A stretch of DNA of 64,000 bases, taken from positions 124,001 to 188,000 of the forward strand of contig CADCHN010000001.1 of NCBI GenBank assembly GCA_902801295.1. Reading direction: 5' to 3'. The notes below the pieces were generated by a model, which saw only the letters and a list, made by a program, of their open reading frames with translations, was not told the origin of the DNA and did no database searches. Shown here one piece after another: positions 1-64,000 of this stretch; positions within the stretch are counted from its first letter, which is position 1, and every line of letters begins with the position of its first letter. The translations under genes and the position numbers were made by a program. Source of the DNA: Oscillospiraceae bacterium (lineage in GTDB: Bacteria; Bacillota; Clostridia; Oscillospirales; Oscillospiraceae).

Positions 1-666
1 GCGATCGAGATGCTGCACACCTACAGCCTCATTCACGACGATCTGCCGTGCATGGATAACGACGACCTGCGCCGCGGGCGCCCGACGAACCATGTGGTGT
101 ACGGCGAGTGCACCGCGACTCTGGCGGGCGATGCCCTGCAGGCTGAGGCCTTCGGCACGATCCTGCGCTCGTCTCTGCCTGCGGAGCGACGCGCGGCCTG
201 CGCAGAGGATCTGGCCAATGCTGTCGGACTTGACGGTATGTGCGGCGGCCAGTATCTGGACATGATCGGCGAGGGCAAGCGCCTGAGCGAAGATGAGCTG
301 GATGAAATCAACACACGCAAAACCGGCGCGCTGCTGATCGCCGCCTGCCGGATGGGTGTGCATGCTGCCGGCGGTACGGATCGGCAGCTTGAGGCCGCCA
401 CCCGCTATGGCGCCGCCATCGGCGCTGCGTTTCAGCTGCGCGACGACATGCTTGACGTGACGAGCACGGTCGAGGAACTGGGCAAGCCGATTGGTTCTGA
501 CGCGCAGGAGGGGAAGAACACCTATGTTTCTCTCTGCGGGCTGGACGAATGTGCCCGGCGGATTGCCCGTCTGACCGAGATTGCCAAGGCCGCGCTTGCC
601 GAGGGCTTTTCCGACCCCGCTTTTCTTGATGAACTGGCGGATTCCATGGCGGTGCGAAAGAATTAA
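1..666 (+). CDS. ispA: Polyprenyl (farnesyl/geranyl) diphosphate synthase, 5' end missing
   Basis: This trans-prenyltransferase condenses isopentenyl diphosphate with an allylic diphosphate to give C15 or C20 prenyl chains in the cytosol. The reading frame is open from base 1, so the N-terminal part, roughly 70-80 residues by family length, lies outside the window. The first aspartate-rich motif (DDLPCMDNDD, then LRRG) is near the start of the fragment, and the second (DDMLD) follows about 130 residues later. The frame ends 21 bases before dxs, so the two are probably co-transcribed, which supplies the downstream user of MEP-pathway isoprenoid units. Chain length cannot be decided from the fragment. 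Confidence 0.93.
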   Translation, partial: AIEMLHTYSLIHDDLPCMDNDDLRRGRPTNHVVYGECTATLAGDALQAEAFGTILRSSLPAERRAACAEDLANAVGLDGMCGGQYLDMIGEGKRLSEDELDEINTRKTGALLIAACRMGVHAAGGTDRQLEAATRYGAAIGAAFQLRDDMLDVTSTVEELGKPIGSDAQEGKNTYVSLCGLDECARRIARLTEIAKAALAEGFSDPAFLDELADSMAVRKN

Positions 667-687
667 ACAATTGAGGAGCTCAATGCT

Positions 688-2535
688 TTGAGTATATTGG
701 AAACCATCCATTCGTCAGCCGACGTGAAGCGGCTATCCAAGGATCAACTGGAGCCGTTATGCGCCGAACTGCGCGAATTCATCATACAAAACGTATCGAA
801 GACCGGCGGCCATCTGTCCTCTAATTTGGGCACGGTCGAGCTGACCGTGGCGCTGCATCGCGTCTACGACAGCGCGGTGGACCGCATCGTCTTTGACGTC
901 GGCCATCAGAGCTATGCACATAAAATTATCACCGGGCGCCGGGAGCGCTTCCAAACGCTCCGTCAGTACGGCGGCCTTTCCGGCTTCCCGAAGCCCTACG
1001 AGGCCCCAGACGATGCCTTTATCGCCGGTCATGCTTCCAACTCCGTCTCTGTAGCTTTGGGCATGGCGCGCGCCCGCAGCCTGAAAAAACAGAACTACGA
1101 CGTAGTCGCCGTGATCGGTGACGGCGCCATGACGGGCGGTCTGGCCTATGAGGGGCTGACCAACGCCGCTGCCAGCGGCGAGCCGATGGTCATTATTCTC
1201 AACGATAACAACATGTCGATCAACGAGAACGTCGGCGGTACGGTCAGCATGCTGCAGACAATGCGCGCCAGACCCGGCTATATCAATTTCAAGCGCTGGT
1301 ATCGCGATGTGTTTTCACGCCTGCCCGCGCTGTATCGCTTTAATCACAAAATCAAGGAATGGTTCAAGTCCCGTCTGCTGCCGGACAATATGTTCAGCGA
1401 AATGGGCCTGTACTATCTCGGACCGGTGGACGGGCACGACATCGCACGCCTGGAAACCGCGATCCGCTATGCCCGCGACGTCGGTTCTCCTGTGCTGCTG
1501 CATGTGCTGACCAAAAAGGGCAAGGGCTGCGATTATACGGAAAAGGACCCGGATGTCTACCACGGCGTATCCGCGTTTGATCCCGAGAGCGGCGTCCTGC
1601 CGCCGGCCTCGCCCTGCTTTTCTTCTGCTTTCGGCGACGCTTTGTGTGAGCTGGCTGCGGAGGATCGCAGCGTCGTCGCTATCACGGCGGCCATGACCTC
1701 TGGCACTGGGCTTGATGATTTCGCGGTAAAGTATCCGGATCGGTTCTTCGATGTCGGAATTGCCGAGGGTCAAGCCGTCGCCATGGCTGCCGGTATGGCC
1801 AAGCAGGGACTGCGGCCGGTGTTCGCGGTGTATTCCAGCTTTCTGCAGCGCGGCTATGACATGCTGATCCACGACGTCGGACTGCAGAAGCTGCACGCGG
1901 TGATAGCCGTCGACCGTGCCGGCCTTGTCGGCAATGACGGAGAAACCCACCACGGCGTTTTCGACGTGGATTATCTCTCCTCCGTGCCCGGCATCAGCAT
2001 CTGGTGCCCGGCGAGCTTTGAGGAGCTGCGGCTGATGCTGCGCCATGCAGTGGAGAAAGAGAGCGGTCCTGTGGCGCTGCGCTATCCGCGCGGCGGCGAG
2101 GGCCGCTATCGGGACGCCTCTCTCGGGCCGGAGATCCGGCTCCAGGAGGGGAACGATCTGACGATGGTCTGCTACGGTACCATGGTCAATCAGATGCTTG
2201 ACGCTGCGGATCGCCTGCGCGCGCAGGGAATCCGTGCCGAGCTGATTAAAATTAACCGCATCACTCCGAATGAATTTCCACTGACTCTGCGTTCGCTGCA
2301 AAAGACCGGCCGCTTGCTCGTGGCCGAGGATGTCTGCGCCTCCGGCTGCGTGGGCGGGCGCTTGCTTACCCAGGCCGGGCTGCATGGTGTGGTGCTGAAA
2401 AACGCGCGCCTGATTCACCTCGGCGACGGCATTGTCACGCATGGCAGCGTTCCCGAGCTGATGAAGCTGTGCGGCATGGACGCGGATGGGATCGTTTCTG
2501 CGGCGAAGCAGGTGATCGGTGAGGAACACGCATGA
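688..2535 (+). CDS. dxs: 1-deoxy-D-xylulose-5-phosphate synthase
   Basis: Catalyses the thiamine-diphosphate-dependent condensation of pyruvate and glyceraldehyde 3-phosphate, the first step of the MEP isoprenoid pathway. The 615-residue length is normal. The HQSYAHK segment (residues about 73-79), the TPP/Mg motif GDGAMTG (144-150) with a downstream NDNNMSI, and transketolase-type central and C-terminal domains are visible. The start is TTG at 688, about nine bases after GAGGAG (673-678). The ATG at 683 opens only a two-codon frame and is rejected. The stop overlaps the tlyA start as ATGA. Confidence 0.97.
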   Translation: MSILETIHSSADVKRLSKDQLEPLCAELREFIIQNVSKTGGHLSSNLGTVELTVALHRVYDSAVDRIVFDVGHQSYAHKIITGRRERFQTLRQYGGLSGFPKPYEAPDDAFIAGHASNSVSVALGMARARSLKKQNYDVVAVIGDGAMTGGLAYEGLTNAAASGEPMVIILNDNNMSINENVGGTVSMLQTMRARPGYINFKRWYRDVFSRLPALYRFNHKIKEWFKSRLLPDNMFSEMGLYYLGPVDGHDIARLETAIRYARDVGSPVLLHVLTKKGKGCDYTEKDPDVYHGVSAFDPESGVLPPASPCFSSAFGDALCELAAEDRSVVAITAAMTSGTGLDDFAVKYPDRFFDVGIAEGQAVAMAAGMAKQGLRPVFAVYSSFLQRGYDMLIHDVGLQKLHAVIAVDRAGLVGNDGETHHGVFDVDYLSSVPGISIWCPASFEELRLMLRHAVEKESGPVALRYPRGGEGRYRDASLGPEIRLQEGNDLTMVCYGTMVNQMLDAADRLRAQGIRAELIKINRITPNEFPLTLRSLQKTGRLLVAEDVCASGCVGGRLLTQAGLHGVVLKNARLIHLGDGIVTHGSVPELMKLCGMDADGIVSAAKQVIGEEHA

Positions 2536-3329
2536 AAAAAGTCAGACTCGATCAGCTTGTTTTTGAACGAGGTTATACCGACAGCCGTGAGCGCGCCAAG
2601 ACCACGATTATGAGCGGCCTTGTCTTTGTCAACGGTCAGCGCGTGGACAAGCCCGGCACCGCCGTAGACCCGGAGGCGGCGCTCGAGGTGCGCGGCGAGG
2701 CAATTCCCTTTGTCAGCCGCGGCGGCTTCAAGCTGGATAAGGCGCTGAAAGTTTTTCCGGTGGATCCTGCCGGCAAACACTGCATCGACTGCGGCGCCTC
2801 GACCGGCGGCTTTACCGACGTGCTGCTGCAGCACGGCGCGGCGAAGGTCTACGCGGTCGATGTCGGCTACGGTCAGCTGGCATGGAAGCTCCGCTGCGAT
2901 GTGCGCGTGGTTAACCTGGAACGCACAAACCTGCGCTATGTGACGCAGGAGCAGATCCCGGAGCTGCTGGATCTGGCGGTGATGGATGTGTCCTTCATTT
3001 CCATTCGCCTCGTTCTGCCCGCTGTCAAAGCGCTGCTCAAGCCCGACGCCGATCTGATCTGCCTCATCAAACCCCAGTTTGAGGCCGGGCGTGAGGAGGT
3101 CGGGAAAAAAGGCGTTGTTCGCGACGAGGCGGTTCATCGCCAGGTCGTCCATGAAATCCTCTCCTTTGCGCCGTCGATCGGGCTGACCGTTGCCGGTCTG
3201 GATTATTCACCGATTAAAGGGCCGGAGGGGAACATTGAATATATCTGCCATATGAAAAACGGCAGTTTTGCGCCCGCGGAAATAGACGTTGACGCGGTGG
3301 TGAAAGCTTCACATGATGCGCTGCAATGA
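2532..3329 (+). CDS. tlyA: TlyA family rRNA 2'-O-methyltransferase (S4 + FtsJ-like)
   Basis: A SAM-dependent RNA methyltransferase of the TlyA/haemolysin A family. Members methylate 16S and/or 23S rRNA at 2'-O positions. The N-terminal S4 RNA-binding domain (about residues 3-60) carries the typical segment beginning RLDQLVFERGY. The methyltransferase core begins near the FVSRGGFKLDKAL segment and contains the SAM-binding GASTGGFTDVLL motif. Length (265) is typical. The ATG overlaps the dxs stop (ATGA), indicating translational coupling. The place between dxs and nadK is the conserved Firmicutes order. The exact target nucleotide cannot be read from sequence. Confidence 0.93.
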   Translation: MKKVRLDQLVFERGYTDSRERAKTTIMSGLVFVNGQRVDKPGTAVDPEAALEVRGEAIPFVSRGGFKLDKALKVFPVDPAGKHCIDCGASTGGFTDVLLQHGAAKVYAVDVGYGQLAWKLRCDVRVVNLERTNLRYVTQEQIPELLDLAVMDVSFISIRLVLPAVKALLKPDADLICLIKPQFEAGREEVGKKGVVRDEAVHRQVVHEILSFAPSIGLTVAGLDYSPIKGPEGNIEYICHMKNGSFAPAEIDVDAVVKASHDALQ

Positions 3330-3339
3330 GGTGATTGCG

Positions 3340-4185
3340 ATGATTGCACTATGTCCGAATCCGTTTCGCGACCTGGACCTGTCCTTTACGAGAAACGTCA
3401 GGCTGCTGCTCCATGACGCAGGCTTTGAAACCGCTATCTGTCCGGTTTTTGCCGATGACGAGCCGGAGGTGATCCCGGCCGATCTTCCGGCCAGTAAAAT
3501 CACAGAAGTGGCGGAAAACTGCAGTCTCGCGGTTGTTATCGGCGGCGACGGGACGATGCTCGCCGTTGCCCGTCAGCTCCACGGCCATAAGCTGCCCATG
3601 CTGGGGGTAAACCTTGGCACCAAGGGCTTTATGACGGCGCTGGAACAGGAAAATATTTCGCTGATCGTTGAAGCGGCCAAGGGCCACTATCAGATCAGCA
3701 AGCGGATGATGCTGGATATCAGTCTCATCCGCGGCGGCGAAGAGATCTGGAGCGACTGCGCGCTCAATGACGCCGTGCTCCACGGATACGGTGACTGTGT
3801 GACGATCACGGCCTGGTGCAGCGGCCAGCGGATGACCGGCTTTACCGGCGACGGCGTGATTCTCTCCACGCCGACCGGCTCCACCGGCTATTCCATGTCC
3901 GCCGGCGGTCCGATTGTCGAGCCCGACACGGAAAACATCATCCTCAGCCCCATTTGCGCGCATGTGATGGGAGCCAGGAGCTTTGTGCTCGATCCCAACC
4001 GTGAAATCATGATCCGCACCGAGAAGTCCCACGGCCGCAGAGCTTATCTCTCCGTGGACGGCAATTCGGTTTACGATGTGGAAAACGGCGATCTGCTCCG
4101 CGTTCGACGTTCTGCGCATTATGCGCTGATGGCGGACATGGGGCTGAAGAGCTTTTATGAAACGGCTTTTGAAAAATTAAAATAA
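3340..4185 (+). CDS. nadK: NAD kinase
   Basis: Phosphorylates NAD to NADP with ATP or polyphosphate. The diagnostic GGDGTMLAVAR motif and the later TPTGSTGYSMSAGGP motif are both present, with NDAVLHG between them. Total length is 281 residues. The start at ATG 3340 is preferred over ATG 3313 because GAGGTGA at 3328-3334 sits five bases upstream and the family normally begins directly with this beta strand. The upstream ATGs lie inside tlyA. It forms part of the dxs-tlyA-nadK-argR-recN operon-like run. Confidence 0.95.
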   Translation: MIALCPNPFRDLDLSFTRNVRLLLHDAGFETAICPVFADDEPEVIPADLPASKITEVAENCSLAVVIGGDGTMLAVARQLHGHKLPMLGVNLGTKGFMTALEQENISLIVEAAKGHYQISKRMMLDISLIRGGEEIWSDCALNDAVLHGYGDCVTITAWCSGQRMTGFTGDGVILSTPTGSTGYSMSAGGPIVEPDTENIILSPICAHVMGARSFVLDPNREIMIRTEKSHGRRAYLSVDGNSVYDVENGDLLRVRRSAHYALMADMGLKSFYETAFEKLK

Positions 4186-4199
4186 GCGGGAGGCAAACA

Positions 4200-4655
4200 A
4201 TGAAACCTGGCAGACAGAACGTCATCCTGGAGATTATTGCCGAACAGGAGATTGAAACGCAGCAGCAGCTGCTCAACGCGCTGGCAGAGCGCGGCATTAA
4301 AAGCACCCAGGCGACGCTTTCCAGAGATATCAAGGACATGCGGCTTGTCAAGCAAATGGGCGCGAGCGGCAGATACTGCTACGTTGTAAGCAAGGAGCAC
4401 GCGGATAACGAATTGACGATGAAACTTCGTTCCATTTTCCGGGAGAGCGTGACGAGCTTTGACGTGGCGCAGAATCTGCTGATTCTGAAAACACTGCCCA
4501 GCCTGGCTCCGGCGGCCTGCTCGGCTATTGAAGCCATGAAGAACAAGGCTCTGGTCGGAGCTCTGGCCGGCCATGACACGGCCTTCATCGCCATGAAAGA
4601 CAACCTGGCGGCAGAGAACCTGCGCAGAGAGATTGAAAATATTTTGAACGACTGA
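4200..4655 (+). CDS. argR: Arginine repressor ArgR/AhrC
   Basis: Arginine-responsive transcriptional regulator, 151 residues. The N-terminal winged helix has the family pattern with STQATLSRDIKDM as the recognition-helix region. The C-terminal oligomerisation and arginine-binding domain includes GHDTAFIAMKD, with GH in place of the more usual GD at its start. GGGAGG at 4188-4193 gives a clear ribosome-binding site. No arginine biosynthesis genes are in the window. Placement directly before recN is the standard Firmicutes arrangement rather than a functional clue. Confidence 0.95.
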   Translation: MKPGRQNVILEIIAEQEIETQQQLLNALAERGIKSTQATLSRDIKDMRLVKQMGASGRYCYVVSKEHADNELTMKLRSIFRESVTSFDVAQNLLILKTLPSLAPAACSAIEAMKNKALVGALAGHDTAFIAMKDNLAAENLRREIENILND

Positions 4656-4679
4656 TTTCCGGGATTGTGAGGCGATCCT

Positions 4680-6362
4680 ATGCTCAACGAGCTTCACATT
4701 GAGAATATCGCAGTGATTGAGCGCGCGGATATCCAGTTTACCGCGGGCCTGAACGTGCTGACCGGTGAGACCGGCGCCGGCAAGTCGATCGTGATCGACG
4801 CGATCGGCGCGGTGCTGGGAGAGCGCGTCAGCCGGGAACTCGTCCGACGCGGCGCGGACAGAGGGCTGGTGACCGCGGTTTTCGATGCAGAGGGCGTGCA
4901 GGACTGGCTGGAACAAAACGAGATCGAAGCTGACGGGGAACTAATCCTCCAGCGGCGCATCGGCGCCGACGGCAAGAGCAGCGCCAGGGTCTGCGGCGTG
5001 CCGGTCACGGCGGCGCAGATGAAGGAGCTGGCCGCGCTGCTTGTTGATATCCACGGCCAGAACGACGGCCGCCAGCTGATGGACGAGCGGCTGCACATGA
5101 GCTATCTCGACCGCTTCGGCTCTTACTCCGAGGAGCTTGCCGCCTTCTCCGCCGAGTATGGCAAATTCCGTGAACTGAAAAAGGAAATCGCCGCCATCAG
5201 CATGGACGAGCTCGAAAAGGAGCGCCTCAGCGACAGTCTGCAATATCAGATCAAAGAACTCGAGAGCGCAGAGCTTCGCCCCGGTGAAGAGGAGGAGCTG
5301 AACACGAGGCGCGATCTGCTGCGCAACGCGGAAAAGCTCACCGAGGCGATCGACGAGGCCTATGCCGGACTCTACGAGGGCGACGGGAGCGCGCTGACCA
5401 TGACGCAGAACGCCGCCTACTACGCCCAGCGCGCGGCGGCCATCGCGCCGGAGCTCGAGCGCGCTGCCAAGTCCATCAACGCCGCCTCCTTCCTTCTGAC
5501 GGACGCGGCGGAGACGCTGCGGGATTTCCGAGATTCGCTGGATTTCTCCCCCGATGAGTACGACCGCATGGAAACGCGCCTCGCGCTGTTTCGCAAGCTC
5601 GAGAGAAAGTACGGCCGCAGCCCGGACGATCTGCCCGCCTATCTCGATGAGTGCCGCCAGAAGCTCGACGATATCCAATATGCCGATGAGCGCCTGCAGA
5701 AGCTCCAGCTCGCGCTGGATGCGCAGATTCAGCACTGCCGCGATGCCGGTCTGCGTCTGCGTCGGGCGAGGGAAAAGGCGGCGCGGGAGCTCGAAGCGCG
5801 CATTGTTGCCGAGCTTCGCGACCTCAGCATGCCCGCTGTTCGCTTTGCCGTGGATATTACGGATGTGGAAAATGAGCAGGGCTTTGACAGCCACGGACTC
5901 GATCAGATCCGTTTTCTGATGTCCGCCAATGCCGGCGAAGAGCTGGGGCGCATCAGCAAGATCGCCTCCGGCGGCGAACTGAGCCGCATCATGCTTGCTA
6001 TGAAAAACGTCTTTGCCGCGCATGATCCAGTTCCGACGATGATTTTTGACGAGATTGACACCGGCGTGTCCGGCATCGCCGCCCAGCGCGTGGGCGAAAA
6101 GCTCTATGCCGTCTCCCGCGGCAAGCAGGTCATGTGCGTGACGCATCTGCCGCAGATCGCGGCGATGGCTGACAGTCATTTCCGGATCGTAAAAACCGAG
6201 AGCGCCGGTCGTACCTACACTGAGGTCACCGCGCTGGACCGTGAGGGGCGCAGGCAGGAGCTGGCCCGCCTGCACGGCGGTGACAACGTCACCTTGACGA
6301 CGCTTGCCAGCGCCGAGGAGCAGCTGGAGGCGGCGGAGCGCTTCAAAGCGCTGCACGCTTGA
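4680..6362 (+). CDS. recN: DNA repair protein RecN
   Basis: SMC-like ATPase that acts early in double-strand-break repair. The N-terminal Walker A (GETGAGKS, about residues 29-36) and the C-terminal ABC signature (ASGGELSRIM) followed by a Walker B (TMIFDEIDTGVSG) flank a long charged central region that reads as a coiled coil. Length 560 is normal. The TGA stop is embedded in the -35 element of the next promoter. In Bacillus spoIVB and spo0A follow recN. Here a tRNA-regulated tyrS unit follows instead. Confidence 0.97.
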   Translation: MLNELHIENIAVIERADIQFTAGLNVLTGETGAGKSIVIDAIGAVLGERVSRELVRRGADRGLVTAVFDAEGVQDWLEQNEIEADGELILQRRIGADGKSSARVCGVPVTAAQMKELAALLVDIHGQNDGRQLMDERLHMSYLDRFGSYSEELAAFSAEYGKFRELKKEIAAISMDELEKERLSDSLQYQIKELESAELRPGEEEELNTRRDLLRNAEKLTEAIDEAYAGLYEGDGSALTMTQNAAYYAQRAAAIAPELERAAKSINAASFLLTDAAETLRDFRDSLDFSPDEYDRMETRLALFRKLERKYGRSPDDLPAYLDECRQKLDDIQYADERLQKLQLALDAQIQHCRDAGLRLRRAREKAARELEARIVAELRDLSMPAVRFAVDITDVENEQGFDSHGLDQIRFLMSANAGEELGRISKIASGGELSRIMLAMKNVFAAHDPVPTMIFDEIDTGVSGIAAQRVGEKLYAVSRGKQVMCVTHLPQIAAMADSHFRIVKTESAGRTYTEVTALDREGRRQELARLHGGDNVTLTTLASAEEQLEAAERFKALHA

Positions 6363-6387
6363 CATTGTGGATATTTTGAGATATACT
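6359..6387 (+). promoter_or_regulatory. Sigma-A-type promoter of the tyrS T-box unit
   Basis: TTGACA (6359-6364), 17-base spacer, TATACT (6382-6387): near-perfect housekeeping promoter. The -35 overlaps the recN stop codon (6360-6362). Predicted transcription start is about 6394, immediately before the T-box leader. Confidence 0.9.
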
Positions 6388-6396
6388 CCGCTTAAC

Positions 6397-6652
6397 GCGA
6401 TGAAAAACAGGAGTAATTCCGTTTCTGCTGTACAGAGAGCCCCTGGTTGGTGAAAAGGGGAGAGCCGGGCGGGATGAATACGGTTTGGAGCGGCACACTG
6501 AAATCCGTGGAGAGTAGGCTGTGACGGGTGCGCCCGATAGCGCGCGGGAGTGATTTTCACTCGCTGAGGCTGTCTTTGTGAGAAGGCGGCGCACAGAGGT
6601 GGTACCGCAGTTTATGCCCTCTGTCCGAAAGGACAGAGGGCTTTATCTTTTC
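6397..6652 (+). promoter_or_regulatory. Tyrosine-specific T-box leader
   Basis: A tRNA-sensing transcription attenuator. Landmarks in order are the GAGTA-type loop (about 6411-6415), AGAGAGCC (6434-6441), GGTTGGTGAAAA, then GATGAATACGG containing specifier codon TAC (6479-6481), and GGAGC. The later AGAGTAGG...CGGGTG...CCCGATAG stretch fits stems II/III. The T-box core GAGGTGGTACCGC spans about 6597-6608. TGGT at 6600-6603 would pair with a tRNA 3' end ACCA, which fits a discriminator A. ACAGAGG (6593-6599) can pair with CCTCTGT (6618-6624) to form the antiterminator. The specifier agrees with the downstream tyrS. Confidence 0.93.
6617..6652 (+). terminator. T-box regulated intrinsic terminator
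   Basis: CCCTCTGTCC (6617-6626), GAAA loop, GGACAGAGGG (6631-6640), then a T-rich tail (6641-6652). It is mutually exclusive with the T-box antiterminator and lies directly before the ribosome-binding site of the first gene. Confidence 0.93.
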
Positions 6653-6668
6653 TATGGGGGTGATGATT

Positions 6669-7037
6669 GTGGGAATTCGGGAAGATGCCGTTCGGTTTCA
6701 TCAGCAGGGCTGTAACTGCGCGCAGAGCGTCCTCGCGGCCTGCGGGAAGTATACGGGCCTTGAGCAGCAAACGGCGCTGTCCGTGGCCGCAGGCTTCGGC
6801 GGCGGCGTGCGCAGCGGAGAGATCTGCGGCGCAATTTCCGGCGCGGTGATGGCCATCGGCATGGCCGAGCCGGACAAGCGCAAGGTCGCGGCGCTCGCCA
6901 GACAGTGCGTGGACAGCTTCCGGCAGGAATTTGGCTGCGTCCGCTGCCTGGAGCTTAAGCAGAACCGCGTCAGCTGCGATAGGCTGATCGAGTTTGGTGC
7001 GCAGTTCGTGGATGAACTGATGAATGAAAACAAATAA
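6669..7037 (+). CDS. C_GCAxxG_C_C family protein (putative redox protein)
   Basis: Small Cys-rich protein of the C_GCAxxG_C_C family. The molecular role is not established; a redox or metal function has been suggested for the family. Visible family marks are GCNCAQSVLAA near the N-terminus, GFGGGV, the GEICGAISGAVMAIG segment and the C-terminal CVRCLEL. GTG at 6669 is chosen as start because GGGGG (6656-6660) is eight bases upstream. In-frame ATG codons at 6654 and 6663 are alternatives with poor spacing. It is the first gene after the Tyr T-box and lies 15 bases before tyrS, so it is co-regulated with tyrosine supply. Confidence 0.85.
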   Translation: MGIREDAVRFHQQGCNCAQSVLAACGKYTGLEQQTALSVAAGFGGGVRSGEICGAISGAVMAIGMAEPDKRKVAALARQCVDSFRQEFGCVRCLELKQNRVSCDRLIEFGAQFVDELMNENK

Positions 7038-7052
7038 CAGGAGAGTAGTTTG

Positions 7053-8273
7053 ATGGGTATTTATGAAGAACTGGTCGCCCGCGGGCTGATTGCCCAGGTG
7101 ACGAACGAGGAAGAAATCCGCAATATGGTCAACGCCGGCAAGGCCACCTTTTACATTGGTTTTGACTGCACCGCCGACAGCCTGACGGCGGGCCATTTCA
7201 TGGCGCTCACGCTGATGAAGCGCCTGCAGCAGGCCGGCAACAAGCCGATCGCTCTGATCGGCGGCGGCACCACGATGATCGGCGACCCCTCCGGCCGCAC
7301 CGATATGCGCAAAATGCTGACGCGCGAGGACATCAACCACAACGCCGAGTGCTTCCGCCGCCAGATGGAGCGCTTCATCGAGTTCGGACCCGGCAAGGCG
7401 CAGATGGTCAACAACGCCGACTGGCTGCTGAATCTGAACTACGTGGATGTGCTGCGCGAGGTCGGCGCCTGCTTCTCGGTGAATAACATGCTGCGCGCCG
7501 AGTGCTACAAGCAGCGCATGGAAAAGGGCCTGAGCTTCTTTGAGTTCAACTACATGATCATGCAGAGCTACGACTTCTACTACCTCTTCCAGCACTACGA
7601 CTGCAACATGCAGTTCGGCGGCGACGACCAGTGGAGCAATATGCTCGGCGGCACGGAGCTCATCCGCAAGAAGCTCGGCAAGGACGCGCACGCCATGACG
7701 ATCACGCTTCTGACCGACTCCCACGGCATGAAGATGGGCAAAACCGCCGGCAACGCGGTCTGGCTTGATCCGAACAAGACCAGCCCCTTTGATTTTTACC
7801 AGTACTGGCGCAACGTGGACGACGCGGACGTGCTCAAATGCATCCGGATGCTGACCTTCCTGCCGCTCGAGCAGATCGACGAGATGGCCACCTGGGAGGG
7901 CAGCCAGCTCAACCGCGCCAAGGAGATCCTGGCCTTCGAGCTGACGAGCATGGTGCACGGCGAGGAAGAGGCGAAGAAGGCCGAAGCCTCTGCCAAGGCG
8001 CTCTTTACCGGCGCCGACAGCGCCAACGCGCCCACCACGGAGCTGAGCGAGGCCGACCTGACGGACGGCTCCATCGACATCATGACGCTGCTGGTGAAAA
8101 CCGGGCTCTGCCCCTCCAAGTCCGACGCCCGCCGCAATGTGCAGCAGGGCGGCGTGAGCGTGGACGACGTGAAGGTGAGCGACATCGGCGCCGTCTTTAC
8201 GGCAGAGCAGCTCAAGGACGGCATCCTCGTCAAACGCGGCAAAAAGAACTTCCAGAAGGTTATTCTGAAGTAA
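7053..8273 (+). CDS. tyrS: Tyrosyl-tRNA synthetase
   Basis: Class I aminoacyl-tRNA synthetase charging tRNA-Tyr. The HIGH-equivalent is TAGHF (GHF at residues 47-49), and the KMSKS-equivalent is KMGKT at 227-231. A C-terminal S4 domain (CPSKSDARRNVQQGGVSV region) binds the tRNA. Length is 406. ATG 7053 is preferred to TTG 7050, with AGGAG at 7039-7043 nine bases upstream. Expression is gated by the T-box leader at 6397-6652. The gene ends in a strong terminator whose stem also encodes the tail of convergent larE. Confidence 0.97.
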   Translation: MGIYEELVARGLIAQVTNEEEIRNMVNAGKATFYIGFDCTADSLTAGHFMALTLMKRLQQAGNKPIALIGGGTTMIGDPSGRTDMRKMLTREDINHNAECFRRQMERFIEFGPGKAQMVNNADWLLNLNYVDVLREVGACFSVNNMLRAECYKQRMEKGLSFFEFNYMIMQSYDFYYLFQHYDCNMQFGGDDQWSNMLGGTELIRKKLGKDAHAMTITLLTDSHGMKMGKTAGNAVWLDPNKTSPFDFYQYWRNVDDADVLKCIRMLTFLPLEQIDEMATWEGSQLNRAKEILAFELTSMVHGEEEAKKAEASAKALFTGADSANAPTTELSEADLTDGSIDIMTLLVKTGLCPSKSDARRNVQQGGVSVDDVKVSDIGAVFTAEQLKDGILVKRGKKNFQKVILK

Positions 8274-8287
8274 GCACAATTCATATC

Positions 8288-8323
8288 AAAACAGCCATGC
8301 GTTGTTACGCATGGCTGTTTTTG
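8288..8323. terminator. Intrinsic terminator shared by convergent tyrS and larE
   Basis: AAAACAGCCATGCG (8288-8301), loop TTGTTA, CGCATGGCTGTTTT (8308-8321). The stem is 14 bp counting A-T ends and is flanked by T/A runs, so it can work on both strands. The larE stop codon (complement of 8305-8307) falls in the loop and its last codons form one arm. Confidence 0.88.
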
Positions 8324-9129
8324 TTGGCAAGCGGCTCGTTCATGCTGCCGCTTCGGAATCCCTCCAGATCAAGAGAAACATAGGAGAATCCAAATTGCTT
8401 AAATGCTTCGACAATCTCACGCCGGTTCTTGGCGTCCATGATTGTCGCGAAATCCTCCGGCAAAACCTCAATGCGCGCCAGCATCCCATGAACGCGCACG
8501 CGGCATTGGCGCAGACCGATGCTGTGCAGCAGCAGCTCGGCTTCTTCCACGGCGCGCAGCGTTTCAGCGCTCAAGGCGTCTCCGTAGGGCACACGCGAGG
8601 CGAGACAGGCCATCGAGGGCTTATCCCAGGTGATCAGACCCATTCGTTGCGAGAGTTCCCGGATCTCTGCCTTACAAAGCCCGGCCTCCCGCAGCGGACT
8701 GCGGACGGACAGCTCGCGGATCGCCCGCATGCCGGGCCGATAGTCGCCCTCATCGTCCAGATTGGAACCCTCGGCAAGAGTTGAGATCGCTTCCTCCGCC
8801 GCGGCGGATAACATGCGCTCAAAAATCCCGCGTTTACAGTGATAACAGCGGTCGGGCGGATTGCTCCGCACACGCTCATCATCGAGTACGTCGATGGGGA
8901 CGAGCTTTTGGCGGATGCCGTACTGTTGGCAGAAATCCTGTGCCGCACGAATCTCCTCACGCGGAATAAAAACGGAGTCAGCCGTGATGGCAAGCACATG
9001 ATCGCCCAGTATGTCCTGCGCTGTTTTCAGCAGAAAGCTGGAATCCACACCGCCGGAAAAAGCGACGGCGAGGCTTCCGCAGTCAGCAATAATCACCCGC
9101 AGCCTTTGGAATTTTTCCTCAAGCGTCAT
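8305..9129 (-). CDS. larE: ATP-dependent sacrificial sulfur transferase LarE
   Basis: PP-loop ATPase that installs sulfur on the nickel-pincer nucleotide precursor during synthesis of the lactate-racemase-type cofactor. The adenylating SGGVDS motif is at residues 25-30. ACLASRVPYG contains Cys175, which by position and context corresponds to the sacrificial Cys176 of the Lactobacillus plantarum enzyme. A conserved DRCYHCK (Cys95, Cys98) is also present. Length is 274. The start overlaps larC by 11 bases. As a sacrificial enzyme it would lose its cysteine sulfur once per turnover (family knowledge). Confidence 0.93.
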   Translation of the reverse strand: MTLEEKFQRLRVIIADCGSLAVAFSGGVDSSFLLKTAQDILGDHVLAITADSVFIPREEIRAAQDFCQQYGIRQKLVPIDVLDDERVRSNPPDRCYHCKRGIFERMLSAAAEEAISTLAEGSNLDDEGDYRPGMRAIRELSVRSPLREAGLCKAEIRELSQRMGLITWDKPSMACLASRVPYGDALSAETLRAVEEAELLLHSIGLRQCRVRVHGMLARIEVLPEDFATIMDAKNRREIVEAFKQFGFSYVSLDLEGFRSGSMNEPLANKNSHA

Positions 9130-10275
9130 GCAGCAGCTCCTTCAGCTCGTTCAGACTCAGCTTCTGCTCCCGGGCGATGCGCGCCAGATCCTCGTATTCC
9201 TCTTTGCGGCGATCTACGCCGAATCCCTCGGAGATTTTGCGGCGCACCGGACCGTAGGGCGTGGTAATCACCTCTTCGCTGCGTTTGAGCACGTAGCGGC
9301 GGCAGAGTGTTTCGCGGATGCCGATGGTGCTGGTGTGCTGAAAGAGCAGCCGTACCATTTCGTCGCGCTGTTCCTCCCGACACAGGCAGCAGAGCAGCAG
9401 GCCGGGTCGGGTTTTCTTCATTCCGATCGGCTCGTACCAGGCGTCCGGCGCGCCATGACGCAGCAGCTCCTCAATCGCAAAGCCCACCGCCTCCGGGCTC
9501 ATGTCGTCCACATTGCAGCAGAGCTCAAGGATGCTCTCCTCCGTTTCACCGAGAATCGCCCGCACGCAGCTGAGCTGTCCAAAGTCCTTGCGACCGAGGC
9601 CGTAGCCCTCGGCAAGCGGCGTCATCGCAGGCGCCTGACCAAAAGAATTGGCCAGATGACGAACCAGTGCGGCGCCGGTGGGGGTGCAGAGCTCGCCCTC
9701 AATCTGCCCTGCATAGCATGGGACGCCTTCGAGCAGCCGTGCGGTGGCAGGGGCAGGCACCGGCATGACGCCATGTGCGGCGTGAACGCTGCCAAAGCCA
9801 GTGCAGACCGGGGAGACAGTGACGCGGCTGACATTCAGCGCGTCGACAAGAACACAGGCGGCCGTGATATCGGCCACGGCGTCCATTGCCCCGAGCTCGT
9901 GAAAGTGGACGAGCTCGACGTCCGTCCCGTGGACCTTGGCCTCCGCCTCGGCAATGGAGCGATAAACAGCGCGCACCCGGTCTTTGAGCGCGTCGGACAG
10001 ATTCAGACCGTCAATGATTTTGCCGATATCTCCGAGCGAGCGGTGGTGGTGTCCGTGGTGCTGTTCGTGCCCCTCTTCTTCGCCCAGGTATTCCACATGC
10101 AGGTGGGAACCGGCAATAGCATAGCTTTTGCTCTTCTCCAGCCGGTACTGAATCCCTGGGATCCCAATGGTATTGAGGCGGCCAACCATAGCCGAAGAAT
10201 CGTCAAACAGCTCGAGCAGCGCAGCCCCGAGCATGTCGCCAGCGAGCCCGCGCGAAGAGTCGATAAACAGTTCTC

Positions 10276-10279
<4 letters not shown>
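9119..10279 (-). CDS. larC: Nickel-pincer cofactor cyclometallase LarC, single uninterrupted frame
   Basis: CTP-dependent nickel insertase for the pincer cofactor. The frame runs 386 residues from ATG (complement of 10277-10279), beginning MRELFIDSSRGLAGDMLGA. The longer upstream frame is just larB read in another phase. The N-terminal part is followed by a histidine-rich stretch (HEQHHGHHH), a likely metal-binding loop, and the C-terminal LarC2-like catalytic part is in the same frame. In L. plantarum larC needs a programmed frameshift to join LarC1 and LarC2; here none is needed. The start overlaps the larB stop as ATGA. Confidence 0.92.
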
Positions 10280-11034
<755 letters not shown>

Positions 11035-11056
11035 GTTCTTCCTCCCATGATATGCT

Positions 11057-11073
11057 CATGCGCCCTTCGCATG
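11057..11073. promoter_or_regulatory. Dyad between divergent larB and the M50 unit
   Basis: CATGCG (11057-11062), five bases, CGCATG (11068-11073): a perfect 6-bp inverted repeat in the 80-base divergent gap. It could be an operator. It does not match the NikR consensus I know. No clear promoter was recognised in this gap. Confidence 0.3.
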
Positions 11074-11114
11074 GACGGCCTGTGCGGCACGTATGCTGAA
11101 AGGGGGTGTTTGTT

Positions 11115-11306
11115 GTGAAAAGAATGCTGCTGGTATGTATACTTTTTGTGCTTATTCTTTTGCTGAAACTATTGATCCCGCCCAATCCGCTGCTGCGGAG
11201 AGAAGTCTGCGCTTTCCTTGGCCTGGAACGGGAGACGGTGCAGGCTATCGGGCGGAGCATGGACGATCAGGCGCGATGGCAGAGCGCCTGGACCGCCGAT
11301 CCATGA
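11115..11306 (+). CDS. Small single-pass membrane protein coupled to the M50 protease
   Basis: A 63-residue protein with no family I can name. GTG at 11115 is preceded by AGGGGGTG (11101-11108) at good spacing. Residues 4-21 are strongly hydrophobic (LLVCILFVLILLLKLLI) after an N-terminal Lys-Arg, and a soluble tail of about 40 residues follows (CAFLGLERETVQAIGRSM). The stop overlaps the next ATG as ATGA, so translation is coupled to the site-2 protease. In Bacillus the gene before spoIVFB encodes its membrane regulator SpoIVFA. This could be a very short functional analogue or a remnant, but homology is not visible. Confidence 0.68.
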   Translation: MKRMLLVCILFVLILLLKLLIPPNPLLRREVCAFLGLERETVQAIGRSMDDQARWQSAWTADP

Positions 11307-11866
11307 GCTTTCGGCTGTCGGTCAGTCCCTGGGCGGCGCTCGCCGCAGGACTGCTTTGTTACTTCTCGGATGCAAAAACGCTGTTCTTGCTCGCGCTTCC
11401 GATTCTCGTCCACGAACTGGGGCATTGGGTTTCTCTGCGGCTATTCGGCTGTCGGATTTGCGCGATGAGCCTTGAACTCAGCGGCCTCTGTATCCGTTAT
11501 ACGGGCGATCCGGGCCGCTGGGGACGGGCGATCTCCGCGCTCGCGGGGCCGCTGGCAGGGCTCACTTACGCATGGATTGCCGCGCACTGTGGCGCCTCCG
11601 GGCAGCTATCGGCAGGCATCAGCCTGCTGCTGTCTGCCTTTAACCTGATTCCTGCGCAGCCACTGGACGGCGGGCGCGCGGCAGAGGCTCTGCTCAGTCG
11701 ATCATGTGCGCGGACGCTCAGTGTGCTCAGCTCCATAATAACGGCTGTCGCGGGAATGGCACTGTTTTTCACCGGCAGGGGAGCAGCTCTTGCCCTGGCG
11801 GGCGCTGTTTTGCTTGCCTGGCAGGATAAGGCTTACGGCAGCAGCTCTCCGATATCGCCGGACTGA
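11303..11866 (+). CDS. SpoIVFB-like site-2 protease (M50)
   Basis: Intramembrane zinc metalloprotease, 187 residues. HELGH at residues 37-41 supplies the two zinc histidines and glutamate, and NLIPAQPLDGGR (Asp122) supplies the third ligand. Several hydrophobic segments surround both motifs. The ATG at 11303 overlaps the stop of the small membrane protein, and a frame extended upstream would only re-read that gene out of phase. In Bacillus the analogous SpoIVFB cleaves pro-sigma-K in the mother cell, and in many Clostridia the gene lies just before the TIGR03960/TIGR03936 pair, as here. The 3' end overlaps the convergent HAD gene by 34 bases. Confidence 0.88.
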   Translation: MSFRLSVSPWAALAAGLLCYFSDAKTLFLLALPILVHELGHWVSLRLFGCRICAMSLELSGLCIRYTGDPGRWGRAISALAGPLAGLTYAWIAAHCGASGQLSAGISLLLSAFNLIPAQPLDGGRAAEALLSRSCARTLSVLSSIITAVAGMALFFTGRGAALALAGAVLLAWQDKAYGSSSPISPD

Positions 11867-12597
11867 ATCACGGAAAAGCGTCCCTTCGGCAGACCGGCAC
11901 GGATCTCAGATTCGCGGTAATGATCGGTGTTGAGGAATATGCCGTCCACACCGCATTTGGCCGCCACGGCCATATCACTGCGCCAGTCGTTGCCGATCAT
12001 CACGCAGTCCGCGGCGTCGAGCTTCTGCTCACGCAGCAGCGCCTCCAAAAAGGCTGCCTCGGGTTTGGCCATGCCGTAGTCCGAAGAGATATAGATCGCG
12101 TCGAAGAAATCGACCAGTCCGAGACGCTCCAGCTCCGGCATCGTGAAGATGCGCTGGGCGTTGGACAGCAGGTAAATCGAGCGGCCCTGGGCACGGATGG
12201 CGGTCAGAACGTCTTTGACACGCGGATACATCCGAAAACGCCGGGTCGAAAGGCTGCGGAAGGTGTTGGCGATCATGTAGATCCACAGCTCCTGCTCTTT
12301 TTTGCCTCGCAGAGAGATCTCCGTCCGATGTTTAACCGGCGCTTCGCGCAGCAGCCGCCAAAAAACGGTCTCCAGCTTGATCTCCGGATACTGCACGCCG
12401 CTGCTTATTCCGAGCTTTTCCTGCTCTTCCACAGCGATGCGGTGATAGGCTACCTTGAGCGCATCGGCGCTGTATTCGGCTCCGTAGATGCAGTAGATTT
12501 CGCTCATGCGCTGCCAGAAAACGGGATCGTTTTCGTCGGTCCAGATATCGACCAGCGTCCCGTAGAGGTCGAAAATATAGTTCTGATAGTGCTTCAT
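11833..12597 (-). CDS. HAD family hydrolase (YjjG-like)
   Basis: Haloacid-dehalogenase-superfamily phosphatase, 254 residues; substrate unknown. Motif I is FDLYGTLVD (nucleophile Asp), motif II LLSNAQ, the lysine motif is in YGMAKPEAAF and motif IV is GNDWRSDM, so all catalytic elements are intact. ATG is the complement of 12595-12597 with GGAG about eight bases upstream; a longer frame from 12642 adds 15 residues without a better signal. It has its own promoter and is convergent with, and overlaps, the M50 gene. Confidence 0.85.
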   Translation of the reverse strand: MKHYQNYIFDLYGTLVDIWTDENDPVFWQRMSEIYCIYGAEYSADALKVAYHRIAVEEQEKLGISSGVQYPEIKLETVFWRLLREAPVKHRTEISLRGKKEQELWIYMIANTFRSLSTRRFRMYPRVKDVLTAIRAQGRSIYLLSNAQRIFTMPELERLGLVDFFDAIYISSDYGMAKPEAAFLEALLREQKLDAADCVMIGNDWRSDMAVAAKCGVDGIFLNTDHYRESEIRAGLPKGRFSVIQSGDIGELLP

Positions 12598-12625
12598 TGT
12601 CACTTCTCCATTCATTATTTTATTA

Positions 12626-12654
12626 ATTATACCTTGTTTCATTTCCCTTGTAAA
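12626..12654 (-). promoter_or_regulatory. Promoter of the HAD hydrolase gene
   Basis: Read on the minus strand: TTTACA (12649-12654), 17 bases, TATAAT (12626-12631). It is close to consensus and about 30 bases from the start codon. Confidence 0.85.
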
Positions 12655-12691
12655 GAATCAATTGCCGGCAAAACTGTTGCTGATTTTGGGA

Positions 12692-12720
12692 TTGAAATGG
12701 AAGCCGCGATAGAGTAAAAT
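12692..12720 (+). promoter_or_regulatory. Promoter of the TIGR03960 gene
   Basis: TTGAAA (12692-12697), 17 bases, TAAAAT (12715-12720), 27 bases before the ATG. It is nearly the same as the ybaK promoter at 52473 (shared GATAGNGTAAAATAAA). Confidence 0.7.
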
Positions 12721-12747
12721 AAACAAAAAACTCTGACGGAGACAGCC

Positions 12748-14583
12748 ATGGATAAACGATTAGAACGCATTTTGCCACGTGTGCAGAAGCCGGCCCGCTA
12801 CACCGGGGGCGAATATAACCAGATCATCAAGGACAAGTCGAAGGTCGAACTGCGTGTGGCCTTTTGCTTCCCGGACACCTACGAGATCGGCATGTCGAAT
12901 CTCGGCATGAGCATCCTGTACCACACGATGAACAGCCTCGACTACGTCTGGTGTGAGCGCGTGTTCGCGCCCTGGGGCGATATGTACGAGGAGATGAAAA
13001 AGGCCGGGATCCCGCTCTATGCCCTTGAAAGCGGAGACAGCACCGCAGAGTTTGACGCGCTGGCATTCTCTATCGGCTACGAGATGGCCTACACGACCGT
13101 GCTGGACATGCTGGATATGTCCGGCCTCCCACTGCGCACGGCCGATCGTCCCTCGCTGCTGCCAATCGTGATGGCCGGCGGCACAGCCGCAGTCAACGCC
13201 GAGCCGATGGCACCGTTCATCGATCTCTTCCTGGTCGGCGAAGGGGAAGAACTGGATAATGAAGTTCTCGCCCTGCTGCGCATCGCCAAGCGCGAGGGCT
13301 GGACCAAGCATGAGTTCCTGACCCGCGCCGCGCAGATCGGCGGCGTGTATGTTCCCTCGCTGTATGACATTGCCTATCACGAGGACGGCACTGTCGCCTC
13401 AATCACGCCGAAGGACGGCGCTCCGGCGCGCGTCACCAAGCGCATTGTGGAAGATCTCGACGCTTCGCCCTTTCCAACCAAACCCATCGTCCCCTCCACG
13501 GAGGTCGTGCACGACCGCGTGAGTCTCGAACTCTTCCGCGGCTGTGTGCGCGGCTGCCGCTTCTGTCAGGCGGGCTACGTCTATCGCCCGATCCGCGCAA
13601 AAAAACCGGAGACGCTTGTGAGGCAGGGGATCGAGACGCTGAAAAATACCGGCTATCAGGATGTGACGCTGCTGTCGCTGAGCACCAGCGACTACCGTCC
13701 TCTCCCCGCGCTCTGCGACGGGCTGCTCGAATACTGTGAGCCGCGCAGCATCGGCCTGTCCCTGCCCTCGCTGCGCGCCGACAACTTCTCCATGGAGATC
13801 ATGGAGAAGCTGCAGAAGGTGCGCAAAAGCGGACTGACCTTCGCCGTCGAGGGCGGCAGTCAGCGGCTGCGCGATGCGATCAATAAAAATGTCACCGAAG
13901 AAGATCTGCTGAACACCTGCCGCATCGCCTTTGAGGGCGGCTGGAACAGCGTGAAGCTCTATTATATGCTCGGCCTGCCGACCGAGACGGACGACGACGT
14001 GCGCGGCATCGCAGAGATGGCCAATCAGGTGCTGCACTGCTGGCGCATGTACGCAAAGAACAAAAACCGCGGCGTGAAAATCACAATTTCGACCTCCTGC
14101 TTTATCCCCAAGCCGCACAGCCCCTTCCAGTGGGAGGCGCAGGTCTCGGTGGAGGAGTATCTCCGCCGCGTCAATCTCCTGCGCTCGTCGATCACGGCGA
14201 AAAACGTCACCTATAACTGGCATGACGCGGAAACCAGCCTTATCGAAGCCGTCCTCTCGCGCGGCGACCGCCGTGTGGCGGACGCGATCGAGCTCGTCTG
14301 GCGGCGCGGCGGGCGGCTTGACGCCTGGTCGGACTATTTCTCCGTCGAGCGCTGGATGCAGGCCTTTGCCGATACAGGCGTCGATCCGAATTTCTACGCG
14401 CTGCGAGAGCGTCCCGTGGATGAGGTTTTGCCCTGGGACATGATCGACGTGGGCGTGCGCAAGGCGCACCTGGTGAAAGAGCGCGAAAAATGCTACAGCT
14501 CCGAGCTGTCGCCGGACTGCCGTCACCAATGCGCGGCCTGCGGCGCAGCCAGACTCTTGAAGGAGATTCGCTGCGATGAGTGA
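12748..14583 (+). CDS. TIGR03960 family B12-binding radical SAM protein
   Basis: Radical SAM protein of unknown substrate in the TIGR03960 group, 611 residues. The N-terminal half resembles a B12-binding fold. The core carries CVRGCRFC with Cys266, Cys270 and Cys273 as the 4Fe-4S ligands of a CxxxCxxC site. The C-terminus is Cys-rich (HQCAACGA). It overlaps the next gene by eight bases, and that gene encodes its usual neighbour, the TIGR03936 protein. In many Firmicutes the pair precedes rng and rplU and is thought to act in RNA or ribosome biology, but the function is unproven. Confidence 0.92.
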   Translation: MDKRLERILPRVQKPARYTGGEYNQIIKDKSKVELRVAFCFPDTYEIGMSNLGMSILYHTMNSLDYVWCERVFAPWGDMYEEMKKAGIPLYALESGDSTAEFDALAFSIGYEMAYTTVLDMLDMSGLPLRTADRPSLLPIVMAGGTAAVNAEPMAPFIDLFLVGEGEELDNEVLALLRIAKREGWTKHEFLTRAAQIGGVYVPSLYDIAYHEDGTVASITPKDGAPARVTKRIVEDLDASPFPTKPIVPSTEVVHDRVSLELFRGCVRGCRFCQAGYVYRPIRAKKPETLVRQGIETLKNTGYQDVTLLSLSTSDYRPLPALCDGLLEYCEPRSIGLSLPSLRADNFSMEIMEKLQKVRKSGLTFAVEGGSQRLRDAINKNVTEEDLLNTCRIAFEGGWNSVKLYYMLGLPTETDDDVRGIAEMANQVLHCWRMYAKNKNRGVKITISTSCFIPKPHSPFQWEAQVSVEEYLRRVNLLRSSITAKNVTYNWHDAETSLIEAVLSRGDRRVADAIELVWRRGGRLDAWSDYFSVERWMQAFADTGVDPNFYALRERPVDEVLPWDMIDVGVRKAHLVKEREKCYSSELSPDCRHQCAACGAARLLKEIRCDE

Positions 14584-15238
14584 TAAACTGAGATTACGCT
14601 TTTCCAAGACGGGCCGCGCGGTGTATATTTCCCACCTCGACCTGATGCAGACCATGCAGCGGGCCTTTTCCCGGGCCGGCTGCGCGCTGAAATACTCCGA
14701 GGGCTTCAACCCGCATCCTCTGATTTCGATTGCGCTGCCTCTGTCCGTTGGCGCTGCCAGCCTGTGCGAGCTGATGGATTTCCGGCTTCGCGAGGAAGCT
14801 GAGCTGTCGGAACTGCCCGCGCGCCTCACAGCGGCGCTGCCGGAGGGGGTCGAGGTGCTCGAAGCCTATGAGGCAGAGCGCAAGTGTGCGGAGATCAAAT
14901 GGCTGGAAATCGAGGGCCGCTTTGAGTACGACAACTGTGATCCCGCTGCGATGGCGGAGAAGCTGCGAGAATTCTTCGCGCAGGACAGCATTGTCATCAC
15001 CAAAAAGACAAAACGCGGCATGGGTGAGAGCGATATTCGTCCCGCAATCCGCTCGATCGGGTTTGAGCCTACGGCGGATGCCGTGTCTCTCAAGGCTCTG
15101 ATCTCCGCCCAGGAGCCGACGCTCAATCCCGAACTGCTGGCCGAGTCGCTGCGGCAGCTTCGTCCGGAGCTCGCGCCTGATTTCGCCAAGTTTATACGCG
15201 TGGAAACCTTCGACAAAGACATGAATCTGTTTCGGTGA
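14576..15238 (+). CDS. TIGR03936 family radical-SAM-associated protein (DUF2344)
   Basis: A 220-residue DUF2344 protein that almost always follows TIGR03960 genes. The N-terminal signature (RLRFSKTGRAVYISHLDLM, then SRAGCALKYSEGFNPHP) is clear. No cluster-binding cysteines are evident, so it is an accessory rather than a radical SAM enzyme. The start overlaps the upstream stop by eight bases. The RNase G gene expected downstream in many Clostridia is absent; an FMN-protein gene follows instead. Confidence 0.9.
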   Translation: MSDKLRLRFSKTGRAVYISHLDLMQTMQRAFSRAGCALKYSEGFNPHPLISIALPLSVGAASLCELMDFRLREEAELSELPARLTAALPEGVEVLEAYEAERKCAEIKWLEIEGRFEYDNCDPAAMAEKLREFFAQDSIVITKKTKRGMGESDIRPAIRSIGFEPTADAVSLKALISAQEPTLNPELLAESLRQLRPELAPDFAKFIRVETFDKDMNLFR

Positions 15239-15247
15239 GGTTTTGAT

Positions 15248-15727
15248 ATGGAATTTAGACCCTTGATCCGCAAGAACAAAGAGCTCCCGCGGGAGGAATG
15301 CCTCGAGCTGCTGCGAAATGAAAAGCGCGGCGTCCTCTCGGTACTCGGCGACGGGGGATATCCCTATGGCACGCCGATGGATCATTTCTTTAACGACGAG
15401 GACGGAAAGCTCTATTTCCATTGCGGCCGCATCGGTCACCGGCTTGACGCTCTGCGCGCCAATGACAAGGTTTCGTTCTGCTGCATGGACGGCGGCACGC
15501 CCATCCCGGGCAGCTGGGCATTGCAGGTGAGGAGTGTAATCACCTTCGGCCGGATGGAGATCATCGACGAGCGTGAGCGTGTTTACGATATCGCCGCGCG
15601 CCTCAGCCGCAAGTTTACCGACGACGAGGACTACATCGCGCAGGAGATCGAGCGCTCCGGACGGGGAACGCTGCTGCTGGCGATGACGATTGAGCACATT
15701 TGCGGCAAAATTGTCACTGAAAGCTGA
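15248..15727 (+). CDS. Pyridoxamine 5'-phosphate oxidase family protein (NimA-like FMN split barrel)
   Basis: Flavin-binding split-barrel protein, 159 residues, of the group often annotated as 5-nitroimidazole-resistance (NimA) or PNPOx-like. Family marks are the segment RGVLSVLGDGGYPYGTPM, FNDEDGKLYFHCGRIGHRLD and the VSFCCMDGG strand. Substrate and physiological role are unknown. It follows TIGR03936 by nine bases and probably ends that transcript. The rplS promoter begins ten bases after its stop. Confidence 0.87.
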   Translation: MEFRPLIRKNKELPREECLELLRNEKRGVLSVLGDGGYPYGTPMDHFFNDEDGKLYFHCGRIGHRLDALRANDKVSFCCMDGGTPIPGSWALQVRSVITFGRMEIIDERERVYDIAARLSRKFTDDEDYIAQEIERSGRGTLLLAMTIEHICGKIVTES

Positions 15728-15736
15728 GAAAAACAC

Positions 15737-15765
15737 TTGCATTTGACGTAAAACTGTGGTACTAT
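15737..15765 (+). promoter_or_regulatory. rplS promoter
   Basis: TTGCAT (15737-15742), 17 bases, TACTAT (15760-15765). A second TTGACG at 15743 has worse spacing. Predicted start is about 15772. Confidence 0.68.
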
Positions 15766-15771
15766 ACCATA

Positions 15772-15872
15772 GCTTGTGCGGATAGAGTATCCGTACGGCC
15801 TATCAGGCGGTCCGCTGTCGCGGTGTACGGTCACCCTCCGATAAGAACGTCTTTACGAAAGAAGGATCAACT
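15772..15872 (+). promoter_or_regulatory. Structured rplS 5' leader (candidate L19 autoregulatory leader)
   Basis: An untranslated leader of about 100 bases. CGGATA-GAG-TATCCG (15779-15793) is a perfect hairpin, and CCGTAC (15791-15796) can pair with GTACGG (15825-15830). The two helices share CCG, so they compete. Firmicutes rplS genes are known to carry L19-binding leaders; whether this is one needs a covariance search. Confidence 0.45.
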
Positions 15873-16214
15873 ATGGATCTGGTCAAAATTCTCAGCGAGC
15901 AGTACACCAAGAAAGAACTGCCTGAAATGAACGTCGGCGACACCGTGCGTGTCCTCGTCCGCGTCAAGGAAGGCAACCGTGAGCGCACCCAGGCTTTCGA
16001 AGGCACCATCATTGCCAAGAAGCATGGCGGCATCAACGAGACCATCACCGTCCGCCGCATTTCCTACGGCGTCGGCTGCGAGAAGGTCTTCCCCGTGCAT
16101 TCTCCCTCCATCGTCTCCGTCACCACTGTCCGCAAGGGCAAGGTTCGCAGAGCGAAGCTGTACTACCTGCGCGACCGCGTGGGCAAGAAGGCCAAGGTCA
16201 AGGAGAGACTGTAA
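15873..16214 (+). CDS. rplS: Large ribosomal subunit protein bL19
   Basis: Ribosomal protein L19, 113 residues, at the 30S-50S interface. The conserved [19 protein letters not shown] and [16 protein letters not shown] segments are present, ending in the basic [20 protein letters not shown] region. It is a stand-alone unit with its own promoter, structured leader and terminator; the usual Firmicutes upstream genes rpsP, rimM and trmD are not here. The downstream lepB-rbgA-rnhB order is the common one. Confidence 0.97.
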
Positions 16215-16231
16215 GCGCAAGAGTCAAAAAG

Positions 16232-16260
16232 AGAGATCGGACGTCCGATCTCTTTTTTTG
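16232..16260 (+). terminator. rplS terminator
   Basis: Perfect 22-base palindrome AGAGATCGGAC/GTCCGATCTCT (16232-16253) followed by TTTTTTG. Confidence 0.9.
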
Positions 16261-16290
16261 TTGCGTTTGCTAAGTGATTGGGTGTATAAT
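16261..16290 (+). promoter_or_regulatory. lepB promoter
   Basis: TTGCGT (16261-16266), 18 bases, TATAAT (16285-16290), directly after the rplS terminator. AGGAG precedes the lepB ATG. Confidence 0.65.
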
Positions 16291-16321
16291 GAAATGAAAT
16301 CCTATAGGATAGGAGATTGCT

Positions 16322-16885
16322 ATGGCTAAGAAAAAACGCAGCAGAGAAGAAATTGAGCAGGCGGAGCGCAAGGAGTCCTATGACTGGATCCAGAGCATCA
16401 TTACCGCGCTGATTATCTGCATTGTCCTGTTTTTGTTTTTCGTTCGTGTGATTGACGTCAAGGGCGATTCGATGAATCCGACGCTTTATGACGGGGAAAA
16501 AATGCTCGTCTCCGGTCTGTTCTACAAGCCGAAGCAGGGCGACGTTGTCATCTTCAAAACCGACGACTATGATCCCGATAAGGCGCTTGTTAAGCGTGTG
16601 ATCGCCACCGAGGGCCAGGTCGTGAACATCGACTTTGACAAGGGCATCGTCTACGTCAACGACGAGCCGATCGAGGAAGACTACATTGCGCAGCTGACGA
16701 AGGTGAAAATCGACTTCCGCGGCCCCTGGACGGTGCCGGATGGCTGCGTGTTCGTCATGGGTGATAACCGCAACCAGTCCACCGACAGCCGGGACAAGCG
16801 CATCGGCGACGTGGACGAGCGGGAGATCATCGGCCGCGCCTATGCCGTGATCTATCCGCTCAGCGAGATCAAGTGGATTCGTTAA
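16322..16885 (+). CDS. lepB: Signal peptidase I
   Basis: Membrane-anchored serine protease that removes signal peptides outside the membrane. One N-terminal transmembrane helix (about residues 23-42) is followed by the Ser/Lys dyad: Ser50 in KGDSMNPTL and Lys91 in KRVIATEGQ. The late box MGDNRNQSTDSR is intact. The 187-residue single-anchor form is typical of Firmicutes. It has its own promoter and leads into rbgA one base after its stop. Confidence 0.95.
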   Translation: MAKKKRSREEIEQAERKESYDWIQSIITALIICIVLFLFFVRVIDVKGDSMNPTLYDGEKMLVSGLFYKPKQGDVVIFKTDDYDPDKALVKRVIATEGQVVNIDFDKGIVYVNDEPIEEDYIAQLTKVKIDFRGPWTVPDGCVFVMGDNRNQSTDSRDKRIGDVDEREIIGRAYAVIYPLSEIKWIR

Positions 16886-16886
16886 C

Positions 16887-17783
16887 ATGGCAAACGCGAA
16901 CATGGAAACAATGAACATCCAGTGGTTTCCCGGTCATATGACCAAGGCCCGCCGGATGATGGAAGAAAACGTCAAGCTTGTTGACGCTGTCTGCGAAATC
17001 CTGGACGCGCGGATTCCGAATGCCAGCCGCAACCCGGAGATCGACAAGCTGGCGGAGGGCAAGCCAAGGCTCGTCGTTCTCAACCGTATTGATCTGGCCG
17101 ACCCGGACATGACCCGCCGCTGGCGGCAGTATTTTGAACAACAAGGCTTTGCCATTCTGGAAACCGACGCCAGAAGCGGCAAGGGCGTGAAGGACTTTGT
17201 GCCGGCGGTTCGTCGCCTGCTGATTGACAAACAGCGCGAATACGAGGCAAAAGGACAGATCGGCCGCCCGCTTCGCTTAATGATCGTCGGCATCCCCAAC
17301 GTCGGCAAATCGACGCTCATCAACAAGGTCGCAGGCAGAAAAGCGGCAATCGCCGGGGATATGCCGGGCGTCACGAGAGGGAAGCAGTGGATTCACATTG
17401 ACGCAGGGCTCGACCTGCTTGATACGCCGGGCATCCTTTGGCCGAAATTCGAGAGCCAGGAGGTCGGCGAAATGTTGGCCATCACGAACGCCATCAAGGC
17501 CGAGGTGCTCGATAAGGAGACCCTGGGCGCGAATTTCATGCTGCGTCTGGCCCGCATGTATCCGCAGGCGCTGGAGGAGCGCTACCGCATCGAGATTGAT
17601 CCGGCTCTCAACGGCTTTGAACTGTTGGAACAGGCTGCGAAAAAGCGAGGCTTTCTCGTCTCGCGCGGCGAGTACGATATTGAGCGCATGGCAAACACTC
17701 TGCTGAACGAATACCACGACGGCAAACTCGGCCGTCTGAGTCTGGAGCTGCCCGATGCCGGATCTTTGGAAACTGGAGAATGA
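16887..17783 (+). CDS. rbgA: Ribosome biogenesis GTPase RbgA (YlqF)
   Basis: Circularly permuted GTPase needed for late 50S assembly. The G4 motif NRID (residues 66-69) precedes G1 GIPNVGKS (135-142) and G3 DTPG (179-182), the permuted order that defines the family. The N-terminal IQWFPGHMTKARR segment is diagnostic. ATG 16887 is used, with an in-frame ATG at 16911 (MNIQWF) as the family-typical alternative; neither has a strong ribosome-binding site. The 3' end overlaps rnhB by 29 bases. Confidence 0.95.
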   Translation: MANANMETMNIQWFPGHMTKARRMMEENVKLVDAVCEILDARIPNASRNPEIDKLAEGKPRLVVLNRIDLADPDMTRRWRQYFEQQGFAILETDARSGKGVKDFVPAVRRLLIDKQREYEAKGQIGRPLRLMIVGIPNVGKSTLINKVAGRKAAIAGDMPGVTRGKQWIHIDAGLDLLDTPGILWPKFESQEVGEMLAITNAIKAEVLDKETLGANFMLRLARMYPQALEERYRIEIDPALNGFELLEQAAKKRGFLVSRGEYDIERMANTLLNEYHDGKLGRLSLELPDAGSLETGE

Positions 17784-18354
17784 AATCTACGACAGCGGCG
17801 TGAATCTGCTGTGCGGCGTCGATGAAGCCGGGCGCGGTCCTCTGGCCGGGCCGGTCTGTGCCGCTGCTGTTATCCTGCCGCGCGGGCTGGAAATCCCCGG
17901 TCTGAACGACTCCAAAAAGCTGACGGAAAAAAAGCGGGAAGAGCTCTACGATCGAATCATCGGCAGCGCCGTCAGCTACGGCATCGCGTTTGCCGATGTC
18001 GGGGAAATCGAAACGCTGAACATTCTCGGCGCGACCTTCTTGGCGATGAACAGCGCGATCGCGCAGCTTGATCCCCAGCCGGAGCTCGCGCTCATTGACG
18101 GCAACCGCAATGTCGGCATTACGCTTGCCAGCCGCTGCGTCGTCAAGGGCGACGCGACCTGCGCCGATATCGCAGCGGCTTCGATCCTCGCAAAGGTGAG
18201 CCGTGACCGGCTGATGCTGGAGCTTGCCGCGCAGTATCCGCAGTATCACTTTGAGCAGCACAAGGGTTACGGCACCAAACTCCATTATGAGGCGCTGCGG
18301 GAATACGGGCCGTCCCCGGTCCACCGCCCGAGCTTTTTGAGGAAGATGCACTGA
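17755..18354 (+). CDS. rnhB: Ribonuclease HII
   Basis: Cleaves the RNA strand of RNA/DNA hybrids and initiates removal of single ribonucleotides. The GVDEAGRGPLAGPV motif gives the first two acidic catalytic residues, and later conserved acidic sites lie in ALIDGN and ADIAAASILAKVSRD. The YPQYHFEQHKGYGT motif is also present. Length is 199. It starts inside the rbgA 3' end and its TGA shares one base with the next ATG. Confidence 0.96.
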   Translation: MPDLWKLENEIYDSGVNLLCGVDEAGRGPLAGPVCAAAVILPRGLEIPGLNDSKKLTEKKREELYDRIIGSAVSYGIAFADVGEIETLNILGATFLAMNSAIAQLDPQPELALIDGNRNVGITLASRCVVKGDATCADIAAASILAKVSRDRLMLELAAQYPQYHFEQHKGYGTKLHYEALREYGPSPVHRPSFLRKMH

Positions 18355-18716
18355 TGGGAGACAACCGTTCGGGCCGCTGGGGCGAGGAGCGTGCGAGACG
18401 CTATCTGCAATGGCACGGCTGGCATATCGAAGATACCAATTATTCCTGCCGCCTGGGGGAGATTGACCTGATCGCATCCCGCCGCGGGATTCTGGCCTTT
18501 GTTGAGGTCAAGACCCGCAAGGACGACAGCCGCGGCGAGGCACGGGAATTCGTGACCGCATCGAAGCGGCAGCGGATCCGTGCAGCGGCCTCGCTGTATC
18601 TGGCTGAACATGAAACGGAGCTCCAGCCGCGCTTTGACGTGATCGAAGTCTACGCGCCGCAGGGTGTTGAGACGCGGTTTCCCAAAATCAACCACATTGA
18701 AAATGCTTTTGACTGA
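18354..18716 (+). CDS. yraN: YraN family protein (UPF0102)
   Basis: A 120-residue restriction-endonuclease-fold protein of unknown function. Marks are RWGEERARRYLQWHGWHI, the EIDLIA acidic site and FVEVKTRKD, the EVK-type nuclease core of the family. Its start shares an A with the rnhB stop (TGATG). It is almost always next to rnhB in Firmicutes. It is the last gene of the lepB-led run. Confidence 0.93.
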   Translation: MGDNRSGRWGEERARRYLQWHGWHIEDTNYSCRLGEIDLIASRRGILAFVEVKTRKDDSRGEAREFVTASKRQRIRAAASLYLAEHETELQPRFDVIEVYAPQGVETRFPKINHIENAFD

Positions 18717-18722
18717 TATGTA

Positions 18723-18744
18723 CCCGGCTGTGGCCGGGGCTTTT
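18723..18744 (+). terminator. Short terminator after yraN
   Basis: CCCGGC (18723-18728), TGTG loop, GCCGGG (18733-18738), GC, TTTT. The 6-bp stem is modest; the convergent DUF1540 gene stops here too. Confidence 0.5.
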
Positions 18745-18920
18745 CAGCAGGTTCCCCGCGGGCAGAAGGTCGAGCAGTAGGTCTCGCCCTTGGTGTTGGC
18801 CTTCTCATTTTGAACGCTGATGCGCGCCGCGCTGCAGCGGCAGTCGACGGTGTTGTACTTGCAGGCCGTCACGTCGCAGCCCACGCCCGGCAGAATGTCA
18901 CTGTGTTTCTTTTCGCTCAT
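18744..18920 (-). CDS. DUF1540 domain-containing protein
   Basis: A 58-residue Cys-rich protein of the DUF1540 family, common in spore-forming Clostridia. The pattern GCDVTACKYN, DCRCSAARISV and CSTFC matches the domain's cysteine spacing and suggests metal binding, but no function is known. The start is the ATG complementary to 18918-18920, with GGAGG just upstream. A longer frame from 18965 has no ribosome-binding site. No clear promoter was recognised in the 80 bases shared with the divergent metallophosphoesterase gene. Confidence 0.85.
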   Translation of the reverse strand: MSEKKHSDILPGVGCDVTACKYNTVDCRCSAARISVQNEKANTKGETYCSTFCPRGTC

Positions 18921-19000
18921 ATTTTGCCTCCTTGCCATGTTCGGCAAACATAGTTTTTGTGTCATTCTCCTGAATTATTCTTGGAAACGGATTCTGGTCT

Positions 19001-19687
19001 ATGTCTTTATTTGCAATCGGAGATCTTCATCTGTCCTTTGCTGGCAACAAGCCGATGGACGTGTTCGGCGACCGGTGGGAAAACCACGCCGAAAAACTGC
19101 TCCAGGGCTTTTCCTGCGTGGAAGAGGGAGATCTCACTGTTTTATGCGGCGATTTGAGCTGGGGGATGAATTTTGAGGAGGCGCGGGAAGATTTCCTGTT
19201 TATTGATCGGCTGCCCGGCAAAAAAGTGATCCTCAAGGGCAACCACGACTACTGGTGGAGCACCGCCGCCAAGGCGCGCCGTTTTTTCGCAGAAAACGGC
19301 ATTACGAGCATCGACATTCTTCATAATAATTGTTATTTTTATCAGGACATCGCAGTTTGCGGCACGCGCGGCTGGTTTTACGAGGAAGAGACGGGCGCGG
19401 CGCATGACAAGAAGATCATGCTGCGGGAGCTTGGCCGTCTGGAAACTTCTCTGAAGGCGGCAGGGGACAGGGAGAAGCTCGTTTTCCTCCATTATCCGCC
19501 GATTTATCAGAAATATGAGTGTCCGGAGATCCTGGCGCTGCTCAAAGAACACGGGGTCAGGCTTTGCTGCTACGGACATATCCACGGCAAGGGCTGCCGC
19601 CTGTCCTTCAACGGATGGCGCGATGGGACCGAGTACCGGCTTATCTCCGCCGACCATGTGAATTTTACGCCGGTAAAAATCCTGTAA
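19001..19687 (+). CDS. Metallophosphoesterase (calcineurin-like)
   Basis: A 228-residue predicted phosphoesterase, substrate unknown. The dimetal motifs occur in order: GDLHLSF (residues 7-13), GDLSWG, KGNHDYWW, and the C-terminal CYGHIHG. It is cytosolic, with no signal peptide. The ribosome-binding site is weak (GGATTCTGG before the ATG). It stands alone: DUF1540 is divergent upstream, and the tig promoter starts 17 bases after its stop. Confidence 0.9.
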   Translation: MSLFAIGDLHLSFAGNKPMDVFGDRWENHAEKLLQGFSCVEEGDLTVLCGDLSWGMNFEEAREDFLFIDRLPGKKVILKGNHDYWWSTAAKARRFFAENGITSIDILHNNCYFYQDIAVCGTRGWFYEEETGAAHDKKIMLRELGRLETSLKAAGDREKLVFLHYPPIYQKYECPEILALLKEHGVRLCCYGHIHGKGCRLSFNGWRDGTEYRLISADHVNFTPVKIL

Positions 19688-19703
19688 ATTCAAGAAAAAG
19701 TCA

Positions 19704-19732
19704 TTGATTTTACCCGAAGAATCTGCTATAGT
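19704..19732 (+). promoter_or_regulatory. tig promoter
   Basis: TTGATT (19704-19709), 17 bases, TATAGT (19727-19732) with an upstream TGC extended element. Confidence 0.78.
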
Positions 19733-19773
19733 AGCTAAGCTTGCTATGCACATAAAGAGGAAGGAGATCAATC

Positions 19774-21069
19774 ATGATCGTCAAGAACGTAGAGAAAAAA
19801 GAAAATAATACTGCTGTTTTCACGGTGGAGACCGACAAGGCGGAGTTTGAAGCCGCTGTCCAGGCCGCTTACCTGAAGAACAAATCTCAGATATATATCC
19901 CCGGCTTCCGCAAGGGCAAGGCCCCTCGTCAGGTCGTTGAGGGCATGTACGGCGCTGAGGTCTTTTACCAGGACGCGCTGGACGAACTGGCTCCCAAGGC
20001 CTATGAGCAGGGCGTGACCGAGAACGAGCTGCGCGTGGTCGGCGCTCCCAGCATCACCAATGTCGAAGTGACCGATGAGCGCACCGCTTCCTACACCTTC
20101 AGCGTCGATCTTTATCCTGTCGTCACCCTCGGCCAGTACAAGGGCCTTGAGGCAGTCAAGCCCGTCGTCGCCATCAGCGACGAGGATGTGGACAAGGAAC
20201 TCGAGAGCGTCCGCAAGCGCAATGCCCGCCAGATCAGCGTGGACGACCGCGAGGCACAGATGGGCGACACCGCCAAGATCGACTTTGACGGCTTCCTCAA
20301 CGGCGAGCGCTTTGACGGCGGCAAGGCCGAGGGCTACTCCCTCGAGCTTGGTTCCGGCTCCTTTGTCCCCGGTTTTGAGGAGCAGATCGTCGGCATGAAG
20401 GTCGGCGAGGAGAAGGATATCAACATCACCTTCCCCGAGGATTATGTGGAAGATCTGGCCGGCAAGGACGTCGTGTTCAAAGTGAAGCTGCACGACCTCA
20501 CCATGGCCGAGCTGCCCGAGCTGGACGATGAGTTCGCCGGCGACAACGGCTTTGATACCCTGGACGCTTATCGCGCCAACATCCGCGAGGAGCTCGAGAA
20601 GAAGGCAAATGAGAAGGCCGAGAGTGAATTCCGCTCCGAGATCATGCGCCAGGCCGCCGATAACCTCACCGTTACCATCCCCGAGGCGATGATCGCCGAA
20701 AAGACCGAGGAGATCCTTCGCAACTATGCCGCCAACTTCGGCATGAACACCCGCGACATGTCCCTCGACCAGCTCAAGCAGATGATGGGCGTGGACGACG
20801 CGATGATCAACAACACCATCCGTCCCGCCGCCGAGTATCAGGTTCGCAACGACCTGCTGCTCGAGGCCGTCATTGAGGCCGAGAACATCGAGACCACCGA
20901 GGAAGAGAACCGCGAGTACCTCAACAAGGTTGCCGAGAGCATCGGCGCCAAGGCCGAAGAGGTCGAGCAGTACTTCGGCATGGACTACATCGCTGCCGAG
21001 CAGAAGAAGGAAAAGGCCAACACGCTCATCCTCGAGAGCGCCGTTGCCAAGGCTCCCGAGCAGGAGTAA
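19774..21069 (+). CDS. tig: Trigger factor
   Basis: Ribosome-associated chaperone and peptidyl-prolyl isomerase, 431 residues. The ribosome-docking signature is GFRKGKAPR in the N-terminal domain. The FKBP-type PPIase domain (about residues 160-240) includes DTAKIDFDGF, FVPGFEEQIVGMKVGE and INITFPEDY. The C-terminal arms are rich in Glu/Lys helices. AAGGAGAT provides a strong ribosome-binding site. The tig-clpP-clpX-lon-ysxC order is the classic Firmicutes arrangement of protein-fate genes. Confidence 0.97.
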   Translation: MIVKNVEKKENNTAVFTVETDKAEFEAAVQAAYLKNKSQIYIPGFRKGKAPRQVVEGMYGAEVFYQDALDELAPKAYEQGVTENELRVVGAPSITNVEVTDERTASYTFSVDLYPVVTLGQYKGLEAVKPVVAISDEDVDKELESVRKRNARQISVDDREAQMGDTAKIDFDGFLNGERFDGGKAEGYSLELGSGSFVPGFEEQIVGMKVGEEKDINITFPEDYVEDLAGKDVVFKVKLHDLTMAELPELDDEFAGDNGFDTLDAYRANIREELEKKANEKAESEFRSEIMRQAADNLTVTIPEAMIAEKTEEILRNYAANFGMNTRDMSLDQLKQMMGVDDAMINNTIRPAAEYQVRNDLLLEAVIEAENIETTEEENREYLNKVAESIGAKAEEVEQYFGMDYIAAEQKKEKANTLILESAVAKAPEQE

Positions 21070-21071
21070 TT

Positions 21072-21079
21072 GGTATAAT
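21072..21079 (+). promoter_or_regulatory. Possible extended -10 promoter before clpP
   Basis: TGG followed by TATAAT (21074-21079) lies just after the tig stop, without a good -35. The following leader has short hairpins (CCCC/GGGG and CTCT/AGAG). Confidence 0.4.
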
Positions 21080-21141
21080 TTCCCCACCGCGGGGATATGC
21101 TCTCTGAGAGTTGCTGATAATGAAAAGGAGAGTATCATACA

Positions 21142-21723
21142 ATGAGTTTAGTCCCTTATGTAGTTGAACAGACCAGCCGCGGCGAGCGTTCGTACGACAT
21201 TTTTTCCCGCCTGCTGAATGACCGCATCGTTATGCTCAGCGAGGAAGTCAACGACACCACCGCCAGCCTCATCGTGGCTCAGCTGCTGTATCTTGAGGCT
21301 CAGGATCCCGACAAGGACATCCAGTTTTATATCAACAGCCCCGGCGGCAGCGTGACAAGCGGCCTGGCGATCTATGATACCATGCAGTACATCAAGCCCG
21401 ATGTCTCCACCATCTGCGTGGGTATGGCGGCATCCATGGGCGCGTTCCTGCTGTCCTCCGGCGCCAAGGGCAAGCGCATTGCGCTGCCGAACGCCGAGAT
21501 CATGATCCATCAGCCTTCCGGCGGCAGCCGCGGTCAGTGCACCGATATCCAGATTCAGGCCGAGCAGATCCTGAAGATCAAGAACCGCCTGAATCAGATC
21601 CTGGCTGCCAACACCGGCAAGAGCGTGGAAGAGGTCGAGCGCGACTGCGAGCGCGACCATTTCATGACCGCCGAGGAGGCGCAGGCATACGGCCTGATCG
21701 ACAAGGTGATCTACAAGCGCTGA
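21142..21723 (+). CDS. clpP: ATP-dependent Clp protease proteolytic subunit
   Basis: Serine protease subunit that forms the tetradecameric Clp chamber. The triad reads Ser98 (GMAASMG), His123 (MIHQPSGG) and Asp172 (in ERDHFMT). Length is 193 with no propeptide of note. AAGGAGAG gives a good ribosome-binding site. It is followed by clpX, its unfoldase partner, 100 bases downstream. A second ClpP-fold gene at 42625 is a different, TepA-like family member. Confidence 0.97.
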
Positions 21724-21753
21724 GTCGTTCGACAACTAAACAGATTTTCGGAG

Positions 21754-21781
21754 CGCGGGGTGGGCCATGGCCCTCCTCGCG
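21754..21781 (+). other. GC-rich hairpin between clpP and clpX
   Basis: CGCGGGGTGGGC (21754-21765) pairs with GCCCTCCTCGCG (21770-21781) with one T-T mismatch and one G-T pair. No T-run follows, so it is more likely a processing or stability element than a terminator. Confidence 0.45.
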
Positions 21782-21823
21782 TTTACGGCATCAGGTTCAG
21801 TCTTTTCAAATTAGGAGAAGAAC

Positions 21824-23080
21824 ATGGCAAGTAATGAAGGCAGAAGAAGCATCCGCTGCTCATTTTGCGGAAAGCCACAGTCCTTAGTCAACCGGCTGAT
21901 CGCCGGCAACGGCAGCTACATCTGCGACGACTGCGTCCGCATGTGCATGAACATCATCGAGGACGATCCGGAGCTCAACCCAAAGGTCGAGGGCTATGAC
22001 GGGCTCCCGCTCGTATTCGAGAAGCTGCCGAAGCCCGCGCAGATCAAGGCCAAGCTGGATGATTACGTCATCGGCCAGGAGCGCGCCAAGATTGTACTGT
22101 CCGTGGCTGTTTACAACCACTACAAGCGCATCCTGCATGGCGGCGGCAAGGACGACGTGGAACTGCAGAAGAGCAATATCCTGCTGATCGGACCCACCGG
22201 CAGCGGTAAAACACTCTTCGCGCAGACGATGGCTAAGATGCTCGACGTTCCCTTTGCCATTGCCGACGCGACTACGCTCACCGAGGCAGGCTACGTCGGC
22301 GAGGACGTGGAAAACGTCATCCTCAAGCTGCTGCAGGCGGCGGATTTTGACGTGGAACGCGCCCAACGCGGCATCATTTACATCGACGAGATCGACAAAA
22401 TCGCGCGCAAGAGCGAGAACACCTCGATCACGCGCGACGTGTCCGGCGAGGGTGTGCAGCAGGCGCTGCTGAAGCTCCTCGAGGGCACCATTGCCAACGT
22501 CCCGCCGCAGGGCGGCCGCAAGCATCCGCACCAGGAGTTCATCCATGTGGATACGACGAATATTCTTTTTATCTGCGGCGGCGCCTTTGACGGGCTGGAT
22601 AAGATCATCGAAAAGCGCACCAACAAAAAGACGATGGGCTTCGGCGCGGAGATCGCCAGCAGCAGTGAGCGCGACCTGGGTCAGATCCTTTCCCAGGTGC
22701 AGCAGCACGATCTGCTGAAGTTCGGCATCATCCCCGAGCTGATCGGCCGTCTGCCGGTTGTGGCCTCGTTGGATTCGCTCAATCGCGACGACCTGGTACG
22801 CATCCTCACCGAGCCGAAAAACGCGATGACCAAGCAATATCAGGCGCTGATGAGCTATGACGGCGTGGAGCTCTGCTTTGAGCCGGAGGCGCTGGAGGCG
22901 GTCGCCGACAAGGCCATCGAGCGCAAGATCGGCGCGCGAGGCCTGCGCAGCGTGATGGAATCGGTGATGACCGACGTCATGTACACCGTACCCTCTGACC
23001 CGACGGTGAAGAAAGTCACGATCACCGCCGACTGCGTGAGCAAGGACGAGAGTCCGCTCATCGAACACATCAATCCGTAA
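21824..23080 (+). CDS. clpX: ATP-dependent Clp protease ATPase subunit ClpX
   Basis: AAA+ unfoldase that feeds substrates to ClpP, 418 residues. The N-terminal zinc-binding domain has Cys12, Cys15, Cys34 and Cys37. Walker A is GPTGSGKT and Walker B is [11 protein letters not shown], with the sensor and substrate-handling segments of the family present, including the pore-1 motif GYVG in the stretch [12 protein letters not shown] RAGxxS-free start with AGGAGAAG upstream is clear. It lies between clpP and lon. Confidence 0.97.
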
Positions 23081-23113
23081 TTAACATTGCACCTCTGCGA
23101 AAGGAGGTTTCCC

Positions 23114-25510
23114 ATGAGTCAACAGACCATTAATTTTGAATCGCGCACCATGCCTCTGCTGCCGCTGCGGGGATTGATCGTTTTCCCGCAGATGCTGCTG
23201 ACCTTTGACGTGGAGCGCAGCGCTTCTTTGGGCGCGATCAACGCTGCCAACCGCGGCGATCATCTGATTTTCCTGGCCGCACAGAAGGACATTTCCGTTG
23301 ACGTGCCGGAAGAGAAGGACATCTATGCCGTTGGAACGGTCTGCCGCATCCGCCAGCAGCTGCGCGGCGGTCACGGCGGCTGCCGTCTGATGGTAGAGGG
23401 GCTGTTCCGCGCCCGCGCCGTCAGCATGGATACCGACAGCAAGGGTTACACCGCGCTGCTTGAGCCGCTGGACGACAAGCCGGAGCGGATCAGTCCGGCG
23501 CGCCGCGAGGCGCTGCTGCGCAACTGCCTGACGCTCTTCAACGAGTATCTGCATCTCAACCAGGACATGATGAACGAGCAGCTTCTGAATGTGCTGGCCA
23601 ATCCGGACGCCGATTACGTGTCCTATTACATCGCGCAGAATCTCCGCGTGAATGTTCCTGCCCGGCAGGCTGTTCTCGAGGAGCGGAGCCTGAGCCGCCG
23701 TTTGATGCAGCTCGGCAGAATGCTCAGCAATGAGCTGCATATCCTCAGCATCGAGCAGGAACTGAATGAGGCTACCCAGGAGGCCATGGAACGCAATCAG
23801 CGCGAATATTACCTCCGCGAGGAAATGAAGATCATCCAGTCCGAGCTGGGGGAGGATCTTTCGACCGACGATTTCGGTGAATATCGCCGGAAGATCGAGG
23901 CCTTGCCTGTCATGCAGGAAGTACGAGATAAGCTGCTCAAGGAGCTGGCGCGCCTACAGAAGCAGCCCTTCGGCTCTTCGGAATCGGCTGTGCTGCGCGG
24001 TTATCTGGACACGGTCCTCGAGCTGCCCTGGGGCGTCAAAACCGAGGAAACGCTGGATATTGACAAGGCCAGAAAGATCCTGGACGAGGATCATTTTGGC
24101 TTGGACAAGGTCAAGGAACGCATCCTGGAATACCTCGCCGTCCGTCAGCTCAGCCCGGAGCTCAAAGGCGGGCTGCTCTGCCTGGTTGGCCCTCCGGGCA
24201 CCGGTAAAACGAGCATCGCCATGAGCATCGCCCGCGCCACCAACCGCAAACTTGTGCGACTGTCGCTTGGCGGCGTGCACGACGAGGCCGAGATCCGCGG
24301 CCATCGCAAGACCTATATCGGCTCCATGCCGGGCCGGATCATGAACGGCATCAGCCAGGCAGGTTCCTGCAATCCGTTGATGGTGCTCGACGAGATCGAC
24401 AAGCTCGGCTCCGATTACCGGGGAGATCCCTCCGCCGCACTGCTGGAAGTGCTCGACGGCGAGCAGAATAACAGCTTCCGCGATCATTTTCTGGAGATCC
24501 CCTTCGATCTGTCCGAGGTCTTTTTCATCACTACAGCCAACACGATCGACACGATTCCGCGTCCGCTTCTGGACCGCATGGAGGTCATCGAGCTGTCCAG
24601 TTATACCGATGAGGAGAAGCTGCAGATCGCCAAGCGGCATCTCTTGCCGAAGCAGCGCAAAAAGCACGGTCTCAAGGCCACGCAGCTGCGCGTCGGCGAT
24701 GAGGCGATCCGCGAAATCATCGCGTCCTATACGCGGGAATCCGGCGTGCGGCGGCTGGAACGGGAGCTTGCCTCGCTCTGCCGCAAGGCGGCGGGTCGAA
24801 TCGCGGAAGGGAAGTGCCGCAGCCTGACGGTGAGATCTGACCGGCTGGAGGAGCTGCTTGGCCCAGCGAAGTTCAAGCGCGATGAAAAGCGCGAGCGCGA
24901 CGAAGTCGGCCTTGTGCGCGGTCTGGCCTATACCAGCGTCGGCGGTGAGGTGCTCGACGTCGAGGTCGCCGTTCTGGATGGCAGCGGCAAGCTGGAACTG
25001 ACCGGCAACCTGGGTGATGTGATGAAGGAATCGGCCCACGCGGCGCTCAGCTACATCCGCAGCCGGGCCGAGATGCTCGGCATCGACCCGGAGTTTTACC
25101 GCAACAAGGATATCCACATTCACTTTCCTGAAGGCGCCGTGCCCAAGGACGGCCCGTCGGCCGGCATTACCGTGACGGTCGCCCTGATCTCCGCCCTGAC
25201 CGGCACGCCTGTGCGCCATGACGTCGCCATGACCGGCGAGATTACTCTGCGCGGCCGCGTGCTGCCGATCGGCGGTCTGCGCGAGAAGACGATGGCCGCC
25301 CTGCGCGCCGGGATACATACGGTGATTATCCCCGAGGATAACGTCTCCGACCTTGCCGAGATCGACCAGACGGTACGCCAGAAGCTGCATTTTGTGAGCA
25401 CCGATCAGGCGGACAAGATCCTCGACGTCGCACTGCTGCGCCGTCCGGCGGAGAAGGCCGAAGAATATCTGCCCGTACCTGTTGACGGGCGCATTCCGGT
25501 CAGAATATAG
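23114..25510 (+). CDS. lon: ATP-dependent protease Lon
   Basis: AAA+ serine protease, 798 residues, for damaged and regulatory proteins. An N-terminal LAN domain (begins near [14 protein letters not shown]) is followed by the AAA+ module with Walker A GPPGTGKT (near residue 358) and a C-terminal protease domain with the Ser682-Lys725 dyad in [10 protein letters not shown] and [15 protein letters not shown] 23114 is chosen because AAGGAGG ends six bases upstream. A longer frame from 23087 reads through the ribosome-binding site. Confidence 0.97.
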
Positions 25511-25517
25511 GTGCCGT

Positions 25518-26108
25518 ATGCAGACGCTGAATGTGAACAAGGCGGAGTTCGCGAAATCCGCCGCTTCTCATAAACAGTTTATCCGTACTTCGGTTCCGTC
25601 CGTTGTGTTTGCCGGAAAATCCAATGTCGGCAAATCCTCGGTCATCAACCGGCTGCTCAATCGGAAAAACTTTGCCCGTGTCGGCGCTTCACCCGGTAAA
25701 ACCGTGCATGTCAACTATTTCTATATCGACGAAAAGCTCTATTTTGTCGATCTGCCGGGCTATGGCTATGCCAAGGTTTCACAGGGGGAACGGGATCGCT
25801 GGGGCAAGCTGATGGAGGATTTCTTCACCGAGCCTTCGCTGATTTCCCTCGGCGTGATGATTGTCGATGCCAGGCACAAGCCGACGGCGGACGACGTGAC
25901 CATGGCGGATTGGTTTAAAAACGCCGGATGCCGCTGGGTCGTTGTGGCCAATAAGCTCGATAAGCTCAAAAAGAGTGAGATCGAACCGAATCTGAGTCTG
26001 ATTCGCGAGACGCTTTCTCTCGCGGAGAATCAGCTGTTGATACCCTTTTCCGCGGAAAAGGGGAACGGACGCGATGCGCTGATGGCGGAGATCGTCCGAT
26101 TGATTTGA
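25518..26108 (+). CDS. ysxC: Ribosome biogenesis GTPase YsxC/EngB
   Basis: Small Era-like GTPase for 50S assembly, 196 residues. G1 is AGKSNVGKSS, G3 DLPGYGYA and G4 NKLDK. The frame could extend upstream to 25482, but that overlaps lon. ATG 25518 starts seven bases after the lon stop and gives the usual family length. It closes the tig-clpP-clpX-lon-ysxC run and is followed by a terminator. Confidence 0.95.
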   Translation: MQTLNVNKAEFAKSAASHKQFIRTSVPSVVFAGKSNVGKSSVINRLLNRKNFARVGASPGKTVHVNYFYIDEKLYFVDLPGYGYAKVSQGERDRWGKLMEDFFTEPSLISLGVMIVDARHKPTADDVTMADWFKNAGCRWVVVANKLDKLKKSEIEPNLSLIRETLSLAENQLLIPFSAEKGNGRDALMAEIVRLI

Positions 26109-26120
26109 AATCATAGGGGA

Positions 26121-26157
26121 TAGCGGGACGAATTTTTCGTCCCGCTATTGTATTTCC
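26121..26157 (+). terminator. Terminator after ysxC
   Basis: TAGCGGGACGA (26121-26131), TTTT-type loop, TCGTCCCGCTA (26137-26147), then TTGTATTTCC. Confidence 0.8.
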
Positions 26158-26200
26158 TAAAAAATTTTGGTAAACTACCACTATATTGGGGGTAGAAGGG

Positions 26201-26893
26201 ATGAATGCATGGCAGGAAATATGGAAAGGATTTGATTTTACTCCTTTACTGAATATTTTGCTCAGCGCCGTTCCTGCTTTGATCTGCATTACCCTCCATG
26301 AGCTAAGCCACGGCTTGGTGGCGTATTGTCTCGGCGATCCGACAGCGAAAAACGCCGGTAGGCTGACGCTGAACCCGATCAAGCATCTGGACATATTCGG
26401 CTTCCTGATGCTCGTTGTCGCCCACGTCGGCTGGGCCAAGCCCGTGCCGGTCGATATGCGCTATTTCAACAATCCGAAGCGCGGCATGGCGATTACCGCT
26501 TTGGCCGGTCCCGTGAGCAACTTTATCATCACGGCGATCTCGCTGTTTTTGTTCGGTTTCCTGCTCCCTTTGACCTATCGATCCGGGCAGGCCGTCGCCA
26601 TCGGAATGAGGCTTCTGTATCTCACCGCCTATCTTAGCATCGGTCTTGCGCTGTTTAATCTACTGCCTATTCCGCCTCTGGACGGCTCCAAAGTCCTTTT
26701 CTCATTGATCCCGGATGAAGCCTATTACAAGCTGATGCGCTATGAGCGCTACGGGATGATCCTGCTGATTGCGCTTGCCTATACCGGCGTGACCGGCAGC
26801 TTTCTCAGCAACATCATTGATGCGGTTTTTAACTGGCTGATGAACATCGCCGTCTGGGCCTATCAATGGAGTTATTCTTTGTTTATTGCGTGA
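26201..26893 (+). CDS. Site-2 protease family protein (M50)
   Basis: A 230-residue multi-pass intramembrane metalloprotease of the small YwhC-like group; substrate unknown. HELSH at residues 33-37 and LLPIPPLDGSKVL provide the zinc ligands. Five or six hydrophobic segments are apparent. ATG 26201 is used with GGGGG (26188-26192) eight bases upstream. A TTG at 26186 lies within that signal. It shares a transcript with scpA and scpB, a neighbourhood widely conserved in Firmicutes. A TGGTA-AAC-TACCA dyad (26168-26180) precedes it. Confidence 0.9.
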   Translation: MNAWQEIWKGFDFTPLLNILLSAVPALICITLHELSHGLVAYCLGDPTAKNAGRLTLNPIKHLDIFGFLMLVVAHVGWAKPVPVDMRYFNNPKRGMAITALAGPVSNFIITAISLFLFGFLLPLTYRSGQAVAIGMRLLYLTAYLSIGLALFNLLPIPPLDGSKVLFSLIPDEAYYKLMRYERYGMILLIALAYTGVTGSFLSNIIDAVFNWLMNIAVWAYQWSYSLFIA

Positions 26894-26898
26894 ATTGA

Positions 26899-27684
26899 AT
26901 GGAAAATCCGAGTTTTTTTCTGGAAGGCGTTGTCCACGAGAAAAATGAACTGCAGGACTTTGAGGGACCGCTCAGCCTGATCCTGATGCTCCTGCAGAAA
27001 AATAAAATCGAGATCCGCGATATCAAAATTGCGGATATTCTGGAGCAGTATCTGGCTTATCTCGACCAGATGCAGCAGATGGATCTGGAAATCGCCAGCG
27101 AATTTGTCCAGATGGCCTCGCATCTGCTGTATATCAAGACCAAAACCTTGCTCACCGGCGACGAGGAAGAGGTCAGCGAACTTGAACTGCTGAAGGCCTC
27201 TCTGGAACAGCTGAAGAGCAAGGACGTCTACGAGTCCGTGCGCCAGGTGACGCCGGAGCTCAAGCGAGCCTCGGAGCTGGGTCTGCTGTACTTTGAAAAA
27301 CTGCCCGAGCCTCTGCCAAAGGCGGCCAAAACCTATGAATACCGGCATGAGCCGGTCGACCTGTTGCGCGCCATCCTGGGCGTCTATGCCCGCGGCGTCA
27401 AAACGCCGGAGACGGATCTTCTGACGCCGGCGATTCCGCGGCGCATCACCTACAGCGTGCGGGATAAAAGCCGCCAGATCCTGGCCGGTCTGCGTCAGCG
27501 GACAAGCTCGCTGAAAAACCTTTACCGCGCCTGCGTCAGCCGCTCGGAAGTGGTGGCGACCTTTCTCTCTATCCTTGAGCTTTGCAGTATGGGCAGTATA
27601 AAACTCATCCGTGCCGACGATGATTATACCGTGGAATTTACCGGCGGCAATGTGGATGAAATTCTGGAACGGATTGAAGAATAA
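26899..27684 (+). CDS. scpA: Segregation and condensation protein A
   Basis: Kleisin subunit of the SMC-ScpAB condensin complex. The N-terminal segment with FEGPLSLILMLLQKNKIEIRD is the family signature. A middle linker and a C-terminal winged helix (EVVATFLSILELCSMGSIKL) follow. Length is 261. It lies two bases before scpB, so the complex subunits are co-translated. The ATG is five bases after the M50 stop. Confidence 0.95.
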   Translation: MENPSFFLEGVVHEKNELQDFEGPLSLILMLLQKNKIEIRDIKIADILEQYLAYLDQMQQMDLEIASEFVQMASHLLYIKTKTLLTGDEEEVSELELLKASLEQLKSKDVYESVRQVTPELKRASELGLLYFEKLPEPLPKAAKTYEYRHEPVDLLRAILGVYARGVKTPETDLLTPAIPRRITYSVRDKSRQILAGLRQRTSSLKNLYRACVSRSEVVATFLSILELCSMGSIKLIRADDDYTVEFTGGNVDEILERIEE

Positions 27685-27686
27685 GC

Positions 27687-28286
27687 ATGATCGATTTGAA
27701 ATCCGCCGTGGAGGCGGTCTTATTTGCGGCCGGCGAGCCGATTCCCGTTGCGCGCCTGTCCCTGGTTCTCGGTGCAGGCGAAGAGGATGTCCTGCTTGCC
27801 GCACGCGAGCTTGCTGAATCTTTTGAGCGCGACCAACGGGGGATTCGCGTATTGCAGCTGGGGGACAAGCTCCAGATGTGCTCGGCGCCCGATTACGCGC
27901 CCATTGTCATCAAAGCACTCGAACAGCGCAAGCCGCCGATGCTTTCGCAGCCCGCGCTGGAAACGCTGGCAATCGTTGCGTATTTCCAGCCTGTTACCCG
28001 TGCCTATATCGACCAGGTGCGCGGCGTGGACAGTTCGTATACCGTCGGAATGCTCACTGAGCGCGGCCTGATCGAGGCCTGCGGTCGTCTTGATGTGCCC
28101 GGACGGCCTTCCCTCTTCCGCACAACGGATCAGTTCCTTCGCACGATGGGGATTCAGAAGCTGGAGGATCTGCCGCAGCTGCCGGATATGACGCAGAGCG
28201 ACGGCGTTGAAAAGCTCCAGAAAAAGATCGACGATCTGCAGAACGCCGAGGACGGCCAGCTTATGATGGAGGGCCTGGAGCAATAA
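27687..28286 (+). CDS. scpB: Segregation and condensation protein B
   Basis: Winged-helix subunit of the SMC-ScpAB complex, 199 residues. Family marks are the opening VEAVLFAAGEPIPVARL and the central LSQPALETLAIVAYFQPVT, followed by RGVDSSYTVGMLTERGLIE. The C-terminal tail is acidic and coiled-coil-like. It directly follows scpA and precedes a DUF2953 gene by 25 bases. Confidence 0.95.
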   Translation: MIDLKSAVEAVLFAAGEPIPVARLSLVLGAGEEDVLLAARELAESFERDQRGIRVLQLGDKLQMCSAPDYAPIVIKALEQRKPPMLSQPALETLAIVAYFQPVTRAYIDQVRGVDSSYTVGMLTERGLIEACGRLDVPGRPSLFRTTDQFLRTMGIQKLEDLPQLPDMTQSDGVEKLQKKIDDLQNAEDGQLMMEGLEQ

Positions 28287-28311
28287 CAATATAAAAATCG
28301 GGGGTGATGTC

Positions 28312-29067
28312 TTGGTCGGATGGATTATTCTCGGCGTCATCGTCCTGTTACTCGTAGGCATCAACCTGATCCGCGTCGGCGCGGATATTTCCTATGAGTG
28401 CGGCGTATTCAGCCTGTCGGCTAAAGTAGCCGGCGTGATGCTGCAACTGCTGCCAAAACAGGACAAGGGCGAGGAAAAACCCAAAAAGGAAAAGAAACCC
28501 AAGAAGAAAAAGAAAGAAAAGAAAAAGGAAGAATCAACGGAAGAAAGCGCAACGAAAGCGAAAAAAGGCCTCCCGCTCGGCATGACGAAGGAGGAGCTCT
28601 TCGAGCTCGTCAAGGAGATCCTGCAGCACTTTGCCCGCTTTCCGCGCAAGTTTTGCATTGACCGCTTCAAGCTGCACGTTCTGGTTGCCGGCTGGGATCC
28701 GTACGACACAGCGATGGCTTACGGCTATCTGAACGAGGCGCTGTCGATTCTGCTGCCGTTGGCGCGGCGCGGTTTTACTGTGAAGAAAGCCGACGTGCGG
28801 ACGGACGTGGATTTCACGACCGATCAGTTTTCACTGGACTTCGGCCTGGGGCTGAGCATCCGCATCGGTCAGATCGTGGGCTTTGGCCTGAGTGTCGCCT
28901 TCGTCGGCGCCAAGGGCGTTATCAAGAGCAAGTTTCGGCAGAAGAAAGAAACAAAGGCCGCCGCGAAATTGGCGCAGGTTCAGCCGGAGCAAATCCCGGA
29001 ACATAGAGAAAACATAGAAAACGATAAAGATATTTCGCCAGAGGAAAGGATGGACTCAAATGGATAA
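28312..29067 (+). CDS. DUF2953 domain-containing membrane protein
   Basis: A 251-residue protein of unknown function, usually next to gerW (ytfJ) in spore formers. One N-terminal transmembrane helix (about residues 2-18), an extremely Lys/Glu-rich linker (about residues 52-85), then the DUF2953 domain including the YGYLNEALSIL and VDFTTDQF segments. TTG 28312 is the start with GGGGTG five bases upstream; no in-frame ATG lies nearby. It overlaps gerW by eight bases, so a joint role in sporulation is plausible but not shown. Confidence 0.85.
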   Translation: MVGWIILGVIVLLLVGINLIRVGADISYECGVFSLSAKVAGVMLQLLPKQDKGEEKPKKEKKPKKKKKEKKKEESTEESATKAKKGLPLGMTKEELFELVKEILQHFARFPRKFCIDRFKLHVLVAGWDPYDTAMAYGYLNEALSILLPLARRGFTVKKADVRTDVDFTTDQFSLDFGLGLSIRIGQIVGFGLSVAFVGAKGVIKSKFRQKKETKAAAKLAQVQPEQIPEHRENIENDKDISPEERMDSNG

Positions 29068-29449
29068 CAAGAACCCGATCGGTGAACTGATGGAAAGCAC
29101 CATGGAGAATGTCAGAAACATTCTCAAGGTTGATACCGTTGTCGGCGATCCCATTTTCACGCCCGACGGCATTACCCTTGTCCCGGTATCCCGCATCAGC
29201 GTCGGCTTTGGCGGCGGCGGCGTCGAATTCAGCAACAAAAAGGGCGGAGAGAACCGTCCCTATGGCGGCGGCAACGCGACCGGCGTCAAGATTGACCCGA
29301 TCGGCTTCCTCGTCATTAAGGAGGGCAACGTCCGCATGATTAACATCCTGCCCGCTGCCAACACCACTGTTGACCGCATCATCGACCTGGTGCCGCAGGT
29401 CATCGACCGTGTCGAAGGCTTTATCAATAAGCAGAACGAGGACAAATAA
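29060..29449 (+). CDS. gerW: GerW family sporulation protein (YtfJ)
   Basis: A 129-residue protein of the YtfJ/GerW family, made in the forespore and needed for normal germination in Bacillus. Marks are PIGELMESTMENVRNILKVD, the glycine-rich SVGFGGGGVEF segment and KIDPIGFLVIKEGNVRMI. No signal peptide. It starts inside the DUF2953 gene. Its presence, with the SASP and the DacF-like gene, is good evidence for an endospore-forming lineage. Confidence 0.93.
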   Translation: MDNKNPIGELMESTMENVRNILKVDTVVGDPIFTPDGITLVPVSRISVGFGGGGVEFSNKKGGENRPYGGGNATGVKIDPIGFLVIKEGNVRMINILPAANTTVDRIIDLVPQVIDRVEGFINKQNEDK

Positions 29450-29473
29450 AAGCAGGCAAATCGGTTCATAATA
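29443..29473 (+). promoter_or_regulatory. Candidate forespore (sigma-F/G) promoter of the dacF-like gene
   Basis: CAAATA (29443-29448), 18 bases, CATAATA (29467-29473) resembles forespore sigma-factor elements. Bacillus dacF is forespore-expressed, which makes the match meaningful, though it is short. Confidence 0.4.
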
Positions 29474-29508
29474 AGCACTGCCCAAGAAAGAAAAGGGTGG
29501 TGCTTATT

Positions 29509-30555
29509 TTGAGAAATCTAATATCAATGCTGCTTGCAGTGCTGCTTCCGTTTTCTGTGCCCGCTCCCGCGGATGCGCAGGAGCTGCCCGGGCTTCACGC
29601 GCTGAGTGCTGTGTTGATGGCCGAGGACGGGGAAGTCCTGTTTGCGCAGGAAGCCGACCGTATGCTCCCGATCGCGAGCACGACAAAGCTGATGACCGCG
29701 CTCGTTGTGATCGAAAATTGCGATTTAGAGGAATCGGTAGAAATCCAGCCGGCCTGGTGCGGGATTGAGGGCTCGTCCGTTTATCTGAAACCGGGGGACC
29801 GGTATACAGTGCGTGAGCTTCTGCTTGGCCTGCTGCTTGCGTCCGGCAATGACGCCGCAACGGCGCTTGCCTGCCACTGCGCCGGGGATATCGCAGCCTT
29901 TTCCGAACTGATGAATCGGCGCGCCGCAGAGCTTGGCATGAGCGGCAGTCATTTTACAAATCCCCACGGCCTGAACGAAGCCGGTCATTATTCCACGGCG
30001 CGCGATCTTGCGCTGCTGATGCTGGAGACCATGAAAAACGAGAAGCTTTCAGCGCTGATCGGCATGGACAAAGCCCAGTGCGGCAATGAAACCGTTTATA
30101 ACCACAATAAGCTGCTGCACCGATACGCGGGCTGCATTGGCGGCAAAACCGGCTATACCGAAGCTGCCGGTCGCTGTTTGGTCAGCTGTGTCGAGAGGAA
30201 CGATCTCCGCTTTGTCTGCGTCACGCTCAACGATCCGGACGACTGGAACGATCATGCCAAGCTCTATGACTGGGGCTACGCCCATTTTATGGCGCGTGTC
30301 ATCAACGCGGATAATGAGCGGCATGAGCTTCCGCTGCTCGGCGGGACCGTTTCGTCTGCCGTTGCAGTACCAGCCGAGGAAGTGAAAATCCTTCTGCCAA
30401 GAGACAGTGAGCTGCTCGTCAATACGGAATTGCCGTTTTATGTCTTTGCGCCTGTTTCCCGCGGCGCTGCGGCAGGGCGCATGATTCTCCGGGACGGCGA
30501 ACGCATTTTAAGAGAAATCCCTCTCGTTTATGCTGAGGATTATCCGGTACAATAG
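29509..30555 (+). CDS. D-alanyl-D-alanine carboxypeptidase (DacF-like)
   Basis: Low-molecular-weight penicillin-binding protein (S11) that trims pentapeptides in peptidoglycan. A signal peptide covers about residues 1-23. The catalytic motifs are STTK (Ser57-Lys60), SGN (112-114) and KTG (213-215). A C-terminal beta domain follows, but I see no convincing amphipathic anchor. TTG 29509 is chosen with GGTGG eight bases upstream; GTG 29497 or 29500 would add three or four residues but lie on the ribosome-binding site. It follows gerW, which suggests a spore-cortex role. Confidence 0.88.
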   Translation: MRNLISMLLAVLLPFSVPAPADAQELPGLHALSAVLMAEDGEVLFAQEADRMLPIASTTKLMTALVVIENCDLEESVEIQPAWCGIEGSSVYLKPGDRYTVRELLLGLLLASGNDAATALACHCAGDIAAFSELMNRRAAELGMSGSHFTNPHGLNEAGHYSTARDLALLMLETMKNEKLSALIGMDKAQCGNETVYNHNKLLHRYAGCIGGKTGYTEAAGRCLVSCVERNDLRFVCVTLNDPDDWNDHAKLYDWGYAHFMARVINADNERHELPLLGGTVSSAVAVPAEEVKILLPRDSELLVNTELPFYVFAPVSRGAAAGRMILRDGERILREIPLVYAEDYPVQ

Positions 30556-30563
30556 GTGTAACT

Positions 30564-31271
30564 ATGCCAGAACGACTGCAAAAATTGATCGCTGCGGCGG
30601 GACTGATGTCCCGCCGGGCTGCTGAGGAGGCTATCCGCGCCGGGCGCGTGACCCGCAACGGGCAAACCGCCTCGCTCGGAGACATGGCGGAACCCGGTGT
30701 GGATGTGGTCTGCCTCGACGGGGCGCCTGTTTTTCCGCAGGAGAAAAAGGTCTATCTGATGCTGCACAAGCCGCGCGGCGTTGTCACGACCATGAGCGAT
30801 GAGCAGGGGAGACGAAGCGTGGCGGATCTCGTGAAGGACGTTGGTGTCCGCGTATACCCGGTCGGGCGTCTGGATCTTGATTCCGAGGGACTGCTGCTGA
30901 TGACGAACGACGGCGATTTTGCCAACCGTCTGATGCATCCCTCCCATGAGGTCAACAAATGCTATGAAACCTGGGTGAGCGGTGATGGGATCGAGGCCGC
31001 GATCAAGGCCTTGGAGCAGCCCATGCGTATTGACGGCTATCAGATTCGCCCCGCGCGTGTCCGTTTGCTTCGCCGTTTCAGCGATCAGGAGGCGCTGCTT
31101 GCCATCACAATCCACGAGGGCCGGAACCGGCAGGTGCGCAAAATGTGCGAGGCCGTTGGGCTGCGTGTGACCCGGCTTGTACGCGTCAGCGAGGGCAGCC
31201 TCCAACTCAGAGATTTGCCGTCGGGCAAATGGCGCTATCTGACGAAAGAAGAAATGGAATCCTTTGACTGA
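30564..31271 (+). CDS. rluB: Pseudouridine synthase, RsuA/RluB family
   Basis: Modifies uridine in rRNA; the RluB-type site is in 23S rRNA. An N-terminal S4 domain (MPERLQKLIAAAGLMSRRAA) is followed by the catalytic motif GRLDLDSEGLLLMTNDGD with the active-site Asp, and NRQVRKMCEAVGL near the C-terminus. Length is 235. RluB versus a sister subfamily cannot be fixed by eye. It lies nine bases after the dacF-like stop and is followed closely by the FAD protein gene. Confidence 0.9.
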   Translation: MPERLQKLIAAAGLMSRRAAEEAIRAGRVTRNGQTASLGDMAEPGVDVVCLDGAPVFPQEKKVYLMLHKPRGVVTTMSDEQGRRSVADLVKDVGVRVYPVGRLDLDSEGLLLMTNDGDFANRLMHPSHEVNKCYETWVSGDGIEAAIKALEQPMRIDGYQIRPARVRLLRRFSDQEALLAITIHEGRNRQVRKMCEAVGLRVTRLVRVSEGSLQLRDLPSGKWRYLTKEEMESFD

Positions 31272-31284
31272 AGGACTTACATAC

Positions 31285-32553
31285 ATGAACACAACAACCA
31301 TTGAAACCACAGACTTGGTGGTCGTCGGCGGCGGTGCCGCGGGGCTGATGCTTGCGGCAACTGCGTCGGCACGCGGCCTGAACGTGACGGTTCTCGATCC
31401 GAATCAAAAGCTCGGGCGTAAGCTGCGCATCACAGGAAAAGGCCGCTGCAATCTGACAAACAACTGCGATGTGAAAACCGTTCTGGCCAATATGCCGGGG
31501 GACGGCCGCTTTTTATACAGCGCTCTGAGCAGTTTTTCTCCCGCGGATGTGATGACCTGGTTTGAAGAGCGCGGCCTTCCGCTGAAAACCGAGCGCGGCA
31601 ATCGCGTTTTCCCGGTGTCCGATAACGCCAATGACGTGGCGGAGACCTTATTGCGTGAATGCCGCCGTCATGATGTGCGTTTTCTTCGCACCCGGGCAAA
31701 GGCGATCGTCAGCGCGGACGGGCGTGTCAGCGGTGTCGTGACGGAGGAGAGCACCATCTCCTGCCGCGCCGCGGCGGTTTGCACCGGCGGGCTTTCTTAT
31801 CCGCTGACCGGCTCCACCGGCGACGGCTATCGCTTTGCCCGCAGCTTCGGTCACACGCTGACCGAACCGCAGGCCTCTCTGGTGCCGCTGGAAAGTGAGG
31901 ATGACTATTGCGCCCAGATGCAGGGCTTTGCGCTGAAAAATGTCACGCTTTCCGCCTATGAAGACGATCGTTTGATTTATCAGGAACTCGGCGAGATGCT
32001 GTTTACGCACTTCGGCGTTTCCGGCCCGCTGGTTTTGTCTGCCAGCGCGCATATGCGTCATATGGACAGCCGCCGATACCGGCTGGAAATCGACCTGAAG
32101 CCGGGGCTTGACGAAAAGAAGCTGGACGTCCGTCTGCTGCGCGACTTTGAAAAATACGCGAATCGCTCCTATAAAAATGCCCTGGTCGATCTCGCGGGAC
32201 AGAGCATGATCCCTGTCCTGGTCCAGCTCTCCGGCATCCCGGAGGAGACGAAAGTGCACGATATCACGCGGGAGCAGCGGATGCGCCTGCTGCGGTTATT
32301 GAAATCATTTCCGATTTCCATCTCCGGTAAGCGCCCCATCGACGAGGCCATCATTACGGCCGGCGGCGTCAATCTGAAGGAGATCAATCCTCGCACGATG
32401 GAGTCAAAGCTTCTGCCCGGTCTGTATTTTGCCGGAGAAGTTCTCAATCTCGACGCCTACACCGGCGGTTTTAATCTGCAGATTGCATGGTCGACGGCGC
32501 ACATGGCCGGTCAGGCCGCATTACAAGAGGAGGATCATGATGAACGGACATAA
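31285..32553 (+). CDS. BaiN/HI0933-family FAD-dependent oxidoreductase
   Basis: A 422-residue flavoprotein of the HI0933/YhiN/BaiN group; natural substrate unknown here. Dinucleotide-binding VVVGGGAAGLM is followed by GRKLRITGKGRCNLTN, the family signature, and the C-terminal FAD segment is GLYFAGEVLNLDAYTGGFN. ATG 31285 is used, with GAAGGA upstream; the frame could extend to 31264 within rluB. BaiN acts in bile-acid dehydroxylation in one gut Clostridium, but most relatives have no known link to it. The 3' end overlaps cmk. Confidence 0.88.
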   Translation: MNTTTIETTDLVVVGGGAAGLMLAATASARGLNVTVLDPNQKLGRKLRITGKGRCNLTNNCDVKTVLANMPGDGRFLYSALSSFSPADVMTWFEERGLPLKTERGNRVFPVSDNANDVAETLLRECRRHDVRFLRTRAKAIVSADGRVSGVVTEESTISCRAAAVCTGGLSYPLTGSTGDGYRFARSFGHTLTEPQASLVPLESEDDYCAQMQGFALKNVTLSAYEDDRLIYQELGEMLFTHFGVSGPLVLSASAHMRHMDSRRYRLEIDLKPGLDEKKLDVRLLRDFEKYANRSYKNALVDLAGQSMIPVLVQLSGIPEETKVHDITREQRMRLLRLLKSFPISISGKRPIDEAIITAGGVNLKEINPRTMESKLLPGLYFAGEVLNLDAYTGGFNLQIAWSTAHMAGQAALQEEDHDERT

Positions 32554-33226
32554 TGCGATTGCGATCGACGGCCCGTCCGGCGCGGGGAAAAGCAGTCTCG
32601 CCCGCCGTGCCGCCGCCCATTTCGGCTATATTTATGTGGATACCGGCGCCATTTACCGCTGTGTCGGTCTGGCTGCCCATCGCGCAGGAATTAATACCCG
32701 CGATGCAGAGGCCGTGAAGGAAATCCTGCCCGCGCTCGATATCCGCATGGTTTATAACGAAGCGGGGGAGCAGCGCATGATTCTGGACGAAGAGGACGTC
32801 TCTGCCGATATCCGTCTCCCTGAAATATCCCTCTGCGCTTCCAACGTGTCGGCTCATGCCGTTGTGCGCGCTTATTTGCTCGAGATGCAGCGGAAAATGG
32901 CGCGGGAGCACGACGTCATTATGGATGGGCGCGACATCGGCACCATTGTACTGCCGGACGCGGAGCTGAAAATCTTTCTCACCGCAAGCGCCGAGGCACG
33001 CGCGCAGCGCCGTTTGCTGGAACTGCAGAGCAAGGGCATCGAATCCTCGTTTGACGAAGTGCTCAAGGACATTGAGCTGCGCGATTACCAGGATACGCAC
33101 CGCACGGAAGCGCCGCTCCGCCGCGCGGAGGACGCCGTGCTGCTGGATACGACGGAAATCGGCTTTGACGAAAGCTTTGAACTTCTTTGCCGCACCATTG
33201 AAGAAAGGCTTGGGCTGAAAGCATGA
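32540..33226 (+). CDS. cmk: Cytidylate kinase
   Basis: Phosphorylates CMP and dCMP. The P-loop AIDGPSGAGKSS is at the N-terminus and DGRDIGTIVLPDA is present in the centre. Length is 228. AGGAGG (32528-32533) best fits ATG 32540; ATG 32537 is only three bases away. It overlaps the FAD gene by 14 bases and its stop overlaps the ispH-S1 start as ATGA. The cmk-ispH-S1 neighbourhood is standard in Clostridia. Confidence 0.95.
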   Translation: MNGHNAIAIDGPSGAGKSSLARRAAAHFGYIYVDTGAIYRCVGLAAHRAGINTRDAEAVKEILPALDIRMVYNEAGEQRMILDEEDVSADIRLPEISLCASNVSAHAVVRAYLLEMQRKMAREHDVIMDGRDIGTIVLPDAELKIFLTASAEARAQRRLLELQSKGIESSFDEVLKDIELRDYQDTHRTEAPLRRAEDAVLLDTTEIGFDESFELLCRTIEERLGLKA

Positions 33227-35280
33227 AGCTGATTCTGGCTGAGAGCGCCGGCTTTTGTTTCGGCGTGAAGCGTTCTGTAGAGATTGCAGACAAGCTGCTG
33301 CAGGAGCAGCAGGAAGTCGCCAGCCTCGGTGAGTTGATCCATAATGAACAGGTCGTACGGGAGATGGCCGAGCGGGGCCTGCGTGTGATCCAATCCCCGG
33401 GGGAGGCTCGCCCGGGAGAAACTGTCATCATCCGCGCTCACGGAGTTTCGTCAAGCGTCCTTCAGCAGCTTGAGGCGCAGGGCAATCCCGTCGTGGATGC
33501 GACCTGCCCCAAAGTGAAGGCGATCCACGCGATCGTCAAGCGAGCCGGCGACGAGGGGCGTTTTGTTATCATCATCGGCATGCGCCATCATCCCGAGGTC
33601 GAGGGAATCCGCGGCTGGTGTTCGGACTGTGAAGTCTTTGAAAACGCACAGGAATTGGAAACCTGGCTGGAAAAGACGCCCAACATCTGGAATAAAGCGG
33701 TAACTATGGTCGTTCAGACGACGCAGACGCAAAATAATTTCGAGGAATGCGCCAAAATAATAAAAAAAAGATGTACAAATCCAAAAATATCTGATACAAT
33801 ATGCTCTGCTACGTCTATGCGGCAGAAAGAAGCGGCGGATTTGGCCCGCCAATGTGACGCCATGGTCGTCATCGGCGGAAAGCACAGTGCCAACAGCATC
33901 CATCTGGCGAAAATCTGCGCGGAGTACTGCGGCCGCGTTCAATTTATCGAATCGGCGGATGAGTTGGATCTGGCTGCGCTGGAAGGATGCGAGACTGTGG
34001 GACTCACGGCCGGCGCTTCGACACCCGCATGGATAATTAAGGAGGTAAGAAACAAAATGGACGAACTGAATGAAATCAAAGTTGAAGAAGCTCCCGAGCA
34101 GAAGGAACTTTCCTTCGACGAAATGCTGGAGGAGACTCTTAAAACAATATATAACGGAGATAAGGTGAAGGGCGTTGTCGTCGCCATCACCGGCACGGAA
34201 ATCAGTGTCGACCTTGGGACCAAGTATTCCGGCTTTATCCCCACTTCCGAATTCACCGACGACGGCATCAAGGTTGAAGACGCTGTCAAGGTCGGCGATG
34301 AGATCGAGGCCGTTGTTGTCCGCGTCAACGACGTGGAAGGCACCGCTCAGCTGAGCAAGAAGCGCCTGGACGCTGCCAAGAGCTGGAACGATGTGGAAGC
34401 CGCCGCCGAGGATGGCACCATCCTCGAGGGCGTTGTCACCGAAGAGAATAAGGGCGGCATCGTCGTCAACGTCAAGGGCGTTCGCGTGTTTGTTCCCGCC
34501 TCCCAGACCGATCTGCCCCGCGAGGCCAATCTGTCTGAGCTGCTGAAGAAGACCGTTCGCCTCAAAATCACCGAGGTCAACAAGGCCCGCAAGCGCGTGG
34601 TCGGCTCCATCCGCCGCGTTGCTCAGGCTGAGCGCCGCGCCCGCACCGAGGCCATCTGGAACGAGATCGAGGTTGGCAAGAAGTATCACGGCACCGTCAA
34701 GTCCCTGACCAGCTATGGCGCTTTCGTCGATATCGGCGGCATTGACGGCATGGTTCATGTTTCCGAACTGAGCTGGGGCCGCATCCATCAGCCCTCCGAG
34801 GTCGTTTCCGTCGGCGACGAGATCGACGTCTACGTCATCAATTTCGACCGCGAGAAGCGCAAGATCTCTCTCGGCTACAAGGATCCCGATGGCAATCCTT
34901 GGACTGTCTTCACCAACAAGTACTCCGTTGGCGACGTGGCTCAGGTCAAGATCGTCAAGCTCATGGAGTTCGGCGCCTTTGCTGAAGTCGTTCCCGGTGT
35001 TGACGGCCTGATCCATATCTCCCAGATTGCCAACCGCCGCATCGGCAAGCCCGGCGACGTGCTGACCGTCGGTGATGTTGTTGACGCAAAGATCACCGCC
35101 ATCGACGAGGAGAAGCATAAGGTTTCTCTGTCTATCCGCGCTCTGTCCGAGCCGGCTCCTGCTCCCGTTGCTGAAAAGCCCGTCGAGGAAGAAGTCGCTC
35201 CCGCGGAGGACGCGCTGGTCTACGAAGTCTCCGCCACCGGCGAGGCCACCGGCATCGCTCCCGAGACTGACGAGCAGTAA
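33223..35280 (+). CDS. ispH: Fusion of IspH (HMBPP reductase) and ribosomal protein S1
   Basis: A single 685-residue frame. Residues 1-280 are IspH, the last MEP-pathway enzyme, with 4Fe-4S ligands Cys12 (GFCFGVKR), Cys95 (DATCPKVK) and Cys194 (DTICSATSMR), plus AHGVSS and RHHPE. Residues from about 312 hold four S1 RNA-binding repeats, the third and fourth beginning GKKYHGTV and GDVAQVKIV. The tail is acidic and low-complexity. No stop or ribosome-binding site separates the halves. This fusion is known in Clostridia. It ends at a strong terminator. Confidence 0.96.
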   Translation: MKLILAESAGFCFGVKRSVEIADKLLQEQQEVASLGELIHNEQVVREMAERGLRVIQSPGEARPGETVIIRAHGVSSSVLQQLEAQGNPVVDATCPKVKAIHAIVKRAGDEGRFVIIIGMRHHPEVEGIRGWCSDCEVFENAQELETWLEKTPNIWNKAVTMVVQTTQTQNNFEECAKIIKKRCTNPKISDTICSATSMRQKEAADLARQCDAMVVIGGKHSANSIHLAKICAEYCGRVQFIESADELDLAALEGCETVGLTAGASTPAWIIKEVRNKMDELNEIKVEEAPEQKELSFDEMLEETLKTIYNGDKVKGVVVAITGTEISVDLGTKYSGFIPTSEFTDDGIKVEDAVKVGDEIEAVVVRVNDVEGTAQLSKKRLDAAKSWNDVEAAAEDGTILEGVVTEENKGGIVVNVKGVRVFVPASQTDLPREANLSELLKKTVRLKITEVNKARKRVVGSIRRVAQAERRARTEAIWNEIEVGKKYHGTVKSLTSYGAFVDIGGIDGMVHVSELSWGRIHQPSEVVSVGDEIDVYVINFDREKRKISLGYKDPDGNPWTVFTNKYSVGDVAQVKIVKLMEFGAFAEVVPGVDGLIHISQIANRRIGKPGDVLTVGDVVDAKITAIDEEKHKVSLSIRALSEPAPAPVAEKPVEEEVAPAEDALVYEVSATGEATGIAPETDEQ

Positions 35281-35292
35281 TTTTCTGTAATC

Positions 35293-35326
35293 AAAAAGCA
35301 CCTCTGAATTTCAGAGGTGCTTTTTT
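35293..35326. terminator. Bidirectional terminator after ispH-S1 and the hydrolase gene
   Basis: AAAAAGCACCTCTGAA (35294-35309) pairs with TTCAGAGGTGCTTTTT (35310-35325), with a small loop at its centre. A-run and T-run flanks suit both strands; the convergent hydrolase gene ends at 35344. Confidence 0.93.
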
Positions 35327-35343
35327 GTGTGTGAATGTTTTTA

Positions 35344-36273
35344 TTAGAGCTTTTCGTTGATCCAGTTGAGCACGTCGTTGAATACTTCCTCGTGGTTCGT
35401 TTCAAGCAGGATCTCGTGACGAGCACCGGGATAGAGTTTGATGCTCACGTCTTTGATGCCCGCATCTTGAAAGGCCTGATAGGCGCGCTTGACGCCTTCG
35501 CCGTGTTCGCCGACCGGGTCGTCGCCGCCGGCGATGAAGAGGACCGGCGTCGTTTTGTTCATACGGGCAATGTTTTTCGGATCGGTGATGAATTTCACGC
35601 CGCCCATCATGTCGCGGAACAGGCTGACCGTCGGCACAAAGCCGCAGAGCGGATCGTTGATGTACTTATCCACTTCCCTGGGGTCACGGTTGAGCCAGTC
35701 GCTGGGCGTGCGCAGATTCTCGATGCCCTTGGTATAGGCGCCGAAGGCTACGTTATTGAGCATCTTGCCGATCTTGCGCGGACCGCAGATTGCAACAGCG
35801 AGCTTTGCCATCGTGTTGCCGCCGGCAACCATGGCGGGCGCCTGATGCCCGGTGCCGCAGATGATGACAAGATCCGGCTGATCCGGGTGCTGGATCACAT
35901 AGTGGCGGGTCAGAAAGCTGCCCATGCTGTGGCCGAAGAAAATATAGGGGACGCCGGGATATTTCTCTGCAGTCATCTTGTGCAGCTTGTCCATGTCGTC
36001 CAGAACATACTGCCAGCCGTTCTTTTCGGCAAATATGCCCTGCTCCTCGGGACTTGAGATTGATTTGCCGTGGCCGAGATGGTCGTTGCCGACGGCCACA
36101 AAGCCGTTTTTGGCAAGAAACTGCATGAAGGGGTCATAGCGGTCGATATATTCGGCAATGCCGTGTGCGATCTGAACAACGCCGCGGATATCTCCGTCGG
36201 GTACGACCATGTGGGCGTGGAGCTTATTGCATCCCGTGGTGGAGGCAAAGGTAAAATCGGTAGTGGTCGGCAT
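35344..36273 (-). CDS. Alpha/beta hydrolase (monoacylglycerol-lipase-like)
   Basis: A 309-residue serine hydrolase of the lysophospholipase/monoacylglycerol lipase type. The nucleophile elbow is GHSMGSF. The oxyanion region VQIAHGIAEYIDRYDPF is typical, GGDDPVGEHG carries the likely Asp and GARHEILLE the His. No signal peptide, so cytosolic. AGGAGG precedes the start. It has its own promoter directly after the ackA terminator. Substrate cannot be predicted closely. Confidence 0.9.
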   Translation of the reverse strand: MPTTTDFTFASTTGCNKLHAHMVVPDGDIRGVVQIAHGIAEYIDRYDPFMQFLAKNGFVAVGNDHLGHGKSISSPEEQGIFAEKNGWQYVLDDMDKLHKMTAEKYPGVPYIFFGHSMGSFLTRHYVIQHPDQPDLVIICGTGHQAPAMVAGGNTMAKLAVAICGPRKIGKMLNNVAFGAYTKGIENLRTPSDWLNRDPREVDKYINDPLCGFVPTVSLFRDMMGGVKFITDPKNIARMNKTTPVLFIAGGDDPVGEHGEGVKRAYQAFQDAGIKDVSIKLYPGARHEILLETNHEEVFNDVLNWINEKL

Positions 36274-36299
36274 GATAAATCCTCCTGTGTTTTTTCTTC

Positions 36300-36328
36300 A
36301 TTTTACGCGCCGCGAAAAGAGAAGTCAA
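36300..36328 (-). promoter_or_regulatory. Promoter of the alpha/beta hydrolase gene
   Basis: Minus strand: TTGACT (36323-36328), 17 bases, TAAAAT (36300-36305). Its -35 abuts the T-run of the ackA terminator. Confidence 0.8.
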
Positions 36329-36359
36329 TAAAAACTGCCGCTCCGGGAGGAGCGGCAGT
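36329..36359 (-). terminator. ackA terminator
   Basis: Minus strand: ACTGCCGCTCC, TCCC loop, GGAGCGGCAGT (36334-36359), then TTTTTATT. Confidence 0.9.
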
Positions 36360-36373
36360 ATCGGTTATTGGGA

Positions 36374-37570
36374 TCAGCCGACGATATCGCGGGTATCGCG
36401 GGCGATGACAAGCTCCTCGTTCGTGGGAATGACGAAGACCTTGACGGGGGAGTCCTCGGTGGAGATCATGATGTCCTGGCCGCGGGTGGCGTTGGCTTCG
36501 GGATTGACCTTCACGCCGAGATAGCCGAAGTACTCGCAGATGCTGGCACGGGCTTCCTGGTCGTTTTCGCCGACGCCGGCGGTGAAGATGATGGCGTCCA
36601 CGCCGTTCATCGCGGCGGCGTAGGAGCCGGCGACCTTGGCGACCCAGTAGTAGAACATATCGAGAGCAAGACGCGCGCGCTCGTTTCCTTCCTCGGCGGC
36701 CTTGCCCAGATCGCGGAAGTCAGAGGAGACGCCGGAAATACCGAGAACGCCGGATTTCTTGTTGAGGATGTTCAGCATCTCGTCAATGCTGTAGCCGTAC
36801 TTGTTCATCAGGAACTGGATAACACCGGCGTCGAGATCGCCGCAGCGGGTGCCCATCGGCAGACCGACCAGAGGCGTGAAGCCCATAGAGGTGTCGATGA
36901 CCTTGCCGTTCTTCACGGCGGCCAGGGAGGAGCCGTTGCCCATATGGCAGGAGATGATCTTCAGCTCTTCAATGGGCTTGCCCATCAGCTCCGCGCAGCG
37001 GGCGGAGACATAGCGATGGGAGGTGCCGTGGAAGCCGTAGCGGCGGATGCCGTCGTTCTCGTAGTATTCATAAGGAACAGCATACATGAATGCCTTGCTG
37101 GGCATGGTCTGATGGAAAGCGGTGTCGAACACGGCGACCATCGGCACATCACCCATCACGTCGCGGCAGGCGTTGATGCCGGTGATGTTGGCGGGGTTGT
37201 GCAGCGGGGCAAAGGGGATGCACTCCTTGATCGCGGCGAGAACCTCGTCGTTGATCAGGACGGAGTTGGCAAACTTTTCGCCGCCGTGGACGACGCGGTG
37301 ACCGACAGCGTCGATCTCTTTCATGGAGGAAACCACACCATATTCGGCGCTGGTCAGCTTGTCAATGACAGCGGCAATGGCCTCGGAGTGGGTGGGCATG
37401 GGCACGTCTTCGTTGAATACGGGCTTGTCGCCAACCAGCGGCGTGTGCTTGAGATGACCGTCAATGCCGATGCGTTCGCACAGGCCCTTGGCCATCAGCT
37501 GCTCGTTTTCCATGTCGATCAGTTGATACTTGAGGGAGGAGCTGCCAGCGTTGATAACAAGAATTTTCAT
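36374..37570 (-). CDS. ackA: Acetate kinase
   Basis: Interconverts acetyl phosphate plus ADP and acetate plus ATP, the ATP-yielding step of acetate fermentation. N-terminal [12 protein letters not shown], central [10 protein letters not shown] and GNGSSLAAV, and C-terminal TAGVGEND are all intact. Length is 398. AAAGGAAAG lies upstream of the ATG. Phosphotransacetylase is not in the window. It is divergent from tmcAL, whose product consumes acetate. Confidence 0.97.
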
Positions 37571-37587
37571 GGATTTCTTTCCTTTCT

Positions 37588-37617
37588 ATTGTAAAAATCA
37601 TGGGTTTTCTGTACAAT
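37588..37617. promoter_or_regulatory. Opposed promoter pair between ackA and tmcAL
   Basis: Plus strand: TTGTAA (37589-37594), 17 bases, TACAAT (37612-37617), well placed for tmcAL. Minus strand on the same DNA: TTGTAC (37611-37616), 17 bases, TACAAT (37588-37593). Each -10 overlaps the other's -35. The minus version would start transcription near 37581, inside the ackA ribosome-binding site, so it may not be the productive ackA promoter. Confidence 0.55.
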
Positions 37618-37633
37618 AGCAATAACCTTATTT

Positions 37634-37661
37634 ATTCTAATACAAATGCGGAAAAAAGCAA
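37634..37661 (-). promoter_or_regulatory. Alternative ackA promoter
   Basis: Minus strand: TTGCTT (37656-37661), 16 bases, TAGAAT (37634-37639), giving a leader of about 57 bases that keeps the ackA ribosome-binding site. Confidence 0.45.
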
Positions 37662-37680
37662 GAGTTTTTTGGAGCGAAGC

Positions 37681-38874
37681 ATGAGCGTGATCGGAATTGT
37701 CGCAGAATATAACCCTTTTCACAGGGGGCATGAATATCACATCCACCGGACGAGAGAGCTTGTCGGCGCGGACACGGCCGTCGTGTGCGTCATGTCCGGC
37801 GACTTTGTGCAGCGAGGCGAAGCGGCGATTTACTCCAAGTTTGCCCGCGCGGAGGCGGCATGCCGCTGCGGCGCCGATCTCGTGATCGAGCTGCCGCTGC
37901 CCTGGTGTCTGGCTTCGGCGGAGAGCTTCGCACGCGGCGCTGTTTACCTTCTGGATGCCCTCGGCTGTGATACGCTCAGCTTCGGCAGCGAGTCGGGCGA
38001 TGTCGGAGCGCTGGAACAGCTCGCAGATCTCCTCCTGATACCGGAATTCAACGACCACGTCAAGCGCATGATACAGGAAAAACCAAATATGAGCTATGCC
38101 TCTGCGCGCCAGCGGGCAGCGTTTGATCGCTGCGGCGATGCGGCGCAGCTGATGGAAATGCCAAATAATATTCTGGCGCTGGAATATCTCAAGGCGATCC
38201 GAACGCTTGATTCCAAATTGCGTCCGCTGACTGTGCGGCGCAGGGGCAGTCCGCACGACGGAACGGGCGGAGACTACAAATCCGCAGCCGAGCTGCGTGA
38301 ATTGCTGCGGGCGGGGATGGAGATTACCAATGAGCTTCCGAAATACGCGGCAGAGGTTTTCACCTCAGAGAATCGCCTCGGACGCGGGATGCCGCGGAGG
38401 GATCTTCTGGAAACGGCGATTCTGTCGCGCCTGCGCGCTCTGAGAGCCGAGGAATACGAGCAGCTGCCGGATGCTTCCGACGGACTTGGATTGAGACTGT
38501 ATCAGGCTGCAACCGAGGAGCCGACGCTGGATGCGATCATGGAGGCAACAAAAACAAAGCGTTACGCGATGTCGCGCGTGCGGCGGATGATCTGCTGCGC
38601 AGTGTTGGGCGTGACGGCCGGCATGGCGGATGCTGCGCCGCCCTATGCGCGCGTGCTCGCGGCCAATGCGCGCGGCTGTGAGCAGCTGCGGCGGCTGCGC
38701 GACGGAGCGCTTCCTCTCGTGACTAAGCCCGCTTCCGTGCGTCAGATGGGGGATTTTGCGCTTCAGGTTTTTGAACTCGGCGCACGGGCGCATGATCTCG
38801 CTGCGCTGGCTTATTCCTCTGTGGACGCGCGGCGCGGCGGTGCCGATTGGCGGACAAGTCCGATCATCCTGTAA
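37681..38874 (+). CDS. tmcAL: tRNA(Met) cytidine acetate ligase TmcAL (YlbM family)
   Basis: Activates acetate with ATP and acetylates the wobble cytidine of elongator tRNA-Met to ac4C. The nucleotidyltransferase-like site is NPFHRGHEYH in the first 25 residues, followed by MSGDFVQRGEAAI and the GSESGDVG segment. Length is 397. ATG 37681 follows GGAG with good spacing; the frame extends upstream to 37600 only through the promoter region. Its stop is directly followed by the prfA promoter. Confidence 0.92.
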   Translation: MSVIGIVAEYNPFHRGHEYHIHRTRELVGADTAVVCVMSGDFVQRGEAAIYSKFARAEAACRCGADLVIELPLPWCLASAESFARGAVYLLDALGCDTLSFGSESGDVGALEQLADLLLIPEFNDHVKRMIQEKPNMSYASARQRAAFDRCGDAAQLMEMPNNILALEYLKAIRTLDSKLRPLTVRRRGSPHDGTGGDYKSAAELRELLRAGMEITNELPKYAAEVFTSENRLGRGMPRRDLLETAILSRLRALRAEEYEQLPDASDGLGLRLYQAATEEPTLDAIMEATKTKRYAMSRVRRMICCAVLGVTAGMADAAPPYARVLAANARGCEQLRRLRDGALPLVTKPASVRQMGDFALQVFELGARAHDLAALAYSSVDARRGGADWRTSPIIL

Positions 38875-38903
38875 TTTACAAATATCCGCCGGCATGTTAT
38901 AAT
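38875..38903 (+). promoter_or_regulatory. prfA promoter
   Basis: TTTACA (38875-38880), 17 bases, TATAAT (38898-38903) with a TGT extended element. It starts one base after the tmcAL stop and gives a leader of only about 12 bases. Confidence 0.88.
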
Positions 38904-38921
38904 TATTCCGTGAGGGATACC

Positions 38922-39992
38922 ATGTTTGAAAAACTGAGACTGATAAAAAACCAATATGAGGAGCGGCTGCGCCGTCTGGAGGAGCAGGAAACCTATTCCG
39001 ATCCCGTCCTCTACGCGAAGATCGACCGTGAGGCGCGGGAACTGGCGCCTCTGGTGGAAGCTTATAGTGCCTATGAATCTGCCTGTGCCGATCTCAATGC
39101 CGCGCTCGAGCTGATGAACGATCCCGACATGCGTGACTTTGCGCAGGAGGAGTACGCGACAGCCAAGGCTTCACGGGACGAGCTGGAGCAGAAGCTGAAG
39201 ATTCTGCTGCTGCCGAAGGATCCCAATGACAGCAAAAACGTCATCATGGAGATTCGCGGCGGCGTCGGCGGGGAAGAGAGCTCGCTGTTCGCTGCGGATC
39301 TCTATCGGATGTACAGCATGTATGTCGAGCGCAGGGGCTGGAAGCTGGACGTCGTTAACGTCAACGAAACCGAACTCGGCGGTTTTAAGGAAATCAGCAT
39401 GATTATCGAGGGCGATGGCGCCTGGTCCCGTCTGAAATTTGAGGCCGGCGGCCACCGAGTGCAGCGCGTTCCGGTGACGGAGTCCGGCGGTCGGATCCAC
39501 ACCTCCGCCGCAACGGTCGCCGTGCTGCCCGAGGCCGGAGAGCTGGATTTCAAGCTCAACATGAACGACCTTAAGATCGATACTTACCGTTCCTCCGGCG
39601 CCGGCGGCCAGCATGTCAACAAAACAGAGAGCGCCATCCGTATCACGCACCTGCCCACCGGGACGGTCGTGGAATGCCAGGACGAGCGCAGCCAGTATAA
39701 AAATAAGGACCGCGCGATGCAGATTCTCCGCTCCAAGCTCTATGAGGCCGAACAGGAGAAGCAGCGTGCCGCCGTCGCGGCAGAGCGAAAGAGCCAGATC
39801 GGCTCCGGCGACCGCAGCGACCGCATCCGCACCTATAATTTTCCGCAGAACCGTGTGACCGATCACCGGCTGACGGGCGACAACAAGAATTTCAACCTCT
39901 CCGCCATCATCGACGGCGATCTGGACGAATTGATCGACGCTCTGGTGACCGCCGATCAGGCGGAAAAACTGAAGGCGCAAAGCGATATATGA
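38922..39992 (+). CDS. prfA: Peptide chain release factor 1
   Basis: Recognises UAA and UAG and triggers peptide release. The catalytic GGQ is at residues 228-230 in RSSGAGGQHVNKTESA. The PxT-type codon-recognition region and the C-terminal RNFNLS-like segment are present. Length is 356. ATG 38922 follows GAGGG; an upstream extension would run into tmcAL. The usual neighbour prmC, encoding the GGQ methyltransferase, is missing: the next gene overlaps the stop as ATGA. Confidence 0.96.
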   Translation: MFEKLRLIKNQYEERLRRLEEQETYSDPVLYAKIDREARELAPLVEAYSAYESACADLNAALELMNDPDMRDFAQEEYATAKASRDELEQKLKILLLPKDPNDSKNVIMEIRGGVGGEESSLFAADLYRMYSMYVERRGWKLDVVNVNETELGGFKEISMIIEGDGAWSRLKFEAGGHRVQRVPVTESGGRIHTSAATVAVLPEAGELDFKLNMNDLKIDTYRSSGAGGQHVNKTESAIRITHLPTGTVVECQDERSQYKNKDRAMQILRSKLYEAEQEKQRAAVAAERKSQIGSGDRSDRIRTYNFPQNRVTDHRLTGDNKNFNLSAIIDGDLDELIDALVTADQAEKLKAQSDI

Positions 39993-41197
39993 AAACGAGT
40001 GTATTTACCGACCAAATCTCTTCCTGCGCAGAGGTTCTGCACAACGGCGGATTGCTTGCCGTGCCGACGGAAACGGTATACGGTCTGGCTGCCAACGGAC
40101 TTGACGCGGATGCTGTGGAGAAAATCTACGAGGTGAAGGGTCGCCCTGCCGTCAAGCCGCTGTCTCTGATGGTGCCCGGCCCGGAGGCAATGGATCGCTA
40201 CTGCTTGGAGGCTCCGGATGCGGCGCGGGTGCTGGCGGAGAAATTTTGGCCCGGCCCGCTGACGATTGTACTGAAAGCGAAGGATACGATTCCGGCTATC
40301 GTTCGCGCCGGCGGCGATACGATCGGGCTCAGGTGCCCGGATCATCCGCTGACGCTTGCCGTACTGCGCGCGGCGGGATTGCCGCTTGCCGCGCCCTCGG
40401 CCAACCCCTCCGGGCTGCCCAGCCCGAAGACGGCGCAGGAGGTGCTGGCCTATTTTAACGGCAGCATTGACGCCGTGCTGGATGGCGGACCATGCGGGAT
40501 CGGCACGGAATCAACGATCATCTCTCTTGTCGATAAGCCGTATCGCATTCTTCGTCAGGGCGCCTTGCCTGCTGACGAAATTGCCGACACGCTGGTTGAC
40601 AACATGACAATCATTGGTATTACAGGCGGCAGCGGCAGCGGTAAAACGACAGCGCTGCATGTGCTGCGTGAGCTCGGCGCGCTCGTCATTGACGCGGACG
40701 CTGTGTATCACGAACTCTTGAATACCGATCACGCGCTGCTGGATACGATTGAAGCGCGTTTTCCCTGCACGGCGGCAAATGGTGTGCTCGACCGAAAAGC
40801 CCTGGCAGCAGCAGTTTTCAGCAATCCTGCGGCTCTTGACGATCTTAACCGTCTGACTCATCCGGCCGTTATCAGCGAAACCATGCGTCGGCTGCGAGAT
40901 CACGCGATGAACGGCGGTAATTTGGCCGCGATCGACGCGATCGGGCTGATCGGCAGCGGGCTTGACAAACTCTGCGACCGTACTTTCGCCATTGTGGCTG
41001 ACCGGGAAGCAAGACTAAGCCGTATCAAGTCCCGTGACGGGCTGACGCGCGAGCAGGCCGCGGCGCGCATCGACGCGCAGCTTCCCGATGATTTCTTTGT
41101 AACTCATTGCAGCGGCGTGCTGCATAACAATAGCACCGAAGTCTCTTTCCGCGCTCTCTGTAAAAACAAATTTTTGGAGGTCATGCACCATGGATGA
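39989..41197 (+). CDS. Fusion of threonylcarbamoyl-AMP synthase (TsaC/YrdC) and dephospho-CoA kinase (CoaE)
   Basis: One 402-residue frame. Residues 1-205 form a complete YrdC domain (PTETVYGLAAN, KGRPAVKPLSLMV, APSANPSG), which makes threonylcarbamoyl-AMP for tRNA t6A. Residues 206-402 form CoaE, the last coenzyme A step, with P-loop GGSGSGKT (213-220) and IDADAVYHE. An ATG at 40604 marks the junction but has no ribosome-binding site, so a true fusion is likely. The C-terminal Sua5 extension common in Firmicutes is absent. It overlaps prfA by four bases and the M18 gene by eight. Confidence 0.9.
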   Translation: MKTSVFTDQISSCAEVLHNGGLLAVPTETVYGLAANGLDADAVEKIYEVKGRPAVKPLSLMVPGPEAMDRYCLEAPDAARVLAEKFWPGPLTIVLKAKDTIPAIVRAGGDTIGLRCPDHPLTLAVLRAAGLPLAAPSANPSGLPSPKTAQEVLAYFNGSIDAVLDGGPCGIGTESTIISLVDKPYRILRQGALPADEIADTLVDNMTIIGITGGSGSGKTTALHVLRELGALVIDADAVYHELLNTDHALLDTIEARFPCTAANGVLDRKALAAAVFSNPAALDDLNRLTHPAVISETMRRLRDHAMNGGNLAAIDAIGLIGSGLDKLCDRTFAIVADREARLSRIKSRDGLTREQAAARIDAQLPDDFFVTHCSGVLHNNSTEVSFRALCKNKFLEVMHHG

Positions 41198-42569
41198 ACT
41201 GAGAAGCAATCTTTTTTATGAGCAGAAAAACGGTTATGATCTGATCGACACCGAAGAGCGCCTCGCAGTTGAGGACTACAGCAAGGGCTACATGGATTAC
41301 CTGAACCGTTCGCGCATGGAGCGCGAGGCGGTTGTCAACGCCATTGCCCTGGCGGAGCAGAACGGCTTTGTCGAGTATCATTTCGGCATGGAGCTCAAGC
41401 CCGGCATGAAGATCTACCGCAACAACCGCGGCAAGGCATTGCTGCTGGCTGTGATCGGCAAAAAGAGCCTGGCGGATGGCGCGGTCATCGCCGGCGCGCA
41501 TGTCGATTCTCCCCGCATCGACCTCAAGCAGGTCACGCTGTATGAGCAGGATGAGATGTGCTACTTCAAGACGCACTACTACGGCGGCATTAAAAAATAT
41601 CAATGGGTCACCATTCCCCTTGAGCTTCACGGCGCCGTTGCGCTGAAAAACGGCGAGGTCGTCGATGTGGTGATCGGCCGCGAGCCGAACGAGCCCAAGT
41701 TCATTATCACCGACCTGCTGCCGCATCTGGCAAAGGACCAGATGGGCAAGACCATGGCCGAGGGTTTCTCCGGCGAGGGTCTGAACATTCTGATCGGCTC
41801 AGCGCCCTATGCCGACGAAGGCAAGGATCGCGTCAAGCTGGCCGTCATGAGCATCCTCAACGACATGTACGGCATTACGGAGGAGGATTTTCTCTCTGCA
41901 GAGCTCTCTGCCGTTCCCGCTTATGACGTCAGCGAGATCGGTCTGGACCGTTCCCTGATCGGCGGTTACGGCCAGGACGACCGTGTCTGCGCCTACGCCG
42001 AGCTGAAGGCTCTGTTTGACGTGAAGGATCCGGAACGCACCTGCGTCTGCATTCTGGCCGACAAAGAAGAGACCGGCTCCGACGGCGTGACCGGCATGCA
42101 GAGCGCCGCTTTCGACTGCTTCATGGAAGATCTCTGCGCCACTCAGGGCGTCGCGCTGCGCCACTGCTATGCTAAGAGCTTCTGCGTCTCCGCGGACGTG
42201 AGCAATGCCTTTGATCCGCTCTATCCTGAGGTTTCTGAGAAGCGCAGTGAGTCCAAGATCAACTACGGCGTCGGCATCTGCAAATTCACCGGCTCCCGCG
42301 GCAAGGGCGGCACGAGCGACGCCTCCGCGGAGCTGGTCGCCTATCTGCGCCGTCTCTTTGCCGAAAACGGCGTTGTCTGGCAGATGGCTGAACTTGGTAA
42401 GGTCGACCAGGGCGGCGGCGGTACGATCGCAAAATATATGGCTAACCGCAACATAGACACCATCGACGCCGGCACACCGGTTCTGAGCATGCACGCGCCC
42501 TTTGAAGTCACCAGCAAATTCGACTGCTACATGACCTACAAGGCCGTTCTGACGGCGTACAAGGGCTGA
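41190..42569 (+). CDS. M18 family aminopeptidase
   Basis: Zinc aminopeptidase of the M18 (aspartyl aminopeptidase-like) family, 459 residues, cytosolic. Metal and catalytic motifs are AGAHVDSPR, the DKEETGSDG glutamate pair and SMHAPFEV near the C-terminus. The start lies inside the tsaC-coaE 3' end with GGAGG nearby. A hairpin with a T-tail immediately follows and merges into the next gene's ribosome-binding site. Confidence 0.92.
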   Translation: MDELRSNLFYEQKNGYDLIDTEERLAVEDYSKGYMDYLNRSRMEREAVVNAIALAEQNGFVEYHFGMELKPGMKIYRNNRGKALLLAVIGKKSLADGAVIAGAHVDSPRIDLKQVTLYEQDEMCYFKTHYYGGIKKYQWVTIPLELHGAVALKNGEVVDVVIGREPNEPKFIITDLLPHLAKDQMGKTMAEGFSGEGLNILIGSAPYADEGKDRVKLAVMSILNDMYGITEEDFLSAELSAVPAYDVSEIGLDRSLIGGYGQDDRVCAYAELKALFDVKDPERTCVCILADKEETGSDGVTGMQSAAFDCFMEDLCATQGVALRHCYAKSFCVSADVSNAFDPLYPEVSEKRSESKINYGVGICKFTGSRGKGGTSDASAELVAYLRRLFAENGVVWQMAELGKVDQGGGGTIAKYMANRNIDTIDAGTPVLSMHAPFEVTSKFDCYMTYKAVLTAYKG

Positions 42570-42591
42570 TCCCTTCCCTTATGAAAACCGT

Positions 42592-42624
42592 ACCTCCCGG
42601 TTAAACTAACCGGGAGGTGTTTTT
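42592..42624 (+). terminator. Terminator hairpin that also hides the next ribosome-binding site
   Basis: ACCTCCCGGTTA (42592-42603), AAC, TAACCGGGAGGT (42607-42618): a perfect 12-bp stem, then GTTTTT. The right arm contains the GGGAGGTG ribosome-binding site of the following gene, whose ATG is at 42625, directly after the T-run. Confidence 0.85.
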
Positions 42625-43275
42625 ATGGACGAAATCAAGGAATTTGGCGCAAGCCGGCAGGGGAACATTCACTGCCTGACCATCGTCGGACAGATCGAGG
42701 GGCACCAGGTGCTCCCGGACGACGCGAAATCAACCAAATACGAGCATGTTCTGCCGCTGATCGCAGCGATTGAGGAATCGCCGGAGATTCAGGGCCTGCT
42801 GATCTTGCTGAACACGATGGGCGGCGATGTGGAAGCCGGACTTGCCATTGCGGAGCTGATCGCCGGCATGAAAAAGCCGAATGTCTCCCTGGTGTTGGGC
42901 GGCGGCCATTCGATCGGTGTTCCGCTGGCGGTGGCGGCGCAGCGCAGCATGATTGCGCCTTCGGCCGCGATGACGATCCACCCGGTGCGCTTAAACGGCG
43001 TCGTCATCGGCGTGCCGCAGACCTATCACTATTTCAGCCGCATTCAGGAGCGTATCGTGCGCTTTGTCACCGATCATTCTTCGATCGACCGCGAGGAGTA
43101 TCTGCGGCTTATGACCAACACGGATGAGCTCGCCAACGATGTCGGCAGCGTCATCTACGGTGAGGAGGCAGTAGGGAAGGGCTTGATCGACCAGATCGGT
43201 ACCCTGGCCGATGCACTCGCGTATCTGCACGGGCAAATCGAAGGCCGCGACGGTCGAGATCCGGCTGACGCTTGA
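42625..43275 (+). CDS. tepA: ClpP-like serine protease, TepA/YmfB family
   Basis: A 216-residue ClpP-fold protein related to Bacillus YmfB (TepA). Marks are LLNTMGGDVEAGLAIAELI, the GGGHSIGVPLAV nucleophile region and TIHPVRLNG with the likely His. It differs clearly from the canonical ClpP at 21142 and has no partner unfoldase nearby. It may act as a stand-alone peptidase; the proposed role in protein export is weakly supported. Translation start is buried in the terminator-like hairpin described above. Confidence 0.85.
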   Translation: MDEIKEFGASRQGNIHCLTIVGQIEGHQVLPDDAKSTKYEHVLPLIAAIEESPEIQGLLILLNTMGGDVEAGLAIAELIAGMKKPNVSLVLGGGHSIGVPLAVAAQRSMIAPSAAMTIHPVRLNGVVIGVPQTYHYFSRIQERIVRFVTDHSSIDREEYLRLMTNTDELANDVGSVIYGEEAVGKGLIDQIGTLADALAYLHGQIEGRDGRDPADA

Positions 43276-43300
43276 TTTATGCCTCGTATTGCGCTATACT
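43272..43300 (+). promoter_or_regulatory. Promoter of the CYTH gene
   Basis: TTGATT (43272-43277), 17 bases, TATACT (43295-43300). The -35 overlaps the upstream TGA stop (43273-43275). Confidence 0.82.
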
Positions 43301-43336
43301 GGCAAAGCAATCCCGTTTCGATCCGGAGGTCAGTAT

Positions 43337-43861
43337 ATGGAAGAAACGCCGTATGAAATCGAGAGAAAGTTTTTGATCCGTATGCCGGATCTGGACTGGC
43401 TGAGCTCCGTTGCCTCTCGCTCCCATATCGTGCAGACGTATCTTCTGCGGGAGCATAAGGAGACGTCCGAGCGCGTGCGCAGTCGGACCGATGAACACAG
43501 AACGGTCTTTACACATACAAAAAAGACGCGCGTGACGGCGGTGCGGCGGATCGAGATCGAGGAAGAGATCAATCGTACGGAATATGAAACCCTGCTGCAG
43601 CGTGCCGATCCCAAACGAAGTCCGATCGAAAAAGATCGTTATTGTCTGCCTGCAAACGGTCTTGTCTATGAAATCGACGTCTTCCCGTTCTGGAAGGAGC
43701 AGGCTTTTCTTGAAATCGAGTTGGGCGACGAAAGCCAGACCTTTCCCTGGCCGGAAGGCATCGTCTGCATCCGCGAAGTCACGAATGACGGCAGATATAC
43801 CAATTCCGCGCTCGCCCTCCAGATTCCGGACGAAGAATTGCAGAAAGAGGAGATCACATGA
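43337..43861 (+). CDS. CYTH domain-containing protein
   Basis: A 174-residue CYTH (adenylate cyclase IV/thiamine triphosphatase) tunnel-fold protein. The EIERKFLI signature is at the N-terminus and alternating charged strands such as RRIEIEEEI and AFLEIELG follow. Members act on triphosphate substrates, including thiamine triphosphate and inorganic triphosphate; which one applies here is unknown. CGGAGG (43324-43329) precedes the ATG. The stop overlaps the lipoprotein start as ATGA. Confidence 0.88.
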   Translation: MEETPYEIERKFLIRMPDLDWLSSVASRSHIVQTYLLREHKETSERVRSRTDEHRTVFTHTKKTRVTAVRRIEIEEEINRTEYETLLQRADPKRSPIEKDRYCLPANGLVYEIDVFPFWKEQAFLEIELGDESQTFPWPEGIVCIREVTNDGRYTNSALALQIPDEELQKEEIT

Positions 43862-45147
43862 AGAAAACACTTGCAATCCTGTTGGCGGTTTGTTTATTAG
43901 CTGCGTTGTCTGCCTGCGGCAGCGGAGATATTTATATTCACGATGCGCCGGAGACACAGGCTCCTGCGCCCGCTGAGACAAGCGAACCGGTTGTCGCGGA
44001 GCCAGATCCCCAGGTTCTCGTCGAGCTTGGCGAGCCGGTCATTCTCAACATCAAGAATACATCGGAGACTTTTCCCGCGCCGGACGGCTCTGACCGTGTT
44101 ATCCTGACCTATGGCTACGATGATGTTGACGTATACCTTGCGTCCAATCTCTCTGCCGCCGACGCAATCAACCAGGAGCTGGCCACCCAGGATGAAATCT
44201 TTTATTCCGGCAGCGGCAATGGGGACGGCATTAACGCCGTGCTTGAGGTCGCGACAGATAACTATGCGCTGACTCAGGATCACGATGTCGGTTTGAGCAC
44301 CGAGTTTTCCTGCACGCGCACGGCATTCGTTGACCGGGCCGACAGCCGCGTGATTGCCCTCCGCTATCGCACCAGCACCTATGTCGGCGGCGCTCACGGA
44401 ACCTATGTTGATCGTGTGCTCGTGTTTGACACGGAGAGCGGGCGACGGCTGAGCGTTGATGACCTGGCGGCCGATCGGGAAGCGCTGGAACATGTCATTC
44501 TGGAAAAGATGAACGACGTTCTGCACAACGACGTGCGCTATCTGCCGATTCTTGACTATATGACCGCATTCGATCCGGATGCCGACGTTGAAGTGAAACT
44601 GAGATCGCTGATTCGAGATGGATCCTGGACGCTCGATCACGAAGGTTTGACCGTGTTTTCCGATCTCTATGAGATCGGCAGCTATGCGGATGGAATCGTC
44701 CGCTTTACCGTTCCTTATGAGGAACTGAACGGCGTTCTGGATGATGCCTGGCTGCCTCCCGTTCGCACAAGCGGCGGAGAGCTCCATATCATGGGACTTG
44801 ACGACCGGAACGGCAATGCCGTTCATCTGCTTGACAAGGTCACCATTTCGGATGATGGCTCTGAATTCCGGGTGTTTGCCGACGGAACGGTTTATGATGT
44901 CTCGATTGATTCTGTGACCTATATCAACGACGATATCGGCTTCTATCAAACGGAAACCCATTGGTACTGCAGCTATCTGTCTAATGTCGGCGTTCAGGTT
45001 CAGACCGTCATTCCGGAAGGAATGCCTGACCTGATGATCCGTTACACGGACGAATCCGGCGCGGCGCATCGTTATCTGATTACCGAGAGCGGTGAGGACG
45101 GCTCTGTACTGCTGCTGGAGGAGAGCAAGGTCGTTGCCGTTGGATAA
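43858..45147 (+). CDS. Lipoprotein with DUF3298/RsiV-like domain
   Basis: A 429-residue predicted surface lipoprotein. The signal peptide ends in a lipobox (LSAC, Cys19), then a Pro/Ala/Glu-rich spacer. The region around residues 150-290 resembles DUF3298, with YVGGAHGTYVDRVLVFD as in RsiV-type proteins; those can bind lysozyme, but no sigma factor or transmembrane anti-sigma part is present here. The C-terminal third, with paired beta strands, is unassigned. It is translationally coupled to the CYTH gene. Confidence 0.8.
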   Translation: MKKTLAILLAVCLLAALSACGSGDIYIHDAPETQAPAPAETSEPVVAEPDPQVLVELGEPVILNIKNTSETFPAPDGSDRVILTYGYDDVDVYLASNLSAADAINQELATQDEIFYSGSGNGDGINAVLEVATDNYALTQDHDVGLSTEFSCTRTAFVDRADSRVIALRYRTSTYVGGAHGTYVDRVLVFDTESGRRLSVDDLAADREALEHVILEKMNDVLHNDVRYLPILDYMTAFDPDADVEVKLRSLIRDGSWTLDHEGLTVFSDLYEIGSYADGIVRFTVPYEELNGVLDDAWLPPVRTSGGELHIMGLDDRNGNAVHLLDKVTISDDGSEFRVFADGTVYDVSIDSVTYINDDIGFYQTETHWYCSYLSNVGVQVQTVIPEGMPDLMIRYTDESGAAHRYLITESGEDGSVLLLEESKVVAVG

Positions 45148-45159
45148 GCAATTATCAAT

Positions 45160-45193
45160 AAAAAAAGCTTGCACGCAAGTGCAAGCTTTTTTT
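45160..45193. terminator. Bidirectional terminator between lipoprotein and LRR genes
   Basis: AAAAAAGCTTGCAC (45161-45174), GCAA loop, GTGCAAGCTTTTTT (45179-45192). Symmetric A/T flanks serve both convergent genes. Confidence 0.95.
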
Positions 45194-45201
45194 ATCGAGT
45201 A

Positions 45202-46764
45202 TCACCCGTAGAGGGACCAGATTTTACCCGACTGCTGATAGGTATCGTAACCGAACTGCTCGCAGAGCAGAGAGTAGCGCTCGTTGCGGTCTCCGTTTTC
45301 ATCAAAGCGCCAGGCACCCTCTGCCGGGTCAACCCAGCGAAATTCACATTCGCAGTCCGGATGACGCTCAATCATTTCCTTTTGCTGTTCCTCGGGCACA
45401 TAGCTCATCGTGCAGTAAAAGCGCTTGAGCTCCGGCAGATCGTATAGGGCGCTGATGTCCGTCGGGCCGACTGTGTTATTTTTGGAATCGACGGAATGGC
45501 TGACGTTCAGATGCTGCAGGTGAGTACAGCTGGCCAGCGGAGACAGGTCGGTCACACGGGTGGAAAAGAGCTCCAGATATTCAAGGTTTGGGCAGTTGGC
45601 GATCGGCCCGATATCACTGACCCAGGAAATAGCGAGAATCGCCACTTCGAGCTTGGGCATGTAGCTGAGAAAATCAACCTTTGTCATCAGCGTATGGCCG
45701 AGATCAAGATACTTGACGTCCGTGCAGTATTTCAGCACGCCGCAGGTCGAATCGTTGACCGAACCGCCGGTAGCCCAGATCATCTCCGTGTCTGTCAGAC
45801 AGTGATAACTGCCGAAGAACACGCGCCAGACAACTTTGACCTGCGGGAAATCGTCGCGCAGCTTCTCCATCGTTTCGTCGTCCACGCCGCAGTTGTCGAG
45901 CTTCAGATAGCGCAGATTTTTCAGATACGGGAGAATGGCTCGAAGCTCATCCACGCCCTCGTTTCCGATGTCTTCATTTTCATATTCGAGAGTCTCGGCG
46001 TCGAGCGATATCGGCTGGCCGAAAAGCTCCGTCTGAAAATCCAAACGAATGACGTCACTCTGTTCGGCAAGCGTCATCGCGTCCTCAAGGCTCAGGTCGT
46101 TTTCGGCCTGGGGAATATTGACGGCCGTCAGATGCGTAAAGCGGGAAAGCTGCGGAAGAAGCTCCTGCAGCGTTGCGGAATTCAGGCCGGTCAAGGTAAG
46201 CTCGTCAATATCATAGGGATAGAGCTCGTCCATCAGGTGCAGCGAGTAGTCGATCCTGCAGTCGGGAGCAGCTTCGTGCAGCGCGTCTACTGCGGCAGAG
46301 TCGGCAATATCCGATTCAATGGAAATACTGTTCAGCCGAGGCAGCCAGATGACATTTTCCGCAAGAGAGGCCAGATAAGACGCATCGTTTACCTGAAGCG
46401 TATCGGTGTCCGGGCTAAGATACAGGGGATCACCATTACCGTCGATGACAATGGCATAGCTCAGAGCCACATCGGGGTGCTGCTGTCGGAATTCCTCGAT
46501 GGCCTCATAGCATCGGCTGCCGGTCAGGTCAAGACGCAGCAGGGAGGAAGTATCCATGGCGCGAAGTTCTTCGGCAGTGAGAATTGCCTTCAGCTCGACG
46601 GGCGGCGTCGCAGGAGGAAGCGTGGCTGCGTTCAGCGTTTCAGAAGTATTTTCCGGGTTTGTATTCTTAGTGGATGGCATAGCGCCGCCGCTCAGCCGCA
46701 GGTATAAGAGCAGACCAAGCAGGAGAGCGAGAGCGACGATTGCCAATCGTTTTCCGTGTTTCAT
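45202..46764 (-). CDS. Leucine-rich-repeat surface protein with N-terminal membrane anchor
   Basis: A 520-residue protein with a basic N-terminus and one hydrophobic helix (about residues 7-24), probably a signal anchor, then a Thr/Pro/Asn-rich linker. The rest is leucine-rich repeats, clearest in the second half (LRYLKLDNCGVDD, VKYLDLGHTLMTK, LEYLELFSTRVTDLSPLAS, LQHLNVSHS). No enzyme domain is seen. It probably binds protein or glycan partners at the cell surface. ATG is the complement of 46762-46764 with GGAGG upstream. Confidence 0.82.
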   Translation of the reverse strand: MKHGKRLAIVALALLLGLLLYLRLSGGAMPSTKNTNPENTSETLNAATLPPATPPVELKAILTAEELRAMDTSSLLRLDLTGSRCYEAIEEFRQQHPDVALSYAIVIDGNGDPLYLSPDTDTLQVNDASYLASLAENVIWLPRLNSISIESDIADSAAVDALHEAAPDCRIDYSLHLMDELYPYDIDELTLTGLNSATLQELLPQLSRFTHLTAVNIPQAENDLSLEDAMTLAEQSDVIRLDFQTELFGQPISLDAETLEYENEDIGNEGVDELRAILPYLKNLRYLKLDNCGVDDETMEKLRDDFPQVKVVWRVFFGSYHCLTDTEMIWATGGSVNDSTCGVLKYCTDVKYLDLGHTLMTKVDFLSYMPKLEVAILAISWVSDIGPIANCPNLEYLELFSTRVTDLSPLASCTHLQHLNVSHSVDSKNNTVGPTDISALYDLPELKRFYCTMSYVPEEQQKEMIERHPDCECEFRWVDPAEGAWRFDENGDRNERYSLLCEQFGYDTYQQSGKIWSLYG

Positions 46765-46806
46765 AAGTGCCTCCGTCAGCAGAAACTTCATGATAAATTG
46801 CTTCGT

Positions 46807-46835
46807 ATTTTATCACAAAGCGTCGCCGAGGTCAA
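46807..46835 (-). promoter_or_regulatory. LRR gene promoter
   Basis: Minus strand: TTGACC (46830-46835), 17 bases, TAAAAT (46807-46812), about 43 bases before the start codon. Confidence 0.78.
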
Positions 46836-46903
46836 TCTTGCGGATAATCGGGCTGAGATTCTTCCTGTTGGTTAAAATAAGCAAAAAAACAAGCAAAAAA
46901 TTG

Positions 46904-46932
46904 TTGACAACGACGGTTTGCCGTGGTATTCT
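46904..46932 (+). promoter_or_regulatory. rplU promoter
   Basis: TTGACA (46904-46909), 17 bases, TATTCT (46927-46932). Predicted start is about 46940. Confidence 0.85.
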
Positions 46933-46939
46933 TTTAAAG

Positions 46940-47016
46940 CCGCATTGAAGGGGTCCCTAAGCCGAGGACAACCTCCACCCCCAGAGCGAGTCCTGAAAAG
47001 AGGGAGGAAAACTATT
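46940..47016 (+). promoter_or_regulatory. Structured rplU leader (candidate L21 autoregulatory leader)
   Basis: A leader of about 77 bases. GGGGT (46950-46954) can pair with ACCCC (46977-46981), and AGGAC (46965-46969) with GTCCT (46990-46994); the interleaving would make a pseudoknot. CCTCC (46972-46976) can instead pair with the GGAGG ribosome-binding site (47003-47007). Autoregulation by L21 is known in Firmicutes, but this match is structural inference. Confidence 0.45.
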
Positions 47017-47331
47017 ATGAAGCATGCTATCATCGTGACCGGCGGCAAGCAGTACCGCGTTGCCGAGGGTGATGTGATCTTCGTCGAAAAGCTCGATGTC
47101 GCCGCCGGCGATTCCGTGAAGTTCGATCAGGTCCTGGCCGTTGTTGACGGCGAGACCGCGAAGTTCGGCGCACCTGTCATCGAAGGCGCTTCCGTCTCCG
47201 CCAATGTCGTTAAGAACGGCAAGAGCGCGAAGGTTCGCGTCTACAAGATGAAGCCCAAAAAGGGCTACCGTCGCACGCAGGGCCATCGTCAGCCCTACAC
47301 CAAGGTCCAGATTGAGACCATCAACGCCTGA
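47017..47331 (+). CDS. rplU: Large ribosomal subunit protein bL21
   Basis: Ribosomal protein L21, 104 residues. [20 protein letters not shown] opens the protein, and [19 protein letters not shown] is the conserved C-terminal rRNA-binding stretch. AGGGAGG gives the ribosome-binding site. It is followed 41 bases later by rpmA; the usual intervening prp (ysxB) gene is absent. Confidence 0.97.
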
Positions 47332-47372
47332 TTTTTCCGCAACTGATTTTGACTAATGGAGGTGTAACCTAA

Positions 47373-47636
47373 ATGGCACATAAAAAAGGTATGGGTTCTA
47401 CCAAGAACGGCCGCGACAGCGAGTCTAAGCGTCTTGGCGCCAAGAGAGCCGATGGGCAGTTTGTCCTCGCCGGCAACATCCTTGTCAGACAGCGCGGAAC
47501 GAAGATTCACCCGGGTACCAACGTTGGTAAGGGTAAGGACGACACTCTGTTCTCCCTCGTGGACGGCACTGTGAAGTTCGAGCGCATGGGCAAGGACCGC
47601 AAACAGGTCTCTGTTTACGAAGAGATCGCTCAGTAA
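47373..47636 (+). CDS. rpmA: Large ribosomal subunit protein bL27 without the cleaved N-terminal extension
   Basis: Ribosomal protein L27, 87 residues; its N-terminus reaches the peptidyl-transferase centre. The protein begins [19 protein letters not shown]. The usual Firmicutes extension ending in a QFFA-type cleavage site, removed by Prp, is missing, so the mature N-terminus is made directly, as in Proteobacteria. Core segments [18 protein letters not shown] and [12 protein letters not shown] are normal. GGAGG precedes the ATG. Confidence 0.97.
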
Positions 47637-47646
47637 GCATTGCGAT

Positions 47647-47673
47647 AAGGCCGGACGAAAGTCCGGCCTTTTT
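47647..47673 (+). terminator. rpmA terminator
   Basis: AAGGCCGGAC (47647-47656), GAAA, GTCCGGCCTT (47661-47670), TTT. It may be leaky, since obgE begins 35 bases on without a visible promoter. Confidence 0.85.
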
Positions 47674-47707
47674 CCTTAGGATTCATTCGATAGCAAGGAG
47701 GGCTGTT

Positions 47708-48991
47708 ATGGCAGCTTCTTTTGTTGATAAAGCCAGAATCACCGTCAGAGCCGGCAACGGCGGCGCGGGCGCGGTGGCTTTCCACCGTGAAAAATACGTG
47801 GCGGCCGGCGGGCCGGACGGCGGAGACGGCGGTCGCGGCGGCAATATCGTCTTTACCGTGGACGACAATATGTCCACGCTGATGGATTTTCGCTATAAGC
47901 GCAAATATGTGGCCGGCAACGGCATGCCCGGACAAGGGAAGCGCTGCTACGGCAAGGACGGCGAGACCCTGTATATCAAGGTTCCGCGCGGCACCATCAT
48001 CCGCGACACGGAGACCGGAGCCATCATGCACGACATGTCCACCGGCGAGGATTGGATCGCCGCCAAAGGCGGCCGCGGCGGCTGGGGCAATATGCATTTT
48101 GCCACGCCGACCCGTCAGGTGCCGCATTTTGCCAAGCCCGGTCTGCCCGGCGAGAGTCATGATATTACGCTCGAGTTGAAGCTCTTGGCGGACGTCGGCT
48201 TGGTCGGCTTTCCCAACGTCGGAAAATCGACGCTGCTCTCCGTGGTCAGCAAAGCGCATCCGAAGATCGCCAATTATCATTTTACAACGCTGTTTCCCAA
48301 TCTCGGCGTCGTCTATGTGGACGAAGGCGTGTCCTTTGTCATGGCCGATATCCCGGGCATTATCGAAGGCGCCTCCGAGGGCGCCGGGCTTGGGCATGAT
48401 TTTCTGCGGCATATCGACCGCTGCCGGCTGCTGGTCCATCTGGTGGACGTTTCCGGCAGCGAAGGGCGTGATCCGGTGGACGACTTCGAGGCGATATGCA
48501 ACGAATTGCGCGAATACAGCCCGGAGCTGGCTGAACGTCCTCAAATCGTGGCTGCCAACAAGTGTGATCTGCTCGGCGGTGACCGGGAGAATATCGAGCG
48601 TTTGAAACGCATGGTTGAAGCGAGCGGATACGAGTTCTTTGAAATGAGCGCGGTGACGCATGAGGGTACGCGCGAGTTGGTCAAGGAGTGCGCCCGCCGC
48701 CTGGCGGAGCTTCCGCCGATCGCCGCCTATGAGGCCGACTATGTCCCGCCCGAACCGGTGATCGACACCTCGGAGGATCTGGAGATCCGCCAGTTCGACG
48801 ATATGTGGATCGTGGAAGGCCCTTGGCTGCAGCGCCTGGTTGCCACAGTCAATTTCTCGGACTACGAAAGCCGGATGTTCTTTGACCGCGTGCTGCGAGA
48901 GGCCGGCGTGTTTGCGCGCATGGAGCAGATGGGCGTCAAGGACGGCGACACCGTCAGCATGTATGATCTGATGTTTGAATACAAGGATTGA
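47708..48991 (+). CDS. obgE: GTPase Obg/CgtA
   Basis: Ribosome-associated GTPase linking 50S assembly, stress and sporulation. The N-terminal glycine-rich Obg fold begins DKARITVRAGNGGAGAVAF. G1 is GFPNVGKST, G3 DIPGI and G4 NKCD. A C-terminal OCT domain (FARMEQMGVKDGDTVSMYDL) is present. Length is 427. AAGGAGGG precedes the ATG. Confidence 0.97.
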   Translation: MAASFVDKARITVRAGNGGAGAVAFHREKYVAAGGPDGGDGGRGGNIVFTVDDNMSTLMDFRYKRKYVAGNGMPGQGKRCYGKDGETLYIKVPRGTIIRDTETGAIMHDMSTGEDWIAAKGGRGGWGNMHFATPTRQVPHFAKPGLPGESHDITLELKLLADVGLVGFPNVGKSTLLSVVSKAHPKIANYHFTTLFPNLGVVYVDEGVSFVMADIPGIIEGASEGAGLGHDFLRHIDRCRLLVHLVDVSGSEGRDPVDDFEAICNELREYSPELAERPQIVAANKCDLLGGDRENIERLKRMVEASGYEFFEMSAVTHEGTRELVKECARRLAELPPIAAYEADYVPPEPVIDTSEDLEIRQFDDMWIVEGPWLQRLVATVNFSDYESRMFFDRVLREAGVFARMEQMGVKDGDTVSMYDLMFEYKD

Positions 48992-49004
48992 TAGGCAACA
49001 AAAA

Positions 49005-49038
49005 TTGCAGGAAAGCATTGCTTTCCTGCAACTTTTTT
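49005..49038. terminator. Bidirectional terminator between obgE and the SASP gene
   Basis: TTGCAGGAAAGC (49005-49016), ATT loop, GCTTTCCTGCAA (49020-49031), then CTTTTTTG; the minus-strand reading also ends in a T-run. Confidence 0.92.
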
Positions 49039-49050
49039 GCTCGATTGAGC

Positions 49051-49251
49051 TTACTTCATGCCGTTCTCGTAGGACTCGATCATCTTTTTGACCATCTGAC
49101 CGCCGATGGAGCCGGCCTGACGGCTGGTGAGCTCGCCGTTGTAGCCATTCTTCAGATTGACGCCGACTTCGGAAGCGGCTTCCATCTTGAACTTATCCAT
49201 GGCCTCACGGGCAGCGGGGTTAACCAGATGATTGCTGTTTCTGCTAGACAT
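49051..49251 (-). CDS. Alpha/beta-type small acid-soluble spore protein
   Basis: A 66-residue DNA-binding protein that coats the chromosome in the dormant spore. The two conserved helices are seen as NPAAREAMDKFKMEAASEVGV and LTSRQAGSIGGQMVKKMI. Translation is placed at the ATG complementary to 49249-49251 because GGAG is nine bases upstream; the earlier ATG touches that signal. No confident sigma-G promoter was recognised upstream. It shows that the organism has spore genes. Confidence 0.95.
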   Translation of the reverse strand: MSSRNSNHLVNPAAREAMDKFKMEAASEVGVNLKNGYNGELTSRQAGSIGGQMVKKMIESYENGMK

Positions 49252-49402
49252 AGTTTGCATCTCCTTTTTTCGATTCGGGTTGATTGCCCATGCATATCTT
49301 TTGCGAACTCGATGAAGATATACCGGCGACTGGCAGGTAATTTTTCCCGATTTCGACAGGATGAAATCAGTTGTTCTAACTTTACATTTTTTCGAAATGA
49401 TA

Positions 49403-49432
49403 TTGACATCGCGGGGTTAAATGCCGTATCAT
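49403..49432 (+). promoter_or_regulatory. Promoter of the P-type pseudo-ATPase gene
   Basis: TTGACA (49403-49408), 18 bases, TATCAT (49427-49432), about 57 bases before the ATG. The rest of the 49252-49488 gap is AT-rich with no other feature I can support. Confidence 0.7.
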
Positions 49433-49488
49433 TTAATTTAAAGATAAAAAGAGTTAGCCTGAGTATAGATATGGGAGGGAATAAAACA

Positions 49489-51849
49489 ATGGGTAAGCAT
49501 GAAGCGCCGTCTCCTGCAAAAAAGAGATCGGCCGGCTCGCCGAAGCACGCCGCGCCCGCTTCTTCCAAAGGCGGTTTACGTCTGAATCCGCAGGAATGGA
49601 AGCTCCCGAAGCTGCCGAAGATTTCGGATTTTTCCGCTTTGAAGAACGCGAAAGTCAGCTCTGAACCAGAGGATGAGGAACTGATCGAGGATATTCTCCC
49701 GGATGAAGACGAGGACGTTAAAGTCTTTCCCGACAAAAGGAGAGCTGAGGCAGTTCCTGCAGCAGAACCTTCCGCTGAATCCGATGCTTCGGAGACTCCG
49801 GAGCAGATTGCACCGACGGAAGATTACCGGCCTGACGTCGAAGAAGATGATGAGGCGGAAGAGGAGTACGAGGATGAGGAAACGGACGATTTGCCGTCTC
49901 CCAGAAAAGCTTTGAATCTCCCCAAGCCGGATTGGCAGGTTTTGCGCGGCTTTTTTGAGCGTCTGGCAGCGTTTGGCGTTTCCGGATCGGGTGACGCGCC
50001 GAAGCATAGACGGGCGGTCGCTTTCAATCGGTATCAGGTTTTGATTACCGCAGGCTCTGCGCTGCTTTTCTTCCTTTTGTGGATGCTGCCGACCAGAGGC
50101 GCGCTCCGCTATATCCTCTATCTGGTTCCGTTCCTGTTTCTCGGTGCGTATACGGTTCTGGATGCCGTCGGGGAAGTTGTGGATCATGTCATTCCCGGGC
50201 GAAATCTGATGATTTCTGTTGCCGCGATCGGACTCCTTTGCCTTGGCGATCCGCGGGCGGCTGTCTTCGTTATGCTTCTGCACCGCATCTTCCTGCTGAT
50301 TGAAGCCTATCTATTTGAGAAAAAGGCGGCAGCGCTGGACAGCCTGAATGCCTTGATCCCGGACAATGCCGTCGCTGAGACGGAAGACGGTCTTGAGCGC
50401 AAAGACCCGAGAGAAATGGTGCCCGGCGATATTTTGTTCATTCCTGCCGGCGAGCGGATTGCGCTGGACGGCGTCGTCGTCGAGGGCATCAGCTCGCTGG
50501 ACAGCTCCGCGCTCTGCGGAAGCGGATCAACCCTTGATGTGGGGATTAACAGTCGCGTTTTTGCCGGCTGCCGCAATCTCACCAATCCGCTGCGCGTCCG
50601 TGTGACAAACGCCTATACCGATTCCACGGTTTACCGCTTTGTTGCGCGCGCCCGCGCAGCCGCTGACAGCCACCCGGCGAGAGCGTCGCTTCTGCAGAAG
50701 ATTTTGTCTTATCTCCCCCTGACGCTGGCTGCACTTGGTCTGCTGCTCGGGCTGATCGTGTCTCTCGTCACCGGTGCCTGGCGCGTCTGGCTCTACCGCG
50801 GCCTGCTGCTGATTGCGCTCGGCGGCTGCGGCGATACGCTTTTGTCTGCGCGTATGGCATATTTTACCGGCGTGGTTGACGCTGTAAAAGACGGCATTTC
50901 CTATCTGAATGACGACGTCATCGACCGCTACGCGGGCTCTGACATGATGATTTTCTCCAAAACCGGGTCGATTACGGAAGGTAAGTACTCAGTCGTTGCC
51001 GTATATCCGGTTGATTATGAGGAAAAAGACCTGCTGACAATCGCGGCGCTGGCCGAGTGCCAGTCCATGCATCCGATCGCCGTCGCCCTGCGCGACGCCT
51101 GCGGCATTGAGATTCATCATCGCAATGATATCACTTTGCTGGAGGAGACACCGGGACGAGGAATCCACACGCTTTTCGGCGGCCGTAATGTGTATGTCGG
51201 CAACTCCTCACTGCTGCTTGATCACAATATCGTCTTTGACGTTCCTTCGCACAAGGGAACGGTGATTCATGTGGCGGTGGACAACAAGTACGCCGGCTGC
51301 ATTGTGCTCAACGACCGTGTGCGCGAGGGCGCCTTTGACGCCATCGAGGAGCTGCGCCTGCGCGGCATCCGCGCGGCCGTGATGCTGACCGGTGATGTGC
51401 GCTCTATGGCGCGGCCCATCGCCTCGTCTCTGAGCTTTGACATGGTCAAATGCGAGCTCTCCAACGAATCCAAACTCGATGCGCTGAACTATCTCCGTGA
51501 CAGTAAGGGCAATAACGCGGCCATCAGCTATGTGAGCAGCAAGGACGAGGATCTTGAGCTGCTGGAGGCGGCGGATATCGGCGTCGGCTTTGCTGCGCTG
51601 ACCGAGTACAGGCTGATCGGCGCAGCGTCCGTGCTGATTATGGGCAATCGCATTTTCCAGATCCCGCAGGCTCTGTATCGCGCCAAGCGCATTTCCATGG
51701 CGGCATTTCTGGCCGCGGCCATTATGCTCGGCCTCGAGCTGCTGCTTCTGATTCTCGGCCTGTCCGGCGTCGTCAGTGTTTGGCTTGCAATGCTGCTGAT
51801 CCTGATCGCACGTGTCGGAACGCTGGTCTATACCATTTATTTCAAATAA
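49489..51849 (+). CDS. P1B-type ATPase homologue lacking all catalytic signature residues
   Basis: A 786-residue membrane protein with the P1B (heavy-metal) ATPase layout. Residues 1-180 are a basic then very acidic tail with no metal-binding domain. Helices lie near 184-275, 405-450 and 736-782. The actuator domain (VPGDILFIPAGERIALDGVVVEG) has CGSG where TGES is expected. The membrane CPC site is GCG (446-448). The phosphorylation motif DKTGT is SKTGS, with Ser490 for Asp. GDGxNDxP is SSKDEDLE. The HP pair (528-529) and TGD (634-636) remain. GGGAGG sits ten bases before ATG 49489; the longer frame reads antisense to the SASP gene. Confidence 0.88.
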   Translation: MGKHEAPSPAKKRSAGSPKHAAPASSKGGLRLNPQEWKLPKLPKISDFSALKNAKVSSEPEDEELIEDILPDEDEDVKVFPDKRRAEAVPAAEPSAESDASETPEQIAPTEDYRPDVEEDDEAEEEYEDEETDDLPSPRKALNLPKPDWQVLRGFFERLAAFGVSGSGDAPKHRRAVAFNRYQVLITAGSALLFFLLWMLPTRGALRYILYLVPFLFLGAYTVLDAVGEVVDHVIPGRNLMISVAAIGLLCLGDPRAAVFVMLLHRIFLLIEAYLFEKKAAALDSLNALIPDNAVAETEDGLERKDPREMVPGDILFIPAGERIALDGVVVEGISSLDSSALCGSGSTLDVGINSRVFAGCRNLTNPLRVRVTNAYTDSTVYRFVARARAAADSHPARASLLQKILSYLPLTLAALGLLLGLIVSLVTGAWRVWLYRGLLLIALGGCGDTLLSARMAYFTGVVDAVKDGISYLNDDVIDRYAGSDMMIFSKTGSITEGKYSVVAVYPVDYEEKDLLTIAALAECQSMHPIAVALRDACGIEIHHRNDITLLEETPGRGIHTLFGGRNVYVGNSSLLLDHNIVFDVPSHKGTVIHVAVDNKYAGCIVLNDRVREGAFDAIEELRLRGIRAAVMLTGDVRSMARPIASSLSFDMVKCELSNESKLDALNYLRDSKGNNAAISYVSSKDEDLELLEAADIGVGFAALTEYRLIGAASVLIMGNRIFQIPQALYRAKRISMAAFLAAAIMLGLELLLLILGLSGVVSVWLAMLLILIARVGTLVYTIYFK

Positions 51850-52413
51850 ATGAACGTTTACGACTTTGATCAAACCATTTATTATCCGGACAGCTCCTAT
51901 CACTTTTTTCTGTATTGCCTGAAGAAAAAACCGGCAGCCGTACTCCCGGTTATTCCCAAAAGCCTTCTTTTTGCGATGCGTTATCGCCGCGGTAAGATCG
52001 GCGCCAAACCGCTGAAAGAACAGTTGTTTTCCTTTTTGACCCGGTTTGATAACGTGGATCGGACGGTGACGGAATTCTGGAAGCTGCACCGCGATAATCT
52101 GCAGGACTGGTATTTAAAGCAGAAGCGGGATGACGACCTGATTATCTCGGCCTCGCCGGAGTTTTTGCTGGAGCCGATTGCACGGGAGCTTGGCGTCTCC
52201 CTGATTGCCACGCGCATGGATCCGCGCAGCGGCAAAATCAGCGGAGAAAACTGTCACGACGCGGCAAAGGTGCATCGTTTTTTTGAGCGATTTCCCAACG
52301 GGATAATTGACGCCTTTTATTCCGACTCGCTGTCTGACGCACCGCTGGCCGAGCTGGCCGGACAAGCCTATTTTGTAAATAAGAACCAACGGAATCCTTG
52401 GCCAAAAAAATAA
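51850..52413 (+). CDS. HAD-IB family phosphatase
   Basis: A 187-residue SerB-like HAD phosphatase with an intact catalytic set: DFDQT with Asp5 and Asp7, motif II SASPEFLL, a lysine in AAKVHRF and motif IV SDSLSDAPL. A helical cap lies between motifs I and II. Substrate unknown. The ATG directly follows the stop of the pseudo-ATPase gene with no gap, and its ribosome-binding site would have to lie in that gene's last codons, so it is probably translated by coupling. Confidence 0.85.
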   Translation: MNVYDFDQTIYYPDSSYHFFLYCLKKKPAAVLPVIPKSLLFAMRYRRGKIGAKPLKEQLFSFLTRFDNVDRTVTEFWKLHRDNLQDWYLKQKRDDDLIISASPEFLLEPIARELGVSLIATRMDPRSGKISGENCHDAAKVHRFFERFPNGIIDAFYSDSLSDAPLAELAGQAYFVNKNQRNPWPKK

Positions 52414-52417
52414 TCAT

Positions 52418-52449
52418 AACAGCCGCTGCCATCGGGCAGCGGCTGTTTT
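52418..52449 (+). terminator. Terminator after the HAD-IB gene
   Basis: AACAGCCGCTGCC (52418-52430), ATCG, GGCAGCGGCTGTT (52435-52447), TTA. Confidence 0.85.
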
Positions 52450-52472
52450 ACTGAAAATTAAGTAAACTTCTA

Positions 52473-52501
52473 TTGAAAGAACGGAAAAGATAGGGTAAAA
52501 T
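52473..52501 (+). promoter_or_regulatory. ybaK promoter
   Basis: TTGAAA (52473-52478), 17 bases, TAAAAT (52496-52501). Confidence 0.78.
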
Positions 52502-52530
52502 AAATTGTTAACACTCAACGGGAGATTGGT

Positions 52531-53007
52531 ATGCAGAAAACAAATGTGATGCGAATCCTGGAACAAAAGCATATCGCCTATGAGGCGCATTCTTATCCGC
52601 ATGGGGACGGACCCGTGGATGGCAATACGGTTGCCGAATTGATCGGCCGTGATCCCGCCCGGGTGTTCAAAACGCTGGTTGCCCGCAGCGCGAGCCGAAG
52701 CTGCTGTGTGTTTGTCATCCCGGTCGGGAAGGAACTCGATCTGAAAAAGGCGGCTTGTGCCGCGGGGGAGAAATCCGTGGCGATGCTTCACCTCAGCGAA
52801 CTCACGCCGACCACCGGCTATGTGCGCGGCGGCTGTTCTCCCGTCGGTATGAAAAAGCAGTTTCCGACCTATATTGACCGCAGCGCGTATACGCTCGAGA
52901 GCGTCATTGTCAGCGCCGGAAAGATCGGCTTTCAGGTCGAGCTTGCTCCGTCCGATCTGGCGGCGCTTGTTCAAGCACAGTTTCATGATTTAACAGTTGA
53001 GGGATAA
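52531..53007 (+). CDS. ybaK: Cys-tRNA(Pro)/Cys-tRNA(Cys) deacylase YbaK
   Basis: Trans-editing hydrolase that clears Cys mischarged on tRNA-Pro, 158 residues. The fold marks are VFKTLVA with the essential lysine region, [16 protein letters not shown] and the [17 protein letters not shown] segment. It has its own promoter and GGGAG-type ribosome-binding site and lies just before uvrA, which may be co-transcribed. Confidence 0.93.
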
Positions 53008-53010
53008 TCG

Positions 53011-55836
53011 ATGCAGGAAAGCATTTTTGTCAAAGGTGCCAGAGAAAATAATCTGAAAAACATCGACGTCGAGATACCGCGCGATAAGCTGGTCGTCGTC
53101 ACCGGCCTATCCGGCAGCGGCAAGTCCAGCCTGGCCTTCGATACGATCTATGCCGAAGGACAGCGCCGCTATGTGGAGAGCCTGAGCTCCTATGCCCGCA
53201 TGTTTCTCGGTCAGATGGACAAGCCGGACGTGGACTATATCGACGGATTGTCGCCGGCTATCTCCATCGATCAGAAGACGACCTCCCGCAATCCGCGTTC
53301 CACGGTGGGCACGGTAACGGAGATCTACGACTACATGCGTCTGCTCTGGGCCAGAATCGGCATCCCACACTGCCCGAAATGCGGAAAAGAGATTCGCCAG
53401 CAGAGCATCGACCAGATCGTCGACCAAATCATGAGCCTCCCGCAGGGAACCAGAATCCAGCTGCTGGCCCCCGTCGTGCGCGGCAGGAAGGGTGAGCACG
53501 TCAAGGTTTTCGAGGACGCCAAGAAGTCGGGCTACGTCCGTGCGCGCGTCGATGGGATTATTTACGATCTGTCGGAGGAAATCAAGCTCGAAAAGAACAA
53601 GAAGCACACGGTGGAGATCGTCGTCGACCGTCTGGTCATTAAGCCGGAGATCACGCGTCGCCTGACTGACTCGGCGGAGACGGCCCTTGCACTGGCGGAC
53701 GGCATCCTGACCGTTGACCTGCCGGCGGAAGAGCGTACGCTCAGCTTCTCGCAGAACTATGCATGCGAGGACTGCGGTATTTCCATCGAAGAGCTGACGC
53801 CGCGGCTGTTTTCTTTCAATAACCCCTACGGCGCATGCCCTACCTGCACCGGTCTCGGCACACAGATGCTGGTGGATCCGGCGCTGATTATGCCCAATCA
53901 TAACCTCAGCATTATGGACGGCGGCATTGCCGCTTCCGGCTGGGGTAACATCAAGGGTGACTCCATCTCTCGCATGTATTTTGACGCGCTGGCCAAGCGC
54001 TATCATTTCAAACTCACCGAGCCGATCAAGAATCTCTCGGAGGAAGCGCTTTCCGCAATTCTTTATGGCACCAAGGGTGAACAGCTGCAGCTGCGCTATG
54101 AAAAAAACGAAGGCTACGGCGTCATTCGGCGCGAATTTGAGGGCATTGTTCCCAACCTCGAGCGCCGTTATCGTGAAACCCAGAGCCCCGGCATGCGCGC
54201 CGATATCGAGGACTGCATGTCCGAAACGCCCTGCCCGGATTGTCACGGAAGGCGGCTGAAAAAGTCTGCGCTGGCCGTCACGGTCGGCGGACTGAGCATT
54301 GCGGACTTTGCCGATTTGCCCGTCAACCAGGCGCTCACATTCCTGGACGGCCTTGTTCTGACCGAGAAAGAAATGATGATCGCCGAGCGCATTTTGAAAG
54401 AAATCAAGGCGCGTCTCGGCTTTTTGACCAGCGTCGGCCTTGGTTACCTGACGCTCTCTCGCGCGGCGGCCACGCTTTCCGGCGGTGAAAGCCAGCGCAT
54501 CCGTCTGGCCACGCAGATCGGTTCCAGCCTGATGGGCGTGCTGTATATTCTCGATGAGCCGAGCATCGGCTTGCACCAGCGGGATAACGGCAGGCTACTG
54601 GATACGCTGAAAAGCCTGCGCGACCTGGGCAATACGCTGATCGTCGTCGAGCATGACGAGGAGACGATGCGCGAGGCCGACCATGTGATCGACATCGGTC
54701 CCGGAGCCGGCATCAACGGCGGCCGCGTCGTCTGCGCCGGCAGCATTGAAGATATCTGCGCCTGCGAGGAATCCGTGACCGGCCAGTATCTCAGCGGGAA
54801 AAAGTTTATTCCTGTACCAGCCAAGCGCCGGAAAGGCAGCGGCAGACAGCTCGTGATCCGCGGCGCAGCGGAAAATAACCTTAAGAATATCGACGTCTGC
54901 TTCCCGATGGGCACGCTGATTTGCGTGACTGGCGTGTCCGGAAGCGGCAAATCGTCGCTGATTAATGAAATCCTCTATAAGACGCTTGCCGCGGAGAAGA
55001 ACCGTGCCAAGGTCAGACCGGGCAAATGCGCCGGCATCGAGGGGCTTGAGTACGTTGACAAGGTCATCGCGCTCGATCAGAGTCCCATCGGCCGTACGCC
55101 GCGCTCGAACCCGGCCACTTATACCGGCGTATTCAACGATATCCGCGATCTTTTCGCTACCACGCAGGACGCAAAGCTCCGCGGCTACGGACAGGGACGC
55201 TTTTCCTTCAACATCAAGGGCGGCCGCTGTGAAGCCTGCTCCGGCGACGGCCTTGTGAAGATCGAGATGCATTTTCTGCCTGACGTCTATGTGCCCTGCG
55301 ACGTCTGCAAGGGCAAGCGCTATAACCGCGAGACACTGGAGGTCAAATATAAAGGGAAGAACATTGCGGATGTGCTGGATATGACCATTGACGAGGCTTG
55401 CGTCTTCTTTGAAAACCAGCCGAAGATCCGGCACAAGATCGAAACGCTTGCCGACGTCGGCCTCGGCTATGTCAAGCTCGGCCAGTCAAGCACGACCCTC
55501 TCCGGGGGTGAGGCGCAGCGCGTCAAGCTCGCAACCGAGCTCTCCCGACGCAGTACCGGCGGCACCGTCTATGTCCTGGACGAGCCCACAACCGGCCTGC
55601 ACGTGGCGGACGTCCACAAGCTCATCAACATTCTCGACCGTCTGGTAAACGAGGGGAATACCGTTATCGTCATCGAGCACAATCTGGATGTCATCAAGGT
55701 CGCTGATTATATGATCGACCTTGGTCCGGAGGGCGGCGATCAGGGCGGCGAACTGATTTTTGCCGGTACGCCCGAAGACTGCGCCCACTGCGAACGCAGC
55801 TACACCGGTCAGTATCTCAAAAAACTATTGGAATAA
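53011..55836 (+). CDS. uvrA: Excinuclease ABC subunit A
   Basis: DNA damage-recognition ATPase of nucleotide excision repair, 941 residues. Two ABC modules are seen: Walker [10 protein letters not shown] near residue 31 and GVSGSGKSS near 640, with signatures [12 protein letters not shown] and [12 protein letters not shown]. Zinc-binding cysteine sets occur as CEDC...CPTC and CEAC...CDVCKGKR. The start is three bases after the ybaK stop with GAGGG upstream. uvrB is not in the window. Confidence 0.97.
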
Positions 55837-55848
55837 CAGGAGCGCCGC

Positions 55849-58074
55849 ATGGATCAAAACGAGGAGCTGCTCGAATTGTCGGGCACCGTCAGCTCGGTTA
55901 TCTATAAAAATGAAGAAAACGGCTATACGGTCCTGCGTCTGACGGACGGCAGTGGGGAAGTGGTGACGGTTGTCGGCTGCTTTCCATACGCTTCCGTCGG
56001 AGAGTCCATGATAATCAGCGGCCAGTGGACGACGCACAACGTGCACGGCAGACAGTTCAAGTCGGAGTTTGCGCAGCGCCTGCTGCCCAATACGGAGCAG
56101 GATATCTACTCCTATCTCGCCGGAGGCACCATCAAGGGGATCGGTCCGGCGATGGCGTCTCTGATTGTCAATGAATTCGGAGAAAAGGCCCTGGAAATTA
56201 TAGAGAACGAGCCGGAAAAGCTGACACGGATCCGGGGCATCAGCCAGAGCCGCGCCAAGCAGATTTCCCGCGACTTTCGCCGCCAGGCCGGAATGCGCCG
56301 CCTGATGGAATTTGTCTGCTCCTTCGGGCTGCGCCCGATCCTCGCCATGCGTGTTTACCGCTATTATGGAGATAAGGGCTTGGATCTGCTGCGGGACAAC
56401 CCCTACCTGCTTGCCAGCGAACATATCGGCGGCACCTTTGCCGAGGCAGATATCATGGCGCAGGAGATCGGCGTGGACGCCTACAGCCCCAAGCGCGTTT
56501 GCGCGGCGGTGCTTTTTGAACTGGCGCACAACGCGGGCAACGGCCATTGCTTTATTCCCCGGGAAAAGCTCGCCGCCATCACGGCGCAGCTGATCGGGGT
56601 CGAGCCCGAGAACGCGGACGAGTGCATCGGCAGCCTTGCGGAAAGCGGTCAGCTGATCTGCGAGGACATAGCCGGCTGCCACGCCTGTTATCTGCCCGCA
56701 CTTTACGAGGCCGAGTCCGGCGCCGCGGAGCATCTGGCGGCAATGGCTCGCCGCGAGTTTCCCGACCGGATGAACATTTCTGCGCTGATCGAATCTCTGG
56801 AAGGGCAGCTGCAGATTCAATACGCCCCTCTGCAGCGACAGATCCTGGAACTGGCGCTGCGGCATCAGCTCGTCGTATTGACCGGCGGCCCGGGCACGGG
56901 AAAAACGACCTCGGTGCGCGCGATTCTGGCGATGTTTGACCGCCTCGGCATGAAGACGCTGCTCACAGCGCCGACCGGACGCGCCGCCAAGCGCATGACC
57001 GAACTGACCGGGCGCGAGGCAACGACGGTGCACCGTCTGCTGGAGGCCAAGTTTGCCGATGATGACGAGACGGTCGTCTTTTCCAAAAACGCCGAGGAGC
57101 GCCTCGACTGCGACGCTGTGATCCTGGACGAAAGCAGCATGATGGACATTTTGCTGATGAACGCTCTGCTGGAGGCGCTGCCGCCCGATGCGCGGCTGGT
57201 GATGGTCGGCGACGCGGATCAGCTTCCCTCTGTCGGCCCCGGAAACGTTTTTTCCGCGATTATCCGCAGCCAGGTTGTGCCTCTTGTCCGTCTGACGGAG
57301 ATTTTTCGCCAGAAGGAGAATAGCCGCATCATCCGAAACGCTCACATGATCAATCGCGGCGAACACCCGAACCTCTCCGAGAACGCAGGTGACTTTTTCC
57401 GCCTCAAGCGCATGCAGGCCGGCAGCAGTGTGGATACCATTACAGAGCTGATTTCCGTCCGCCTGCCGGAGAAAATGCACATTCCGCCCGATGAGATCCA
57501 GGTGCTTTCGCCGACGAGAAAAGGAGAGCTTGGAACAGCCAATCTCAACCGCCGTCTGCAGGAGGTTCTGAACCCGCACGACGGGAAAAAACGGGAAAAA
57601 GCCTTCGGTGACCTTGTTTTCCGAGAGAACGACCGCGTGATGCAGATCAAAAACAACTATGATATCCTTTGGCAGAGCACCGACCATAAAGTGTCCGGAA
57701 CCGGCATTTTCAATGGTGACATCGGCAGAATCACCCAAATCGACCAGGATGTCGAACAGCTGACGGTGAACTTTGATGGACGCATCGCGACTTACGGATT
57801 TGACTCTTTGCTGGAATTGGAACACGCCTGGGCCATGACCGTCCACAAGTCCCAGGGCAGCGAATATCGGGCGGTGATTCTCGCTCTCTCGGCCGGGTCA
57901 CAGATGCTGCTGACGAGAGATGTGCTGTATACGGCCGTAACACGTGCCCGCGAATTGCTGATCCTCGTTGGCGACGACCAGACCGCGTATCAGATGATCG
58001 ACAATTTCCGGCAGACCAAGCGTTATTCGGCGCTTCGCGTTCGCCTGCGCAAGCTGAGCGGAGTGGTAGGATGA
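55849..58074 (+). CDS. recD2: RecD2-type ATP-dependent DNA helicase
   Basis: SF1B 5'-3' helicase not associated with RecBC, 741 residues. The N-terminal region has helix-hairpin-helix-like segments (GIGPAMASLIVNEFG, RIRGISQSRAKQI). Walker A is GGPGTGKTTS, motif II ILDESSMMD, and motif VI lies near AWAMTVHKSQGSE. Roles in replication-linked repair are known for Firmicutes and Deinococcus homologues. GGAG precedes the ATG. Its stop overlaps comF as ATGA. Confidence 0.95.
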   Translation: MDQNEELLELSGTVSSVIYKNEENGYTVLRLTDGSGEVVTVVGCFPYASVGESMIISGQWTTHNVHGRQFKSEFAQRLLPNTEQDIYSYLAGGTIKGIGPAMASLIVNEFGEKALEIIENEPEKLTRIRGISQSRAKQISRDFRRQAGMRRLMEFVCSFGLRPILAMRVYRYYGDKGLDLLRDNPYLLASEHIGGTFAEADIMAQEIGVDAYSPKRVCAAVLFELAHNAGNGHCFIPREKLAAITAQLIGVEPENADECIGSLAESGQLICEDIAGCHACYLPALYEAESGAAEHLAAMARREFPDRMNISALIESLEGQLQIQYAPLQRQILELALRHQLVVLTGGPGTGKTTSVRAILAMFDRLGMKTLLTAPTGRAAKRMTELTGREATTVHRLLEAKFADDDETVVFSKNAEERLDCDAVILDESSMMDILLMNALLEALPPDARLVMVGDADQLPSVGPGNVFSAIIRSQVVPLVRLTEIFRQKENSRIIRNAHMINRGEHPNLSENAGDFFRLKRMQAGSSVDTITELISVRLPEKMHIPPDEIQVLSPTRKGELGTANLNRRLQEVLNPHDGKKREKAFGDLVFRENDRVMQIKNNYDILWQSTDHKVSGTGIFNGDIGRITQIDQDVEQLTVNFDGRIATYGFDSLLELEHAWAMTVHKSQGSEYRAVILALSAGSQMLLTRDVLYTAVTRARELLILVGDDQTAYQMIDNFRQTKRYSALRVRLRKLSGVVG

Positions 58075-58730
58075 AGCTTCTGAACACCTTGCTGGATCTG
58101 CTCTATCCGCCTCGCTGTGCCTTTTGTCACCGTCTGCTGCGGCACAGCGGAGATCGCGTCTGCGCAGACTGCCTGAGCCATCTGCCCTATACCGGCGATC
58201 TGGCGGAGCATCCGAAAATCAGCTACATTGAGAAATGTGTTTCGCCTTTGTTTTATGAAAAGTCGGTTCGCGACTCCCTGCATCGCTTTAAATTTGAGCA
58301 GCGAACCGGTTACGCTGGTATTTATGCGGGATTTATGGTAAAATGTATTGACGAAAATCAAATTTCCTGCGATATTATAAGTTGGACTCCGGTGAGCATG
58401 AAACGTCTGCACGCTCGCGGCTACGATCAGTCCGAGCTGCTGGCCCGGGAGGTTTCCGCCCGCACAGGCATTCCCTGTGTCCGATTGCTGGAAAAGATCA
58501 AGGACACACCGCCGCAGTCCCGGACAAAAAATGCCAGACAGCGTCAGGAGAACGTCAAGGGCGCCTACCGCTGCTGTAACCTCACGGCTGCCAAAGGCCG
58601 CCGTGTGCTTTTGGTTGACGATATTGTCACCTCCGGCGCGACGCTGCGTGAATGCGCACGCATGCTGAATGACGCAGGAGCCGCTGAAATCCAGGCACTT
58701 ACCGTCGCGCGAGTTCGCGATATCATATAG
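58071..58730 (+). CDS. comF: ComF family phosphoribosyltransferase-like protein
   Basis: A 219-residue ComF protein. An N-terminal zinc-ribbon pair (CAFC, CADC) is followed by a phosphoribosyltransferase fold with the PRPP-type motif VLLVDDIVTSGAT. In competent Firmicutes ComF helps DNA uptake; in others the role is unclear. No other competence gene is in the window. Translationally coupled to recD2. Confidence 0.92.
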   Translation: MKLLNTLLDLLYPPRCAFCHRLLRHSGDRVCADCLSHLPYTGDLAEHPKISYIEKCVSPLFYEKSVRDSLHRFKFEQRTGYAGIYAGFMVKCIDENQISCDIISWTPVSMKRLHARGYDQSELLAREVSARTGIPCVRLLEKIKDTPPQSRTKNARQRQENVKGAYRCCNLTAAKGRRVLLVDDIVTSGATLRECARMLNDAGAAEIQALTVARVRDII

Positions 58731-58756
58731 AAAAAAACAATATAGAGGTGCTCGCC

Positions 58757-59785
58757 ATGAATTTGTTTGAAAAAGATATAGCCATTGATATGGGTACAAC
58801 ATCCACCCTGGTTTTCGAGCAGGGTAAGGGTGTTGTGATGCGTGAGCCGACGGTCGTTGCGATTGATAAATACAATGGCAAGATTCTGAAGGTCGGCCAG
58901 GAGGCGCAGAAGGTCATCGGCCGTACCCCGGCGGATATCGTGGCAATCCACCCTGTCGAAGCGGGCGTCATCTCCGACTACGACATGACGGCGCAGATGC
59001 TCCGCGAGCTGATCGGCCGCATTACATCCTTCAGCTTCTTCAAGCCCTGTGTGCTGGCCTGCGTTCCGAGCAGCATCTCAGGTGTTGAAGAGCGTGCGAT
59101 GATCGACGCCGCCATCGAAGCGGGCGCGAGAAAGGTCTACCTGCTGGAAACCGCCGTGGCGACCGCCATGGGCGCCGGCATTGACATCTCCAAGGCCGAC
59201 GGCCATATGATTATCGACATCGGCGGCGGCACCACCGAGGCTGCAGTCGTTTCCGCCGGCGGCGTTGTCGAGTGCGAATCCATCAAGGTGGCCGGCACCA
59301 GCTTTGACGAGGCCATCGTCCGTTATGTGCGCCGTAAGCATAATCTGCTGATCGGTCTCGGCGCTGCCGAAGAAGTCAAGCGCAGCATCGGCTGCGTGAT
59401 CCAGCGCCCGGACGTCGGCGTGGAGGAGATCAAAGGCCGCAGTCTGACAAACGGTCTGCCCAAGACCGTGACCATCACCTCCAACGAGCTGATCGAAGCC
59501 TTTGTCGAGCCGATGAATCAGATCCTCGACGCGATTCACTCCGTGCTGGAGCGCACGCTCCCGCAGCTGGTCGGCGATTTGGACACCAACGGCATCGTGA
59601 TGTCCGGCGGCGGCAGCCTGATCTACGGCATGGATCGCCTTATCGAGCGCAGCACCGGTATCCGCACGATCGTCGTGGATGATCCCGTCTCCTGCGCTGC
59701 CTACGGCGCCGGCAAGATGCTCAAGCGCCTGGAGTTGATGCAGGACGGCATGATGAACTTCGCTCGCAAGAGACAGCTCAAATAA
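58757..59785 (+). CDS. mreB: Rod-shape-determining protein MreB/Mbl
   Basis: Actin-like filament protein that positions lateral-wall synthesis, 342 residues. Phosphate-1 motif AIDMGTTSTLVF, phosphate-2 IIDIGGGTTEAAVV and adenosine motif GIVMSGGGSLIYGMD are intact. ATG 58757 has GAGGTG upstream; a longer frame from 58748 crosses that site. mreC and mreD do not follow, so this may be the Mbl or MreBH paralogue. Confidence 0.94.
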   Translation: MNLFEKDIAIDMGTTSTLVFEQGKGVVMREPTVVAIDKYNGKILKVGQEAQKVIGRTPADIVAIHPVEAGVISDYDMTAQMLRELIGRITSFSFFKPCVLACVPSSISGVEERAMIDAAIEAGARKVYLLETAVATAMGAGIDISKADGHMIIDIGGGTTEAAVVSAGGVVECESIKVAGTSFDEAIVRYVRRKHNLLIGLGAAEEVKRSIGCVIQRPDVGVEEIKGRSLTNGLPKTVTITSNELIEAFVEPMNQILDAIHSVLERTLPQLVGDLDTNGIVMSGGGSLIYGMDRLIERSTGIRTIVVDDPVSCAAYGAGKMLKRLELMQDGMMNFARKRQLK

Positions 59786-59806
59786 TCAATTAGGAGCGTG
59801 GCGGTT

Positions 59807-60544
59807 TTGAATATCCTCCAATTGTTCAAGAAAAACGACCGGCAGCAAAAAGAGCCCCATTGCTCGGCGGTAATCGTCGCGGCCGGCTCCTCCCAGCGCA
59901 TGGGCAGCGACAAGCTGATGCTGAAGCTGGGGGAGATCCCCGTGCTTGCCAGAACGCTCAAGGCCTTTCAGGCATCTCCGCTTGTGGATGAGATCGTCGT
60001 TGTGACCAGAATGGAAAAACTCCAGGAGACGGCGGAGCTCTGCAAGGAATACGGCATTGACAAGGTCAGCCGTGTCATTGCCGGCGGCAAAACCAGGACG
60101 GAATCCGCGCTTGCCGGTGTATCCGAGGTGCAGCCTTCAGCCAAACTTATTGCGATCCACGACGGCGCCCGCCCGCTCGTCACTGAGGACCTTATCCTGC
60201 GCACCGTATATGCCGCGGCGGAGCATATGGCTGCCGCTCCGGCCGTCCACAGCGTCGATACCCTCAAGGCCGTCGATGAAAACGGGTGCATCATCGGTAC
60301 CGTTGACCGGGAAACCACACTTCGCATTCAGACCCCGCAGATTTTCCGTGCCGAAATTATCAAGGGTGCGCTGACCACGGCCGTGGAAAAGGGAATCACG
60401 CTGACCGATGACTGTGCGGCTGCGGAAATGATGGGCGTGCGCACCAAAACGGTTCTGGGCGACGAGGACAACATCAAAATCACGACGCCGCGGGATATGC
60501 TGTTTGCTGCAGAAATTCTGAAAGAGCGGGGCGAGTATCTGTGA
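59807..60544 (+). CDS. ispD: 2-C-methyl-D-erythritol 4-phosphate cytidylyltransferase
   Basis: Third MEP-pathway step: CTP plus MEP to [20 protein letters not shown] is the CTP-binding signature and IHDGARPLV the second conserved block. The TTG start at 59807 is chosen because AGGAG ends ten bases upstream; GTG 59798 sits only one base from it. Length is 245. The stop overlaps ispF as GTGA, so the two are made together. Confidence 0.95.
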
Positions 60545-61014
60545 GAATCGGACACGGTTATGACGTCCACCGCCTGGTGGAAGGCAGAAAACTGATCCTC
60601 GGCGGCGTAGAGATCCCCTATGAAATGGGGCTGCTGGGGCACTCGGACGCCGACGTTCTACTGCATGCGCTGATGGACGCAATGCTGGGCGCGGCGGCTC
60701 TCGGCGATATCGGACGGCATTTTCCGGACAACGATCCCGCCTATGCCGGCGCCGACAGTAAAATGCTGCTGGCCCGTGTGGCGGATATCCTGTCTCAAGA
60801 CCATTATTCTGTTATTAACCTTGACTGCACGATCCTGGCGCAGCGTCCGAAACTGATGCCCTATATTCCGCAAATGATTGAGAACATCGCTTCTGTCCTG
60901 TCAATTCCGGCTGACTGTGTCAGCGTTAAGGCAACCACGGAGGAAGGACTCGGCTTTACCGGGGAGGGCCTCGGCATCGCCGCACATGCAGTTGTCCTGT
61001 TGGAGAAAAACTGA
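60541..61014 (+). CDS. ispF: 2-C-methyl-D-erythritol 2,4-cyclodiphosphate synthase
   Basis: Fifth MEP step. GYDVHRL gives the zinc ligands Asp and His near residues 8-10, [16 protein letters not shown] the next set, and the C-terminal [17 protein letters not shown] is conserved. GTG start overlaps the ispD stop. Length is 157. With ispA, dxs and ispH this is the fifth isoprenoid gene in the window; dxr, ispE and ispG are elsewhere. Confidence 0.96.
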
Positions 61015-61074
61015 ATTGTACAAAACAGCGACTGAGCGCATACAATGGTGTGAGCTCAGCGATGAGTGAAGCGT

Positions 61075-61120
61075 AGCATCAGCCGCAGAGCAAGATTGGC
61101 TCTGCGGCTGATGCTTTTTT
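61075..61120 (+). terminator. Long terminator between ispF and the DUF3343 gene
   Basis: A 17-bp stem, AGCATCAGCCGCAGAGC (61075-61091) with GCTCTGCGGCTGATGCT (61099-61115), then TTTTT. Only 16 bases separate it from the next ATG, so that gene has no room for its own promoter. TTGTAC (61016-61021) and TACAAT (61041-61046), 19 bases apart, form a weak candidate promoter upstream of it. Confidence 0.88.
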
Positions 61121-61136
61121 AAAGGGGTTGTTCCGA

Positions 61137-61394
61137 ATGGAAAAAGTATTGATACTGTGTCGCTCCATGACCCATGCACAGCGCAGCCAGCGGCTGTTGG
61201 AAAGAAACGGGATCGTTAGCTCTCTGGTAAAAGCACCGGTCAATCTGACGCGCTCCGGCTGCGGCTACGCGCTGATTCTCCGTCGACACGGGGCGGAGGG
61301 AATTCGAATCCTGAAAGACGCGGATATGCTTTCCGGCAAAATTTATGAAAAAAACAATGACGATTGGAGGGAAGTCGCGAGTGATCTATCTTGA
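61137..61394 (+). CDS. DUF3343 domain protein (putative Se/S carrier)
   Basis: An 85-residue DUF3343 protein. Its conserved cysteine is in the RSGCGYAL segment. By gene-neighbourhood studies the family is linked to selD, yqeB and a cysteine-desulfurase-like protein, and is proposed to carry selenium or sulfur. ATG 61137 follows AAAGGGG. It overlaps the next gene, a desulfurase homologue, by 14 bases, which repeats that known pairing. Confidence 0.85.
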   Translation: MEKVLILCRSMTHAQRSQRLLERNGIVSSLVKAPVNLTRSGCGYALILRRHGAEGIRILKDADMLSGKIYEKNNDDWREVASDLS

Positions 61395-62496
61395 CAATGC
61401 CGCCACAAGCTTCATTAAACCGCCAAGTGTTTATCAAGCGGTCAGAAACGCTTTAATGTGCGCCTCCAATCCCGGCCGCGGCGCACATCAAACGGCGATG
61501 AACGCGGCAAAGATCGTCTATGATTGCCGCGAGGCGGCCGCCGAGCTTTTTCATATGGACGATCCCTCGCGCGTTGTTTTCACGTCTAACGCCACCCATG
61601 CGCTGAATATCGCTATCCATTCGCTTGTCCGGCCCGACAGCCGCGTTCTCGTCTCCGGCTTTGAGCACAACGCGGTCATGCGCCCGCTGTATGCCTCGGG
61701 CTGCAAACTGCAGATTGCCGGGAGGCGTTTGTTTGACTCTCAAGCGGTTTATGCGGACTTCCAGAATAAAATCAAAGCGGCCGACCTTGTCGTCTGTACC
61801 CATGTGTCCAATGTTTTCGGCTTTGAACTGCCGATTGACGAAATTGCTGCGCTGTGCCGGACAAATGCCGTCCCGCTGGTGATTGACGCATCTCAGTCGG
61901 CCGGCCTCCTGGACATTGATATGCGCCGTCTCGGCGCCGCTTTTATTGCCATGCCCGGTCATAAATCGCTCTTTGGGCCACAGGGAACCGGAATCCTGCT
62001 TTGTGGGCAGGAGGGAAGGCCGCTCCTGTACGGAGGCACCGGAACAAACAGTGCAAGCCCGGATATGCCGGAACTATTGCCGGAACGTCTGGAGGCCGGC
62101 ACCATGAACGTGCCGGGCATCGCCGGTCTGCTTGCCGGTATCCGCTTTGTCCGTGACCGTGGGCCGGAAATCATCCACGCCTATGAGCAGAATCTGCTGA
62201 ATGTTCTGATCGACCGTCTTTCCGAGATTCCCCGGTTGCATTTATATACCGATCCAGACAGAAGACAGGGCGGTATTTTGTCGTTTACCGTGGATAACAC
62301 AGACAGCGAGAGCTTTTGTGAGGCACTCAGCCGAAAAGGAATCGCGGTGCGCGGAGGACTTCACTGCGCGCCGATGGCCCATCAAAGCGCCGGAACGGAG
62401 AAGGAGGGGACGGTGAGAATCAGTCTGTCGCCCTTTACGGATGTTTCTCAGCTTGAGCAAGCGAGACGTGCCGTCCGGGAGCTGACGGAACTTTAA
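61381..62496 (+). CDS. Cysteine-desulfurase-like aminotransferase (TIGR01977 type)
   Basis: PLP enzyme of the class V aminotransferase/NifS-like group, 371 residues. The PLP lysine is in MPGHKSLFGPQG, and the candidate persulfide cysteine in RGGLHCAPMAH. The EF2568-like (TIGR01977) group is associated with selenium-dependent molybdenum hydroxylase maturation. GTG 61381 is the start, with GGAGGG about ten bases upstream; an earlier in-frame ATG at 61345 lies within the DUF3343 gene. No selD, yqeB or yqeC is in the window. Confidence 0.88.
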   Translation: MIYLDNAATSFIKPPSVYQAVRNALMCASNPGRGAHQTAMNAAKIVYDCREAAAELFHMDDPSRVVFTSNATHALNIAIHSLVRPDSRVLVSGFEHNAVMRPLYASGCKLQIAGRRLFDSQAVYADFQNKIKAADLVVCTHVSNVFGFELPIDEIAALCRTNAVPLVIDASQSAGLLDIDMRRLGAAFIAMPGHKSLFGPQGTGILLCGQEGRPLLYGGTGTNSASPDMPELLPERLEAGTMNVPGIAGLLAGIRFVRDRGPEIIHAYEQNLLNVLIDRLSEIPRLHLYTDPDRRQGGILSFTVDNTDSESFCEALSRKGIAVRGGLHCAPMAHQSAGTEKEGTVRISLSPFTDVSQLEQARRAVRELTEL

Positions 62497-62517
62497 GATA
62501 ATTTATATGAATTTCAT

Positions 62518-62546
62518 TTGCCTTTTTTGGCGGTATGATTTATAAT
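62518..62546 (+). promoter_or_regulatory. cdaA promoter
   Basis: TTGCCT (62518-62523), 17 bases, TATAAT (62541-62546). Confidence 0.82.
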
Positions 62547-62552
62547 AAAGTG

Positions 62553-62569
62553 ATACTGTATATCAGTAT
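62553..62569. promoter_or_regulatory. Dyad at the predicted cdaA transcription start
   Basis: ATACTG (62553-62558), TATAT, CAGTAT (62564-62569). It lies on the predicted +1 site and could be an operator or a small 5' mRNA hairpin. Confidence 0.5.
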
Positions 62570-62607
62570 GCTTGTACCTCGATAAGCTTCTGAACGGAGA
62601 TACAAAG

Positions 62608-63471
62608 ATGGATGCTATTCGCACAGTACTCAATCAGTCACTGAATGTTTTATCGTCAATCCAGGTGACGGATGTTATCGACATCCTGATCGTCGCTTTT
62701 TTGATTTATAAGGTCTTTTCCCTGGTGCGTCGGACGAATTCCACCAACCTGGCAAGAGGGATCTTGATTTTGCTTGGCGTTTTCGTTCTGTCTGAGATCC
62801 TCGGCCTGAAGATGATGCAGTTTCTGCTTCGCAGAGCCTTTGAGCTGGGACTCATCGCGCTGGTTATCCTGTTTCAGCCGGAACTGCGCCGTCTTTTTGA
62901 GCGCCTCGGAAGCAGCCTGAGCACAGGCAAAGAGGCCTATGGCAGCACCATGGAATCCGCCGTGGCCCAGACGGTATTGGCCTGCTCGGAGATGTCCGCC
63001 AGCAAAACCGGCGCGCTGATTATTTTTGAGAGGAAAATTCAGCTCACGGATATCATGAGCACCGGCACGATCATCAATGCCGACGCGACGGCAGAACTGA
63101 TTAAGAACATCTTTTTCAACAAAGCGCCGCTGCATGACGGCGCACTGATCCTCCGCAACGGCAGACTGGCTTCCGCCGGCTGCGTTCTCCCGCTCACCAA
63201 GAGCAATAATCTCAGCAAGGACCTCGGCATGCGTCACCGCGCCGGCATAGGTCTGAGCGAACAGTCCGACGCGGTCGTCATTATTGTTTCAGAGGAAACG
63301 GGTTCGATTTCTGTCGCGATCGAAGGCATGCTCAAGCGTCACCTTTCCGCGAGCACGCTTGATAAGATCCTGCGCAGCGAGCTGATCCCCGAAAGCGATA
63401 CGGAGAGGAAAAAAGGCCTGATTACCCGGATCAAGAACGTCCTGATGAGGAAAAAAGATGAAAAAGAATAA
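62608..63471 (+). CDS. cdaA: Diadenylate cyclase CdaA
   Basis: Makes the second messenger c-di-AMP from two ATP, 287 residues. Three N-terminal transmembrane helices (about residues 18-90) precede the DAC domain with LHDGALI and MRHRAGIG. ATG 62608 follows GGAG; a frame from 62572 lacks one. It overlaps cdaR by 14 bases, the conserved cdaA-cdaR arrangement, usually followed by glmM. Potassium and cell-wall homeostasis are the known outputs. Confidence 0.95.
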   Translation: MDAIRTVLNQSLNVLSSIQVTDVIDILIVAFLIYKVFSLVRRTNSTNLARGILILLGVFVLSEILGLKMMQFLLRRAFELGLIALVILFQPELRRLFERLGSSLSTGKEAYGSTMESAVAQTVLACSEMSASKTGALIIFERKIQLTDIMSTGTIINADATAELIKNIFFNKAPLHDGALILRNGRLASAGCVLPLTKSNNLSKDLGMRHRAGIGLSEQSDAVVIIVSEETGSISVAIEGMLKRHLSASTLDKILRSELIPESDTERKKGLITRIKNVLMRKKDEKE

Positions 63472-64000
63472 TTTTTTGAAGTCAATTACCGACAGTCCGA
63501 TTCTGTGGATTGTTTTGTCTCTCCTGATCGCGCTGTTTATGTGGACCTATGTCGCTTCTCAGGATACGGAAGAGTTTAAAAAGACCTTCACGGGCGTCCG
63601 CGTTCAGCTTGTCGGCGAGGATATTCTTCGTAATTCCCGCAATATGGTCATCACCAATGTCAGCACCCCGACCGTCAATGTCGAGGTCGTCGGCCCGCGT
63701 CGCATTGTCAGTGCGTTGGATGAGGACGATCTTATCGCACAGATTGACGTCAGCAAGCTCACCATGGCGGCTGTCACCACCCAGAACTATAAGATCATTT
63801 TCCCGGACGGCACCGATACCAGCTCGCTCAGTACGCTCAGCCGCACGCCTGAGACGGTTGTTTTTACCGTTTCCGAGCTGATTACGAAGGCTGTACCGGT
63901 CAGAGGCAGCTTTGAGGGGAACTCGCTGGAGGGCTATGTGGCCGAGGCCCCGGTGTTTACGCCGTCCACCGTTATGGTTTCCGGGCCGGAAATTTATCTG
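63458..64000 (+). CDS. cdaR: YbbR-domain regulator CdaR, 3' end missing
   Basis: Membrane-anchored regulator of CdaA. One N-terminal helix (SPILWIVLSLLIALFMWTYV) is followed by extracytoplasmic YbbR repeats, seen as VEVVGPRRIVSAL and VMVSGPE. The frame is open through the last base (181 codons), so the gene continues off the right edge. The ATG is inside the cdaA 3' end. The N-terminus is complete. Confidence 0.93.
   Translation, partial: MKKNNFLKSITDSPILWIVLSLLIALFMWTYVASQDTEEFKKTFTGVRVQLVGEDILRNSRNMVITNVSTPTVNVEVVGPRRIVSALDEDDLIAQIDVSKLTMAAVTTQNYKIIFPDGTDTSSLSTLSRTPETVVFTVSELITKAVPVRGSFEGNSLEGYVAEAPVFTPSTVMVSGPEIYL

Follow-up and report, generated by a model that had tools for sequence, protein, structure and literature searches.

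The locus described here raises two questions: what a P1B-type ATPase gene is kept for once the residues of the transport cycle have been replaced in an otherwise uninterrupted frame, and why a phosphatase gene starts at the base directly after its stop codon. It lies in a 64,000-nucleotide stretch of an Oscillospiraceae bacterium (positions 124,001 to 188,000 of contig CADCHN010000001.1, assembly GCA_902801295.1), which is referred to below as the window.

A two-gene unit downstream of obg

The following features make up the locus and its borders (positions are those of the window):
49005..49031, forward strand: intrinsic-terminator-like hairpin past obg, with a 12-pair stem and a T run
49403..49432, forward strand: sigma-70-like promoter 5′ of the pseudo-ATPase gene, TTGACA-18-TATCAT (11/12 consensus positions; a consensus match only)
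49489..51849, forward strand: P1B-derived pseudo-ATPase gene (786 aa), one open frame with the TAA stop codon at 51847-51849
51850..52413, forward strand: HAD-IB phosphatase gene (187 aa), with its ATG at 51850, the base after the ATPase stop
52418..52447, no strand assigned (scored on the reverse strand): strong 13-pair hairpin right after the HAD-IB gene, likely the end of the unit

The hairpin at 49005-49031 parts the pseudo-ATPase/HAD-IB unit from rplU-rpmA-obg, and together with the promoter-like sequence at 49403-49432 and the hairpin at 52418-52447 it indicates that the two genes are probably transcribed as a unit of their own. A gene for a small acid-soluble spore protein (Pfam, E=6e-29) lies on the reverse strand at 49051-49251, between obg and the pseudo-ATPase gene, and suggests spore-forming ancestry; further upstream (45205-46791), the same strand encodes a protein of 529 aa that contains leucine-rich repeats (Pfam LRR_4). 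A role as a defence system was rejected since PADLOC returned no defence-system match, and a viral origin was rejected since viral contigs held no relatives.

The window ATPase has lost its catalytic residues but kept its nucleotide-binding elements

Judged by its profile and structure matches, the homology of the window ATPase to P1B ATPases is far above chance, i.e., E=6e-76 against TIGR01525 (256.5 bits, below the NCBIfam cut-off of 346.25), 220.9 bits against TIGR01512 (below the NCBIfam cut-off of 313.5), 6.5e-23 against Pfam E1-E2_ATPase and 2e-40 against the zinc-transporting ATPase structure 4umv. Its parts, all on the forward strand, are as follows:
49489..50016: N-terminal extension (residues 1-176), acidic at residues 55-142
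50515..50526: A-domain CGSG replacing TGES (residues 343-346)
50824..50832: TM4 GCG replacing the CPC metal site (residues 446-448)
50956..50970: P-domain SKTGS replacing DKTGT (residues 490-494), with Ser490 where the phosphorylated Asp stood
50989..51288: N (nucleotide-binding) domain (approximately residues 501-600), the most constrained part (dN/dS 0.008-0.036)
51388..51396: P-domain TGD, kept (residues 634-636), with D636 in 88/88 genus sequences

The original prediction had correctly read the 786-codon uninterrupted frame, the three replaced motifs and the disappearance of GDGxND (VGDGxND), in place of which the P domain reads SSKDED (YVSSKDED). Its wider statement that every catalytic motif had been lost holds for the Asp, the Glu, CPC and the GDGxND residues, but not for the nucleotide-binding elements HP, GxG, GN, KTG and TGD, all of which are present (e.g., in MHPIA, PGRG, VGN and LTGD). 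Likewise, the acidic stretch that it placed in a tail is real (36 D+E vs. 8 K+R across residues 55-142) but is located in the N-terminal extension, which is common to the closest relatives (L151, L152 and L153) and absent from most of the genus. Membrane segments are still present in the protein, and AlphaFold, run on shallow alignments (4 and 3 sequences), gave poor models (pLDDT 37.6 and 39.5). Since the same Ser490 was found in the independent public MAGs RUG12339, SRR1222429 bin.124 and RGIG7997, a sequencing error or assembly artefact was ruled out.

Motif loss is genus-wide and uneven

The genus consists of gut and rumen Clostridia, and most of the genomes analysed look draft or metagenome-derived. 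A search with the HAD-IB protein found it in 93 of 102 genomes (34/34 of those of good quality), and 88 ATPase sequences were taken from beside the HAD-IB gene for a table of motifs. Among these 88, TGE was kept in two, CPC in one, the Asp at position 490 in 29 and GDGxND (scored as GDGxxD) in 51; not one had all four motifs, and 72 had at most one. In comparison, all four were present in 27/27 canonical P1B paralogues from the genus and other genomes, and such paralogues occur in the genus, the window's own genome included (G000:C3, L130).

Position 490 was occupied by D (29), G (25), S (14), E (9), N (9), T (1) or C (1), and parsimony required at least 10 changes there as opposed to none at K491 or T492, which were invariant (88/88), as were D636 and K662. 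As to the proposed check of whether SKTGS is conserved and always next to the HAD-IB gene, Ser490 occurs in 14/88, and the ATPase lies upstream of HAD-IB at nearly all loci, directly or with one gene in between. Members that kept the Asp had lost other motifs, with 14 of the 29 also retaining GDGxND, and some of these lineages might be phosphorylated even now. About 10 members have no alignable A-domain motif, nine of them being short forms of 552-568 residues; in these (L064, L070, L082, L085, L092, L098, L099, L102 and L105), residue 490 is Ser or Gly and GDGxxD is mostly kept.

Purifying selection, with the constraint moved to the N domain

Pairwise dN/dS values ranged from 0.05 to 0.26 for the pseudo-ATPases, from 0.07 to 0.27 for canonical pairs and from 0.05 to 0.20 for HAD-IB, with synonymous change near saturation in some of the pairs. 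The check on orthologues that had been proposed at the outset thus returned values matching those of the canonical paralogues, and the pseudo-ATPases are under purifying selection in all compared pairs. A pseudogene under relaxed selection or with a broken frame was rejected on the basis of these values and of the conserved open frame. The pseudo-ATPases hence combine lost catalytic residues with purifying selection, as a pseudoenzyme does, their inactivity itself being a prediction. There is strong support for the original proposal of a selected pseudoenzyme from the independent genomes, the 88 HAD-linked ATPases, the low dN/dS, the invariant residues and the gene linkage.

It had also been reasoned that relatives with DKTGT would betray a recent pseudogene or a sequencing error. 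Such relatives do exist, i.e., the 29 of 88 that keep the Asp and the intact pumps of the sister genus g250 (see below), but neither a recent pseudogene nor a sequencing error is indicated. Since the members that keep the Asp have lost other motifs, and since all compared pairs are under purifying selection, the DKTGT relatives reflect ancestry rather than recent death.

Within the protein, the constraint is unevenly spread. Between the window ATPase and its 77-78% relatives, dN/dS was 0.008-0.026 in the N domain and 0.04-0.05 in the second part of the P domain, compared with 0.12-0.25 in TM3-4 and 0.11-0.23 in TM5-6. Relative to the mean of the whole protein, N-domain identity was higher in the pseudo clade (+0.07 to +0.11, mid ranges) and lower in canonical pumps (-0.11 to -0.15), TM3-4 identity showing the opposite pattern. 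When independent sister pairs were compared, conservation of the N domain exceeded the average of the membrane parts in 27 of the 28 pseudo pairs but in none of the six canonical ones (Mann-Whitney p=4e-5). The constraint has therefore moved from the membrane helices to the N domain. Moreover, some residues are near-invariant in the pseudo clade and missing or variable in canonical pumps (e.g., E620, R623 and P586).

The residues retained in the N domain of the 88 sequences are E523 (88), H528 (81), P529 (87), G556 (80), G558 (88), G571 (88) and N572 (87). By motif, G556, G558, G571 and N572 correspond to ATP-contact residues of ATP7B, in which NMR signals link ATP with G1099, G1101, G1149 and N1150 (PMC3203118). 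From this sequence evidence we infer that the window protein is a nucleotide-binding protein without pump activity, and the same evidence speaks for nucleotide rather than metal or lipid as the ligand.

The HAD-IB partner and its association with P-type ATPases

The partner matched Pfam HAD above the cut-off of that family (9e-17) and TIGR01490 below its curated cut-off (69.6 vs. 98.3 bits); it scored under the curated cut-offs for every named function and gave a partial match to phosphatidylglycerophosphatase C. As originally noted, its gene follows the ATPase stop without a gap (ATG at 51850) and its DxD is intact, and the full set of active-site motifs (DxD, S/T, K and D..D) was found, with D5, D7, S/T100, K140, D159 and D163 in 95/95 homologues.

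At nearly all genus loci the ATPase gene lies upstream of HAD-IB, usually with a gap of -4 to 33 bases, and at 23 loci (e.g., L036, L037, L046, L067 and L104) a gene that is nitroreductase-like by sequence appearance only stands between the two. Two genus members (L118 and L119) have HAD-IB directly after obg with no ATPase, so that the phosphatase is not strictly dependent on the ATPase. Outside the genus, the HAD-IB family is patchy (64 other genomes in an order sample of 394), and at approximately 50 loci examined outside g250 and g202 no P1B gene was found directly beside HAD-IB, the exception being an ordinary CopA-like gene some 400 bases from HAD-IB at L133. In the genus g202 (L174, L239 and L240), the gene after HAD-IB encodes, in 3/3 cases, an intact P-type ATPase that belongs to a different class (CVDKTGTIT).

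In the HAD-IB tree, the ATPase-linked g1 and g202 sequences group with no member from an unlinked genus (support 0.927), and the group that includes g250 contains six unlinked members (0.983). The linkage and the grouping suggest that these HAD-IB proteins have long been associated with P-type ATPases. ATPase and HAD distances showed a partial correlation of 0.60 given obg, although computed over non-independent pairs.

An unlinked HAD-IB relative (L184) adjoins a UbiA gene that tested as decaprenyl-phosphate phosphoribosyltransferase-like, and by appearance unlinked HAD-IB genes at L143 and L187 have a similar UbiA neighbour, which suggests that the phosphatase may act there on lipid-linked sugar phosphates. 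Reading the substrate of the window's HAD-IB from this context was dropped, since the transferase was not detected in the window's genome. In several genomes of genera g231 and g244, the HAD-IB match contains one in-frame stop, which could reflect a difference in length at the C terminus or a genuine break.

The pair is probably older than the decay

In the sister genus g250, an adjacent ATPase/HAD-IB pair is present in all six genomes. The ATPase is intact in five of them (TGES or TGEA, CPC, DKTGT and GDGxND; L175, L176, L177, L190 and L197), with His-rich N termini in L175 and L176. The sixth HAD-linked pump (L201/L242, G745) has TGDR, SFA and GDAVSD, with DKTG(T) kept, and by its motifs is a separate, independent case of the same decay. 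The HAD-linked ATPases of the genus and g250 stand apart from the canonical paralogues with a support of 1.0, while the genus set is only weakly monophyletic relative to g250 (0.30-0.63).

Since g250 carries an intact ATPase in the same pair, the simplest reading is that the pairing of pump and phosphatase came first and the decay later, in which case HAD-IB would not have been recruited to replace lost chemistry. The original suggestion that the phosphatase supplies this chemistry consequently lacks support as a case of replacement: the same HAD-IB stands beside the intact g250 pump, and L118 and L119 have HAD-IB without an ATPase.

Separately, g250 contains a second degenerate P-ATPase-like class (approximately 540-570 aa), present once per genome (L205, L210, L214, L215, L218 and L219), which forms its own clade (support 1.0). 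It has no A domain, DKTGT is changed to DK[ASF]D and TGD to [TSA]ED, and HP and GDGxND are lost; its best matches elsewhere in the order resemble ordinary full-length pumps.

Possible functions of the pseudo-ATPase

With slightly better than even confidence, we favour a selected, non-transporting, nucleotide-binding pseudo-pump with an output that would probably run via the HAD-IB protein. Its ancestor would have been a working pump, probably of the zinc/cadmium class, already paired with the HAD-IB phosphatase gene. Within the genus, the metal site, the dephosphorylation Glu and, in most lineages, the phosphorylated Asp would then have been lost, so that the transport cycle would no longer be possible, and selection would now fall chiefly on the N and P domains in the cytosol. 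The present protein may be membrane-anchored and hold ATP or a related nucleotide between its N and P domains without phosphorylating itself, and nucleotide-dependent closure of these two domains might control or position a partner protein, for which the HAD-IB phosphatase is the likeliest candidate. Such control of the HAD-IB protein is speculative, being drawn from linkage and correlated evolution; use as a sensor or scaffold is plausible. Going further, it is possible, though somewhat doubtful, that these proteins constitute a novel class of membrane proteins responsive to ATP, derived from a P-type metal pump that decayed in several lineages, in which the nucleotide-binding head is a sensor controlling the HAD-IB phosphatase and of which the apparently working g250 pair would be the ancestral form.

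The first alternative retains the membrane protein as a receptor or anchor for the HAD-IB phosphatase but has it bind metal or lipid instead of nucleotide. The membrane segments are indeed retained, and the HAD-IB family of the partner (TIGR01490, with a partial match to phosphatidylglycerophosphatase C), as well as the decaprenyl-phosphate phosphoribosyltransferase neighbour of its unlinked relative, hint at lipid-linked substrates. However, the metal-site residues, CPC and the TM6 Asp (771) included, vary freely across the genus set, and the constraint is located in the N and P domains, making this explanation unlikely.

It has also been considered that the protein is a silent partner that forms mixed complexes with an intact P1B paralogue and so tunes metal export. 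Canonical paralogues with all motifs are available for this in the genus, including in the window's genome, and the pseudo clade has its origin in the same broad family of pumps; yet a mixed pump would require the partners to fit together at the membrane helices, the least conserved part of the protein, and the linkage that is conserved is with the HAD-IB gene and not with the canonical pump. We regard this as improbable.

Transport or lipid movement by an unusual cycle that dispenses with the Asp, through phosphorylation of Ser, Thr or Glu or through ATP-gated passive movement, would fit the Ser (14), Glu (9) and Thr (1) among the substitutes at position 490, the retention of KTG and TGD and the presence of a membrane region. 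It is harder to square with Gly in 25 members and Asn in nine, with CPC and the A-domain Glu being nearly always gone, with the approximately 10 members devoid of an alignable A-domain motif and, in the window's lineage, with the further loss of the GDGxND residues involved in Mg2+ binding, so that we give it little credence. Finally, slow pseudogene decay with no present function would account for the many independent losses across motifs and for the ATPase of L094, which is split by a frameshift, but is most improbable in view of open frames in nearly all members, dN/dS values like those of intact paralogues (and of 0.008-0.036 in the N domain) and residues invariant across 88 divergent sequences.

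Comparison with known systems

P1B-2 pumps (the ZntA/CadA class; TIGR01525/TIGR01512, 4umv) share with the window ATPase the fold as judged by sequence, the membrane layout, HP/GxG/GN, KTG/TGD and the A-domain core; in contrast to them, it has no phosphorylated Asp, TGES, CPC or GDGxND, scores below the family cut-offs and has its constraint in the N domain. The HAD-IB-linked P1B pumps of g250 form the same adjacent pair and fall on the same side of the tree relative to the canonical paralogues (1.0), but their catalytic motifs are intact (L201 excepted). As for the partner, it has all the HAD-IB active-site motifs of TIGR01490 (HAD-SF-IB-hyp1) and of the PgpC and histidinol-phosphatase relatives, whereas it scores under every named-function cut-off.

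P-type ATPases are defined by their phosphorylated Asp. No P-type pseudoenzyme or pseudo-ATPase was found in the part of the literature that our search covered, which is weak evidence of novelty. Annotated by homology only, these genes would pass for heavy-metal exporters, a role that they very probably do not have. With selected relatives across a whole genus, an Asp that is free to vary, a frozen nucleotide site and an intact g250 pair, they offer a natural series from pump to non-pump, by which roles of P-type ATPases without transport and the cooperation of HAD-IB phosphatases with P-type ATPases become testable. A parallel in kind is formed by other pseudoenzymes, such as the nucleotide-binding pseudokinases, in which a catalytic residue is lost, the nucleotide site is kept and an allosteric role is presumed; here, however, the scaffold is a multi-helix P-type pump.
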